From positions 1-46,341 of the forward strand of contig VBFH01000069.1 in assembly GCA_005883575.1 (NCBI GenBank): DNA of 46,341 nucleotides, given 5' to 3'. Source of the DNA: Chloroflexota bacterium (GTDB taxonomy: Bacteria > Chloroflexota > Dormibacteria > Dormibacterales > Dormibacteraceae). Positions 1 through 46,341 of the stretch are shown here, piece after piece. Position 1 is the stretch's first letter. Every line of letters begins with the position of its first letter. The position numbers and the translations under genes were made by a program. The notes beneath the pieces were generated by a model. It had not been told where the DNA came from. It did not search any database and was given only the letters and a program-made list of their open reading frames with translations.

Positions 1-55
1 GGCCTTGTGTCGCTGCGGAGATATGGCTGGGCAGTCACCGGCTCGCGTGCCGACA

Positions 56-451
56 TCAGAACGTCTGCGCCCAGGCGACCTCGGGCTCGATGAGATACAC
101 GACCCGATCCTCGCGCAGTGGGTACGGACTACCCAGATACTTGTGCGACATCCGGTCGATGATCTTCCATGCCCGGTCTCCGTCCACGCGCTCTCCCACG
201 CGCCCTCGGATGTGCGCCATCAGGTTGGGCTTCGCCGAGTCGGTGACCGACAGGGAAACCCGCGGGTCGCGGTCCAGGTTTCGCGCCTTCCGCGAACCTG
301 GGCTGGTCAGGACGGCCAGCCGATTTCCCTCGACCCCCACCCAGACCGGGACGCTGTGCGGCGCGCCGTCCGGAAGCACGGTCGCGATGTGTGCCACGTT
401 CGCTGCGTCGACCAGCTCGCGGACCTCGTCAGGAATGCTCGTCCGGCCCAT
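56..451 (-). CDS. PPOX-class split-barrel protein (F420/FMN-dependent type)
   Basis: The 131-residue product has the single split-barrel fold of the pyridoxamine-phosphate-oxidase/Rv1155 superfamily. The N-terminal stretch around residues 18-35 (ATVLPDG, then SVPVWVG) is the usual first strand pair, and SRKARNLDRDPRVSLSV around residues 53-69 is the cofactor-phosphate-binding region. Members bind FMN, F420 or haem; the cofactor cannot be decided here. Its first codons overlap the end of the upstream RibD-like gene by 23 bp, so it is the last gene of a three-gene operon behind a drug exporter. No clear ribosome-binding site is visible, which fits translational coupling. Confidence 0.85.
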   Translation of the reverse strand: MGRTSIPDEVRELVDAANVAHIATVLPDGAPHSVPVWVGVEGNRLAVLTSPGSRKARNLDRDPRVSLSVTDSAKPNLMAHIRGRVGERVDGDRAWKIIDRMSHKYLGSPYPLREDRVVYLIEPEVAWAQTF

Positions 452-974
452 AGGTCAAAAGTACATTGCCGTTACGGAACTCGCGGCGGGCGCGCAGGCG
501 CAGCGGCAAGCGGCGCGTTGCCGAGCTGGCGAGTGATCTGCCCGAACCGATCAGCACCGGATTGACCATGATCCTGAGCTCGTCAAGGAGGCCCTCTTCG
601 AGAAGGCCGGCCGTCAGCACAGAGCTGCCCAGGACCAGCTGCCTCCTGTCCGAGCGCAGGTCGCGCGCGTCCTTGACCAGCGTGGTGTTGTGCCACGCCG
701 GCTCCGGCGCATCGAGGGTCCGTGAGACGACGACCTTCTGGGCCTCGTTCATCCGAGACGCGACCTGCGGGTCGCTCCTGACCGCCTCTTCGCTGGGCCA
801 GTACTGAGCCATGCCCTCGTATGTCGCGCGACCGAAGATCAGCGTGTCGAACTCGTCGAGTTGATCGGCGGCGAAGTCGTTGAACTCCTCGTCCGTCCGG
901 TGCCACTCGAGGTCCCACGGTTTCTCGCCCTCGAAATAGCCGTTCAGCGTGACCATGATGAAGCTGGCGATCAT
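429..974 (-). CDS. RibD C-terminal/dihydrofolate reductase-like protein
   Basis: The predicted 181-residue protein belongs to the RibD C-terminal (DHFR-like) family of NADPH-dependent reductases. Visible features are the N-terminal strand SFIMVTLNGYFEG, the motif DTLIFGRATYEGMAQYWP around residues 43-60, and LVLGSSVLTAGLLEEGLLDEL near residue 115, which corresponds to the nucleotide-binding glycine turn. The start ATG at 974 shares an ATGA overlap with the stop of the upstream transporter gene, so the longer open frame upstream of it is rejected. The substrate is unknown; these small stand-alone members are often near efflux or regulatory genes. A second paralogue lies at 6603-7151. Confidence 0.88.
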   Translation of the reverse strand: MIASFIMVTLNGYFEGEKPWDLEWHRTDEEFNDFAADQLDEFDTLIFGRATYEGMAQYWPSEEAVRSDPQVASRMNEAQKVVVSRTLDAPEPAWHNTTLVKDARDLRSDRRQLVLGSSVLTAGLLEEGLLDELRIMVNPVLIGSGRSLASSATRRLPLRLRARREFRNGNVLLTYGPDEHS

Positions 975-2413
975 GCCGCGGCCTCGCACTCGACGCACTG
1001 CACCTCGTCCGCTCGTTGCCCGGCACGCTTCTCGCGGAGGAGGACCGCTGCGGCGGTCATGGTGAGGACGAGCATCGCCGTGCATACCGCCCAGGCGAAG
1101 TGGTAGCCGCCGGACAGCGCCGCGATGCCATCGACGCCGCCACGAACAAGCTCGAGCGTACGGCCGCCGGCCATGGTGGCGAGCACCGCCAGACCGAAAG
1201 CTCCGCCGACCTGGCCGGTCGTGTTCAGCAGACCCGAGGCGAGACCCGCGTCGGCCGGCGAGACGTCGGCCATGGCGATCATCGTCAGGGCGGGAAACGA
1301 GAGGCCGCCGCCCAGCCCGAGCAGCGCCATCGGCAGCATCAGGTAGACGAAGTAGTTGGGGTGGACGGGGCCGAACGCCACCATCGCCAGCGCGATCATG
1401 GCCACGACCTGGCCCGCGCCGAGCATGGCGCCCGCGCCGAACCGCCCGATCAGCTGTGCCGAGAACCGCACGGAGAACAGCGCCATCACAATCGCGACCG
1501 GCAGGAAGGCGAGGCCGATCGCCATCGGTCCGTAGCCCTGCACCCGCTCGAGGTCGAGCGAGCCGAGGAAGAAGAATCCGAGGAATGCGCTCGACATCAG
1601 AGCCTGGACGAGGTTTGTGCCTGCGACCTTCCGCGAGCGGAAGAGGCGAAGTGGCAGGATCGGGTTGCGTTCTCGAGCCTGGCGGATGACGAACGCCGCC
1701 AGCAGCGCGACCGCGACCGCGGTGAGGATGGCCGTGCGCGCGGACAGCAGACCGTAGTCGGACGTCTGGACGATGGCGTAGACGCCGAGCATCAGGGCCG
1801 CCGTGACCATGACGGCGCCGAGAAGGTCAGCTCCTTGTCCGAAACCGATGCCCTTGTCGTTGCTGAGCAGCCTTGCGGACACGACCGCGGTCGCGACGCC
1901 GATCGGCAGGTTGACGAAGAAGATCCAGTGCCAGCTCACGGCCTGCGTGATGAGACCGCCCGCAATAAGGCCGACCGCGGCGCCCGCAGACGCGACGAAG
2001 CTGAAGATGCCAAACGCCTTGGCGCGCTCGAGGGGCTCGGGAAAGAGGGTCACGATCATGGCGAGGATCACCGCCGAGCTCACCGCCCCGCCGATGCCCT
2101 GGACGAAACGCGCCGCGATCAGCATCGGCTGCGCGAAGGAAAGGCCGCACAGGACCGACGCGCTGGTGAAGATCGCGAGACCGGCCATGTAGACGCGCTT
2201 GCGTCCGACCAGGTCGCCAACCCGGCCGGCCAGGAGCAGCAAGCCTCCGAACGCGATCAAGTATGCGTTCACGACCCAAGCCAGTCCGGACTGGGAGAAA
2301 CCGAGGTCCTTCTGGATCGAGGGAAGGGCGACGTTGACGATCGTCATGTCGACCACGATGAGGAGAAACCCGGTGCAGAGAACGATCAGTGAAAACCAGC
2401 GCGAGTTCTTCAT
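971..2413 (-). CDS. MFS drug exporter, DHA2 (14-TMS) family
   Basis: This 480-residue polytopic protein is a proton-driven multidrug exporter of the EmrB/QacA type. The first helix carries VDMTIVNVALPSIQKDLG, the family's motif D1. GRVGDLVGRKRVYMAG around residue 73 is motif A, between helices 2 and 3. GIGGAVSSAVILAMIVTLF follows as the helix-4 region, and the alternation of hydrophobic segments fits 14 helices. It is first in an operon with the two small oxidoreductase-like proteins downstream. A perfect inverted repeat lies 27-55 bp upstream of the start, which suggests repression by an unlinked regulator. The substrate cannot be predicted. Confidence 0.93.
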   Translation of the reverse strand: MKNSRWFSLIVLCTGFLLIVVDMTIVNVALPSIQKDLGFSQSGLAWVVNAYLIAFGGLLLLAGRVGDLVGRKRVYMAGLAIFTSASVLCGLSFAQPMLIAARFVQGIGGAVSSAVILAMIVTLFPEPLERAKAFGIFSFVASAGAAVGLIAGGLITQAVSWHWIFFVNLPIGVATAVVSARLLSNDKGIGFGQGADLLGAVMVTAALMLGVYAIVQTSDYGLLSARTAILTAVAVALLAAFVIRQARERNPILPLRLFRSRKVAGTNLVQALMSSAFLGFFFLGSLDLERVQGYGPMAIGLAFLPVAIVMALFSVRFSAQLIGRFGAGAMLGAGQVVAMIALAMVAFGPVHPNYFVYLMLPMALLGLGGGLSFPALTMIAMADVSPADAGLASGLLNTTGQVGGAFGLAVLATMAGGRTLELVRGGVDGIAALSGGYHFAWAVCTAMLVLTMTAAAVLLREKRAGQRADEVQCVECEAAA

Positions 2414-2439
2414 GCTCGGTTAGACCACCATCTGCGGCG

Positions 2440-2468
2440 AAACTCATCGCTCACGAACCGATGAGTTT
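2440..2468. promoter_or_regulatory. 29-bp dyad, candidate repressor operator
   Basis: AAACTCATCG (2440-2449) and its exact reverse complement CGATGAGTTT (2459-2468) flank a 9-nt spacer. The dyad lies between the exporter start (2413) and the divergent STAS start (2495). No T-run follows, so an operator is more likely than a terminator. No regulator gene is adjacent. Confidence 0.55.
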
Positions 2469-2494
2469 GGCGGTGCTATTCCGTCTTAATTTCG

Positions 2495-2761
2495 ATGGCG
2501 CCAGAATCGGTCATCGTGAACTGCGCCCGGATCGATAAACCGGACCTGGCCGCTATCGACTGCCTCGCCCGGACTCAGCTGGCAGAGCGGCGATGCGGCC
2601 GCGACGTCCGATTGAGAAGCGCGAACGCAGATCTACTGGAGCTGATCTGCCTGGCCGGACTCGACGGCGTGCTATGCGTCGAGGTGAAGCGGCAGCCCGA
2701 AGAGGGGGAACAGCTTGGCGGTGTCGAGGAAGAAGGTGAACTCCCCGATCCGTCCGTCTGA
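2495..2761 (+). CDS. STAS-domain protein overlapping the sigma factor gene
   Basis: The 88-residue product resembles the MlaB/anti-sigma-antagonist STAS fold: AAIDCLARTQLAERRCGRDV is the long helix, RLRSANADLLELICLAGL the following strand-helix, and a short strand follows at VLCVEV. The N-terminal strand with the phosphorylatable Ser/Thr of classical antagonists is shortened or missing. The acidic tail after about residue 63 (EEGEQLGGVEEEGELPD) is encoded antisense to the C terminus of the sigma factor gene. I recall similar acidic tails on small STAS proteins of Actinobacteria, which would suggest the convergent overlap is conserved. The start is uncertain and no good ribosome-binding site is seen. 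Confidence 0.6.
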   Translation: MAPESVIVNCARIDKPDLAAIDCLARTQLAERRCGRDVRLRSANADLLELICLAGLDGVLCVEVKRQPEEGEQLGGVEEEGELPDPSV

Positions 2762-3649
2762 GATGTCGAGCACCTGGAGCGCCCAGGGGTCGTAGCCCCC
2801 GTTCGGGCTTGGCTTGTACTGTCCGTACGTCGGCATGCCGTTGGCGCTGAATGTCGGAATGACGCGCGAGCCCTGGCAGCCGATGCCGGGTCCGAACCAC
2901 CACGCGAGGATGTCGTCGCGACCGCTCAGCCACATGTCGTACGGCGGCATCGACTGGCGGGCGTCTTCCTGGATCAGCGAGGTCAGGGCTTTGACGTCGT
3001 AGCGCTCGAACGCGGCGACGTAACGCTCGAGCATCGCGCGGTCCGACTCGCTCAGAGACTGCGCGCCGTTCGATGTGCTCGCGTTGCTCTTCGCTAGCGT
3101 TGCGCGTGCACGCTGCAGCGCGCTGTTGACCGAGGCAACCGACGTGCTGAGCAGCTCCGCGACCTCGGAGGCCTGCCAGTCGAGGACGTCGCGTAAGATG
3201 AGCACGGCCCGCTGGCGCGCGGGCAGGTGCTGAAGCGCCGCGACGAAGGCGAGCCGGATCGACTCGTTGGCGACCGCAACGTCGGCGGGGTCGCGCTCTG
3301 GGGCGACCAGGTGGAGCGGGATAGGTTCGAGCCATGGGATCTCCGGGATGTGCAGATTGGACTCGATTGGCTCGCACGAAGGCCCGAGGTCCATCGGCCT
3401 CGCCCGGCGCTCCTTGCCTTTGAGCATGTCGAGGCAGACGTTGGTCGCTATGCGATACAGCCACGAGCGCATCGCGGCGCGGCCCTCGAAGCGATCGCGA
3501 CTCCGCCACGCGCGCACGAACGCGTCCTGCACGGCGTCTTCCGCATCGAAGGGCGAGCCGAGCATGCGATAGCAATACGCGGTCAGCTCGGCACGGTAGG
3601 TGTCGAGCTCGCCGAACGCGTGGGCACCCGAAAGAGTCGCCTGCGCCAT
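2672..3649 (-). CDS. ECF sigma factor, SigG-type, with SnoaL-like C-terminal domain
   Basis: The 325-residue protein has a sigma-70 region 2 at about residues 15-85 (YCYRMLGSPFDAEDAVQDAFVRAW, then RSWLYRIATNVCLD). A region 4 helix-turn-helix follows at about 140-190 (LPARQRAVLILRDVL, then SEVAELLSTSVASVNSALQRAR). A SnoaL-like domain occupies about 205-315. This order and length match the SigG/SigX5 group of extracytoplasmic-function sigma factors, where the C-terminal domain can replace a separate anti-sigma factor. The gene is monocistronic or followed only by the antisense STAS gene. The regulon is unknown. The last 90 bp are also coding on the opposite strand. Confidence 0.93.
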   Translation of the reverse strand: MAQATLSGAHAFGELDTYRAELTAYCYRMLGSPFDAEDAVQDAFVRAWRSRDRFEGRAAMRSWLYRIATNVCLDMLKGKERRARPMDLGPSCEPIESNLHIPEIPWLEPIPLHLVAPERDPADVAVANESIRLAFVAALQHLPARQRAVLILRDVLDWQASEVAELLSTSVASVNSALQRARATLAKSNASTSNGAQSLSESDRAMLERYVAAFERYDVKALTSLIQEDARQSMPPYDMWLSGRDDILAWWFGPGIGCQGSRVIPTFSANGMPTYGQYKPSPNGGYDPWALQVLDISDGRIGEFTFFLDTAKLFPLFGLPLHLDA

Positions 3650-3672
3650 TCAGCCGATTGTAGAGAGGTTCG

Positions 3673-3888
3673 TCAGGCGGTTTCTGTCAGGTCGTCGAGG
3701 TGCTCGTCGAGCCACGCCTGGCCGCATTGGACGGCGGTCTCGATCGTCCTATGTTCGTGCGAGCAGCCCCACTTGCGCTCGCGAAACCGGTCGTTGTCCT
3801 CGTACGCCTCAGCTCGATAGATCAGCGCGGAGAGCCCACCCCGGCCCGGTGAGCCATGTGAGGCCATGACCCGGATCTTCAAGGCCAC
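3673..3888 (-). CDS. Small conserved-looking hypothetical protein
   Basis: This 71-residue protein is not recognised. It starts with a strand-like MALKIRVMASHG and ends in a helical, acidic segment (ETAVQCGQAWLDEHLDDLTETA). It has two cysteines (one in KWGCSHEHRT, one in VQCGQ) and a clustered HEH. It sits just upstream of the sigma factor on the same strand (23 bp gap) and may be cotranscribed. Composition and length look like a genuine small soluble protein, but the function is unknown. Confidence 0.55.
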   Translation of the reverse strand: MALKIRVMASHGSPGRGGLSALIYRAEAYEDNDRFRERKWGCSHEHRTIETAVQCGQAWLDEHLDDLTETA

Positions 3889-3958
3889 GCCCGAAACCTA
3901 GAACCCCGCCGCTTGCCCTGTCATCGTGCATTTGTGGTACGCGGCGAACAAGTGCTCG

Positions 3959-4294
3959 CTAGGTGATATTGCTTCCCAGCTCCGCAGGTGGATCGGGAGC
4001 GAGCAAACGAAGCGTGCCATCGGCCTCGGTCGCGGCGAGCACGAGCACGTCGGAGTTGACACCGGCCACGCGGCGCGGCGGCAGGTTGAATACGCAAACG
4101 ACCTGCCGATCCGTCAACTGCACGCGCGCGTGTAATCGGTCTTCGCGGCCGCGACGGACTGGCCGTGTGCCCAGCACTCCGAAGTCGATGGTGAGGCGAA
4201 ATGACGGCTTGCGCGCTTGGAGCAGGTCTCTCACGTCGACGATCTTGCCGACACGTATGTCGAGCTTCTGGAAGTCCTCGATGGTCGCGGTCAT
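3959..4294 (-). CDS. csaA: CsaA-like tRNA-binding-domain chaperone (double frameshift suspected)
   Basis: The 111-residue product is a stand-alone OB-fold EMAP/tRNA-binding domain of the CsaA type: MTATIEDFQKLDIRVGKIVD at the N terminus, then KPSFRLTIDFG, and QVVCVFNLPPRRVAGVNSDV plus LVLAATEADG in the C-terminal half. Between them, about residues 46-58, the protein reads PVRRGREDRLHARV where CsaA normally has an SSAQIT-type segment with a conserved tyrosine. The neighbouring frame of the same DNA reads SVAAAKTDYTRA, which fits. This points to two compensating frameshifts, real or from sequencing. The ATG shares an ATGA overlap with the stop of the TetR gene, placing it third in the operon. 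Confidence 0.85.
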   Translation of the reverse strand: MTATIEDFQKLDIRVGKIVDVRDLLQARKPSFRLTIDFGVLGTRPVRRGREDRLHARVQLTDRQVVCVFNLPPRRVAGVNSDVLVLAATEADGTLRLLAPDPPAELGSNIT

Positions 4295-4902
4295 GAACGC
4301 GAGCCTACCCTGGGTGTGATCGCGTCCGCGTCAGTGAAGTAGCGCTGGAGCGTCGGCCCGATCCATCTCGCCAACCTGTCCGCGCGCGCCGAGGCCAGGG
4401 GTTCGACCTTCACCACATAACGCAGCATCGCGAGACCGACGAGTTGGCTGGCCGCGAGGCTTGCGCGCGTTTGCGGATGATCGAGCTCGAGAGCTTGCGC
4501 GAGGCGAGTCAGGATCTCTCGACTCACGAAGTCGCGCATCAGCGCGGCCGCGTTCTCGCTCGCCACCACCGAGCGCACAAGCGCATGCGCACGCGCGCCC
4601 GCTGGCGAATCCCACAGGTCGATGAAGAAGCGCGCGAGGCGGATGCCGAGGCCGGCGAGGCCCGGCTCGAGCAGTCCGGGGATAGCCTGCGCCGGGTCGA
4701 ACGGAAAATCCAGCGCCATCCTGAACAGCCCGTCTTTGGTTTCGAAGTAGTGCAGAACGAGCTTTGGATCGACCCGCGCGGACGCCGCGATGCCCCTGAT
4801 CGTCGCGCCCTCGTAGCCGTGCCCGGCGAACTGGGAGCGGGCAGCGGCGAGGATCTTCTCGCGAGTCCCGCCGGCGCCAGGCCTTCTACCGGTTCGGGGC
4901 AT
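4291..4902 (-). CDS. TetR/AcrR-family repressor
   Basis: This 203-residue regulator has an N-terminal helix-turn-helix at about residues 14-60 (EKILAAARSQFAGHGYEGAT, IRGIAASARVDPKLVLHYFETKDGLF) and an all-helical ligand-binding domain after it. The C terminus (SQLVGLAMLRYVVKVEPLAS) closely resembles that of the second TetR at 38964-39629, so the two are paralogues of one subfamily. The start at 4902 overlaps the upstream permease gene by 17 bp, and the stop overlaps csaA. It therefore probably autoregulates this operon through the long dyad at 5928-5963. Confidence 0.93.
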   Translation of the reverse strand: MPRTGRRPGAGGTREKILAAARSQFAGHGYEGATIRGIAASARVDPKLVLHYFETKDGLFRMALDFPFDPAQAIPGLLEPGLAGLGIRLARFFIDLWDSPAGARAHALVRSVVASENAAALMRDFVSREILTRLAQALELDHPQTRASLAASQLVGLAMLRYVVKVEPLASARADRLARWIGPTLQRYFTDADAITPRVGSRS

Positions 4903-5911
4903 GAGCGGCCACGTCGCCCCGGATGCGATCGCCGGCAGGGGCTGCGGACCTGCGCGCGACCATCTCGCCGACGGCGAGGAGCGCCAGGCCACCGGCGAGC
5001 CAGAGCCCAAGCACGGCCAGGGGTATGCCGAGCCCCGCGTTGTCGAAGTAAAGGACGCCCCGAATGGCGCTGTACAGCTGTCCCGCCGGCATCGCCGGCG
5101 CCAGCCACCGGTACGCGTCGGGGAGGAGCTGGCTGCCGATCGGGCCTCCGGAGCAGACCAGGTCGAGAAGCACGGCCACCAGCGCCGCCAGAGCGATTCC
5201 TGGCCGGCCGAGCAGGCGGGCTGCACCCGCGACCACGGCCCCGATCGCGGCGGAGCCCAACCCGACGAGGGCGGTCGCCGTCCAGAATCCGGATCCGTAG
5301 TCGCCCGCGATCCATGTCGCAACGCCCATCGCGATCGGAGCCGCGGCCAGAGCGTAGGCAACGACGACGAGGCTGCGGCCGCTGAAACCAGGCCCTCTTC
5401 GCAGACCCAGGAGGGCCTGGGCGATGAGTGTGGAGACGAGAATGGCCAGGACTACGAAGAAGAGGATCAGCCCGTGTGGGTCGCCGGCGGTGAATGGATG
5501 GACGGTCTCGATCGGTAGCGCCTGACCCTGGGCTTGAAAGACTTTGGTGAATGCGCCCGTGATCACGCCGGTCGCGCCATCACCGGCAGCGCCCGCCACG
5601 ATGAGGCGCGGACCACCAGGACGGATTACGAGCGCCACGTCGACGGAGCGAGAGTCGATCGCGGCGCGCGCGTCCGCCTCGCTGGCGTAGGTCGTGAACT
5701 GGAAGGCGCCCGGCGCATTGGCTGCAAAGGCGTCAGCGATCGGCTGGGTTGCTGCCGGCGGCCCGGCCAGCCCTACCGAAATGTCGTGCGGCTGAGGGCT
5801 TTTGATCGCGGGCGCGATCAGGCCGATCAACGTGATCAGCGCCAGCAGGCCGGCCAGAACCGGCTGCAAGTATGTCTCGATCTGATTTCGGACTGCAGGC
5901 CTATCGCTCAT
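4886..5911 (-). CDS. ABC-2/YhgE-Pip-like membrane protein
   Basis: The 341-residue protein has one helix near residues 18-38, a large extracytoplasmic region of roughly 110 residues, then about five helices. This is the layout of the ABC-2 permease superfamily, notably YhgE/Pip-like or DUF3533 exporter proteins. The extracellular part contains ADARAAIDSRSVDVALVIRPGG, which resembles the lower-arm region of these permeases. No ATPase gene is in the operon. The ATG at 5911 is chosen because GGAGGG lies about 8 nt upstream; the alternative TTG at 5929 is weaker. It is the first gene of the permease-TetR-csaA operon and is likely the TetR target, perhaps exporting a toxic compound. Confidence 0.75.
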   Translation of the reverse strand: MSDRPAVRNQIETYLQPVLAGLLALITLIGLIAPAIKSPQPHDISVGLAGPPAATQPIADAFAANAPGAFQFTTYASEADARAAIDSRSVDVALVIRPGGPRLIVAGAAGDGATGVITGAFTKVFQAQGQALPIETVHPFTAGDPHGLILFFVVLAILVSTLIAQALLGLRRGPGFSGRSLVVVAYALAAAPIAMGVATWIAGDYGSGFWTATALVGLGSAAIGAVVAGAARLLGRPGIALAALVAVLLDLVCSGGPIGSQLLPDAYRWLAPAMPAGQLYSAIRGVLYFDNAGLGIPLAVLGLWLAGGLALLAVGEMVARRSAAPAGDRIRGDVAAHAPNR

Positions 5912-5927
5912 GGCGCCACCCTCCAAC

Positions 5928-5963
5928 AATTCATCCTGCGTAGAATTCTACATCTGATGAATT
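5928..5963. promoter_or_regulatory. 36-bp nested dyad, candidate TetR operator
   Basis: A perfect 12-bp palindrome GTAGAATTCTAC (5940-5951) is centred at 5945.5. It is flanked by an outer inverted repeat AATTCATC (5928-5935) and GATGAATT (5956-5963) with the same centre. The site is 17-52 bp upstream of the permease start, where a repressor would block the promoter. Binding by the TetR encoded at 4291-4902 is inferred from position. Confidence 0.7.
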
Positions 5964-5970
5964 ACCGCGG

Positions 5971-6537
5971 TCAAGTCAGAAGTGAGAGGACGAGCAAAGC
6001 CTCGCCGACGTGGTAGGGAACGATGTTCACGATCCTGCCGTACCGGATCGGTTTCACAAACCGGTTCCACGCCAGGATCGCGTCCGAGTAAAAGAACAGC
6101 AGCGCACCCGCCAAGGCGACCACCGACCCCGTGGCCCCGGCGCTGGCGACCATGACGACAAAGACCGCCACGTAAGCCAAGACCGGCGACACCAGCGAAG
6201 GTCGCGCCTTTTTCAAGGCGCGGTAGATCGGGGGCAGGAAGATGGCCGCGGAAACGAGCGCGATAACGAGCGCCACCGCGAGCAGGGCGAGGTGCAGGTC
6301 GCGCGCACGAAAGCCCGCGATGTAAACGAGATGCTCGACTAGGGCTGCGACCAATCCCGCCAGGAACATGTCCCGCGGCATCATGAGGAAGAGGTCGCTG
6401 AGCAGACCAAACGCGAGCGCCGCGAGGAAGAAGTCGCGCTGCACGGCGCTCGCTGGGTGCATCGCGACGGCGACGGCGATCAAGCCGACCATGACTCCCG
6501 GCTTGGCCGCATACTCCAGCGCTCTTTGCGAGGTCAA
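5971..6537 (-). CDS. YhhN/TMEM86-family membrane protein (lysoplasmalogenase-like)
   Basis: This very hydrophobic protein (188 residues from the TTG at 6537) has about seven to eight helices. It carries the YhhN/TMEM86 signatures FGLLSDLFLMMP, in which the Asp is catalytic in the family, and FFYSDAILAWNRF with the second Asp. Members hydrolyse the vinyl-ether bond of lysoplasmalogen or an unknown lipid. The frame stays open upstream of the TTG and encodes TAAVLLAATAGLAVADWTAV, which looks like the missing first helix. No ATG, GTG or TTG exists there, so the true start may be CTG at 6606, overlapping the upstream stop, or the start has been lost. Confidence 0.82.
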   Translation of the reverse strand: MTSQRALEYAAKPGVMVGLIAVAVAMHPASAVQRDFFLAALAFGLLSDLFLMMPRDMFLAGLVAALVEHLVYIAGFRARDLHLALLAVALVIALVSAAIFLPPIYRALKKARPSLVSPVLAYVAVFVVMVASAGATGSVVALAGALLFFYSDAILAWNRFVKPIRYGRIVNIVPYHVGEALLVLSLLT

Positions 6538-6602
6538 GACCGCTGTCCAGTCCGCGACGGCAAGGCCGGCCGTCGCGGCCAGCAGGACCGCGGCTGTTGT
6601 CG

Positions 6603-7151
6603 TCAGGAGGTCTTGACCGGCTCGAACTCGAGGATGACGATCCCGGAAGCGAACCGCTTGGTGTCCGTCAGACGAAGCTCTCGCCGCCCGGGCTCGTTGT
6701 CGAAGAGGCGCCTGCCCTCCCCGACCACGACCGGGTGGACCATGAATCGGTAGAGGTCGATCATGTTCTCGCGCATCAACGCGTTGAACAGCATGCCGCT
6801 GCCGGCGAGGAGAAGGTCCTTACCCGGTTGCAGTTTCAGCCTGCGGACCTCCTCGACGACATCGCCCTTGACCGCTTTCGAACCCGCCCACTTCAGCTTG
6901 TCGAGGGTCGACGTGACCACGTACTTCGGCATCGTGTTCATCTTCTCGCCGAATTCACCAGTGCCCTCCATCGTCGGCCACGCGGCCGCGAAGCCTTCGT
7001 AGGTGCGCCGTCCCAGCAGCTGCGCGTCGCTCGCGCGCAGCTCATCGAACTTGAACTGGCCGGCCTCCTCATTGAACCACGGTCCCGACCAGTGGCCGGG
7101 CTCCTCGAAAACTCCGTCCAGCGACACGTACTCCGTGGCGACAAGCCTCAT
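6603..7151 (-). CDS. RibD C-terminal/dihydrofolate reductase-like protein
   Basis: The 182-residue protein is a second DHFR-like RibD_C reductase. It begins MRLVATEYVSLDGVFEEPGH, a typical first strand with the following loop, has LLGRRTYEGFAAAWP around residues 45-59, and LLLAGSGMLFNALMRENMIDLY near residue 115 as the NADPH-binding turn. The ribosome-binding site AGGAGGG lies about 8 nt upstream of the ATG. It ends where the YhhN gene begins and follows the metal-transporter operon on the same strand at 66 bp distance. The substrate is unknown. Confidence 0.9.
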   Translation of the reverse strand: MRLVATEYVSLDGVFEEPGHWSGPWFNEEAGQFKFDELRASDAQLLGRRTYEGFAAAWPTMEGTGEFGEKMNTMPKYVVTSTLDKLKWAGSKAVKGDVVEEVRRLKLQPGKDLLLAGSGMLFNALMRENMIDLYRFMVHPVVVGEGRRLFDNEPGRRELRLTDTKRFASGIVILEFEPVKTS

Positions 7152-7217
7152 GCTCAGCCCTCCTGAAAAAACCTACGCACGCTGGTTTAGACGATCGCGC
7201 ATGGCGCGAATCATCGG

Positions 7218-8912
7218 TCAGCCGCCAAGCGCGCGGAGGAGGTCCTTCAGCTGCGCCGTCTGCCACGCCTGGAACGTGGCGTTCGCCGGAACCATCGTCT
7301 CGGTGATCTTGACCACGGGGATCGACTTCGCCGTCGCCTTGTCGACCACGCTCTGCACCTCCGGGGTCGAGTTCTGAGAGTTGAAGATGAAGACTTTGAT
7401 CTGCCGGGTCGCGATCTGGTTTTCAACCTGCGCCTTGTCGGCGGCGCTCGGATCGGTGCCTTCGCTGATCGCGTTCAGGTAGCCGGGAGGCGTGATCAGG
7501 TCGAGGCCGGTGGATTCCGCGTCGTAGGCAAAGATGCTCTCGGTCGCGCCCACCTTCGTGCCCGCGTACTTCTGCCGGATGACGCCGATCGTGTCGTTGT
7601 AGTCCTTGAGACCAACGCTCTTGTACTGCGCCGCCTGCTGCTTGAAGTACGACGCGTCCGCGGGGTCGAGCTGTCTGAGGTCGGAGGCGATCCGGTCGAC
7701 AACCTGGTCGACATAGGACGCCGAGTACCAGAGGTGCGGGTTGTCCCCGTCCTTTTTGCCGACGAGCTCGCCCACGGTCAGGACGCTGCGGCCGGTGACC
7801 GGGTTGGCTGCGATCAGCTTCGATGCCCATGCGTCGTAGCCCACGCCGTTGACGATCACGTAGCGCGCCTGGGCGAGGAGCCGCGCGTCGCTTGGCGTCG
7901 CGTCGTAGTCGTGGGGATCGGTGTCGGGATTGACGATGATGCTCGTTACCCGCGCGTGCTCGCCCCCGACCTGGGCGGCGACGCTGCCCCAGAAGTTCTC
8001 CGCCGCGACGACCTGCACCTTGCCGGAGTCAACGGGCGTAGGAGCCGAGCTCAGCCCACATCCGGTGAGGGCCAACGCCGCCGGCAGAAGCACCGGGATG
8101 CGCCGCCAGAACCGCGAGACGAGGTAGGCCGCGAATGCAAGGGCGGTGATGAAAAAGCTCGCCGGGTACGAGATGTAGAAGGAAAGGACGATCCCCACCC
8201 AGACCACGGCGACCGCAATCAGTGCTGACAGGGTCATTGCCACCCAGGGACGGGCGGAGATGTTTTGCGCAATCGCGGCCGGCGTCACCATAAGGGCGAA
8301 GATCAGCAGCGCCCCCACCGCCTGCACTGACTCGGCCACCGTCACCGCGACCAGGACAAGAAAGAGTGCTGTCAATCCGCGGGCGTGGACGCCACGCGTG
8401 ACGGCAACGTCAGGATCGATGCTGAGAAACAGCAGCGGTCGGGCGACGACCAGGAGGGCGACGCACGTCGCGATCCCGGTGACCGAGCCGATGATCACCT
8501 GCGCCGACTGTAGGCCCAGGATGGAGCCGAACAGCACGGTGACCCCCACCGTGCCGGAGGCCGCGCTGCGTGACGCGGTGTAGAGGCTCAGGAACAACAC
8601 GCCGACGCCCAGCACCCATGCGAAGACCGTTCCGATCGCGACGTCGCGACCACGCCCTCGACCGCCAAGGGTGCCGATCGCAAGCGCGACCGCGATGCAG
8701 CTGCTGAACACGCCGACCAGCAGGTTCAAGCCAACGAGCAGCCCGCCAAGGCTGCCGGTGAAGGCGACATGTCCCAGCGCGTCGGTCGTGAACACCTGGT
8801 TGCGCAGGACCACGAAGTAGCCAACGAGACCAGCGGCCAGGGCGATGCAGCCCCCGGCGACAAACGCACTGCGCATGAACTCCAGCGCGAGCAGGTGCTG
8901 CAGGCCGGTCAT
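7218..8912 (-). CDS. Metal ABC transporter: permease fused to TroA/ZnuA-type binding lipoprotein
   Basis: One uninterrupted 564-residue frame holds two proteins. Residues 1-270 are an ABC-3-family metal permease with eight or nine helices (VGYFVVLRNQVFTTDALGH; SIDPDVAVTRGVHARGL; AVGALLIFALMVTP). From about residue 270 the chain runs into a lipoprotein signal-like segment ending in LTGC (Cys285), followed by a TroA/ZnuA-like solute-binding domain. Candidate ligands are His in TDPHDYDATPSDA, His in NPHLWYSA and Glu in GATESIFAY. An in-frame GTG at codon 274 could start a separate lipoprotein but lacks a ribosome-binding site. The ATG shares an ATGA overlap with the second permease gene. The substrate is probably zinc or manganese. 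Confidence 0.9.
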   Translation of the reverse strand: MTGLQHLLALEFMRSAFVAGGCIALAAGLVGYFVVLRNQVFTTDALGHVAFTGSLGGLLVGLNLLVGVFSSCIAVALAIGTLGGRGRGRDVAIGTVFAWVLGVGVLFLSLYTASRSAASGTVGVTVLFGSILGLQSAQVIIGSVTGIATCVALLVVARPLLFLSIDPDVAVTRGVHARGLTALFLVLVAVTVAESVQAVGALLIFALMVTPAAIAQNISARPWVAMTLSALIAVAVVWVGIVLSFYISYPASFFITALAFAAYLVSRFWRRIPVLLPAALALTGCGLSSAPTPVDSGKVQVVAAENFWGSVAAQVGGEHARVTSIIVNPDTDPHDYDATPSDARLLAQARYVIVNGVGYDAWASKLIAANPVTGRSVLTVGELVGKKDGDNPHLWYSASYVDQVVDRIASDLRQLDPADASYFKQQAAQYKSVGLKDYNDTIGVIRQKYAGTKVGATESIFAYDAESTGLDLITPPGYLNAISEGTDPSAADKAQVENQIATRQIKVFIFNSQNSTPEVQSVVDKATAKSIPVVKITETMVPANATFQAWQTAQLKDLLRALGG

Positions 8913-9781
8913 GCGTACACCGCCCGCGTGCGCACCGGCAGCGTTTTCGGCGCGCGGATCACCACGTACGCGCCGAACGCCAGCGACGTGACGAAGAACC
9001 CAACCGGAAAGTCACTGAAGTACGCGAGCGCCAGGCCAACCCACGTGAACGCGAGCGCCAAGACAATGCTCAAGACGAATCCGAGGCCAGGCCGCGCGGT
9101 GAGCTGGAGAGCTGAGGCTCCGGGCGCGACCAGGAGCGCGAAGATCAGCAGCGTCCCGACGATCTGGACCGTGATCGCCACCGCGAGCGCGAGGATGACA
9201 AGAAAACCGATCGACACCAACCGCACGGGCACACCACGTGCGGCCGCTACGTCGGGGTCGACCGAGGCGAAAACCAGCGGACGTCCCATCCACACGAGGA
9301 CGGCGAGACCCGCTGCCGCGATGGCGAAGGTGAGCAGCACGTCGCGATCGGCGATGCCGAGGATGGACCCGAAAAGAAAGGCATAGATCCCCTGCGCGCT
9401 TCCGGCGTAGAGCCGGAAGAACAGCAGACCCAATCCAAGCGAGAAGGCGAGGATGGAGCCGACGGCCGCCGACTCTGCGCGGTTACCCGCCTCCACGTCG
9501 CGGCCGAGCCAACCGATCCCGACAGCGGCCGCGACGCAGAACGTGATCAGTCCAAGGACGGGAGAGACGTGCAGGAGCACACCGGCGGCGGCGCCTGGAA
9601 AGCCGACCTGCGACAGCATATGTGCCACAAAGCTCTGGCCGCGCAGGACGACGAAATAGCCTGTGGCGCCGGCGAGCAGGGCCACCAGCGTGCCGGCGAG
9701 AAACGCGTTCTGCATGAAATGGAACTGGAGCAAGAGCTGGATGTCGGCCACGACGTCCCAAGAGGGACCCTGCCCGACCAT
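8909..9781 (-). CDS. Metal ABC transporter permease (ABC-3 family)
   Basis: The 290-residue protein is a ZnuB/MntB-type permease with about eight to nine helices. Family stretches are GYFVVLRGQSFVAHMLSQVGFPGAAAG near the N terminus, FASVDPDVAAARGVPVRLVS in the centre, and VGTLLIFALLVAPGASA in the C-terminal half. The start at 9781 is part of a TGATG overlap with the stop of the ATPase gene, and the end overlaps the fused permease gene by ATGA. The longer open frame upstream is the ATPase gene read out of frame. Two distinct permeases in one operon suggest a heterodimeric membrane part. Confidence 0.93.
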   Translation of the reverse strand: MVGQGPSWDVVADIQLLLQFHFMQNAFLAGTLVALLAGATGYFVVLRGQSFVAHMLSQVGFPGAAAGVLLHVSPVLGLITFCVAAAVGIGWLGRDVEAGNRAESAAVGSILAFSLGLGLLFFRLYAGSAQGIYAFLFGSILGIADRDVLLTFAIAAAGLAVLVWMGRPLVFASVDPDVAAARGVPVRLVSIGFLVILALAVAITVQIVGTLLIFALLVAPGASALQLTARPGLGFVLSIVLALAFTWVGLALAYFSDFPVGFFVTSLAFGAYVVIRAPKTLPVRTRAVYA

Positions 9782-10575
9782 CAGTGATCGATCGCGTGGT
9801 GGCTGACCGGCTCGTACTGGCCGACCACGACCAGCCGACCGTCGCCGGTGTGCAGCACCTCGACCGGTGCACCGTACAGCCTGGTCAGGGTCTCGGTGCG
9901 GATGACGTCGCGAGGCTGCCCGGACAGAACGTGGCCGCCCGCCACGTAGACCACGCGGTCGATGAAGGGAAGGATGGGGTTGACGTCGTGGGCGACGAGC
10001 AGCACCGTGACGCCCTGCCTTTCGCAGATCCCGCGGATGAGCTCTGAGATCGCCTGCTGGTTGCTGAGGTCGAGGCTCTCGAGCGGCTCGTCGAGCATCA
10101 GCATCCGGGCCCCGCTCACGAGCGCCTGCGCGATCAGGACGCGCTGCTGCTCGCCTCCGGACAGCTCGCCGATCGCCCGGTCCTGATAGCCGGTCGCCCC
10201 GACCAACTCGATCATCTGTGCCACGCGCCGCCTTTTCGCCGCAGACGGGAGCGGCACGCCCCACCTGCCGCCATCGAGACCGAGGCGGACGAGGTCGGTG
10301 GCGCGGATCCTCAGATCGGGGTCAAACCGGCGCCGCTGCGGCAGGTAGCCAACATCGTCGTTGCCCCGACGGACGGGATGGCCGAAGACAAGGACGCTGC
10401 CGTGGCTGAGCGGAACCAGGCCGAGCAGCGCTTTGAGGAGCGTCGACTTGCCCGCCCCGTTGGGCCCGAGAATGGCCACGAACTCGCCCTGCTCGACCTC
10501 CAGATCGACGTCGCTCCACACCAGACCGCCGCCGATCCGTACGGCGGCACGATCGAGCTTCAGCGCCGACGGCAT
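9781..10575 (-). CDS. Metal ABC transporter ATP-binding protein
   Basis: The 264-residue ATPase shows a complete set of ABC motifs: Walker A GPNGAGKST at about residues 37-45, a Q-loop at GYLPQRRRFD, the signature LSGGEQQR, Walker B MLMLDEP with ESLD as D-loop, and the switch histidine in VLLVAHDVN. The sequence is closest in style to ZnuC/MntA-type metal importers. The ATG at 10575 is preferred over a TTG two codons upstream. It is the first gene of the importer operon and diverges from a Fur-family regulator, with a dyad over the shared promoter region. Confidence 0.95.
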   Translation of the reverse strand: MPSALKLDRAAVRIGGGLVWSDVDLEVEQGEFVAILGPNGAGKSTLLKALLGLVPLSHGSVLVFGHPVRRGNDDVGYLPQRRRFDPDLRIRATDLVRLGLDGGRWGVPLPSAAKRRRVAQMIELVGATGYQDRAIGELSGGEQQRVLIAQALVSGARMLMLDEPLESLDLSNQQAISELIRGICERQGVTVLLVAHDVNPILPFIDRVVYVAGGHVLSGQPRDVIRTETLTRLYGAPVEVLHTGDGRLVVVGQYEPVSHHAIDH

Positions 10576-10607
10576 GCGCAAGAGTATTGCACAAATAACT
10601 TGCGCAA
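10575..10607. promoter_or_regulatory. Candidate Fur/Zur operator between importer and regulator
   Basis: TGCGCAAG (10575-10582) and CTTGCGCA (10599-10606) form a perfect 8-bp inverted repeat around an AT-rich core (AGTATTGCACAAATAA), and TTGCGCAA (10600-10607) is itself palindromic. The 58-bp gap between the divergent ATPase and Fur-family starts is the only AT-rich DNA here. Assignment to this regulator is inferred from position. Confidence 0.55.
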
Positions 10608-10633
10608 CACGAATGCATTAAGCTGGTGGCCGG

Positions 10634-11023
10634 ATGCCCCGGCCGAGCCCAGTCACCGACGAAGTCCGCCGCCTGCTGGAGACGCATCAGCGGCACGCCT
10701 GGTCGATCGACGAGCTCCTGGCGTCGGTCCGGTCTTCCCTGGGCTCCGCCGACTACTCGTCGGTCTTCCGCGCGCTCAGCGTCTTCGAGCGGGAAGGAAT
10801 GCTCGACCGGATCGACCTGGGCGACGGCCGCGCGCGCTTCGAGATCCGGGAGGACCACCATGAGCACATCCGCTGCGAGCGATGCGGGCGGGTCGAGGAG
10901 GTTCCGGTCTGCGTGCTGGACGACGCGTCGGCGCAGGTGCACAGCCTGACGGGCTTCAAGGTCACGAGCCACCGTGTCGTCTTCGGCGGCCTGTGCCGCG
11001 AATGCACCGGGGCTAAGTCTTAA
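10634..11023 (+). CDS. Fur-family metalloregulator (Zur-like by context)
   Basis: The 129-residue protein has the Fur winged helix (TDEVRRLLETHQRHAWSIDE, then SADYSSVFRALSVFEREGML). The metal/dimerisation domain follows: HHEH at 75-78, Cys81 and Cys84 in CERC, and Cys121 and Cys124 in CREC, the structural zinc site. Divergence from a zinc/manganese-type importer suggests zinc-dependent repression (Zur) rather than iron, but Mn or Fe sensing is not excluded. The last 11 bp overlap the convergent cyclase gene. Confidence 0.9.
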   Translation: MPRPSPVTDEVRRLLETHQRHAWSIDELLASVRSSLGSADYSSVFRALSVFEREGMLDRIDLGDGRARFEIREDHHEHIRCERCGRVEEVPVCVLDDASAQVHSLTGFKVTSHRVVFGGLCRECTGAKS

Positions 11024-11732
11024 CAGTCGCCTGCCAGTCGACGACCGCTGCCTCGAGCGGTTCTTTGATTCCTTTCAGGGCGTACCCGCGCATTCCAACG
11101 GCCGGCCGACGCGCCGCCTCGAGGACCTCACGCGAGACCAGAATGGTGTCAGGCTGCGCCGCGGCACAGAGGCGGGCCGCGCGATGCACCGACGCGCCGC
11201 GCACCGACGATTCGGAACCACTGACCTCGCCGGCGTGGATTCCGATCCGGACCTGCGGCGCGTAGCCGTGGAGACGCCGATGCGAGACGAGGCGGCGCTG
11301 AATGGTTACCGCGCAATCGATGGCGTCGGCCGCTGATTCGAAGACAACGAAGAAGCCATCGCCCGCATGGTCGACCTCACGGCCCTTGTTTTCCCTGAAC
11401 AGCGCCCGCATCTCGTTGTCGAGCCATGAGCTGAGGTTCCGCCAGGCGTCGTCCCCGATTGCCTCGACCAGGCTCGTCGAACCCGCCAGGTCGGTGAACA
11501 TGAGCGCTTTGCGCGAGCTTTGCGGCCGCGTCTCGCTCATCACCGCGGCGCGGAACTCCTCCCGGGTACGCACCTCGAGCTTGTCGTACACGTGGCGTAG
11601 GTGATACTCGACCGTCTTTGGGCTCAGGTAAAGCCTCGCCGCCGCCTCGCGGGTCGTCGCCCCTTCCGCCAGCGTGAGCGCAACCTGGAGCTCCTGCGGG
11701 GTGAGCTGCCGGCGATAGCGATCGTCGCGCAC
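11013..11732 (-). CDS. LuxR-type HTH fused to class III nucleotidyl cyclase domain
   Basis: The 239-residue protein starts with a LuxR-type DNA-binding domain (LTPQELQVALTLAEGATTRE, AARLYLSPKTVEYHLRHVYDKLEV, about residues 10-60). It then has a class III adenylate/guanylate cyclase catalytic domain at about 75-225. Metal-binding aspartates are visible in MFTDLAGST and in HAGDGFFVVF, and GIHAGEVSGSESSVRG and VHRAARLC follow as in the family. This order, HTH first and cyclase second, is less usual than cyclase-LuxR hybrids. The frame starts with GTG at 11732 close to an in-frame stop, so the start is reasonably bounded. Activity is unproven. Confidence 0.85.
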   Translation of the reverse strand: MRDDRYRRQLTPQELQVALTLAEGATTREAAARLYLSPKTVEYHLRHVYDKLEVRTREEFRAAVMSETRPQSSRKALMFTDLAGSTSLVEAIGDDAWRNLSSWLDNEMRALFRENKGREVDHAGDGFFVVFESAADAIDCAVTIQRRLVSHRRLHGYAPQVRIGIHAGEVSGSESSVRGASVHRAARLCAAAQPDTILVSREVLEAARRPAVGMRGYALKGIKEPLEAAVVDWQATVKT

Positions 11733-11769
11733 CCGCGCCGTCTCGCCGCTCGAACGGCATGTACACGCT

Positions 11770-12171
11770 CATCCGGGGGAAAAAGGAATCAAAAGATTGC
11801 GACGAACGGTTCGCCTGGCCGATCCCCGATCCGAATCTCCGATGGAGACGCGCATGCGGTTGGAGCTGATCACAGCGAGGCTTCCACGGCCCTCAGTTCA
11901 GGCTGCACTTCGCGACGCAACCGGTAATTTCATCGGGCGCTCGGATCTCTACCACCCGGATCGCAGGTTGGTCATCGAGTACGACGGGGAGAACCACAAA
12001 GATCGGCTCGTTGCTGACCTCCGCCGGCAGAATGCCCTCGTCAACGCCGGGTACCACCTCCTCCGCTTCACCGCTGCCGACCTTCGAACGCCAGGATCAG
12101 TAGTCACTCAGGTGCGGCGTGCGCGCTCAGTCTTGGCGAGGTACCCAGTTAGTCCGGACGAAGCGGCCTGA
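11770..12171 (+). pseudogene. 5'-truncated DUF559 (Vsr-like endonuclease fold) gene
   Basis: The readable frame begins near HPGEKGIKRLRRTVRLADPR and continues through ESPMETRMRLELITARLPRP to the DUF559 core: RSDLYHPDRRLVIEYDGENH, RRQNALVNAGYHLLRFTAADL. Full-length relatives, as I recall them, are near 300 residues with an N-terminal AbiEi-like winged helix; here only the C-terminal half remains. The first ATG in frame is at 11842 and the upstream part has no normal start. The divergent cyclase gene lies immediately upstream. A short expressed nuclease-fold protein of 110-124 residues is possible, but a remnant is more likely. Confidence 0.65.
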
Positions 12172-12187
12172 AGCCCGAGGCAAAACT

Positions 12188-12207
12188 CGGATAGTCCGGA
12201 CTATCCG
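12188..12207. repeat. 20-bp perfect palindrome between convergent genes
   Basis: CGGATAGTCC followed directly by GGACTATCCG forms a perfect palindrome with no loop, between the DUF559 remnant (stop 12171) and the crotonase gene (stop 12244). It could act as a bidirectional terminator hairpin, but there is no T-run. A dimeric-protein site is the alternative. Confidence 0.6.
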
Positions 12208-12243
12208 GGGCTCCGCCTTCTACTGGACCGCGCGCCGGGTCGT

Positions 12244-13023
12244 CTAGCTCGTCCAGACTGGTTTGCGCTTCTCCACGAACGCGGCCATGCCTTCGCGCCC
12301 GTCCGGTGCGACCGCGTTACACGAGATCGCCTCGGCCATCATTGTGTAGGCGTCCGCCTGCGTCGACTCGATCTGCTTGTAGAAGCCTTCCTTGCCGATC
12401 TGCACGGCGTAGCGGCTGAGCTGCGACAGCTCTGTCACAAGTGCGCTGACTTCCTCGTCGAGCCGCTCGCGAGGAACCGCCCGGTTGATCAGCCCCCATC
12501 GCTCCGCGGTCGCTGCGTCGATGAAGCGCCCGGTCAGCAGCATCTCGAGCGCGTGCTTGCGGCTGACGTTCCGGCCGACAGCAACACCTGGCGTGGAGCA
12601 GAACAATCCGTACTTGACGCCGGAGGTGGCAAAGCGGCAATCGTCGCTCGCGATCGCGAGGTCGCATGTTGCAACGAGCTGGCAGCCCGCGGCCGTGGCG
12701 ATGCCATGCGGCGCTGCGATCACAGGCACGGGCACCGACTGCACCGTGGCCATGAGCGCGTTGCACACGGCGAAGATGGCACGCTCGTCGTCGAGGTTGC
12801 CTTGCAGCATCTCCTTCAAGTCGTGGCCGGCGGAAAACGCCCGCCCCGCGCCTTTGAGGACGATGGCGCGAACCTCGGGGCGCGCGGCCTGGCGCTCGAG
12901 CTCCGCGGTCAGTTCCTCCATCAGTCCCGTCGAAAGCGCGTTCAGCTGCTCCGGCCTGTTGAGCGTGATGGTCACCGCCGGAGGCGCGTCCTCGACCAAC
13001 AAGTAATTCAAAGAGACAGCCAT
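12244..13023 (-). CDS. Enoyl-CoA hydratase/isomerase family protein (ECHDC3-like)
   Basis: The 259-residue protein has the crotonase fold: TITLNRPEQLNALSTGLMEEL near the N terminus, AGRAFSAGHDLKEM as the first oxyanion-hole region, and GIATAAGCQLVATCDLAIASD as the second. The two glutamates used by classical hydratases are absent: AGCQL replaces the usual GGCEL, and STPGVA stands at the second position. The pattern matches ECHDC3-like members, whose reaction is not settled. It follows the sulfite-oxidase-like gene by 9 bp on the same strand, so the two are probably cotranscribed with the MarR regulator. Confidence 0.88.
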   Translation of the reverse strand: MAVSLNYLLVEDAPPAVTITLNRPEQLNALSTGLMEELTAELERQAARPEVRAIVLKGAGRAFSAGHDLKEMLQGNLDDERAIFAVCNALMATVQSVPVPVIAAPHGIATAAGCQLVATCDLAIASDDCRFATSGVKYGLFCSTPGVAVGRNVSRKHALEMLLTGRFIDAATAERWGLINRAVPRERLDEEVSALVTELSQLSRYAVQIGKEGFYKQIESTQADAYTMMAEAISCNAVAPDGREGMAAFVEKRKPVWTS

Positions 13024-13032
13024 CTCACACCT

Positions 13033-14040
13033 CTACTGCAGGGGATACGGACTCTGCCACCAGTATGGGAAGTCTTCGACCTGAATGGCGACCACCCACT
13101 TCACCCACCAGAAACCTCGCCGGTCAGGCGCCACCAGCCGCGCGGGGAATCCATGGCCCGCGTCGAGCGTCTGGCCGCCGAAACGGGTGGCGAGAAGCAA
13201 CTTGCCGGCTTCGCCGATTGGAAATCGCCTGTCGTACCCGGTGTGTGAGATGACCCGGACCGTCGGGCGACTCGATGTACGAATCATGCGATCGAGCCGG
13301 ACTCCCGACCACTCCTGCGTCGAGTAGAAACCACCAGTGCAGTCGAGAGTGCACGTGACCCGGTCGTCGAACGCCAGGAGCTCGTCGTAAGAGATCTCGC
13401 GCTCGCCCACGTGCAGCTTCCAGGCATTCGCGTCGACCTCGGGGATCGCGTCGAACATCCACGAGCTCACAGGCATGGAGGCCGGGTCGAACGAACCTGC
13501 TTCGTAGCTTCCAGTAAAGCGCCGTTCGCGGCCGGGCAGGCCGGCAGCCCGGACGACGAGCTCGCTCGAGCCGTAGGCCGCCGCGGCGCCGCCGACCACC
13601 AGCACACCGCGCAGAATCGCTCGGCGCGAGAGATCGGTCGGGCGCAGTCGGATCCGGCGCGCCACTACGTGCCAGATCGCGAGTGGCACCGCCACCAGGG
13701 CGGCCCCGACGTGGACTTCCATCGCGCTGAGCGGTCCCGCGTAGACGAAAATTCCGGTCGAGTGCGCGAACCCCGCCGCCAGTGAAACCAGGACTAGCGC
13801 ACTGAAGACCATCGAAAGCCAGCGTCGCGGGCGCGGTCGGCCAACTCCGCGTCGGGCGATCATCGACTTCCAGGGCAGGAGAAGGATGATGGCGACGCCG
13901 CCGGTGGCGTGAAGCATGAGCGACCAGCGGGACGGCCCGCTGCCGAAGGCAAATGCGACCCAACCAGTCACGAAGGCGATGGCCATCAGGCCGAGGAGTG
14001 CGAGATTGGTTCGGGCCCCGAGGCGGATCGCCGGTGCCAT
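13033..14040 (-). CDS. Membrane-anchored molybdopterin oxidoreductase (sulfite-oxidase-like)
   Basis: The 335-residue protein has about four N-terminal helices (residues 10-140, with paired histidines in LMLHATGG and MEVHVGAALVAVPLAIWHVV that could ligate haem b). A further hydrophobic stretch follows at about 145-160. The catalytic domain is of the sulfite oxidase/YedY fold from about 165 on. CTLDCTGGFYSTQEWSGVRL holds the likely molybdenum-ligand cysteine, and HGFPARLVAPDRRGFWWVKW is the family's C-terminal motif. It appears to be a natural fusion of a cytochrome-b-like anchor with the molybdoenzyme. It is the middle gene of a MarR-oxidoreductase-crotonase operon. Confidence 0.9.
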   Translation of the reverse strand: MAPAIRLGARTNLALLGLMAIAFVTGWVAFAFGSGPSRWSLMLHATGGVAIILLLPWKSMIARRGVGRPRPRRWLSMVFSALVLVSLAAGFAHSTGIFVYAGPLSAMEVHVGAALVAVPLAIWHVVARRIRLRPTDLSRRAILRGVLVVGGAAAAYGSSELVVRAAGLPGRERRFTGSYEAGSFDPASMPVSSWMFDAIPEVDANAWKLHVGEREISYDELLAFDDRVTCTLDCTGGFYSTQEWSGVRLDRMIRTSSRPTVRVISHTGYDRRFPIGEAGKLLLATRFGGQTLDAGHGFPARLVAPDRRGFWWVKWVVAIQVEDFPYWWQSPYPLQ

Positions 14041-14049
14041 CGACCCAGA

Positions 14050-14514
14050 CTAGCTTTTCGGCCGCGTCTTGACCCGTCCGACCGCGGTGAGCATCGCGTC
14101 GCGGAATCGGTCCTGATCCGCGGCGGGTAGACGCCGGAAAGCCTCGGGCGGCTCGAAGAGGCGCCGGACGAGCGTCTGCCTGACCTGGCGGCCCTTCCGG
14201 GTGACGGTCAGGATGTTGATCCGCCGGTCGGTCGGCTGGGGGCGGCGGATGACCAGCCCGTTTTCCTCCAGGCGATCGGTCGGATCGACCACTGTCGAAG
14301 GATTGCAGCGGAGGCGGGCCGCGAGCTCCTTCTGGGAGATCGCGTGCTCGGGATCGAGCTGGACCAGGACCCACGCCGAGACCGGCGAAAGCCCGGCCGC
14401 CGCCGCCGCCTCGTTGATCCGCTCTTCCCAACCGGCAAACGCCTCGATCAAGAGCGCCCACAGCTCCTGGGCGCTGGACCGGTAGCGAAGGCCGGGGACG
14501 AACTGGTCTGCCAT
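14050..14514 (-). CDS. MarR-family regulator
   Basis: From the ATG at 14514 the protein has 154 residues with a winged-helix core: SPVSAWVLVQLDPEHAISQK, then LAARLRCNPSTVVDPTDRLE, and the wing ENGLVIRRPQPTDRRINILT. A longer form from 14565 adds 17 unconserved residues and has no ribosome-binding site. It lies 9 bp upstream of the sulfite-oxidase-like gene and diverges from the YceI gene, with an imperfect dyad between them. This is the usual setting for a MarR repressor of both directions. Confidence 0.9.
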   Translation of the reverse strand: MADQFVPGLRYRSSAQELWALLIEAFAGWEERINEAAAAAGLSPVSAWVLVQLDPEHAISQKELAARLRCNPSTVVDPTDRLEENGLVIRRPQPTDRRINILTVTRKGRQVRQTLVRRLFEPPEAFRRLPAADQDRFRDAMLTAVGRVKTRPKS

Positions 14515-14568
14515 CGCCGGGAGTTTAGCCCGATTGGTTCGTGGTGAAATAAATGGGAGCTCCATTCA

Positions 14569-14597
14569 GTTACTCAACAATTGATGGCTGAGGTAAC
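14569..14597. promoter_or_regulatory. Imperfect dyad, candidate MarR operator
   Basis: GTTAC-TCA (14569-14576) and TGAG-GTAAC (14589-14597) form an imperfect inverted repeat around CAATTG. It lies in the divergent region between the MarR gene and the YceI gene, 31 bp before the YceI ATG. Confidence 0.45.
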
Positions 14598-14627
14598 CGA
14601 ATTACAAGCCCGCCGGAGGTAAATCAC

Positions 14628-15200
14628 ATGGGAACCTGGAAGTTCGATCCTTTTCATACACAGGTCGAGTTCTCGGCCAAGCACCTCGGCATGATGACCG
14701 TGCGCGGGCACTTCAACGAGGTGACGGCGACCGGCGAGATCCACCCCGACGACCCAACGCGCACCAAAGTCGAGGCGACGATCAACACCGCGAGCATTCG
14801 CACGCACAACGAGCAGCGCGACAAGGACCTGAGGTCGTCCAACTTCCTCGAGATCGACAAGTTCCCGACGATGACCTTCAAGAGCACGAAGATCGAGCAC
14901 GTCGGTAGCGATCGCTACAAGGTCACCGGCGACCTCACGATCAAGGGCACTACCAAGCCGGTCACGCTGAACGTCGTGAAGTACGGCGAGTTCAACGACC
15001 CGATGATGGGTCACCGCATTGGCTACGCGGCTGAGACCAGGATCAACCGCAAGGAGTTCGGCATGAACTTCGACGCGATGCTTGACGGCAAGTTCGTGGT
15101 CAGCAACGAGGTCAACATCAACATCGAGGGCGAGATCGTCGAGGCGGCCGAGTCCGAGTCCGAGGTCAAACGAGAGGCAGGGGCGTCCAAGAAGTCCTGA
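14628..15200 (+). CDS. YceI-family lipid-binding protein
   Basis: The 190-residue protein is a YceI-like lipocalin-type barrel. It begins GTWKFDPFHTQVEFSAKHLG, continues MMTVRGHFNEVTATGEIHPD and VEATINTASIRTHNEQRDKD, and has the diagnostic LEIDKFPTMTFKSTKIE and LTIKGTTKPVTLNV. No signal peptide is present, so it is probably cytoplasmic. YceI proteins bind polyisoprenoids or other amphiphiles. GGAGGT lies about 8 nt upstream of the ATG. The acidic tail (EAAESESEVKREAG) is extra. It diverges from a MarR regulator that probably controls it. Confidence 0.95.
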   Translation: MGTWKFDPFHTQVEFSAKHLGMMTVRGHFNEVTATGEIHPDDPTRTKVEATINTASIRTHNEQRDKDLRSSNFLEIDKFPTMTFKSTKIEHVGSDRYKVTGDLTIKGTTKPVTLNVVKYGEFNDPMMGHRIGYAAETRINRKEFGMNFDAMLDGKFVVSNEVNINIEGEIVEAAESESEVKREAGASKKS

Positions 15201-15229
15201 GCGGGTCAACGCCGCGGGTGGGTCGCTTT

Positions 15230-15739
15230 CTAGGGCTCGCGCACCACGCCTTGCGGCTGCGCCGACTCAACCCCCACGAGTAGCAGCCAGGCGCCGGTGA
15301 CCATGAACAGGAACGACGCCATCATGCCGACGCCAACGACGTAGAGTCCCCACGCGGCGCCCGCAAAGAGAAGTAGCGCCCCGAGCTGCTCCGTGACCAG
15401 ACACACAAAGCTGCCGACTGCGCGCAGCAGCACGCTCATGTCAGCGGCTCGGAACGCGTCACGAGTGCTCCGGTAGAGGACCACCTCGACCACGATCAGC
15501 ACTGCGAAGAGCTCGATTGCGACGGCCTGTCGCGGTTGGTTGCCCATCAGAACCAGGCCGCAGCGAATGAAAACTGCGGTCAGGCCGGTCAGGATGGTCC
15601 TGGCTCTGTGCCGGTGCACAGGGTGATGGACTATGTCCTCCAGGTGCAGCGTCATCGCCACAAAGACGAGCCCTGTCAGGGCGGCCGCGCCCGCGCCCAC
15701 CATGACGAAGTAGTCGTGCCAGAGGGAAAGGTCGTACAT
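15230..15739 (-). CDS. Hypothetical four- to five-helix membrane protein
   Basis: The 169-residue protein has hydrophobic segments at about residues 10-30, 45-65, 72-88, 108-130 and 135-158. It begins MYDLSLWHDYFVMVGAGAAALTGLVFVAMTLHL. I do not recognise a named family; uncharacterised membrane proteins of this pattern occur in actinobacteria and Chloroflexota-like genomes. It starts 8 bp after the stop of the AraC regulator on the same strand, so it is probably the last gene of that operon. Confidence 0.7.
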   Translation of the reverse strand: MYDLSLWHDYFVMVGAGAAALTGLVFVAMTLHLEDIVHHPVHRHRARTILTGLTAVFIRCGLVLMGNQPRQAVAIELFAVLIVVEVVLYRSTRDAFRAADMSVLLRAVGSFVCLVTEQLGALLLFAGAAWGLYVVGVGMMASFLFMVTGAWLLLVGVESAQPQGVVREP

Positions 15740-15747
15740 GCCGGCGT

Positions 15748-16719
15748 CTAGTCCGCCGCCCTCGAGACCGGCTCGGTGACCCTGGTCTTGCGGTACGCGC
15801 CGGGAGTGACCCCGAACTGCCTGCGGAAGGCCTTGGAGACCGAGACCTCGGAGTCATAACCCGTCAGACGCGCGATCTCCCGGATGCCGGCATTGCTGTG
15901 CCGCAAGTACTCCGCCGCCCTGGCCATTCGGTAGCGGGTCAGGTGCTGCATCGGGGTCTCTCCCATCACCGCTCGGAACCGCTCGGCGAAGGCCGAGCGC
16001 GACATCGACACCGAGGCGGCGATCTCAGGCACCCTCCATTGATGGTCGGGGTGATCCCGCATCATTCGGAGGGCTCGCGCGATCTGTGGATCGGTGAACG
16101 CCGCGGCCTTGTCCAGCGACGAGTCGATGTCGACCAGGCACTGACGCAGGGCCTGAGAGATGAGAGCGTCGGTCAGCCGCGTCACCACAGCCTGCGACCC
16201 GGGCCCGCTGGATGCCATCTCCGTCGCGATCATCCGGATCAGACCGACCAGCCACTCCGGAGCGAGGCCTTCGCTGCCGCGAAGGTGGACGACAGTCGGT
16301 AGCGCGTTCAGGAGCAACCTACCGGCCATGGGATCGATCGCAAACCCACCACACAGCAACTCGCTCCGACGACCCCCGCCACCGAGCGCCAGCCGGCCAT
16401 CCAGCAGACTCGCGTCGGCGAGGACGCGGTCGAGCCACGGCAGCGACGAGGTCTTCGGCGAGTCGCGGACCACATGGCCCTCGCCGCGCGGAAGGATGGC
16501 GAGGTCGCCGGCCGAAAGGCGGATTGGCTCCGGCTGTCCGTCGACCTCGAGCCACCCGCCTCCCGCGGTGAGGATGTGGAAGGCCGGCACCGGGCGAGCC
16601 GGAACCTTGAACCCCCACGGGGAGGTCATGAAGAAGCAGTAGACCGTGCTGTTGACGGTCAGCCGGAGGAGCAGCTCGCTGAGCCCGTCCGGATCCGGAA
16701 ACTCACCCAGTCGCCGCAT
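15748..16719 (-). CDS. AraC-family regulator with cupin ligand domain
   Basis: The 323-residue protein has an N-terminal cupin_6-type domain (FHILTAGGGWLEVDGQPEPI, LSAGDLAILPRGEGHVVRD) and a C-terminal double helix-turn-helix. The latter reads WRVPEIAASVSMSRSAFAERF, then MARAAEYLRHSNAGIREIAR and GYDSEVSVSKAFRRQFGVTP. The ATG at 16719 forms a TGATG overlap with the stop of the upstream Tag-like gene, which fixes the start. The larger open frame upstream is not used. Its target is probably its own operon or a dehydrogenase elsewhere. Confidence 0.93.
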   Translation of the reverse strand: MRRLGEFPDPDGLSELLLRLTVNSTVYCFFMTSPWGFKVPARPVPAFHILTAGGGWLEVDGQPEPIRLSAGDLAILPRGEGHVVRDSPKTSSLPWLDRVLADASLLDGRLALGGGGRRSELLCGGFAIDPMAGRLLLNALPTVVHLRGSEGLAPEWLVGLIRMIATEMASSGPGSQAVVTRLTDALISQALRQCLVDIDSSLDKAAAFTDPQIARALRMMRDHPDHQWRVPEIAASVSMSRSAFAERFRAVMGETPMQHLTRYRMARAAEYLRHSNAGIREIARLTGYDSEVSVSKAFRRQFGVTPGAYRKTRVTEPVSRAAD

Positions 16720-17150
16720 CACATCTGATCGTGCGCGGGCACCTTGCGGCCGACCATCCAGAGGAAGAACCACGTCCCCGAGTCGCCCATGTAAGCGAAC
16801 TCCTTGTGCAGCGCCTCCTTGGTGGAGTTGAAGTCGCCCAGGGAGTCGAGGTAGCGCCGGAATCCCTTGTACTCCACGTCGAGCTCGAGCATGCGGCCGG
16901 CGTTGGAGGAGATGGCTTCGAGCTTCTTGCGGTTGCGGATAACCCGCGAGTCGCCCATCAGCCCTTCGATGTCCTTCGACGTCAGCCTGGACACGCGCTT
17001 GGGATCGAAGCCTCCAAACGCCTCGCGGATGCCCGGCCATTTCGCCTCGACGACGCGCCAGCTGATCCCGGTCTGGAACATGACCCGGGCCATGGCGTCG
17101 AGGTAACCGGAGAGCTCTCTCGGCGGTGACGGCTGCCTGTGCTCGTGCAA
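16719..17150 (-). CDS. DNA-3-methyladenine glycosylase I-like protein (short)
   Basis: The 143-residue protein matches the central part of Tag-family glycosylases: MARVMFQTGISWRVVEAKWP, REAFGGFDPKRVSRLTSKDI, LMGDSRVIRNRKKLEAISSN, and GDSGTWFFLWMVGRKVPAHD. The family removes 3-methyladenine from DNA. It is shorter than E. coli Tag (187 residues) and lacks the zinc-binding Cys/His residues at both ends, so activity is uncertain. It is the first gene of an operon with an AraC regulator, loosely recalling the Ada/AlkA pairing of alkylation repair. Confidence 0.82.
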   Translation of the reverse strand: MHEHRQPSPPRELSGYLDAMARVMFQTGISWRVVEAKWPGIREAFGGFDPKRVSRLTSKDIEGLMGDSRVIRNRKKLEAISSNAGRMLELDVEYKGFRRYLDSLGDFNSTKEALHKEFAYMGDSGTWFFLWMVGRKVPAHDQM

Positions 17151-17298
17151 GGTGAGGTGATCTTAGGCGCCGATTCGCGCCTGCGCAGTTAGCCGATTCG
17201 CCGCGGCATTTTGCCAGGACGCCATGCAAGCGCGGCAGCTAAGGATTGTGGCGCCGGAGACCTGTTGGTTGCAGCGCGTCGCGGCTAGCTTCGGGTCC

Positions 17299-17652
17299 AT
17301 GGCACAAATGAGCGCAAAAGAGGTCGTCGACCGTTACAACCATGCCCTCGGGGCGAAAGATTTCGCCGCCGCTCGCGGCTACCTCGCGGACGATCTCCGC
17401 TTCCAGGGCCCCATCGACCATTTCGAAAAAGCCGACGACTACGTGACCGCGATCGCTCGGCTTTACGGCATGGCCAGGGGCGTGGACCACCAGGCGACGA
17501 TCGCCGAAGGTGCCGAGGTGGCCGTCTTCTACATCCTCGACACGCCGGTCGCGAAAGCTCCGGTGGCCGAGTGGTACACCGTCGGCGGCGGCAAGATTAC
17601 AAGCCTGCGCGCGTACTTCGATGCGAGGCCTTTCGTGCCCCCTTCTCACTGA
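17299..17652 (+). CDS. SnoaL-like/NTF2-fold protein
   Basis: The 117-residue protein is a small alpha+beta-barrel of the SnoaL/NTF2 superfamily. It shows the first helix SAKEVVDRYNHALGAKDFAA, LADDLRFQGPIDHFEKADDY, and strands at VAVFYILDTPV and VAEWYTVGGGKITSLRAYFD. The ATG at 17299 is preferred to the upstream start at 17224 because the extension is not domain-like. It diverges from the Tag-like gene. Members include ketosteroid-isomerase-like enzymes and ligand-binding proteins; the function here is unknown. Confidence 0.85.
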   Translation: MAQMSAKEVVDRYNHALGAKDFAAARGYLADDLRFQGPIDHFEKADDYVTAIARLYGMARGVDHQATIAEGAEVAVFYILDTPVAKAPVAEWYTVGGGKITSLRAYFDARPFVPPSH

Positions 17653-17658
17653 GCTCTG

Positions 17659-17960
17659 TTACATCGGTAGCGTTCCGATGACCGTCACCATGCGACCGTG
17701 CTTCAAGAGCCGGCACCCCCGCGCAAGCGTGGTGGCGGCCTCCAACGACTCCGCCTGCACCATCGTGTAGCCGGTCGCATTGGGACCGATGGCCTCACCG
17801 ACTCCGTCGGCTGAGACGTCTTCGCTCCGACAACGGAGCCCCGGGATCGACGAGGCCGGAGCCGAGCGAGCGGTACCACGCTCCCATCTCGGCCATGCCG
17901 GCGGAGCTGGTGGCGAGAAAGGCCGCGATCCGGTCCGCGTTCCGCACACGCGGGGAAGCT
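17659..17960 (-). pseudogene. Frameshifted YCII-family gene
   Basis: Two adjacent frames together spell a YCII-like protein. The upstream one reads IAAFLATSSAGMAEMGAWYR, then SLGSGLVDPGAPLSE. After a single-base shift near 17825-17835, the other reads SEDVSADGVGEAIGPNATGY, then TMVQAESLEAATTLARGC and stops at 17659. YCII proteins are ferredoxin-like dimers of about 100 residues with MGAWFGSLG and a GY..EA.SLD.A..LA.GCP pattern. The expected N-terminal strand is not recognisable. The break could be a sequencing error, but the neighbouring decayed gene argues for real decay. Confidence 0.6.
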
Positions 17961-17989
17961 CCAGCCAACGTCCCAGCAGGCCCACCACG

Positions 17990-18183
17990 ACATCCTCGGC
18001 AGCGCCCGGAGCTTCATCAATCGACTGCGGACCCACAGACGTGGTTTCTCATCGAGCGCTTCGCAACCGAGGCGTCGTTCGCCCGGCACATGGCGAGCGA
18101 CTACTTCGCCCGCTTTCAGGCAAGAGCAGCAAGCGCTGCTGGCCGAACCGGTGATTGCGCTTTTCCTCGAGGGCGGCGGTTAA
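17990..18183 (+). pseudogene. Frameshifted antibiotic-biosynthesis-monooxygenase-type gene
   Basis: The plus strand reads STADPQTWFLIERFATEASF, then ARHMASDYFARFQ. One extra G at about 18120 then shifts to a frame reading QEQQALLAEPVIALFLEGGG before the TAA at 18181. Joined, these are the C-terminal half of an ABM/putative quinol monooxygenase (ferredoxin-like fold, about 95 residues). The N-terminal half is not intact in any single frame. It faces the decayed YCII gene, so the stretch between the SnoaL gene and cydB is degenerate. Confidence 0.55.
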
Positions 18184-18191
18184 CGGAGCAC

Positions 18192-19166
18192 TCACGTTTC
18201 GGGGGACTCCAGTGCGCTGCGCTGGTCGAGGTAGTAGAGCACGCCCATCGCCGGGCCGATCACAAGCAGCACAACAGCCGCCACAACCAGGAGCAAGACC
18301 TGCGTCGAAAAGGGCGCGACGGCCTGAGCGATCGTGAGCTGTCCGGGCACGAGATACGGCGACTGCGCGAAGGCCCACGCGAAAACCATCGAGCCCACCG
18401 CGGCGACGGTGAGGACGCGATACCAGCGGAGGACGCCCCGCCAGAGAAGGAACCCCACCACCGGAGTCAGAACCATCGTGACCAGCGCGAAGGGAAAGCC
18501 CTTGCCGGCCAGCATCGGACGGAAGAGGTCCGGGGCTTCGAACCCGATCGTGATCAGAGCGGCGGAGCCGACCGCAATCAACGCCAGGGCCGCGATCACG
18601 GCCCTGCGGCGGAAGTATCCGACCAGCTCGATCGCGCCATAACGCCGCGCGTCTCCGACCAGAAAGGACGCGCCGCTGAACGCCGTGGCAGCGAGCGAGA
18701 CGAGGCCGAACGCGATCGACATGAGGCTGAAGGATTCGAGACGGCCGGATGCGATCGCGCCCAGGCTGGCCGCGAAGAAGAACGGCGTGAGCAGCGAGGA
18801 GAGGCCGAAGACGAGGTCCGCGATGCGGTGAGCGCGCGGGGCCTCCGCGATGTGGCGAAACGCGAAAAAGGCGCCCCGCAGGATCAGCCCCACGAGGGCA
18901 AGGGCGAACAGAGGATAGAGCCTGGCGAAAACAGTCTGGAACAGCAGCGGAAATCCTGTCCAGCACAACACGATCGCGAGCACCAGCCACACGTTGTTGA
19001 CTTCCCACACCGGCGCCATCGAATGGTCGATGAGGGCACGTGCCTCACGCCCGCGCCGGCTGCCGCCCGCCAGCAAGTCCCAGATGCCGGCGCCAAAATC
19101 CACGCCGCCGGCGGTGCTGTAAGCCGTGATGGCGAGCAGCAGCGTGAACGCGATCAGGTCCGGCAT
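18192..19166 (-). CDS. cydB: Cytochrome bd ubiquinol oxidase subunit II
   Basis: The 324-residue membrane protein has the CydB pattern: LAITAYSTAGGVDFGAGIWD in the first helix, HSMAPVWEVNNVWLVLAIVL, CWTGFPLLFQTVFARLY, and GLILRGAFFAFRH. About eight or nine helices are present. The start at 19166 is a TGATG overlap with the cydA stop, so the two subunits are translated together at the membrane. No cydDC assembly exporter is in the window. The enzyme reduces oxygen with quinol at high affinity. Confidence 0.96.
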   Translation of the reverse strand: MPDLIAFTLLLAITAYSTAGGVDFGAGIWDLLAGGSRRGREARALIDHSMAPVWEVNNVWLVLAIVLCWTGFPLLFQTVFARLYPLFALALVGLILRGAFFAFRHIAEAPRAHRIADLVFGLSSLLTPFFFAASLGAIASGRLESFSLMSIAFGLVSLAATAFSGASFLVGDARRYGAIELVGYFRRRAVIAALALIAVGSAALITIGFEAPDLFRPMLAGKGFPFALVTMVLTPVVGFLLWRGVLRWYRVLTVAAVGSMVFAWAFAQSPYLVPGQLTIAQAVAPFSTQVLLLVVAAVVLLVIGPAMGVLYYLDQRSALESPET

Positions 19167-20572
19167 CAGGCTGTGAAGGTTCGCGGGCGTGGCCCGTAAG
19201 GCGCACCCACCTCCGGTTCGGAGGGCTGGTTCAGGTCTTCGCGTCTCCAGCGGGCGGATAGCCGGAGCAGCAGGGTCACAAAGAAGTACGCGATCAGCGC
19301 GTAGATCACAACCAGCGCCGTGAGCATCGTCCAGACGAAGGACGCGGGCGCCGTCGTGACGGCGTCGGCGACGCGCATCACCCCGAAGACGATCCATGGC
19401 TGGCGCCCCACCTCGGTCGTGATCCAGCCGGTCTCGACGGCGATGTAGGCGCCGATTCCGGCGAGAGCGGCGAGGCGATAGAACCAGATCGACTCTGGCG
19501 GGCGGCGCCGGCGCCACAGGACCCACAAGTGCCAGACGGCGAGCGCGGCGCCGACGCTGCCGAGCCCGACCATGAGGTCAAAGGCGAGATGCGTGATGTT
19601 CGCCTCGACGATGGTCGGTCTGGCGTTGGCGGCGACGCTCGTCAGTCCCGGGACGACGGCATTCGGCGAGTAGCCCACAAGCAGCGAGTCGAGGCTGGGC
19701 ACCGAGATCCCGAAATGGATGTCGCCGTTGGCGTCGATCAAGCCGCCGATGACTTCTGGGTTGTGATCCCTTGTCGTCCAGGTGATCTCCATGGCCGCGA
19801 ACTTGGACGGCTGGTCAGCAACGAGTGCCCGGGCCGAGAGGTCGCCGACGACAAGCTGAATCGGGGCGAGGACTGCAGCGACGGTGAAAGGAACGGCGAA
19901 CGCGAGGCGCTGGTAGTGGTCGCGCCGTCCGCGCAGCCAGGCCACCGCGTAGACCGACGCGACGACAAAGCCCGCCGTCATGTAGATGGCGATCAGAAAG
20001 TGCCAGAACTCATAGCCCAGGGCACGGGTGAACAGGGCGGCCATGACGTCGACGTCGACCACCTTTCCCGCTTTCAGGGTCGTGCCGGCCGGGGTGTTCA
20101 TCCACGAATTCGAGGCGAGCACGCCGAACGCGCCGAGCAAGCCCGCCGGCGGTAGGACCAGCCCAAACAGGAGGTGCGTTCTGGGGCGCAGCCGCTCCCA
20201 GCCGTAGAGGTAGATGCCGATGAATATCGCCTCGAGGAAGAATGCCCAAGCCTCGATGGCGAAGCCCAGACCGAACGCGCCGCCGAACTGGCCGAGCATC
20301 CGCGGCCACAGGATTCCGAACTCGAAGGAGAGGATGGTGCCAGTCACCGCTCCCACAGCGAACTGGACCGCCATCACCACCGACCAGCGACGCGCGATCT
20401 TCAGCGCGACGGGGTCCTTGCTGGCCAGGCCGATGCCTTCCATCAACAGGGTTAGCGAAGGCAGGGCAACGCCGAGCGGGACAAGCAGCACATGCGACGC
20501 GAGCGTGAACGCCATCTGGATCCGGCTGGGCAAAAGGGCCGGCTCGCTCGCGAGCCACAACGCCGATGTCAT
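19166..20572 (-). CDS. cydA: Cytochrome bd ubiquinol oxidase subunit I
   Basis: The 468-residue protein carries the CydA hallmarks: SRIQMAFTLASHVLLVPLGV with His27 as the likely high-spin haem ligand, FGGAFGLGFAIEAWAFFLEA with the glutamates near haem d, and the GRQPW motif in GWITTEVGRQPWIVFGVMR. The quinol loop is short, as in the CIO-type group. Upstream on the same strand, 41 bp away, is an ester-cyclase-like gene. Confidence 0.96.
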   Translation of the reverse strand: MTSALWLASEPALLPSRIQMAFTLASHVLLVPLGVALPSLTLLMEGIGLASKDPVALKIARRWSVVMAVQFAVGAVTGTILSFEFGILWPRMLGQFGGAFGLGFAIEAWAFFLEAIFIGIYLYGWERLRPRTHLLFGLVLPPAGLLGAFGVLASNSWMNTPAGTTLKAGKVVDVDVMAALFTRALGYEFWHFLIAIYMTAGFVVASVYAVAWLRGRRDHYQRLAFAVPFTVAAVLAPIQLVVGDLSARALVADQPSKFAAMEITWTTRDHNPEVIGGLIDANGDIHFGISVPSLDSLLVGYSPNAVVPGLTSVAANARPTIVEANITHLAFDLMVGLGSVGAALAVWHLWVLWRRRRPPESIWFYRLAALAGIGAYIAVETGWITTEVGRQPWIVFGVMRVADAVTTAPASFVWTMLTALVVIYALIAYFFVTLLLRLSARWRREDLNQPSEPEVGAPYGPRPRTFTA

Positions 20573-20613
20573 CTCATCGGCGTCGTGGCGTCAAAGAAGT
20601 GATGTCTGTGGCC

Positions 20614-21060
20614 TCAACCGCCGCGGCTGGCGGCCGCAGCGCCTCCCGGAATCAAGCCAAGCTGCATCCCCTGGCCGAGATCGTCTCGGCTCGACCAGTG
20701 CTCGATGATCTTGCCGTCGCGGAAACGGTAGATGTGGATCTGCTGGACCTCGAACTTCTTACCGGTCGGCTCGAAACCGATGAAGTTTCCCGTGTGCCGG
20801 CCGCTCGAGATGACACGCACCGCCAGCTTGTCGCCCTCCGCGATCTGATCCTTGATGTCGTAATGGAGATCGCTGAAGGAGTCGCGCAGCCACCCGACCG
20901 TCATCTTGAGCCCATCTGGTCCAGGCGGCGTGTTGGGGCCGGCCTCGTGGTTGACGAAGTCCAGATGAAAGAGCTCATCCACGACGGCAAAATTTCCTTT
21001 GGCGAACACCTCGTCCAGCGCCCGCCTCGCGACCTGTTTGTTCCGTTCCTGCTCAGTCAT
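20614..21060 (-). CDS. SnoaL-type ester cyclase-like protein
   Basis: The 148-residue protein is of the SnoaL polyketide-cyclase group: VARRALDEVFAKGNFAVVDE, LFHLDFVNHEAGPNTPPGPD, GLKMTVGWLRDSFSDLHYDI, and IHIYRFRDGKIIEHWSSRDD. The last motif, with an Asp preceding the terminal helix, is typical. The ATG at 21060 is chosen because GGAGG lies 6 nt upstream, and the TTG four codons earlier is part of that site. A role as a hydrolase-like or ligand-binding protein is possible; there is no polyketide cluster nearby. Confidence 0.88.
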   Translation of the reverse strand: MTEQERNKQVARRALDEVFAKGNFAVVDELFHLDFVNHEAGPNTPPGPDGLKMTVGWLRDSFSDLHYDIKDQIAEGDKLAVRVISSGRHTGNFIGFEPTGKKFEVQQIHIYRFRDGKIIEHWSSRDDLGQGMQLGLIPGGAAAASRGG

Positions 21061-21146
21061 GACAGCCTCCAAACACCGAGAACTGAGCCGCCCCTGTGAT
21101 CGCCCCGTGCCTAAGGCTCAGGATAAGGTGCGTTCGAGGTTCGCGT

Positions 21147-21797
21147 TCAGGCCTGACCCGCTTGGGTCCGGCGCGACGGAAGCACCCGCTCCGAAACCCA
21201 GCGGATCGAAAGCAGAAAGCTGAACCATGCGGCCGCTATCAAGATCGCGCCCAGCACATCGGTCGGCCAGTGTGCGCCGGTGTAGACGCGGCCGATGGCG
21301 TTCGCGGCGATGACCAGCACGACCAGGATCCAGCCAATGACCCGCGCCCCCCGGGGTAGGAATCGGTAGCCGAAGCACAGCATCAGCACAACCATCACCG
21401 TGACGATGAAGATGGTATGGCCGCTGGGATAGCTCGACGCGCCTGGATGCTCCGTGACCTGAAGCACCTGAGCTGTCGTAGGTCGGGGCCGAACGATCAG
21501 GTGGCTCAACAGCGCGTACCAACCGGCAGAGAGCGCCGCCCCCGCCGCAACGATCCAGGCTCGGCGGTTGAAGATGAGAACGCCCGCGAAGATGATCACC
21601 TCGAGCACAAATCCCTTGGCGTCGCCGATCCAGCTGAAGATCGGAAACGTCAGCGCAGCAGGCCCCCAGTTCGTCGCCTGGACGTCGCGCTCGACGGCGG
21701 CGTCCTGAGGTATGAACGGATGGAGCGCGACATAAGCCGACACCGCGGCCGCGGCCAATCCGGTCAACGCCGCCAGCGCCAACAAGGGCCGATTCAT
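21147..21797 (-). CDS. PAP2-family membrane phosphatase
   Basis: The 216-residue protein has five or six helices and the three PAP2 signature motifs: SHLIVRPRP (motif 1, shortened Lys part), SSYPSGHT (motif 2, catalytic His) and GRVYTGAHWPTD (motif 3, with nucleophile His). Substrates in the family are phosphatidate, phosphatidylglycerophosphate or undecaprenyl pyrophosphate. It diverges from the permuted NlpC/P60 gene. A second PAP2 gene lies 560 bp away at 22357-23079. Confidence 0.93.
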   Translation of the reverse strand: MNRPLLALAALTGLAAAAVSAYVALHPFIPQDAAVERDVQATNWGPAALTFPIFSWIGDAKGFVLEVIIFAGVLIFNRRAWIVAAGAALSAGWYALLSHLIVRPRPTTAQVLQVTEHPGASSYPSGHTIFIVTVMVVLMLCFGYRFLPRGARVIGWILVVLVIAANAIGRVYTGAHWPTDVLGAILIAAAWFSFLLSIRWVSERVLPSRRTQAGQA

Positions 21798-21820
21798 GCT
21801 CCGGGCGTTACACCATCGGA

Positions 21821-22360
21821 ATGGCGCGGATCGAGCGATACGGTCCAGGCGAAGAGGCTCGCGAGCTTAAACCCGGTGATTTCATGCTCGCCCATCGCCA
21901 TCACTTCCTCGCCGGCCTGATCAGCTTGGCGCAGAAGCGGCGCTTCCGCGGCCGCGATGCCGTGTTTGCGCACTGGAGTCATTCCGCGGTCGTCGCGAGC
22001 GGGGACTCGGTGATCGAGGCCGAGATCAGGGGGATCGTGCGCAGCCCGATCTCGAAGTATCGCGAGGACGAGTACCACCTCGTGCGCCTCGGCGATGAGC
22101 TCGACACGGGAGCGCGCGAGCGCGTCGTGGTCTACGCGACCAGGCAGCTCGGACAGGCTTTCGGTTACCTGGACATGATCGGTGCCTCGCTCTACCTGCT
22201 CTTCGGCCGGCCAGTGCGCTGGGCGCGGCGCCACCACGAGATCTGCTCGAGCCTGGTTGTGCGGGCTCTCCAGGAGGGCGGACTGCTGAATGAGCTCGAC
22301 CCGGCGCTCACGCTGCCCGCCGACCTCGCCAAGCGCTTCGACGTCCGCGCCTCGCACTAG
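21821..22360 (+). CDS. Permuted NlpC/P60 (YiiX/LRAT-like) hydrolase
   Basis: The 179-residue protein appears to have the circularly permuted papain-like fold. The histidine comes first, in FAHWSHSAVVASGDSVIEAE, and the nucleophile cysteine later, in RRHHEICSSLVVRALQEGG. LKPGDFMLAHRHHFLAGLIS near the N terminus matches the opening of YiiX/YebB-like proteins. There is no signal peptide or membrane segment. Such enzymes act on cell-wall peptides, lipids or isopeptides. It sits between two PAP2 genes, and its last 4 bp overlap the end of the convergent one. Confidence 0.8.
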   Translation: MARIERYGPGEEARELKPGDFMLAHRHHFLAGLISLAQKRRFRGRDAVFAHWSHSAVVASGDSVIEAEIRGIVRSPISKYREDEYHLVRLGDELDTGARERVVVYATRQLGQAFGYLDMIGASLYLLFGRPVRWARRHHEICSSLVVRALQEGGLLNELDPALTLPADLAKRFDVRASH

Positions 22361-23079
22361 GTCGTCGCGCGCCGGCGCCCGCCTCTGAACCACCTCCAAG
22401 TCGGCGATGGCAACCAGCGTTCAGGCAGCCAGACCACGAACGCGGACCAGCCCAGGCCGAGGAGAAAGCCGCCGGCGACGTCGCTCGGCCAGTGGTCGCC
22501 CGCCCACACGCGGGCGAGACACGCCAGCAGGATAACGAGCGCCGCGGCGACCCACAGGATCCACTGGTTCCGCGGCTTGACGTGAGGCGCGAGCGAGAAC
22601 GCAACCATGAAGCTCAGCCAGGTGAAGAAGACCGCATGCCCGCTCGGATAGCTGTAACCGGGCGCCGGGGTGAGGATGTGGACCAGATCCGCGCTGGGAC
22701 GCTGGCGCGCCATCGCCAGCTTGATCAGGTTGTCGAGCAAGCTGGAGACGCTGCCGATCGCCATCAGGTAGCCGGCACGCCTCTCCCAGATGAAAAGCAC
22801 GATGATGGCCGCCGCGCCGACGGCGACCTGCAGGTAACCGGCAGTGAAGTTGATGACATCGAAGACGTATGTCACCGGTCCCCACGGAAACGACTGCACG
22901 AAGACTGCAACCGGGACATCGAACGGCAGCAGTGGCCGGGTCGCGACCAGGTACGTGTCCAGGGCAAAGACGATGGCGACGGCCACAACCAGGGGCCACA
23001 ACCAGGCGCGGGCGCTTGCTCGCGGATCACCCGCGAGAACTTCGCTGGCCGCCTTCTCGACCGGCTCAGGCTTGCTCAT
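22357..23079 (-). CDS. PAP2-family membrane phosphatase
   Basis: The 240-residue protein has about six helices and complete PAP2 motifs: KLAMARQRPSADL (motif 1), YSYPSGHAVFF (motif 2) and ARVWAGDHWPSD (motif 3). Its ATG shares an ATGA overlap with the stop of the lipid-kinase gene, so the pair is cotranslated. A kinase and a phosphatase acting on related lipids in one operon suggests turnover of a phospholipid or undecaprenyl intermediate; the direction is inferred. Confidence 0.94.
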   Translation of the reverse strand: MSKPEPVEKAASEVLAGDPRASARAWLWPLVVAVAIVFALDTYLVATRPLLPFDVPVAVFVQSFPWGPVTYVFDVINFTAGYLQVAVGAAAIIVLFIWERRAGYLMAIGSVSSLLDNLIKLAMARQRPSADLVHILTPAPGYSYPSGHAVFFTWLSFMVAFSLAPHVKPRNQWILWVAAALVILLACLARVWAGDHWPSDVAGGFLLGLGWSAFVVWLPERWLPSPTWRWFRGGRRRATT

Positions 23080-23942
23080 TTGGGCAACAGCATCTTCAGC
23101 GCGCTCGCCTCGGCGGCGATAGTCGCCGGTGTGCGCCCCACCAGGAAGTTGTCCGCGTAGACGCGGACGCGCGGCCTGGTCTTCACCTCGAGCTTGCTGA
23201 ACTTGAACACCTGGCCGGCTCCGTCTTCGGAGTGCTGGAACAGCAGAGCGGACTTGACCGCGCGGCCGACGATGTCAGTCCGGGTTCGACCCGCGTGCAC
23301 AGAAAACTCCAGGTAGGGATTCATCGGCGTCGCGTTGCCGATCGGCAGCTGGCTGCCGATCGAGGCGGTGTTGCTAAAGACGAGCGACATCGCGGCTCCG
23401 CTGCCCTGGATGTCACCGCTCAGCTCGAACTGAAACCTCTTCGCCGCGATCACATCCTTCAGCTTGCCGGCGAGCTTGCCGAACTCCATGTCCTTGGCCG
23501 ACTCGCCAAGCGCGATCGTCTCGCCGAACAAACCGATCGCGCAGGCCTCGACGAAGACGCGGCCGTTGACCCGTCCCAGGGTGATCGCGCGCTGGTGCCC
23601 GTCCTTCGCGATCTCCATCGCCTGATCGATCCCGGTCGGCAAGCCAAGCGCGCGGGCGAGGTTGTTGAACGTTCCAAGCGAGATGACGCCGATGGGATGT
23701 TGCGTGTCGGCGAATTTGCGGACGATGAACTCGACGGTGCCGTCGCCCCCCGCGACGACGATGCGGCCGCGCGGAGAGATCAGCGCCTCCAGGTCCTGGT
23801 CGGGATCGAAGTCGACGATCAGGTGATCGGCAAATGCCTTCCGTAGCTTGGCTTCGACCTCCTCGGTCATGCCGCCCGCTCCACGGCTGAGGACCAGCAG
23901 ACGCGTGGCGGTCAATGCGGGCTTCCAAGAAGGCGAACCCAT
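23076..23942 (-). CDS. Diacylglycerol kinase-family lipid kinase
   Basis: The 288-residue protein has the DAGK catalytic fold with GRIVVAGGDGTVEFIVRKFA (GGDGT nucleotide motif), PIGVISLGTFNNLARALGLP (the family's GT.N..A..L), and a C-terminal beta-sandwich (MNPYLEFSVHAG, KLEVKTRPRVRVYADN). Substrates include diacylglycerol, sphingoid bases or undecaprenol. The ATG at 23942 is preferred over a GTG three codons upstream. It overlaps the DUF1206 gene upstream and the PAP2 gene downstream, in one minus-strand run. Confidence 0.93.
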   Translation of the reverse strand: MGSPSWKPALTATRLLVLSRGAGGMTEEVEAKLRKAFADHLIVDFDPDQDLEALISPRGRIVVAGGDGTVEFIVRKFADTQHPIGVISLGTFNNLARALGLPTGIDQAMEIAKDGHQRAITLGRVNGRVFVEACAIGLFGETIALGESAKDMEFGKLAGKLKDVIAAKRFQFELSGDIQGSGAAMSLVFSNTASIGSQLPIGNATPMNPYLEFSVHAGRTRTDIVGRAVKSALLFQHSEDGAGQVFKFSKLEVKTRPRVRVYADNFLVGRTPATIAAEASALKMLLPK

Positions 23943-24766
23943 CGTGAGCACGCAAATGAATGCAGGCCGAGGGCGATGAAGCCCGCAGCGACCGCGCCGA
24001 GCATGACGCGACCGAACGGTTCGTCGAGGAGAAACATGAATGCACCGCCGAATCCGTGGACGCGTGACGGATCGCGATGCAGGCCGCCCTGGAGGACAAA
24101 CCAGCCGACCAGCGTGAAGGTCACGCCACGCGAAACCATGCCGAGCCGGCCGAGGGTGTCGACGATCTTCTTTTCGGCCTTGTTCATCTCCATGCGTTTG
24201 AGGTCCTTGTTGAAGACGGCTCGATACGCGTCGGCGAACTGTCCCAACCCCACACCGATGGCGACGACGCCGATCGCGATGGTGGCGAGATGACCTGCCG
24301 GGTAGGAAAGGATGGTCGCGATCGCCGCCTGGGTCCCGTCGCGCGAGCGGGCCGGGCCGCTGCTGATCAGCAGTCGCAGGGCAAACAACACGATCGAGGA
24401 GTACGCGATGCCGCTCCAGACGAACCCGAGGCGCTCAGCGATTCCCACCGCGTCATCACCACGTTTCAGGGGATCGAAGATCGCGCGCACGAATCCCCAG
24501 ATCGAATAGGCGCCGAGGCCGATCGCTACGGCGAGGAGCATGACCCTGCCCGCCGGCCCACCCGTGAGGATCACCAGGCTGCCGGATTGATCGGTGGCTG
24601 TGCCTCCAAGTCCGAGCGCAAGGCCGAGGGCGAACGTGCCCATGGCCGCGTACAGCACGCCGCGGATCACGTAGCCGGCCCGTTCGAGGAACTCCAGCCA
24701 GGGGTTGGAGGCGCCCCTCTTGGTTACCGATCTTGCCCGCCTCGCGACGTGATGAGCGCTTGCCAT
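23912..24766 (-). CDS. DUF1206-family membrane protein
   Basis: The 284-residue protein contains three repeats of a two-helix unit: ERAGYVIRGVLYAAMGTFAL, ERLGFVWSGIAYSSIVLFAL and GRLGMVSRGVTFTLVGWFVL. This is the exact architecture of DUF1206 proteins (six helices). GVGLGQFADAYRAVFNKDLK and the loop KRMEMNKAEKK are further family-like parts. The function is unknown, though the family is common in actinobacteria and cyanobacteria. It is followed by the lipid kinase with a 31-bp overlap. Confidence 0.92.
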   Translation of the reverse strand: MASAHHVARRARSVTKRGASNPWLEFLERAGYVIRGVLYAAMGTFALGLALGLGGTATDQSGSLVILTGGPAGRVMLLAVAIGLGAYSIWGFVRAIFDPLKRGDDAVGIAERLGFVWSGIAYSSIVLFALRLLISSGPARSRDGTQAAIATILSYPAGHLATIAIGVVAIGVGLGQFADAYRAVFNKDLKRMEMNKAEKKIVDTLGRLGMVSRGVTFTLVGWFVLQGGLHRDPSRVHGFGGAFMFLLDEPFGRVMLGAVAAGFIALGLHSFACSRWVRLLGSPH

Positions 24767-24792
24767 CCGGTTGCGCTAGGGGAACGCTTGGA

Positions 24793-25545
24793 TCAGGGTT
24801 GGCACGCAGGACACCAGTACGCCAGCCTCGCCTGCTCTCCCTGCGCACGCACCTGGATTCGAGCCCCGCAGCGGGGGCATGGCCTGCCGCCACGCCCGTG
24901 GACGGCGCCTCTTCCATAGCCTGGGAAGCGTCGGCGCGGCCCGCCGTCGAGGTTGGCCCGCATCGCCTGACGTGCCGCCTCGAAAAGCGCAGCCAGCTCC
25001 TGGTCGCTGATCTCGGCCGCGCTTTTCCACGGATTGATTCGCCGCATCCACAATGCCTCGCAGCGATACACGTTGCCGATCCCGGCGGTGACACGCTGGT
25101 CAAGGAGCAGCTCGCCGATCGGTGTCGGGCCGAGCGAGCGGGCGCGCTCGATCACGTCGGCCACCGCCCAGCCGTCGGAGAGGATGTCCGGACCGAGATG
25201 TCCGACCTTGGGCACCTCGTCGCGGATCAGGTCGACGACAGGAGCTGCGAAGCACACGGCGACCACGTCATCGGTCTCGAGCAGCGCCCTCACCTGCCAG
25301 GCCGGACGACGCCACCGCTCGCCGCGCTTGTAGACGTGCCAGGCGCCGTTCATGCGCATGTGGGAGTGGATGGCGAGGCCGTTGTCGAAACGGATCACAA
25401 GGTGCTTTCCCACCGGCTTGACCTCGGTGACGGTGCATCCGGCGAGGCGCTTCAAACGGTCTGGACGAGCGACCCGGACTTGCTTGCCCTCGAGGCCGTC
25501 TCGCAGGGTCTCGGCGGTTCGCCAGATGGTGTCGCCTTCCGGCAC
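24793..25545 (-). CDS. nei: Formamidopyrimidine/endonuclease VIII-like DNA glycosylase
   Basis: The 250-residue enzyme starts MPEGDTIWRTAETLRDGL; Pro2 and Glu3 are the catalytic pair of Fpg/Nei enzymes. VKPVGKHLVIRFDNGLAIHS has the conserved lysine, LLLDQRVTAGIGNVYRCEAL is the helix-two-turn-helix, and CPRCG plus CPAC at the C terminus is the zinc finger. The PEGD start and the overall form fit actinobacterial Nei2/endonuclease VIII rather than MutM. It removes oxidised pyrimidines. It lies downstream of the R2lox gene in the same run, consistent with an oxidative-stress theme. Confidence 0.94.
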   Translation of the reverse strand: MPEGDTIWRTAETLRDGLEGKQVRVARPDRLKRLAGCTVTEVKPVGKHLVIRFDNGLAIHSHMRMNGAWHVYKRGERWRRPAWQVRALLETDDVVAVCFAAPVVDLIRDEVPKVGHLGPDILSDGWAVADVIERARSLGPTPIGELLLDQRVTAGIGNVYRCEALWMRRINPWKSAAEISDQELAALFEAARQAMRANLDGGPRRRFPGYGRGAVHGRGGRPCPRCGARIQVRAQGEQARLAYWCPACQP

Positions 25546-25551
25546 GCGACT

Positions 25552-25836
25552 CTACAGTTGGAGCAAGAAGACTGGCGCTGCCGCGGCGAACATGGCGATG
25601 GCCTGCAGAGCAAGGACAAGCATTGCTTGTCTCGGCGCTCTTGGCAGCCACGTGATCGCGAAAAAGGCCATGACTGGAACCTGGCCCGCCATCAGGAGCT
25701 GCCAGAGATGCGCAGCCGTGCCTTCGTCCGCTTCGCGCGCCGTGCCGAAAAATGCGATATGCCCGAGAACGATGACGAGCGCCACCAGCGACATCGCCGG
25801 CGGGACCAGCGCGCTAGGCCGTCTCAGCGTGGACAA
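25552..25836 (-). CDS. Small three-helix membrane protein
   Basis: The 94-residue product has hydrophobic segments at about residues 12-30, 44-64 and 68-92 (MSLVALVIVLGHIAFFGTAR, QLLMAGQVPVMAFFAITWLP, MLVLALQAIAMFAAAAPVFL). I recognise no family. The frame begins with TTG at 25836, inside the end of the R2lox gene (23 bp overlap); an ATG at 25794 is the alternative. It sits between R2lox and Nei on the same strand with tight spacing, so it is likely real and cotranscribed. Confidence 0.6.
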   Translation of the reverse strand: MSTLRRPSALVPPAMSLVALVIVLGHIAFFGTAREADEGTAAHLWQLLMAGQVPVMAFFAITWLPRAPRQAMLVLALQAIAMFAAAAPVFLLQL

Positions 25837-26749
25837 GTTGAGTTGTCATCTCGTCTTCCGACAGATCAACGATCTGTGCCTTGACGATCTCATCGATGCT
25901 CTTGCCCCGGTCGCGTTCGAGGACCTTCATCCGCTTGTCGAACTGGGTGCTCGCGTAGTCGAGGTACGTTTCCATGCGCTGCCCGAACGGGCCGTGATCG
26001 TCATCGTAGTTTTCCCAGAACTCACTCACCACACCCAACGCGGGGCGGAGCAGCTCGTTCATGCGCTGGTTCATGACCTCCCAACCATCGGGCGATGCGT
26101 TGATGAGACGGTCGAGCAGAAAGACGCCGTACCGAATGTGCCGGCTCTCATCCCGCGCAAGCAGGCGGATTCCGTCGAGCAACCCCGGCAGCTTGCCATT
26201 GGCCTCGAGCGACTGGCGGAACCCGTGATAGCCGGTCTCGGCGAGAACGCCCTCGATCACCATGTTGTAGGTCACCGACGCCCGGATCTGCGCTTCGACG
26301 GATTGATCGGTCTTGAGCGCGTTGAGGGAGGTCGGCAGGTCGACCAGGAAGAGCTGCTTGTAGCTCGGGGTCAGGTAGCGCTCCAGGTCTCCACGTGCAA
26401 CCGCGACCTCGTCGAGCCAGCGCCGGAAAAACTCGACGTGCTTGGCCTCCTCCCACAGGAATGAGGTGAGGTAGATCTCCTCCTCGAGCCTGCCTTCGCC
26501 GGCGATGGCCATGATGAGGGGCAGCAAATCGCTGGTGACGCCTTCCTCGCCGGCCTGGAAGAGGGTCAGAGTGCGGAGGAGGAAGTCTCGCTCGGTGTCA
26601 TCAAATCCCACCCACTCGGCGCCATCGCGCGAAAAGTCCAGCGCCTGCGGGTCCCAGGTACCGAGCTTTTTTGCTTTCTGGAAGAGGCGCATCGGCACCG
26701 ATTCCCAGTCCAGGCCGCGACCGGAAATGGTCGCGTACCGATCGCGCAC
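25814..26749 (-). CDS. R2-like ligand-binding oxidase (R2lox)
   Basis: The 311-residue protein is a ferritin-like Mn/Fe oxidase of the R2lox family (M. tuberculosis Rv0233 type). With the GTG at 26749 as start, key residues fall almost on Rv0233 numbering: Glu68 and Val71 in QAGEEGVTSDL, Glu101 and His104 in WEEAKHVEFF, Tyr161 and Glu166 in SVTYNMVIEG, and Glu201 and His204 in DESRHIRYG. The Val and Tyr of the known valine-tyrosine ether crosslink are both present. This length match is why the longer frame from 26854 is rejected. The physiological substrate is unknown; it starts a run with Nei and membrane-lipid genes. Confidence 0.95.
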   Translation of the reverse strand: MRDRYATISGRGLDWESVPMRLFQKAKKLGTWDPQALDFSRDGAEWVGFDDTERDFLLRTLTLFQAGEEGVTSDLLPLIMAIAGEGRLEEEIYLTSFLWEEAKHVEFFRRWLDEVAVARGDLERYLTPSYKQLFLVDLPTSLNALKTDQSVEAQIRASVTYNMVIEGVLAETGYHGFRQSLEANGKLPGLLDGIRLLARDESRHIRYGVFLLDRLINASPDGWEVMNQRMNELLRPALGVVSEFWENYDDDHGPFGQRMETYLDYASTQFDKRMKVLERDRGKSIDEIVKAQIVDLSEDEMTTQLVHAETA

Positions 26750-26896
26750 GAAGGCGGCGGTCAAAGTCCGCCCAGTGTAGTCCGGACGCCAGCACGCAGC
26801 CCTCGCCTGACTGATCCACGGCCTCGCGGCGATCAAAGGAACAGTCGAGGGCACCCAACAGCACGACCTACGCGTCGGGAAGACGACGACTTCGCT

Positions 26897-27937
26897 TCAG
26901 GCAGGTGAGGTCCTAAGCGGCGCGCCCACCTCGTGTAGGTAGCTCAGGATCTCGCGGTACGAACGGTAGATCGAAGTCTCATGGTAGGGAACGCTGACCT
27001 CGGCGCAGTACGCGCGCACGATCGCATGGGCGCGGCGGATATTGCAGCGGGGCATGGTCGGGAAGAGGTGATGCTCGATCTGGTAGTTGAGCGAGCCGTA
27101 GAGCAGGTCCGTCAGAGGGTGGGACTTCACATTCCGCGCGGTCAACACCTGGGAGCGGAGGAAATCGAGCTCCTGCCCCGGTTCGATCTGGGGCATGCCC
27201 TTGTGGTTGGGGGCGAAGACCGAGGCCAGGTAGAACCCGCCGACGCACTTCTGGACGACGATCACCAACACCGCACGCCAGGGACCCACGATCGCCACCA
27301 GCAGCGCGATGTAGGCGATCGCATGCAGACAAAGCAAGCCGACCTCGATCCAGCGAAGCCGGCTGGGTTGGCGGATCAGGAACTTGACGCTCGCGACGTG
27401 CATGGCCCACCCGAGCCCGAAGAGCAGCGGGAAAAAGAGGCCTGCCTGGTGGCGCACGATCCAGCGGGCGGGCCCGGTCTTGGCCAGGGCCTGCTCCTCG
27501 GAATAGGCGATCACGCCGACGCCGATGTCCGGATCGAGGTCCTGGTGGTTCGGATTGCCGTGGTGGCGGTTGTGCTTGTCCACCCACCAGCCATGACTCA
27601 TGCCAAGCAGCCCGTTACCGGTCAGCACCCCGATCAGGGTGTTGAGACGCCGGCTGGGAAACATCTGCTTGTGCCCTGAGTCGTGGAGCTGAAAGCCGAG
27701 CTGGCCGGAAGCAAAGCCGAGCACGGCGGCAACCAGCGCGGTCGCCCACCAGCTGTGAACGAGCGCCAGCACCCAAAAGCACACTCCGAAGAAGAGTGCG
27801 TTCGTGACGAGCATCAGGGCGTAGTAACCGGGGCGCTTTTGCATCAGTCCGGCGGCTTCGACCCGCCGCTTCAGCTCCGCATAGGCCGATGAGATCTGGG
27901 CTGGGGGCGCAGGTTTGGAGACGGCAATCGCCGACAT
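26897..27937 (-). CDS. Membrane fatty-acid desaturase (acyl-lipid/front-end type)
   Basis: The 346-residue membrane enzyme has the three histidine boxes that hold the di-iron site: HDSGH at 85-89, HNRHH at 122-126 and QIEHH at 286-290. The Gln in the third box is typical of front-end (delta-5/6) desaturases and linoleoyl-CoA desaturase-like proteins. Three to four helices lie around 40-115, 165-185 and 195-245. AGGAG lies about 7 nt upstream of the ATG at 27937. It diverges from the DEAD-box helicase gene across 258 bp. An electron donor is not encoded nearby. Confidence 0.94.
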   Translation of the reverse strand: MSAIAVSKPAPPAQISSAYAELKRRVEAAGLMQKRPGYYALMLVTNALFFGVCFWVLALVHSWWATALVAAVLGFASGQLGFQLHDSGHKQMFPSRRLNTLIGVLTGNGLLGMSHGWWVDKHNRHHGNPNHQDLDPDIGVGVIAYSEEQALAKTGPARWIVRHQAGLFFPLLFGLGWAMHVASVKFLIRQPSRLRWIEVGLLCLHAIAYIALLVAIVGPWRAVLVIVVQKCVGGFYLASVFAPNHKGMPQIEPGQELDFLRSQVLTARNVKSHPLTDLLYGSLNYQIEHHLFPTMPRCNIRRAHAIVRAYCAEVSVPYHETSIYRSYREILSYLHEVGAPLRTSPA

Positions 27938-28195
27938 CGTGGCTCCTTGGACTCGAACTGGCTTTCTCGCGAGAGGCGCGTTCGAGATGCACCCGTCGCC
28001 AGTAACGCCGGAGGGAACGGCGTTGGCCGCATGATACTGCGCCACGGCATTTCTACGGCTTCATTCGTACGATCCGGTACACTGGCCAAGACGCACCGGT
28101 TGCGTCGCCCGCTCGGGTCCTCTCTTCCTGTCACAACACAGAGTCCTGTAGCTCACGGCAAATAAGAAGAAAGAGAGAGGCACCCTGGAGCTTCG
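27938..28195. other. Divergent intergenic region, desaturase / DEAD-box helicase
   Basis: This 258-bp gap holds both divergent promoters. AT content rises near 28050-28090 and again at 28160-28180 (AATAAGAAGAAAGAGAGAGG), a purine-rich leader just before the helicase start. No clear -35/-10 pair, hairpin or cold-shock box could be assigned by eye. Confidence 0.4.
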
Positions 28196-29419
28196 TTGGA
28201 GACATTCGCCGAAGCCGGCGTGAGCGCGCGCGTTCTGGCAGCGCTTACACGGCAAGAAATCAACACCCCTAACCGGGTACAGCTGGAATCGATCCCCGCC
28301 CTTCTGGACGGTCGTGACGTGGTCATTCAATCGCCGACTGGAAGCGGCAAAACCTTCGCCTTCCTGATCCCGCTCATCGAGCGGTTTGAGCCTGGCAAGC
28401 CCGGCCCACGCGGCCTTGTGGTCGCACCGACGCGTGAGCTGGCGATCCAGGTCCAGAGCGTCTTCGAGTCGCTGGATTCGGGACTGGTGAGCGCCCTGCT
28501 CTACGGAGGCGTCGGTTACCACCAGCAGATCCAGACCTTGAGGCGAGGCGTCGATATCGTGATCGGCACGCCCGGGCGCATCCTGGACATGTTCCAGAGG
28601 AAGCTCTTCTCGATGAGCCGTGTGGAGTACCTGGTCCTCGACGAAGCGGACCAGATGCTGGACGCCGGCTTTGCCCCTGACGTCGAACGGATCCTTGGCC
28701 TGACCTACCAGCCGCAGACCGTGCTCGCCTCGGCCACGATGCCGGACTGGGTCTCGCGGATGATCGCCAAGCACCTGCGTGACCCACTGCGGGTCAAAGT
28801 CGTCACCGAGGGACCGTCGCTCCTGGAGCACGGCCTGGTCCACACCAACTCCGGACTGAAGCTCCGGGTGCTCAGCGAGATCCTTCATCAAGGTCGAAGC
28901 GCTATCGTTTTCGGCCGTACCAAGCACGGTGTGCGCAGGTTGAACCGCGACCTGCAGCGCCTGGGCCACAAATCGGTCGAGCTGCAGGGCAACATGGCCC
29001 AGAACGCGCGCGACCATGTGATGGAGTCCTTCCGCAACCAGCGCGCCGACGTGCTGGTGGCAACAAACGTCGCGGCACGGGGCCTGGACCTCAGCCACGT
29101 CGGCCTGGTCATCAACTACGAGCTGCCCGACACCGCCGACGCCCTGACCCACCGTATCGGCCGCACGGCGCGCAACGGAAATACCGGGCGCGCTCTCACG
29201 TTCATCACCGCCGACGACCACGACAAGTGGGCAAAGCTGCGCCGCCAGGGCGCCCCCGCCCTGCGGCCGGTGGACGCGTCGGCCTATGCGCGCAGCGGGG
29301 ATTGGCTCTACCTCGAGGAAGTGGCACACGCGGCCGCGCCTCCGGCGCTTGGTCGCGACCGCCGGCGGCCCCGGCCCGGACGCCGCCGGCCTGGGACCCG
29401 GGGCTTTATTCGAGCTTGA
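28196..29419 (+). CDS. DEAD-box ATP-dependent RNA helicase
   Basis: The 407-residue protein has the full DEAD-box set: a Q motif in NRVQLESIP (Gln29), SPTGSGKT at 46-53, PTREL near 78-82, TPGR, VLDEADQML with DEAD at 149-152, SAT at 179-181, then ARGLD and HRIGRTAR in the second RecA domain. The tail is short and basic (GRDRRRPRPGRRRPGTRG), a likely RNA-binding extension. The start is TTG at 28196 after a purine-rich leader; no ATG is available before the Q motif. Such helicases often remodel RNA in the cold, which fits the divergent desaturase. Confidence 0.95.
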   Translation: METFAEAGVSARVLAALTRQEINTPNRVQLESIPALLDGRDVVIQSPTGSGKTFAFLIPLIERFEPGKPGPRGLVVAPTRELAIQVQSVFESLDSGLVSALLYGGVGYHQQIQTLRRGVDIVIGTPGRILDMFQRKLFSMSRVEYLVLDEADQMLDAGFAPDVERILGLTYQPQTVLASATMPDWVSRMIAKHLRDPLRVKVVTEGPSLLEHGLVHTNSGLKLRVLSEILHQGRSAIVFGRTKHGVRRLNRDLQRLGHKSVELQGNMAQNARDHVMESFRNQRADVLVATNVAARGLDLSHVGLVINYELPDTADALTHRIGRTARNGNTGRALTFITADDHDKWAKLRRQGAPALRPVDASAYARSGDWLYLEEVAHAAAPPALGRDRRRPRPGRRRPGTRGFIRA

Positions 29420-29521
29420 CCTGGGGAGCCAAGGACTAGACTGGAGCCACACCCGACAGGCTGGCGTTTCCTCCCGCGAACCTGCCGATCGCTTAGCCGA
29501 GAAGGACATGGGAGGTCCGCC

Positions 29522-29845
29522 GTGGACGCTAACCGCGTCGCCGCCGCTCTGCTGGTTGATGACGATCCCGACTCGCAGCAGGCCAATCAGCACCGGCTAG
29601 AGGGGGATGGCTACATGGTCGCCCTGGCTCGAGACCAGAACGATGGGTTGGCTCGGGCAAAGCAAACGGCACCCAATGTGATCTTCATCCACCTCGTCTC
29701 AGGTGAAGCGGGAAGCATGAGCTTCATCCAGGCCCTGCGCTCCGAAGATGCGTGCCGGCACATCCGCGTCGTCGTCCTGCGCAACCAGCCCAGGGCCGAT
29801 GTGGCCCGGAAGAAGCTCCGAACGGTCCCGCGGGACGGCTGGTAG
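29522..29845 (+). CDS. Degenerate response-regulator receiver domain
   Basis: The 107-residue product resembles a stand-alone receiver domain: LLVDDDPDSQQANQHRLEGD gives the acidic cluster and first helix, and FIQALRSEDACRHIRVVVLR gives helix 3 to strand 4. The phosphoacceptor position reads IFIHLV, so His stands where Asp is expected. The conserved Lys near strand 5 is not evident. The frame stops at 29845, but the next frame continues GRLVEAARLAHIKDALATLR to 29940, as if one base had shifted the last helix away. GTG start with GGGAGGT upstream. It is either a pseudo-receiver or a damaged gene. Confidence 0.65.
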   Translation: MDANRVAAALLVDDDPDSQQANQHRLEGDGYMVALARDQNDGLARAKQTAPNVIFIHLVSGEAGSMSFIQALRSEDACRHIRVVVLRNQPRADVARKKLRTVPRDGW

Positions 29846-29987
29846 AGGCGGCCCGCCTGGCACACATAAAGGACGCCCTGGCCACGCTGCGCGATCCGGT
29901 CGCAGGAGGCTCGAGCGCGATGCCGCCGCCGGAAAGTTGACGCCCACCGCGTAACGACCGAGCGGGCCGGCCTGAAGTGCGCATCGA

Positions 29988-30593
29988 TCAGCTCGGTGGT
30001 GGTGGCCCCGGCTGGATCGCAAAGACGATCAGGGTCGTGAAGGTGAAGCCGTCAGCCTGAAGGCCGTAGCAGCCGGGTGCAATCCCCGGCGTGATCTGGC
30101 CATCCCACTCGCGCCATCTTGTGGCCGAGTGCGGCGGGCTGAATTCGACTCCGAGCGCCCCGACGGGCGATGAGTGTGCGTCGGACGTGGACTGCAGCGG
30201 CATCCCGCCGGACCCGTCGAGCTGGTGCCCTCGGACGATGAGCGGGCCGTCGTATTCGGGACTGATCAGCAGAAGGGCGGCTTCTCCGGCGAACCACCTG
30301 TCCTGCCCTGACAAGAAGACCGGCCACGTGCCATATCCATAGGTCGGGATCTCGTCTTGCTTGGAGGTCGACCCTGACTCGACGGTCTGGGTGGGCGTCA
30401 CTGGGCACTCGGCGCCGGGGGCCACGGTTGGCAGCTCAAGCTCGCGAGAATACAGGTCTTGCAGCTTAGGTGTCGTCGCAGCCTGCGTTGGCTGCGTTGG
30501 GGCCGTATCACACGCCACGGAGCACAGGCCAAATGCAGCGGTCGCGAAAAACCACGCAGGCGTAGCAGCTCGAGCCGGCCAACCGATGCCCAT
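29988..30593 (-). CDS. Putative secreted lipoprotein, unknown function
   Basis: The 201-residue protein has an N-terminal hydrophobic segment (ATPAWFFATAAFGLCSVACD) ending in a lipobox-like SVAC, then a Thr/Gln/Pro-rich linker (APTQPTQAATTPK). A globular part rich in Gly, Pro and aromatic residues follows (YGYGTWPVFLSGQDRWFAGE, YDGPLIVRGHQLDGSGGMPL). I recognise no family. ATG at 30593 is used; a GTG at 30611 is possible. It is probably anchored outside the membrane. The neighbours do not explain its role. Confidence 0.65.
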   Translation of the reverse strand: MGIGWPARAATPAWFFATAAFGLCSVACDTAPTQPTQAATTPKLQDLYSRELELPTVAPGAECPVTPTQTVESGSTSKQDEIPTYGYGTWPVFLSGQDRWFAGEAALLLISPEYDGPLIVRGHQLDGSGGMPLQSTSDAHSSPVGALGVEFSPPHSATRWREWDGQITPGIAPGCYGLQADGFTFTTLIVFAIQPGPPPPS

Positions 30594-30656
30594 ATTGGTC
30601 AGATTTTGCACCCCCTCGCCTCAGCGGTTCGGGCTCCAATTCCTGCACGACAGGCA

Positions 30657-31358
30657 TCAAGCTTCCAACCCCTGAATGAACTCGAGGCTCGAAAGCGTAT
30701 CCCGGCTTGGCATGTACTCCAGCCCGATGGGCCCGGCATAGCCCGCTGCGCGCAGCACCGCCAATTGGTGCGCCCAGTCGACCTTTCCGGTACCTGGCTC
30801 ATGGCGACCAGGCAGGTCGGCGACGTGCACGTGGCCGACAAGGTGGCCAGAACCGGCCAGGACCTCCGCCGGCTCTTCACCCATCACGATCGAGTGGTAC
30901 ATGTCGTAGAGCAGACGGACCGCAGGCTGATTCACATTCCGGATGACATCCAGGGCTTCTACCGTCGAATCGAGGAAGTAGCCAGGGTGATCTGCAAGGG
31001 TGTTGAGCGGCTCGAGCAGGAGCCAGACGTCAGCCTTTGACGCGATCGGTGCCGCCCGGCTCAGAGCTTGCGTGATCGCCTCGAGCTGTCGTCTTCTGTC
31101 TGCATTCGGAATGGTGTCGCCTGAAAGCACGATCACGTTGCGTGCGTTGAGTCGAGTCGCCACGCGGGTGGAGCGCTCAACTCCCTCAAGAAACTCGGTG
31201 TGAGTCGCCGGGTCGACCAGCCGCCCTGTGGGCTCGGAAACAAAGTCGGTGACAGTGATTCCGGTCTCGCGTAGCGCTCTCTCGACCTCTTCGAGGTCCT
31301 TGTCGGTCGTAGTCCAGAATTCCACTTGAGTGAAGCCCGCGGCAGCCGCTGAGCGCAC
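30657..31358 (-). CDS. Sugar-phosphate isomerase/epimerase (hydroxypyruvate isomerase-like TIM barrel)
   Basis: The frame encodes an AP-endonuclease-2-type TIM barrel: AAAGFTQVEFWTTTDKDLEE, LNARNVIVLSGDTIPNADRR, VWLLLEPLNTLADHPGYFLD (metal-binding Glu), VRLLYDMYHSIVMGEEPAEV (Asp, His), GHVHVADLPGRHEPGTG, and GPIGLEYMP (last Glu). This matches Hyi/OtnI-like enzymes. The GTG at 31358 is internal to the fold: the frame stays open upstream and encodes LSPCIEWLFADGGRPFPDRV, the normal first strand. No ATG, GTG or TTG occurs there, so the real start may be CTG at 31427 or 31421. It follows the dehydrogenase gene directly. Confidence 0.85.
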   Translation of the reverse strand: MRSAAAAGFTQVEFWTTTDKDLEEVERALRETGITVTDFVSEPTGRLVDPATHTEFLEGVERSTRVATRLNARNVIVLSGDTIPNADRRRQLEAITQALSRAAPIASKADVWLLLEPLNTLADHPGYFLDSTVEALDVIRNVNQPAVRLLYDMYHSIVMGEEPAEVLAGSGHLVGHVHVADLPGRHEPGTGKVDWAHQLAVLRAAGYAGPIGLEYMPSRDTLSSLEFIQGLEA

Positions 31359-31445
31359 TCGATCCGGAAACGGACGGCCACCATCGGCGAAAAGCCACTC
31401 GATGCATGGTGAAAGAATCAGGGTCAGGGCGTTCCAGTCACCGCC

Positions 31446-32513
31446 TCATTCGCCATACGTCAGGACGCAATGCACGAGTCCTTCGGCACCCTGGTCGACC
31501 AGCGCGTAAGCCTCCGGAGCTCGGCTGATCGGAAACTCGTGGGTGAACAGCGGTGCAAGGTCGAGTTGCGTCAGCAGTTGAGTCACCAGCTCCTGGCGCC
31601 GGCCGGTATCCCAAAGGGGCCCGAGATCTGGATTCAGCGAGCCGACTTGTGACGAGATGATTCGCGGCCGGTTGTGATGGAACTCTCCGGCGAGATTCAG
31701 GCTTTCGAAGGTGCCGCCATACCAGCTCAAAGCAATCACTCGCCCGCCTAAGCCCACCGCCCGAATCGCCTCATTCAAAGCAGGTGGCGCACCCGAAACC
31801 TCGATGACGACATCGGCTCCACGGTTCTGGGTAAGCGTTCTGACTTTCTCGGCCACGCCGCCCTCGCCTGGATCGACGACGACGTTTGCTCCCTGTCGTC
31901 TGGCCAGCTCTCGACGGAAGGTTATGCGGTCGACGCCAATTACAAGACCGGCCCCGGCCCGGCGCACGAGCTGTGTTACCAGCAGACCGATCACGCCAAG
32001 CCCTGACACGACAACGACGTCGCCCAGCGACGGCCGCGCATCCAGCACGCCATTCAGGGCAGTGTTCAGATTGGCGTTCAGCACGCCTAGACGGGGGTCG
32101 ATGCGATCCGGCAGTGGAACTGCTGTGTTTGCGGTCGTCACCACCAAGCTCTGGTGCGGCGAATAGGTAAAAACCACGTCGCCAATCGACGGTGACGTGA
32201 CGCCTTCTCCAGTCTCGACGACCCGCCCCACGTTCGCATAACCGTATGTGAGCGGGTAGCTCCAGTCAGGTTTCTCTGAATGCGAGAAGAGTCGGGTCGA
32301 GGGATCGAGTCGCAATTGCCACTGAGGGGCGCGCCCGCGGTAGACATTCATCTCCGTGCCTGCGCTGATGCCTGAGAACAACGTCTCGATCTGAACCTCA
32401 TGCGGTCCTGGGGCAGGCACGGTGACCTGATGAACCTCGACCTGTCGAGGCCCTGTAAGGACCGCCACCTTCGCACTCCCGGCGGGCACCGCCGCCCCTA
32501 CTCCACCGAGCAA
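31446..32513 (-). CDS. Medium-chain dehydrogenase, BchC/zinc-binding alcohol dehydrogenase-like
   Basis: The 355-residue protein has a GroES-like N-terminal domain (TLFSGISAGTEMNVYRGRAP) and a Rossmann domain with VVVSGLGVIGLLVTQLVRRA around residues 166-185, then VDRITFRRELARRQGANVV. The usual catalytic-zinc Cys of alcohol dehydrogenases is replaced by SGISAGTE. This is seen in the BchC-like branch of NAD(P)-dependent dehydrogenases. The first 15 residues from TTG at 32513 are not domain-like, so a later GTG start (near codon 16) is possible. It is followed by the TIM-barrel isomerase gene, so both may act on one sugar-like substrate. Confidence 0.87.
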   Translation of the reverse strand: MLGGVGAAVPAGSAKVAVLTGPRQVEVHQVTVPAPGPHEVQIETLFSGISAGTEMNVYRGRAPQWQLRLDPSTRLFSHSEKPDWSYPLTYGYANVGRVVETGEGVTSPSIGDVVFTYSPHQSLVVTTANTAVPLPDRIDPRLGVLNANLNTALNGVLDARPSLGDVVVVSGLGVIGLLVTQLVRRAGAGLVIGVDRITFRRELARRQGANVVVDPGEGGVAEKVRTLTQNRGADVVIEVSGAPPALNEAIRAVGLGGRVIALSWYGGTFESLNLAGEFHHNRPRIISSQVGSLNPDLGPLWDTGRRQELVTQLLTQLDLAPLFTHEFPISRAPEAYALVDQGAEGLVHCVLTYGE

Positions 32514-32517
32514 ACGC

Positions 32518-33036
32518 TCAGTAAGTGATTTCGACCGCGGGCTTGCTTTCGCCTCCCAGGCGAGTGCGCGCGGTCTCCCCGCGGCTGGTGGCGGTCACGT
32601 GACCTGCCGCCTTGGCCAATCCAAAGCGCGGCATGTTGCCGTAGACCGCTTCGTAGCGGCCTGCTGCGACCAGATAGGTCTCATGCCAGATCCCGACGCT
32701 GCCGGTCCGTGCCGCCTTCCGGTTGAAATCGCGCCACGCCGGAAGATGAGGGTCGTCTTGGTTCCGGGCAAAGCGATCCAGGTCGTCAAAGGTTTTCCAG
32801 TACTGGACGACCATCGGCGCCCAGTTGGAGAAGGAAAAGAACAGCTCGGCGCCCAGGAATCCTTTCTCCGGGTGCTTATAGAGCTCCCGCAGCATGGGCG
32901 CCATTGCAACCGCCACCGACCACCAGTCCGGCACTCTCCATAACCGGTTGATCCGCATGCCGATCAGAAAGACGACGAAGGATCCCTGGATATCTGCGGC
33001 ATATCGGCCCAAGAAGATATTTGCCATGGGCCGCAT
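32518..33036 (-). CDS. DUF4188-family (monooxygenase-like) protein
   Basis: The 172-residue protein matches DUF4188: FVVFLIGMRINRLWRVPDWW, LRELYKHPEKGFLGAELFFS, APMVVQYWKTFDDLDRFARN, and VGIWHETYLVAAGRYEAVYG, NMPRFGLAKA. The family has a ferredoxin-like dimeric alpha/beta-barrel fold related to small haem or cofactor-free monooxygenases, with no established reaction. It ends 5 bp before the dehydrogenase start on the same strand, so the three minus-strand genes 30657-33036 are probably one operon. Confidence 0.88.
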   Translation of the reverse strand: MRPMANIFLGRYAADIQGSFVVFLIGMRINRLWRVPDWWSVAVAMAPMLRELYKHPEKGFLGAELFFSFSNWAPMVVQYWKTFDDLDRFARNQDDPHLPAWRDFNRKAARTGSVGIWHETYLVAAGRYEAVYGNMPRFGLAKAAGHVTATSRGETARTRLGGESKPAVEITY

Positions 33037-33201
33037 CGTAAGCCAGGCCGGGCAAGGACATGAAACTCCAAAGACCCGGGCATCTTTGCGGGTCGTCGGG
33101 ACTATCGCGGCATTTCCGATCGATTAGTCAAGGGCTCCTCCCCAGTCACTAGTTGTGGCGCATCCATGAGCGGGTGGAGTTTCGAAGCAAGGAGGCGGGA
33201 G

Positions 33202-34599
33202 ATGGGGACCGCGACGAGGATCGGCGAGTTCGGCGGCGAGTTGATCTTGCCTGGCGACCAGACATACGACCGGAGCCGGGCAGTGTGGAATGGCATGGTC
33301 GACCGGCGCCCGGCCGCCATCCTTCGCTGCGCGTCCCCTGAGGACGTGGTTTCAGGCATGCGTTTCGGCCGTGAAGCCGGCCTCGAGATCGCTGTGAAGT
33401 GCGGCGGCCACAGCGTGCTCGGCCTTTCCGTGCCGAACGGCGGAGTCATGATCGACCTGACCCCCATGAGCGCGGTTCGCATCGACCCGGTCCGACGCAA
33501 GGCCTGGGTCGGTGGTGGCTCGCTGCTTCGAAACCTGGACGAGGCCGCGCAGGAGCACGGCCTTGCAACGACGGCTGGAAACGTCTCGCACACAGGCGTC
33601 GGCGGGCTGACCCTTGGCGGCGGAATGGGGTGGCTTGCGCGACAGTTCGGTCTGTCCTGCGACAACGTCGAGGCGTATACCGTTGTGACTGCCGATCGAC
33701 GCATCGTGCACGCGTCTGAATCGGAGAACGCCGATCTGTTCTGGGGCCTCCGTGGAGGAGGGGGGAACTTCGGCATTGTTACCGAGTTCGAGTTTCGCCT
33801 CCACCCAGTCGGCGGCCGCGCACTCGTGGTGGACCTCGTCTTCGATGCCGCCGAAGCTCGCGACGCGCTTCGCGGCTGGCGCGACCTGTTGCCCGACGCA
33901 CCCCGGGCGGCAACCCTCACGGCAAGCGCCACGACGGCCGCAGATCTACCATCGACGCCGCCCGGTCTGCGGAACCGACCCATCGTCACCGTCGGCTACG
34001 TCTGGGTGGGCGATCTCAATGAAGGGCTCCGCTTTCTCTCGACGATTCGCGAGCTCGGCAGGCCCGCAACCGAGCGCGTCCAGGAGATGTCATACGTCGG
34101 GCTCCAGTGCATGAGCGACGACCCGAACGGCCATGGCCGCCGCCGCTATTCCAAAGGTCACTACCTGACCGAGCTCAGCGACGCCGCGATCGACGCCTTC
34201 CTGGCGCGCGGCCTACCGGCGAGCGGGGCCGACCCCGACTGGTCACGCATCCCGAACGGCGGCTTCCAGGCATACGGCGGCGCGATCGGCGATGTCGGGG
34301 ACGACGATGCGGCGTTTAGCCACCGCCAAACGCTCGTGGAGTTTGGCTGCGGGACGAACTGGGTGGATCCGAAAGAGGATGGCGACCGGGTGTCCGCTGC
34401 GCGGGCCTACGCAGCGGCGCTCGAGCCGTTCGCAAGTGGGGTCTACGTCAACGCACTGGGCGACGAAGGCCAGGACGGCGTGCGCCGTGCCTATTCCGCG
34501 CGCAAGCTCACGAGGCTGACCGACCTCAAGCGCCTTTACGATCCTGACAACACGTTCCACCTGAACCAGAACATCCGGCCGGAAGCCCTGTTGGAATAG
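33202..34599 (+). CDS. FAD-linked oxidase, berberine-bridge-enzyme type
   Basis: The 465-residue protein has a PCMH-type FAD domain (AAILRCASPEDVVSGMRFGR, AVKCGGHSVLGLSV with His70 as the likely covalent 8-alpha flavin ligand). GVGGLTLGGGMGWLARQFGL and FWGLRGGGGNFGIVTEFEFR follow, and the C-terminal BBE motif is YDPDNTFHLNQNI. The second, cysteinyl flavin link is not expected because SHTG replaces the usual Cys-Pro. The ATG at 33202 has AAGGAGG about 8 nt upstream, so the earlier start at 33166 is rejected. Members oxidise sugars, alkaloids or phenolics. Confidence 0.94.
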   Translation: MGTATRIGEFGGELILPGDQTYDRSRAVWNGMVDRRPAAILRCASPEDVVSGMRFGREAGLEIAVKCGGHSVLGLSVPNGGVMIDLTPMSAVRIDPVRRKAWVGGGSLLRNLDEAAQEHGLATTAGNVSHTGVGGLTLGGGMGWLARQFGLSCDNVEAYTVVTADRRIVHASESENADLFWGLRGGGGNFGIVTEFEFRLHPVGGRALVVDLVFDAAEARDALRGWRDLLPDAPRAATLTASATTAADLPSTPPGLRNRPIVTVGYVWVGDLNEGLRFLSTIRELGRPATERVQEMSYVGLQCMSDDPNGHGRRRYSKGHYLTELSDAAIDAFLARGLPASGADPDWSRIPNGGFQAYGGAIGDVGDDDAAFSHRQTLVEFGCGTNWVDPKEDGDRVSAARAYAAALEPFASGVYVNALGDEGQDGVRRAYSARKLTRLTDLKRLYDPDNTFHLNQNIRPEALLE

Positions 34600-34986
34600 G
34601 ACGCGATCTGTCGGGGCCTGGCGACAAGAGAACGACTTCGACGATGGCGGCGGGTCAGACGTTGACGAGGAGTGGGCCGGGAGGGGTCCCGGCCAACAGT
34701 TACTAAACCGTCCTGAGCCGGCACCGCGCCCGTAGCCATTTCAGGAGACCGAGGCCTAGCCACGGCGCCGGGCGAAGAAGAAAGATGCGGTGAGGTCTGG
34801 ATCGCACCGTGATCTGCAAATGGCGCCGAGTATCCGCACGCGGGATCATTTGACAATCATTCCGTTCAGTAGTACTGCTTTAGTTGGCGACTGCACCGGC
34901 CGCACGGAGGGCCTTGCGGAGTGGGGTGGTCTCACGCGGGTTGTGGCTCTGTCGCTCCCCCCGGTGTTCTCGATGAGGAGGCATGC
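34600..34986. other. Intergenic region holding hairpin repeat copy A
   Basis: This 387-bp gap has no supported gene. It contains the first copy of the dispersed hairpin repeat (34671-34707) and an AT-richer stretch at 34848-34885 with TTGACA at 34850-34855, a possible -35 element for the downstream secreted protein; the -10 element is weak. Confidence 0.5.
34671..34707 (+). repeat. Hairpin repeat copy A (tRNA-Tyr 3'-end-like)
   Basis: GGCCGGGA (34675-34682), loop GGGG and TCCCGGCC (34687-34694) form an 8-bp stem, followed by AACAGTTACTAAA. The first half (AGTGGGCCGGGAGGG) is identical to the end of the tRNA-Tyr gene at 40908-40922. Confidence 0.8.
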
Positions 34987-36447
34987 ATGAAGGTCATATC
35001 TGTTGTTGCTGTCGCGGGAGCCTTGACGCTCGGGCTCAACCAGTCTGCGAGTGCGTCGACGACGTTGGTCTCCGGGCCAAGCTCGTTCGCGGGTTGCGCT
35101 ATAGGTGGGCCCGGCACTGTTTACGTCAATGCTGAGGTCGAGCCCCGAGTCGCAGTCAATCCAACAAACGCACACAACATCGTCGGTGTCTTCCAGCAGG
35201 ATCGCTGGTCGAATGGCGGAGCGCACGGCCTGATCGCCGGCGTCTCGCACGATGGCGGAGCAACCTGGAGAGAGAACTGGGCGCATTTCAGCACCTGCTC
35301 GGGAGGGACTGCCGGCAACGGCGGCAACTACGATCGAGCCTCTGACCCCTGGGTGTCGTTCGCATCCAATGGAGACGTCTACCAAATCAGCCTCTCGGCC
35401 AGCGCGGATTTGGTGACCTCCGGGATCCTTGTGAGCAAATCGACGGATGGGGGCGACACCTGGGGCGAGCCGACAACGCTGATTCGTGATTCGTCAGTTT
35501 TCCACTTCAACGATAAAGAAACGATTACCGCCGATCCGACCAATGCCTCCAATGTTTACGCCGTATGGGATCGCAGTCGCTTCCCCAGTGAGAACGCGGA
35601 TTTCAATGCCCTGCATTCGTTTGCGTTCCGGGGAGATATCTACTTCACCAGGACGACGAACGGTGGCACCAGTTGGGAAGCGCCTCGCAACCTCTTCGCG
35701 CGTAACAGCAATCAGTTTGCGATTGGGAACCAGATCGTTGTCCTGCCCAACGGCACCCTGGTGGATGTCTTCAATATCGGCAAAGGATCTGGAATCCAGC
35801 CTTCCGATCAGTACTTCGAGGCGGTGATCCGCTCGACGGACAAGGGCCTGACCTGGTCAGATCCCATCATCATCTCCAAGGACATGTCGGTGGCGGTCAC
35901 TGATCCGGACACCGGAGCTCCGGTTCGCACCGGCGCGGGCCTTCCCGACATTGCTGTCGACCGCAGCACTGGCACCCTGTACGTGGTTTGGGCCGATGGC
36001 CGCTTCAGCAACGGCGCCCACGATGATGTCGCCCTCTCCCGGTCGACTGATGGCGGGCTTACCTGGTCGGCACCGATAAAGATCAATCAAACGACAAACA
36101 ACGCGGCAGCATTCACCCCATCGGTGTACGTGGCAGCTAACAGCACCGTTGGCGTGGCCTACTACGACTTTCGGAACAACACGCCGGCCGCGGGAGTGCC
36201 GACCGATTACTGGATAATCCGCTGCAAGTCCGCCAGCGCGTGCACCAACACCGCCGATTGGTCGGAGACCCATGTGGCTGGCAGCTTTGATATAGAGACT
36301 GCCCCGATCTCGCGAGGTTACTTTCTGGGCGATTACGAGGGGTTGACTTCAGTAGGGAGCGACTTCAACACCTTCTTGCCGTTCTACGTTCAGACGAATA
36401 CCGGCAACCCGGCCAACCGCACCGACGTATTCGCAACGACGATTTAA
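34987..36447 (+). CDS. Secreted Asp-box (BNR/sialidase-fold) protein
   Basis: The 486-residue protein has a signal peptide (MKVISVVAVAGALTLGLNQS with ASASTT as cleavage region) and at least five Asp-box motifs of the S-x-D-x-G-x-x-W type: SHDGGATW, STDGGDTW, TTNGGTSW, STDKGLTW and STDGGLTW. These sit on a beta-propeller. It resembles sialidase-superfamily glycosidases, but the catalytic arginine triad and Tyr/Glu pair could not be assigned, so it may be a non-enzymatic propeller. GAGGAGG precedes the ATG at 34987. Base composition is less GC-rich than its neighbours. It lies alone between hairpin repeats A and B. Confidence 0.88.
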   Translation: MKVISVVAVAGALTLGLNQSASASTTLVSGPSSFAGCAIGGPGTVYVNAEVEPRVAVNPTNAHNIVGVFQQDRWSNGGAHGLIAGVSHDGGATWRENWAHFSTCSGGTAGNGGNYDRASDPWVSFASNGDVYQISLSASADLVTSGILVSKSTDGGDTWGEPTTLIRDSSVFHFNDKETITADPTNASNVYAVWDRSRFPSENADFNALHSFAFRGDIYFTRTTNGGTSWEAPRNLFARNSNQFAIGNQIVVLPNGTLVDVFNIGKGSGIQPSDQYFEAVIRSTDKGLTWSDPIIISKDMSVAVTDPDTGAPVRTGAGLPDIAVDRSTGTLYVVWADGRFSNGAHDDVALSRSTDGGLTWSAPIKINQTTNNAAAFTPSVYVAANSTVGVAYYDFRNNTPAAGVPTDYWIIRCKSASACTNTADWSETHVAGSFDIETAPISRGYFLGDYEGLTSVGSDFNTFLPFYVQTNTGNPANRTDVFATTI

Positions 36448-36471
36448 CAGACGCTGCCCACTGTGGCGTTG

Positions 36472-36502
36472 GAGCCGCGTCCAAACAGGGCGCGGCTCTT
36501 TT
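36472..36502 (+). terminator. Rho-independent terminator
   Basis: GAGCCGCG (36472-36479) and CGCGGCTC (36491-36498) form a perfect 8-bp stem with an 11-nt loop, followed by TTTT. It lies 25 bp after the stop of the Asp-box protein gene. Confidence 0.85.
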
Positions 36503-36622
36503 GCACCCAAGCGGTTGACTCATTCGTACAGCGCTGCCGCGACATTCGCTTCTGGTCCGTACCTGAGCCGACTCCGCCCATTGCCGAAGCCGGGTGTCCA
36601 CGATGTCTTGAGTCAGGAAACT

Positions 36623-36660
36623 GGTGGGGCGGGAGGGCTCCCGGCCAACAGTTACTAAAG
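36623..36660 (+). repeat. Hairpin repeat copy B
   Basis: GGTGGGGCGGGAGGG is followed by CTCCCGGCC and AACAGTTACTAAAG. The right half is identical to copy A. The left arm has lost one C pairing (GGGCGGGAG instead of GGCCGGGAG). Confidence 0.75.
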
Positions 36661-37090
36661 GTTCGCGGCGTCCACCGACCCGCATTTCGGGGGTGCGCCC
36701 GAACCCGACAGCCATACAGCACGCATGGTGTCATCTTTGCATAAGCAGGAGGTAGGTCCTTCGTGCACAGCCGTTGCTTACACCGAGGGCGAGACCGCCA
36801 ACGCCCGGAAGCCCAAACGTGACGAGGAGGGCTGGAACAGCCGGCAAATCACCGGATGCGACAAACGTGATTTCCAGTCCGACTGCACCAGCCACGCCGA
36901 GCGTGGCGCCGACAGGCCAAACCCAGAATCCAGCCGACCTGCGGTTCACAGCTCACACAACGTCAACTGGCGCCCTTAGTGTTCCGATGTGGTCGATGGT
37001 CCGAGTGCGATCTTTGTGGTTTCGACCAAAGGGGCAATCAGCGCCGCTATATTTCGCGCTGCGATGCAGCCTGAGCCCCAGATCTTGGGG

Positions 37091-37126
37091 AGTGGGCCGG
37101 GAGGGCTCCCGGCCCGCAGTTAACAA
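37091..37126 (+). repeat. Hairpin repeat copy C, with longest match to the tRNA-Tyr end
   Basis: GGCCGGGAG (37095-37103), GG and CTCCCGGCC (37106-37114) form a perfect 9-bp stem with a 2-nt loop, followed by the divergent tail CGCAGTTAACAA. With upstream flank, 37076-37105 matches 40893-40922, across the tRNA-Tyr 3' end, at 28 of 30 positions. Confidence 0.8.
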
Positions 37127-37134
37127 GCTTCGGC

Positions 37135-37545
37135 CTATGTGCGATGCCTCGTCAGGACCCTAGTCAGCTGATCGACCACGCGACTCGCATGTCGCAGGTT
37201 TGCCTCCCCGATCTCTTCGCCCACGCTGTTCGCCCAGACGCGCTGGGCGTTTCGAATCGCCCTGAGGGCCCTTAGGCCTCGTGGTGTGATCTGAACCAGC
37301 TTCGATCGCTGGTGAGCCGGATTGGATGCGTATCCGGTCAGGCGATCGTGCGCCAGCAGGTCAGCCACCCGCTGGACGCTCTGCCGGGTGAGGCCCAACC
37401 GTCGAGCAATCTGCGCGACGGTGGCCGGCTTGTCAAATACCATCTCCAGCGCGAGCCAGCGGGCCAGAGTCTGGCCTCCCGACGCCGCGATCGACTCTCC
37501 TGCGCGGCTGAAGTGCGCCTCGAGCTGGATCACGGGGATGATCAT
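37135..37545 (-). CDS. MarR-family regulator
   Basis: The 136-residue protein has a MarR winged helix: LARWLALEMVFDKPATVAQI, ARRLGLTRQSVQRVADLLAH, and the wing NPAHQRSKLVQITPRGLRAL. The N-terminal dimerisation helix is shorter than usual from the ATG at 37545. The frame stays open upstream (SGRRSQAGEILTS) but has no standard start. The gene diverges from an epoxide hydrolase gene, and two similar dyads occupy the shared region. It lies immediately beside hairpin repeat C. Confidence 0.9.
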   Translation of the reverse strand: MIIPVIQLEAHFSRAGESIAASGGQTLARWLALEMVFDKPATVAQIARRLGLTRQSVQRVADLLAHDRLTGYASNPAHQRSKLVQITPRGLRALRAIRNAQRVWANSVGEEIGEANLRHASRVVDQLTRVLTRHRT

Positions 37546-37585
37546 CGACGTCAGGATCTCACCAGCTTGAGAGCGCCGACCCGAC

Positions 37586-37637
37586 TTGACAGCATTCTGT
37601 CGTTTTGTTAACCTAACTATGACAATATTCTGTCATA
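37586..37637 (+). promoter_or_regulatory. Two tandem dyads over the epoxide-hydrolase promoter (MarR operators)
   Basis: Site 1 is GACAG-CATT-CTGTC (37588-37601); site 2 is TATGACA-ATATTC-TGTCATA (37618-37637). Both fit TGACA-N6-TGTCA, and their centres are 33 bp apart, about three helical turns. Site 1 overlaps TTGACA (37586-37591), a consensus -35, with TAACCT 17 nt later as a weak -10. Binding by the divergent MarR is inferred. Confidence 0.7.
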
Positions 37638-37663
37638 TCGTCGAGACCAAGGGGGGCCAAGAA

Positions 37664-38812
37664 TTGGAGACTGACGCGCTCACGGACCTCAGACCCTTTC
37701 GCATCGACGTTGCGCAGTCCGAGGTGGATGACCTTCGCGAGCGGTTGCGCAAGACCAGGTGGCCTGACGAGCTGCCTGGCGCAGGCTGGGAGTACGGAAT
37801 CCCTCTGAGCCTTGTACGCGACCTCGTGACGTATTGGGCCGACGGATACGACTGGCGTGAGAACGAGGCCCGACTGAACGACTTTCCCCAGTACACCACC
37901 ATCTTGGATGGCCAGAACGTCCATTTTCTGCATGTCCGATCCAGAGAACCAAATGCCATTCCGCTACTGCTGACGCACGGCTGGCCCGGTTCGGTGGTGG
38001 AGTTCATGAAGATCATCGGTCGGCTCGTGGACCCAGGTGCCCATGGCGACGACCCGTCGGACGCCTTCCATGTCGTCGCACCATCGATTCCTGGATTCGG
38101 GTTCTCGGGACCTACCAAAGAGAAAGGGTGGGACGTCAAGCGCATCGCCGCCGCGTTTGCGCAGCTCATGCAGCGCCTCGGCTACGACCGGTACGGAGCT
38201 CAGGGTGGCGACTGGGGTTCAGCCATCTCTCGGCAGCTTGGCTTGAGCGCGCCGGAGCACGTCATCGGACTGCACCTGAACACGCTGGCCACCCCGTCCT
38301 CCGGCGATCCCGAGGATATGAAACTCCTCACCGAAAAGGAAAAGGGCTACATCGAGGCGGCAAACCGCTTCCGCCAGCAGGGCTCCGGTTACTTCATGAT
38401 CCAGGGCAGTCGGCCCCAGACGCTGTCTTACGGACTGACGGACTCGCCCGCCGGCCTGCTGGCCTGGATTGCGGAAAAATTCCACGAGTGGAGTGACCAA
38501 CCGATCGACCGCGACCAGATGCTGACCAACATCTCCGTCTACTGGTTCACGCGCACCGCCAACTCGTCAGCACGGCTCTACTTCGAGTTCGGCCGCTCCG
38601 GCAGCTCCTGGGGCAAGGTCGAGACGTCCATGGTGCCCACTGGCGTGGCGGTGTTCCCGCGAGAGATCGCGCCTCCCATCCGACGCTTTGCCGAACGGTC
38701 AAACAACATCGTGCACTGGTCGGAGTTCGATAGAGGCGGACATTTCGCAGCGATGGAGCGGCCCGACGCGCTGGTCGGCGACGTGCGTGCTTTCTTTCGT
38801 AGGTTGGGGTGA
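37664..38812 (+). CDS. Epoxide hydrolase-family alpha/beta hydrolase
   Basis: The 382-residue protein has the N-terminal EHN domain (PFRIDVAQSEVDDLRERLRK, TRWPDELPGAGWEYGIPLSL) and an alpha/beta-hydrolase core. HGWPGS at 105-110 is the oxyanion motif, Asp183 in AQGGDWGSAI the nucleophile, VYWFTRTANSSARLYFE carries a lid tyrosine, and His360 in DRGGHFAAMERP completes the triad. The TTG at 37664 is chosen because a G-rich site (AAGGGGGG) lies 8-16 nt upstream. The earlier starts fall within the operator. Substrates are probably epoxides from xenobiotics or lipids. Confidence 0.93.
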   Translation: METDALTDLRPFRIDVAQSEVDDLRERLRKTRWPDELPGAGWEYGIPLSLVRDLVTYWADGYDWRENEARLNDFPQYTTILDGQNVHFLHVRSREPNAIPLLLTHGWPGSVVEFMKIIGRLVDPGAHGDDPSDAFHVVAPSIPGFGFSGPTKEKGWDVKRIAAAFAQLMQRLGYDRYGAQGGDWGSAISRQLGLSAPEHVIGLHLNTLATPSSGDPEDMKLLTEKEKGYIEAANRFRQQGSGYFMIQGSRPQTLSYGLTDSPAGLLAWIAEKFHEWSDQPIDRDQMLTNISVYWFTRTANSSARLYFEFGRSGSSWGKVETSMVPTGVAVFPREIAPPIRRFAERSNNIVHWSEFDRGGHFAAMERPDALVGDVRAFFRRLG

Positions 38813-38841
38813 CCCGACATCCTCGGCGGACGGTTGAAAAC

Positions 38842-38857
38842 CCTCGCTTAAGCGAGG
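38842..38857. terminator. Perfect 16-bp palindrome after epoxide hydrolase gene
   Basis: CCTCGCTT directly followed by AAGCGAGG begins 30 bp after the epoxide hydrolase stop. It may act as a weak terminator in either direction; there is no T-run. Confidence 0.4.
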
Positions 38858-38870
38858 AGAAATTCGGGAT

Positions 38871-38907
38871 GGTGTGCCGGGAGGGCTCCCGGCCAACAGT
38901 TGCTAAA
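38871..38907 (+). repeat. Hairpin repeat copy D
   Basis: GCCGGGAG, GG and CTCCCGGC form an 8-bp stem inside GGTGTGCCGGGAGGG plus CTCCCGGCCAACAGTT, followed by GCTAAA. It lies between the epoxide hydrolase and the TetR gene and matches copies A and B in its tail except for one base. Confidence 0.8.
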
Positions 38908-38963
38908 CGCTTCATGGTCACCTTTCCAATGACCGAGCGCGTGCTGGGGGATTTGCGCTCGAC

Positions 38964-39629
38964 TCATTGATGCCCGCCCTTGCCGATTCTTGTTGGGGGC
39001 AAAGGGCGATCGTGACTCGGCAGCGGGCCAGTCAGATAACGCTGAATCGTCGGTGCGTAGCAGGCAATCAGCAGCTCTGGATCGGCGCTTGCGATCGGTT
39101 CGAGCTTTATGACGAATCGGGCCATCGCGAGGCCCATGAGTTGAGAACCGACGAGGGCAGCGCGAAGTCGCGGTTGCGGCATATCAAGCGATTCGGCGAC
39201 CCGACCCATCACTTCTCTCGAAAAGAATTCCCGAGCCAGGCGAGCCGCCTCGTCGTGCGTGGCCGATGCCCGGATCAATCCAATCATCGGCCCACCCGCA
39301 GCCCAATCCCTTCCCCAGACGCCGAGGAGACGTCTCAGCAATCGTTCTCCGATGCCGTCCAGGCCCCCCGCCAGGAGCTCCGGCACGACATCGCGTGGGT
39401 TGACCGGTAGCTGGAGGGCAGCCACCAAGAGCTGATCCTTTGAACCGAAGTAGTGGTAGAGCAGCGCGGGATCCACACCCGCCGCGTCCGCGATGCCACG
39501 GATCGTGCTCCCTTCGTAGCCGTGTCGCTCGAAATAAGTCTTGGCGGCAGACAGGATTGCTTCCCGGTTCGCTGGCGAACCTGGTGTTCGCCCCACACGG
39601 ACCTTCCTGCGACTTCTCGCGACGACCAT
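38964..39629 (-). CDS. TetR/AcrR-family repressor
   Basis: The 221-residue regulator has its helix-turn-helix at about residues 22-68 (REAILSAAKTYFERHGYEGS, TIRGIADAAGVDPALLYHYF, GSKDQLLVAALQ) after a basic arm (RSRRKVRVGRTPG). The C-terminal domain (GSQLMGLAMARFVIKLEPIA) is clearly paralogous to the TetR at 4291-4902. It diverges from a strong promoter that leads into the nitroreductase-like gene, its probable target. Confidence 0.93.
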   Translation of the reverse strand: MVVARSRRKVRVGRTPGSPANREAILSAAKTYFERHGYEGSTIRGIADAAGVDPALLYHYFGSKDQLLVAALQLPVNPRDVVPELLAGGLDGIGERLLRRLLGVWGRDWAAGGPMIGLIRASATHDEAARLAREFFSREVMGRVAESLDMPQPRLRAALVGSQLMGLAMARFVIKLEPIASADPELLIACYAPTIQRYLTGPLPSHDRPLPPTRIGKGGHQ

Positions 39630-39663
39630 GCCGCTCAGTCTACCCGAGAAATTTCAACGCCCG

Positions 39664-39693
39664 TTGACATCTCAGGCCGTGGCGGCATATAAT
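39664..39693 (+). promoter_or_regulatory. Consensus sigma-70-type promoter
   Basis: TTGACA (39664-39669) and TATAAT (39688-39693) are both perfect and are separated by 18 nt. It points toward the nitroreductase-like gene at 39833. Perfect matches are rare in this GC-rich window. The divergent TetR gene starts 35 bp upstream, so the promoter is probably repressed by it. Confidence 0.8.
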
Positions 39694-39722
39694 TCAACAA
39701 GCGATGAAATCGACGCTGCGGT

Positions 39723-39836
39723 TTGTTGCTTGCGCTCGGAACCGCGGTTGGCTTCGTGGTCGCCATCTCAGACGGCTTCCAGACGCCAAGCCCTGCCGTC
39801 GTTACCGGTTCACTGAATGAGAGGTCTGGATCATGA
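39723..39836 (+). CDS. Possible small membrane peptide coupled to the nitroreductase-like gene
   Basis: A 37-residue frame from TTG reads as one helix (LLALGTAVGFVVAISDGF) followed by a short polar tail (QTPSPAVVTGSLNERSGS). Its TGA shares an ATGA overlap with the next gene's ATG. An ATG at 39703 in another frame encodes MKSTLRF, so a one-base frameshift could have split an original 43-residue peptide. No ribosome-binding site is obvious. It is supported only by hydrophobic pattern and coupling. Confidence 0.35.
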   Translation: MLLALGTAVGFVVAISDGFQTPSPAVVTGSLNERSGS

Positions 39837-40303
39837 ATCTGTGGCTGAGCATCGCCTCAAGCTTCTTGCTTCTGCCCCTTGTGCTCGTGATTGCAGTTCG
39901 GCTCTGGCCGAAACAGGTCGCGCGCTTCAATCGCGTGGTGACGAACCGCACGATCGGCCGACTGGCGAATGGCTTGAAGATGCCTACGTTTGGATACGTC
40001 ATTCACGTTGGCCGCAAGTCCGGGAAAGTGCATCGCACACCGGTCAACGTATTCAGGATCCGCGATGGCTTTCTGTTCGGTCTCACATACGGGAGGGATA
40101 CGGAGTGGGTCAAGAATGTCCTCGCGGCCGGCCGCTGCGCGGTGGAAACGAGGGGGCGAGTCTACGAGCTCGTGGACCCGGCTCTTGTCACCAAGCCCGC
40201 TCGTGGAGACTTGCCGTTCATGTTCTGGGTGGTTCTCCGTTTAATGCAGGTAGAAGGGCTGAAATTCAAGAATGCGCCGCGCGCCATGCCAAAGGCGGTG
40301 TGA
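39833..40303 (+). CDS. Deazaflavin (F420)-dependent nitroreductase-family protein
   Basis: The 156-residue protein has an N-terminal membrane-like helix (LSIASSFLLLPLVLVIAVRL) and a split-barrel core of the Ddn/DUF385 type: TFGYVIHVGRKSGKVHRTPV, NVFRIRDGFLFGLTYGRDTE, WVKNVLAAGRCAVETRGRVY. The GRKSG-x-x-RTP motif binds the cofactor phosphate, as in Ddn. Substrates are unknown, though the TetR context suggests a xenobiotic or quinone. It lies downstream of the consensus promoter. Confidence 0.9.
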   Translation: MNLWLSIASSFLLLPLVLVIAVRLWPKQVARFNRVVTNRTIGRLANGLKMPTFGYVIHVGRKSGKVHRTPVNVFRIRDGFLFGLTYGRDTEWVKNVLAAGRCAVETRGRVYELVDPALVTKPARGDLPFMFWVVLRLMQVEGLKFKNAPRAMPKAV

Positions 40304-40909
40304 GCCTTCGCCTCTCCATTGGATGAATCAATCACGCCAGGTGGATCAAAACGCCGCCGCGTTGCACGACCTGGGGAGGAGTTGCGCTTACGCTCTCACG
40401 CTTCCGGTCTAAGTTCGGTGCGCGGCCGAACGGTACCCTCACGATGTCGAGGCGGTCGTCTACTTCTGCTGCGCCGAAACGTTGCAGAATCTGGCTAAAC
40501 ATGCGCGGGCATCCGGGGCGACAATGCACGTTTGGCGGGAAAGACGCCCGACTTGAATTTGAGATTTGCGATGACGGCGACGGCTTGGACCCTTCGCGGG
40601 CTGGGATGTCCTGTCCACGAGATGTGGCGACGCCATAGGAGTGACGTGCTCATAGCCTAACCGCGGCTTTCAAGGTCTCCGCCGGTGTCCGGCCGAGGTC
40701 CCGATGCCGTTGTGGCGCGGTCGAAGCTGTAGTCGTGGAGGAAGCGCTCAAGGTCGCGCCGCATGCCGACGCACTTGGGTGTCAGATGGGGGCGAAGGTT
40801 GACTGGCCCTGCTTTGGTCGCGGTGTGGCGATCCGAAAGCTTGGGGCCCCGACAGCTCAACCAGCGATGCTGTGGCTCTTTCAGCCCACGTGCACCAGAT
40901 GTTGGGGAG
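40304..40909. other. 606-bp region with only a gene fragment
   Basis: Apart from the histidine-kinase fragment (40411-40638), nothing recognisable is present between the nitroreductase-like gene and the tRNA. Open frames near 40.7-41.0 kb, on both strands, are in part translations of the tRNA gene and are not genes. Confidence 0.5.
40411..40638 (+). pseudogene. Histidine-kinase ATPase-domain fragment with one-base insertion
   Basis: The first frame reads ERYPHDVEAVVYFCCAETLQ, then NLAKHARASGATMHVWRE, the N-box region of a LiaS/NarX-type kinase. One extra A in GAAAGAC (40539-40545) shifts the frame. The second frame continues DARLEFEICDDGDGLDPSRA (the G1 region). A stop lies just before the fragment, and neither the dimerisation domain nor the rest of the ATPase domain follows. 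It is a short remnant. Confidence 0.7.
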
Positions 40910-40989
40910 TGGGCCGGGAGGGATTTGAACCCCCACAGCTTTCGCGGGTGGTTTACAGCCACTTGAGCTCGCCAATGCCCAGCCGACCC
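40910..40989 (-). tRNA. tRNA-Tyr (anticodon GTA)
   Basis: On the minus strand an 80-nt cloverleaf can be drawn: acceptor GGGTCGG/CCGGCCC (one G-T pair), D stem GGGC/GCTC with A14 and G18G19 in the loop, and anticodon loop CTGTAAA (GTA, Tyr). A variable arm of 12 nt includes GC-GAAA-GC, and the T arm is GGGGG-TTCAAAT-CCCTC, with discriminator A. The long variable region fits bacterial tRNA-Tyr. Oddities are C at position 8 and an A-C mismatch at 27-43. CCA is not encoded. The 3' end is copied in the hairpin repeats at 34.7-38.9 kb. Confidence 0.85.
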
Positions 40990-41071
40990 ACTAAAGAGCA
41001 GTAATCGTACGAAATCACCTCCCCGGGCTTTGTCGATGGCGGTCCGGTAGGCCAACCTCATAATTCCCCCA

Positions 41072-42364
41072 GTGGTCGGAGGCTATGCGCGCTACGTGCT
41101 CGCCCTCATGGTCGGCATCAACCTCCTCAACTACATGGACCGCTGGGTCGCCGCCAGCGCCGGCCCCCTGATCGAGAAAGAGCTCCACATCTCCGACTCC
41201 GAGTTCGGCCTCCTAGGCACCGCCTTCCTGCTCGTCTACGCCATCGCCGCCCTCCCCTTCGGCTACTGGGGCGACCGCGGCGTCCGCAAGACCGTGATCG
41301 GCGTCGGCGTCACGATCTGGAGCATCGCCACCCTCTTCACCGGCTTCGCGCGCACCTACGCGCAGCTCTTCCTCAGCCGGGCGGTCGTGGGTATCGGCGA
41401 GGCAAGCTACTACCCCGCCGGTACCAGCCTCCTCAGCGACTACTTCCCCAAGGAGCAGCGAGGCCGGGTCATGTCGGTTTGGGGCGCCGGCAGCACCATC
41501 GGCATCGCCCTCGGCTTTGCCGGCGGCGGCTACATCGCCGAGACGCTAGGCTGGCGCGCGGCATTCTTCTTCGCAGCGGTGCCTGGATTGCTCCTCGCCA
41601 TCCTCGCCTTCCAGATGCGCGAGCCGCTGCGAGGCGCGGTGGAGAAAACCGGCCCCGCGCTCGCCAAGACCGCTGACGCGAGCCTTAAGAAGTTCATCGA
41701 CCTGCTGAAGATCCCGACCCTGAGGGCGACGATCATCGCCCAGACCCTCCTTTTCTTCGTCCTCGCCTCCAACGCATTCTGGCTTCCGACGGTCCTCCAG
41801 AGGCGGTTCGACATGAGCTCAGGCAGAGCCGGCCTCCTGGCAGGGGTCGTGATCGTGGTCGGCGGTCTCATCGGCACGCTCGCCGGGGGCTGGCTCTCCG
41901 ACCGCCGCGCCCTCGAATCGCCCAAAGCCCACCTAGAGACCGGCATCGTCGGCTTCCTCGCCGGTGCGGTCCTGATCACGATCGCGATCCTCAGCCCACT
42001 GAACGTCGGTCCAATCCCCGTCTTCGTTCCCGTCTTCCTGCTGACCGTGATCTGCCTCTACCTCTACGCCGGCCCCTTCACGGCGGTGGCGCAAAACGTC
42101 GTCTCGCCGGGACTGCGCGCCAGTGCGGTGACGCTGCTCCTCTTCATCGCCCACGTGTTCGGCGACTCGCACTCGACCTACGACGTTGGCGTCATCTCCG
42201 ACCACCTGGGACACAACCTTCAGGCCGCACTTCTCATCACCTCGCCGACGCTCCTGATCCTGGCCGCGCTCGCCGCCGCCACGGGACTGAGAACGGTCAA
42301 GCGAGACACCGAGGCGATGGAGGAAGCCTGGGCGAGCCGGGAACCGGAGACGGTCGCGGTCTAG
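41072..42364 (+). CDS. MFS transporter, spinster-like
   Basis: The 430-residue protein has about 12 helices and begins with the spinster-family signature INLLNYMDRWVAASAGPLIE, LHISDSEFGLLGTAFLLVYA, followed by motif A PFGYWGDRGVRKTVIG. GEASYYPAGTSLLSDYFPKE, QRGRVMSVWGAGSTIGIALG and a second motif-A-like GGWLSDRRALESPKAH are also present. Relatives move lysophospholipids, sphingoid lipids or organic acids. The start is GTG at 41072 with no clear ribosome-binding site. It is a single-gene unit beside the tRNA. Confidence 0.92.
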   Translation: MVGGYARYVLALMVGINLLNYMDRWVAASAGPLIEKELHISDSEFGLLGTAFLLVYAIAALPFGYWGDRGVRKTVIGVGVTIWSIATLFTGFARTYAQLFLSRAVVGIGEASYYPAGTSLLSDYFPKEQRGRVMSVWGAGSTIGIALGFAGGGYIAETLGWRAAFFFAAVPGLLLAILAFQMREPLRGAVEKTGPALAKTADASLKKFIDLLKIPTLRATIIAQTLLFFVLASNAFWLPTVLQRRFDMSSGRAGLLAGVVIVVGGLIGTLAGGWLSDRRALESPKAHLETGIVGFLAGAVLITIAILSPLNVGPIPVFVPVFLLTVICLYLYAGPFTAVAQNVVSPGLRASAVTLLLFIAHVFGDSHSTYDVGVISDHLGHNLQAALLITSPTLLILAALAAATGLRTVKRDTEAMEEAWASREPETVAV

Positions 42365-42367
42365 TTT

Positions 42368-43399
42368 CTAGTAGATAAACCCGACCAGCCGCGAGCCCAG
42401 CTGTCCGGGCTTGATTGTGCGCTCGTCGATCACGTCAAAGGCCACCCAGTTCATCTCCGACACCAGCCACGAGCCGTCCGAATTGACCGCCTCCACGTAC
42501 GCGACGTGCCCCGCCCAGCTCTCCCACGTGACCATGATCGCGCCGACCTTCGGCGTCGGGCCGACCGCGTAGCCCATGTACGACGCGTTCTGGTACCAGT
42601 AGCCGGCGTCGCCGTTCCACGTCACGTTGCGCTTCGTGGCCACGTAGTAGGTGCACCAACCGACCGGGAACTTGTTGTTCACGTACGGACCAAGGCAGCA
42701 CCCCATGACCTTGGCCGCGAACGCCGACTGAGTCGAGCCATGAAGGATCTGGAAGAGCGCCGGTGGCGGCGGGAACGCGCCACCGACACCGCCGGGGATG
42801 ACGAGCAGCGACCCGGACGTCAGCGTCGTCGTGCGCAGCCGGTTGAAGTCGATAATCACCTGTGGATCGACCGAGTACTTCGTAGCCAAGCTCGAGAGCG
42901 TGTCGCTCGATTTCGCGTGCACGACGACTCCATGCACCGGCGGGATGTAGATGCGGTCGCCGGTCGCGACCGAGTCGCTCGAATAAAGGTCGGTGTTGGA
43001 CCAGCGGATCTCCGCCACCGTGACGTGGTACTTGGCCGCAATCGTGGCCAGACTCTCGCCGGCGGCGACTGTATAGGTAAAGGGCTGGTGGTTGACCGGC
43101 GCCGCCGTCGGAATCGACAGCGGCTTGTTGATCGTGCCGTAGCGGCCCATGGAGACATCGCCATAGTCGCCGCCACCTCCGACCATGACTGCTTCTGCGT
43201 TTACCGGACCCAGGCGCGCGGTCAGCGTCGTCGGAAAATGACGATCAATCGCCGCGTAGCTCGACATGGCCACAGCTATTCCGAGTACGACGGCATGGGT
43301 CAGGTAACGATTAATCCGCAGTTGCCTACCCCCGGTAGATTGTGAATCCGCCCTGGCGGCGGGTGGATCCCCAGAAGACCTAGGCACCCTAACAGACAA
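42368..43399 (-). CDS. LysM-CHAP peptidoglycan hydrolase
   Basis: The 343-residue protein has an N-terminal membrane segment (YLTHAVVLGIAVAMSSYAAI, about residues 32-51). Two LysM domains follow (FTYTVAAGESLATIAAKYHV, and VVHAKSSDTLSSLATKYSVD) at about 107-155 and 160-205, then a C-terminal CHAP amidase/endopeptidase domain. The catalytic Cys lies in FPVGWCTYYVATKR and His in WAGHVAYVEAV. The start is TTG at 43399 or GTG at 43387; no ATG precedes the membrane helix. It acts on the cell wall. It converges with the MFS gene, 3 bp apart. Confidence 0.92.
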   Translation of the reverse strand: MSVRVPRSSGDPPAARADSQSTGGRQLRINRYLTHAVVLGIAVAMSSYAAIDRHFPTTLTARLGPVNAEAVMVGGGGDYGDVSMGRYGTINKPLSIPTAAPVNHQPFTYTVAAGESLATIAAKYHVTVAEIRWSNTDLYSSDSVATGDRIYIPPVHGVVVHAKSSDTLSSLATKYSVDPQVIIDFNRLRTTTLTSGSLLVIPGGVGGAFPPPPALFQILHGSTQSAFAAKVMGCCLGPYVNNKFPVGWCTYYVATKRNVTWNGDAGYWYQNASYMGYAVGPTPKVGAIMVTWESWAGHVAYVEAVNSDGSWLVSEMNWVAFDVIDERTIKPGQLGSRLVGFIY

Positions 43400-43648
43400 T
43401 CGGCGGGGCAGTCAACCCCCACACGGCTACTTATGGGAAGCCCTGAGGCGGCGAGCTGCTCCTCGCGCCCGAATTCGAGACGAATTCGAGGGCTGGGTCG
43501 CCATAGGCTACGCCGCCGAACAACAGTTCGCCCGCCGTTACGCCGCCTGGCCTGGCCGAGTAGCCGGTTCATGAGGACGTTCAACGTCCGCTATTGCGGG
43601 TACTTGCTCGGCTAGTCGCCGGCTTCGCCTGCCACCCCCCGAAGGGGA
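43400..43648. other. Intergenic region upstream of the wall hydrolase
   Basis: The 249-bp gap includes two direct copies of CGAATTCGAG (43470-43479 and 43481-43490). A plus-strand frame without start (LWEALRRRAAPRARIRDEFE, then GWVAIGYAAEQQFARRYAAW, stop at 43571) is open but unrecognised. I looked for a c-di-AMP-type riboswitch ahead of the hydrolase gene and could not support one. Confidence 0.4.
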
Positions 43649-44386
43649 TCAGGGTCCTCCGCGGACATAAATCGTCTGACCGGATACAAAGCTGGACTCG
43701 TCGCTGCACAGAAATGCGATCACGCTCGCGATTTCGTCGGGTTGTCCAACCCTCCGCAGCGGGATCTGCGACGCGGCGCCCAGCTTGAACGCCTCGAAGT
43801 CGACACCCATCCGGTCCGCGGTCGCGCGCGTCATGCGCGTCTCCACGAATCCCGGCGCGACGGCGTTGACGTTGATGTTGAACGGGCCCAGCTCGATCGC
43901 CAGCGTGCGCGCCATGCCCTGGAGGCCGGCTTTGGCGGCGGAGTAGTTGGTCTGGCCACGGTTGCCGAGCGCCGAGGTCGAAGACAGGAACACCATCTTT
44001 CCGGACTTCTGCTCGACCATCGGCTTCTGCGCCGCCCTCGCACACAGAAACGTGCCCTTGAGGTGGGTGTCGATGACCGCGTCCCAGTCGTCGTCCGACA
44101 TCTTGAACAGCAGGTTGTCGCGGATGATGCCGGCGCAGCACACCAGCACGTCGAGCCGGCCGAGCTCGCGCACCGCCCGCGCCACCATGTCCTCGACCTG
44201 CTCGCGGTTGGTGACGTCGCACGCGACAGCCAGACCCTTGAGAGGGTTCGCCACCTCCTCCGCCGGCGCCAGGTCCATGTCCGAGACGACCACGCGGGCG
44301 CCCTCGCTTGCGAATCGCTGCGCACTCGCCGCCCCGATTCCTCGGCCGCCGCCGGTGATCAGAACGACGCGATCGTCAAACCTCAT
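43649..44386 (-). CDS. Short-chain dehydrogenase/reductase, FabG-like
   Basis: The 245-residue protein is a classical [23 protein letters not shown] (TGxxxGIG, residues 10-17), Asp in [13 protein letters not shown] suggesting NAD preference, [14 protein letters not shown], Ser in [15 protein letters not shown], and [15 protein letters not shown] (YxxxK). [15 protein letters not shown] and the C-terminal IYVRGGP are typical. It is probably a 3-oxoacyl-ACP or other beta-keto reductase. The ATG overlaps the stop of the gamma-glutamyltransferase gene by ATGA. Confidence 0.93.
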
Positions 44387-45957
44387 TTCGTCTCGGTGTC
44401 GAACGCCGTGCCGCCATCCTTTCGGGGGTCGGAGGCACCGGTCAGAAATCCATCACGGTCGGCGACGATCACCTGCGGCCGCGAGAAGTAGGAGTCGTAG
44501 TTGAGCGTTCGCCGGTTGACGCTGTATCCGAACCGCTCCAACCCTTCGGTGACCACGTGCGGAATCCGCGCCTCGGCCTGGACCACGTCGCCCTGGAAGT
44601 CGACCCGCGGGGCGCTGACGGCCTCGACCGCCGACATCTCGTGGTCGAGCACGTTGACGAGCACCTGCAGCACGCCGGTCACGATCCTCGTCCCGCCCGG
44701 CGCGCCCACACACACACGCAGCTTCTTGCCGTCGAACACCATCGTCGGCGTCATCATCGTGACCCGCGTCTTGCCGGGGCGCAGCGAGTTGGGCCGCCCG
44801 GGCCGCGGATCGAAGCAGTTCATGTAGTCGTTGTAGCCAAAGCCAAGTCCCGGCGTGACCACGCCGCTCGACGAGCCCAGCGTATGCGTCAGCGAGACCG
44901 CGTTGCCGCCGTCATCGACCACGCATACGTGCGTGGTGTCTGCGCGATCCGCAATCACCCCGCGCGCCTTGGCCGCGTAGTGCTTGTCTGTGAGCGCGCC
45001 CGTTGGTATCTCGACAAAGCGCGGGTCGGCGACATGCAGTTCGCGGTCGGCCACCGCCCACGCCATCGCCTCGACGAGCAGCCGCGCCGCCTCGCTGCTC
45101 GGCCACCCGGCGGCGCCGAGGTCATAGCCCTCGAGGAAATTGAGCATCTGCAGCAGCGTCAGCCCGCCCGCCGGTGGTCCCGCGGCCGCGACCTGCAGCC
45201 CGCGATAGGTTCCGCGGATCGGCTCGGTCACGTTGACCTGGTAGCTCTCGAGGTCTTCCTTGGTGATGAATCCGCCGTTGGCGGCAAAGTCCGCTGCGAT
45301 TGCGTCTGCGACCTCGCCGTGATAGAAGACGTCGGCGCCGCCGGCGACCAGCGTTTCGAGCGTGCGTGCCAGGTCGGTCTGAACCATCACCTCGCCGATT
45401 GCGTAGAGCGCGCCGTCACGGGTGTAGATCGCCTTCGCCTCCGGTGTGGTCTGGATCCGCTGCGCGTTCGGTACGACGTCGGGGCCGTAATCGGTGGTCC
45501 AGAACCCATGCACGTATCCGGTCACCGGGAATCCGTTGCGGGCCAGGGGGATGGCGGGCTCGATCGCCTCGGCCCACGAGATGGTGCCGAAACGCGTCAG
45601 CGCCTCGTGAAGCCCGGCGACGGTTCCCGGCACCGCGACCGATTGGTAACCCACATCGTTCACCCAGCCCTCGAGCACGTAGCCGTAGCGGTCCGCGGCC
45701 TCGCGGATGAAGATCGACTCCCACTGGTCCTCGCGCACTCGCGACCCGGCCGTGCCGTAGAACTCGAGCAGCGAGTCCCCCGCCTGGGTGCTGTGCACGA
45801 GCATCACGCCGCAGCCGCCGATCCCGCACATCTGCGGGTCGATGACGCCCTGCACGAACGCGCACGTGACAGCGGCGTCGACCGCGTTGCCTCCTCGCCG
45901 CAAGACGTCGAGGCCGACCTCGGCCGCCTGCGGTTGCGGGCAGACGATGATCGCCAC
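44383..45957 (-). CDS. Gamma-glutamyltransferase family protein
   Basis: The 524-residue protein is an Ntn hydrolase of the Ggt family. It has [20 protein letters not shown] near the N terminus, [20 protein letters not shown], and the autoprocessing site with nucleophile Thr in [40 protein letters not shown] and [20 protein letters not shown] follow. It lacks a signal peptide from the GTG at 45957 ([14 protein letters not shown]), so it is likely cytoplasmic. It may act on glutathione-like or other gamma-glutamyl compounds, or be an acylase-type member. It is cotranslated with the SDR. Confidence 0.93.
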
Positions 45958-45973
45958 GGAGCTAAGTTAATTC

Positions 45974-46013
45974 ACCTCCCCGCCCGCAGGGGAGGTCGGC
46001 GGCGTAGCCGCCG
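45974..46013. repeat. Two adjacent GC-rich hairpins upstream of the GGT gene
   Basis: ACCTCCCC/GGGGAGGT (45974-45981, 45989-45996, 7-nt loop) is followed at once by CGGCGGC/GCCGCCG (45997-46003, 46007-46013, 3-nt loop). They lie between the kinase stop and the GGT start. They could terminate the kinase transcript or be a dispersed palindromic element. Confidence 0.6.
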
Positions 46014-46035
46014 GGTGGGGACGCTCCCTGAAGAA

Positions 46036-46341
46036 CTACCCGGGCAGCTCGATCGTGAAGGTGCTGCCAGCGCCGCGAGCCGTCTTGACCCGGATCGTGC
46101 CCCCATGGCGCTCCACCACCCGCCGGGCGATCGCAAGCCCAAGGCCGCTGCCCGAATCGCTGCGCTGGAAGCGCTCGAAAAGGCGCGGCAGGCGCTCCTC
46201 TTCGATGCCGGGGCCATGATCGGCGACGGCGATCACCGGCCCGCCTGACCCGCGCTCCACGCTCAGCCTCACCTGAGCGCCCCGCGGGCTGAAGCGGACC
46301 GCGTTGTCGACGAGGTTGGCCACCGCCTCGCGAAGCAGGTC
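46036..46341 (-). CDS. Sensor histidine kinase, C-terminal ATPase domain (partial)
   Basis: The 101 residues visible are the 3' end of a kinase gene that continues beyond the window. The N box is ANLVDNAVRFSPRG, the G1 box VADHGPGIEEE, the F box LFERFQR, and the G2 box SGSGLGLAIARRVVERHGG, ending TFTIELPG. This is the HATPase_c domain of an OmpR-class sensor kinase. The input and dimerisation domains lie outside the window, so the signal is unknown. Confidence 0.93.
   Translation of the reverse strand, partial: DLLREAVANLVDNAVRFSPRGAQVRLSVERGSGGPVIAVADHGPGIEEERLPRLFERFQRSDSGSGLGLAIARRVVERHGGTIRVKTARGAGSTFTIELPG

Follow-up and report, generated by a model that had tools for sequence, protein, structure and literature searches.

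Two insertions about 30 bases apart put a conserved block of a csaA gene out of frame

The csaA sequence described here carries two insertions, one of one base (+1) and one of two (+2), relative to the seven relatives with which we compared it, and a conserved block lies out of frame between them. As to their origin we lean slightly, with a probability of about 0.52, towards an assembly artefact, in which the sequence is locally wrong and the insertions are absent from the organism. A local assembly error in a GC-rich, palindromic stretch would have placed both insertions in the csaA sequence, throwing the nine conserved codons that they enclose out of frame until the second insertion brings the frame back; arising in this way during sequencing or assembly, the insertions would leave the organism making an ordinary CsaA.

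The window, by which we mean the whole stretch of DNA analysed, is a contig of 46,341 bases (C9) from a draft genome (3.6 Mb, 127 contigs) estimated as 95.5% complete; a Chloroflexi metagenome-assembled genome (L033, VBGE01000111.1) is the top-scoring named record in our genome collection. The csaA gene lies 4 kb inside this contig, and the ORF upstream, judged by its sequence, is presumably TetR-like (Table 1). The csaA product matches PF01588 (tRNA_bind) with 44.5 bits against a cut-off of 27 over residues 13-108 of 111, and so has the stand-alone domain in a protein of about 110 residues that is a CsaA trait; its CsaA match spans nearly the full protein length.

Table 1. Features of the window discussed in the text, in order of position.
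Feature	Position	Strand	Description
ECF sigma factor ORF	2672..3649	minus	TIGR02960 (SigX5) type with SnoaL-like C-terminal domain; second ORF downstream of csaA
Small ORF	3673..3888	minus	71 aa
csaA-like ORF	3959..4294	minus	111 aa; single tRNA_bind domain; frame open throughout; ATG overlaps stop of upstream, presumably TetR-like ORF (ATGA)
Interval with +2 insertion	4118..4131	minus	14 bases against 12 in relatives; (CG)4 run (4123-4130) within a palindrome
Conserved block	4132..4158	minus	9 codons (27 nt); SVAAAKTDY one base off the csaA frame, part of VRRGREDRL in the csaA frame
Interval with +1 insertion	4159..4165	minus	four bases against one codon before the block in relatives

The window gene encodes GTRPVRRGREDRLHARVQL where the relatives carry a conserved G-x-R...Y segment. 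Shifted by one base from the csaA frame, the same DNA reads SVAAAKTDYTRACS and then TGA, the shifted frame running on after SVAAAKTDY for TRACS before the stop; the conserved S-x-A ... Y segment of CsaA is thus absent from the csaA frame and present one base off. The relatives compared comprise six from the same genus (L004-L009) and one from the same family (L010), and the named record above was excluded from the counts because its aligned protein is identical to that of L009. All seven carry G-x-R-(E/R/Q)-SVAA(A/L)(K/Q)T(D/N/G)Y in frame, followed by four residues and then L. SVAAAKTDY is the genus consensus, and the nine shifted-frame residues are the same as those of three of the seven relatives and differ from the other four at one or two residues, a closer agreement than chance would give.

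Spacer lengths place the insertions on either side of the block. The spacer between the IDxG anchor and the block measures 31 nt in the window against 30 nt in every relative, and that between the block and QVVCV 26 nt against 24 nt, again in all seven, hence insertions of +1 and +2; from IDxG through QVVCV the window has 99 nt and the relatives 96 nt. The insertions lie about 30 bases apart, the frame is restored downstream of the second, and their net effect is one extra codon, with residues 45-59 altered (15 residues against 14 in the relatives). The (CG)4 run and the palindrome at the second junction were spotted by eye. A sequence-only reading of this DNA had proposed two compensating frameshifts in csaA with edges near 4159 and 4122; the block and its flanking lengths in the relatives support this strongly, and both edges agree with the junctions given by the length comparison. 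That reading had also held, correctly, that the neighbouring frame fits the family segment and then meets a TGA. Its picture of one indel and a compensating one stands as to their number, but the pair is +1 and +2 rather than +1 and -1. It allowed for either a real change or an assembly error, and it placed the segment in the putative substrate-binding face of the protein. The alignment with related CsaA sequences that it had proposed was run: relatives sharing the encoded residues would have counted against it, and the relatives show the other frame.

The block has not decayed. Summed over the seven relatives, its 27 nt differ from theirs at 4, 3 and 32 first, second and third codon positions of the shifted frame, and because of this pattern selection must, judging by the codon positions, have acted on the shifted frame until very recently. 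For comparison, outside the block the encoded frame differs from that of the closest relative (L004) at 10, 6 and 40 first, second and third positions over 81 codons. As the old-frame reading of the block is still that of the genus consensus, the insertions are either very recent or absent from the organism. The altered stretch includes conserved columns: positions 46, 48 and 55 are at least 90% identical across 20 sequences, and with the window excluded all 19 sequences share A46 and Y52 of the closest relative.

The encoded protein scores poorly as a CsaA. Against TIGR02222 it reaches 94.2 bits, below the NCBIfam curated cut-off of 119.65, whereas the relatives score 118.5, 119.9, 121.3, 122.1, 122.5, 123.5 and 132.2 and six of the seven pass (the exception is L006, at 118.5). 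With NF007494 (tRNA-binding protein), the closest NCBIfam equivalog, it scores 92.7 bits against a cut-off of 109 that all the relatives pass with 115.5-125.8. AlphaFold2 predicted the window protein (from 20 sequences) with a mean pLDDT of 82.8 and the closest relative (from 19) with 90.2. Compared by residue range, with the relative's numbering about three lower, the largest drop falls in the altered stretch, at residues 51-60 (61 against 92), and residues 41-50 have 74 against 86; smaller drops occur at residues 21-30 (73 against 82) and 71-80 (75 against 89). The two models have identical secondary-structure elements, and on this prediction the altered protein may still fold. The available portions of the literature searched, including those of PMC12445088 and PMC4361572, yielded no statement of the peptide-binding residues of CsaA.

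We screened the assembly for further frameshifts by comparing 596 kb of it, including the window, with 1.35 Mb from two genomes of the same genus. Of the 3.6-Mb genome the screen covered 236,073 bp of coding-like sequence, with 293 hits and 88,538 ten-residue windows; a codon-position G+C filter kept 483 of 1663 queries, and hits below 50% identity or shorter than 60 residues were dropped. It can miss frameshifts in genes without a comparable relative, and flagged places were sorted largely by eye. The search for compensated frameshifts flagged five places, of which csaA alone was accepted; we read the other four as upstream of a gene start, as gene boundaries or as a weakly conserved alanine-rich stretch. 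All 11 split-frame pairs were inspected and gave one clear uncompensated frameshift, in hemC (L104, about 55-410 on the minus strand of contig C3 of genome G000), some 0.25 kb from the end of that 3.75-kb contig. The genome has no other hemC match, and the frameshift is probably an assembly error. At two further pairs (L101 and L158) the junctions lie upstream of OsmC-like and inositol-phosphatase-like genes. Split tblastn hits taken without the coding filter gave many pairs, most of which we attributed to gene boundaries and to shadow ORFs, antisense or out of frame. A stricter overlap filter lost csaA itself, where a 511-aa opposite-strand ORF of a relative scores higher, and the codon-position filter was adopted for that reason. 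Errors or broken genes thus occur in this assembly, as hemC illustrates, but are rare in the sequence compared.

The gene has a patchy distribution. Among 16 other genomes of the genus, six have a full-length match (the best at 78% DNA identity), one has a fragment and nine have none, and one of 25 family members outside the genus has a match. Although many of these genomes are incomplete, a match is also lacking from two members of the genus with 94% and 96% completeness. A weak 44-bp match considered as a csaA remnant in genome G001 was rejected; other genes occupy that place at L224. As for the neighbours downstream, the 71-aa ORF matches nothing in Pfam or NCBIfam at an E cut-off of 0.001, but has counterparts at the same place beside csaA in the closest relative and, in a different neighbourhood, at L224 of G001; it is probably a conserved small protein. 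A relative of the ECF sigma factor, at 86% identity, is encoded on a csaA-bearing contig in genome G014.

Several observations suggest that the insertions are an artefact. First, all seven relatives share the block in frame together with its flanking lengths, and the block is undecayed. Second, the family scores and the confidence of the model fall in the window protein, the latter most in the altered stretch. Third, the same genome has the clear frameshift in hemC, near a contig end. A (CG)4 run also lies at one junction, but such runs, counted as (CG)4 or (GC)4 and longer, number 175 in the 596 kb, so the run explains little. Frameshifts in metagenome assemblies have been traced to indel errors of long noisy reads (PMC8021871), although the platform used for this genome may differ.

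The chief alternative, to which we give somewhat less than an even chance, is that both insertions exist in the organism and arose recently in its lineage, an initial frameshift being followed by one that restored the frame, with 15 altered residues as the outcome. Much of what counts for it counts against an artefact. The compared sequence is otherwise nearly free of frameshifts and the gene lies in the interior of a long contig, so that a pair of errors within 30 bases would call for some link between them; with errors so rare, two independent ones at that distance are unlikely, which speaks for linked errors at this one spot or for a real event in which regaining the frame was selected. Taken together the two insertions preserve the reading frame, as selection would favour in a real gene, and because csaA is patchy in the genus it may be dispensable there, leaving room for a real lesion. 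Against real insertions, no conspecific sequence among the 16 other genomes of the genus supports them, and with the genus consensus intact in the old frame of the block they would have to fall within a very short span of time; the recency suggested by the codon positions would speak against them. If the insertions are real, they have probably impaired CsaA or started its loss. That a real, recent double frameshift rewrote about 15 residues at once to give a folded CsaA with changed partner specificity seems to us improbable.

Two other explanations fare much worse. The encoded residues could be the native, selected form in this species, through ordinary divergence, as the ORF is open throughout and its model keeps the secondary-structure elements of the relative; we consider this very improbable, however, given that all seven relatives have the other reading and that third-position differences track the shifted frame. 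Programmed ribosomal frameshifting, out and back, would read the block in its conserved frame and has in its favour only the fact that the conserved block sits in another frame, but it needs two shifts within about 30 bases, meets a TGA in the shifted frame just past the block and has no parallel in the seven relatives, which read the block without a shift, making it the least credible explanation of all.

The case bears mainly on the quality of annotation: an open-frame check passes the gene even though the block is misread and its product scores under the CsaA cut-off. Real insertions would show, as a natural experiment on a small scale, what share of CsaA can change in one step.

Set beside known systems, the window protein matches CsaA (TIGR02222; PDB 1gd7, 2nzh and 2q2h), a single-domain OB-fold export chaperone or tRNA-binding protein, along nearly its whole length, and the model of the closest relative aligns structurally with 1gd7 at a TM-score of 0.94. 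The window protein departs from the family at residues 45-59 and by one extra residue. Paired compensating indels are a known general class, both in genes and in draft assemblies, and the present pair resembles them in its short out-of-frame stretch and in a sum that is a multiple of three, with nothing distinctive about it; the csaA case is an event or error of an ordinary kind.
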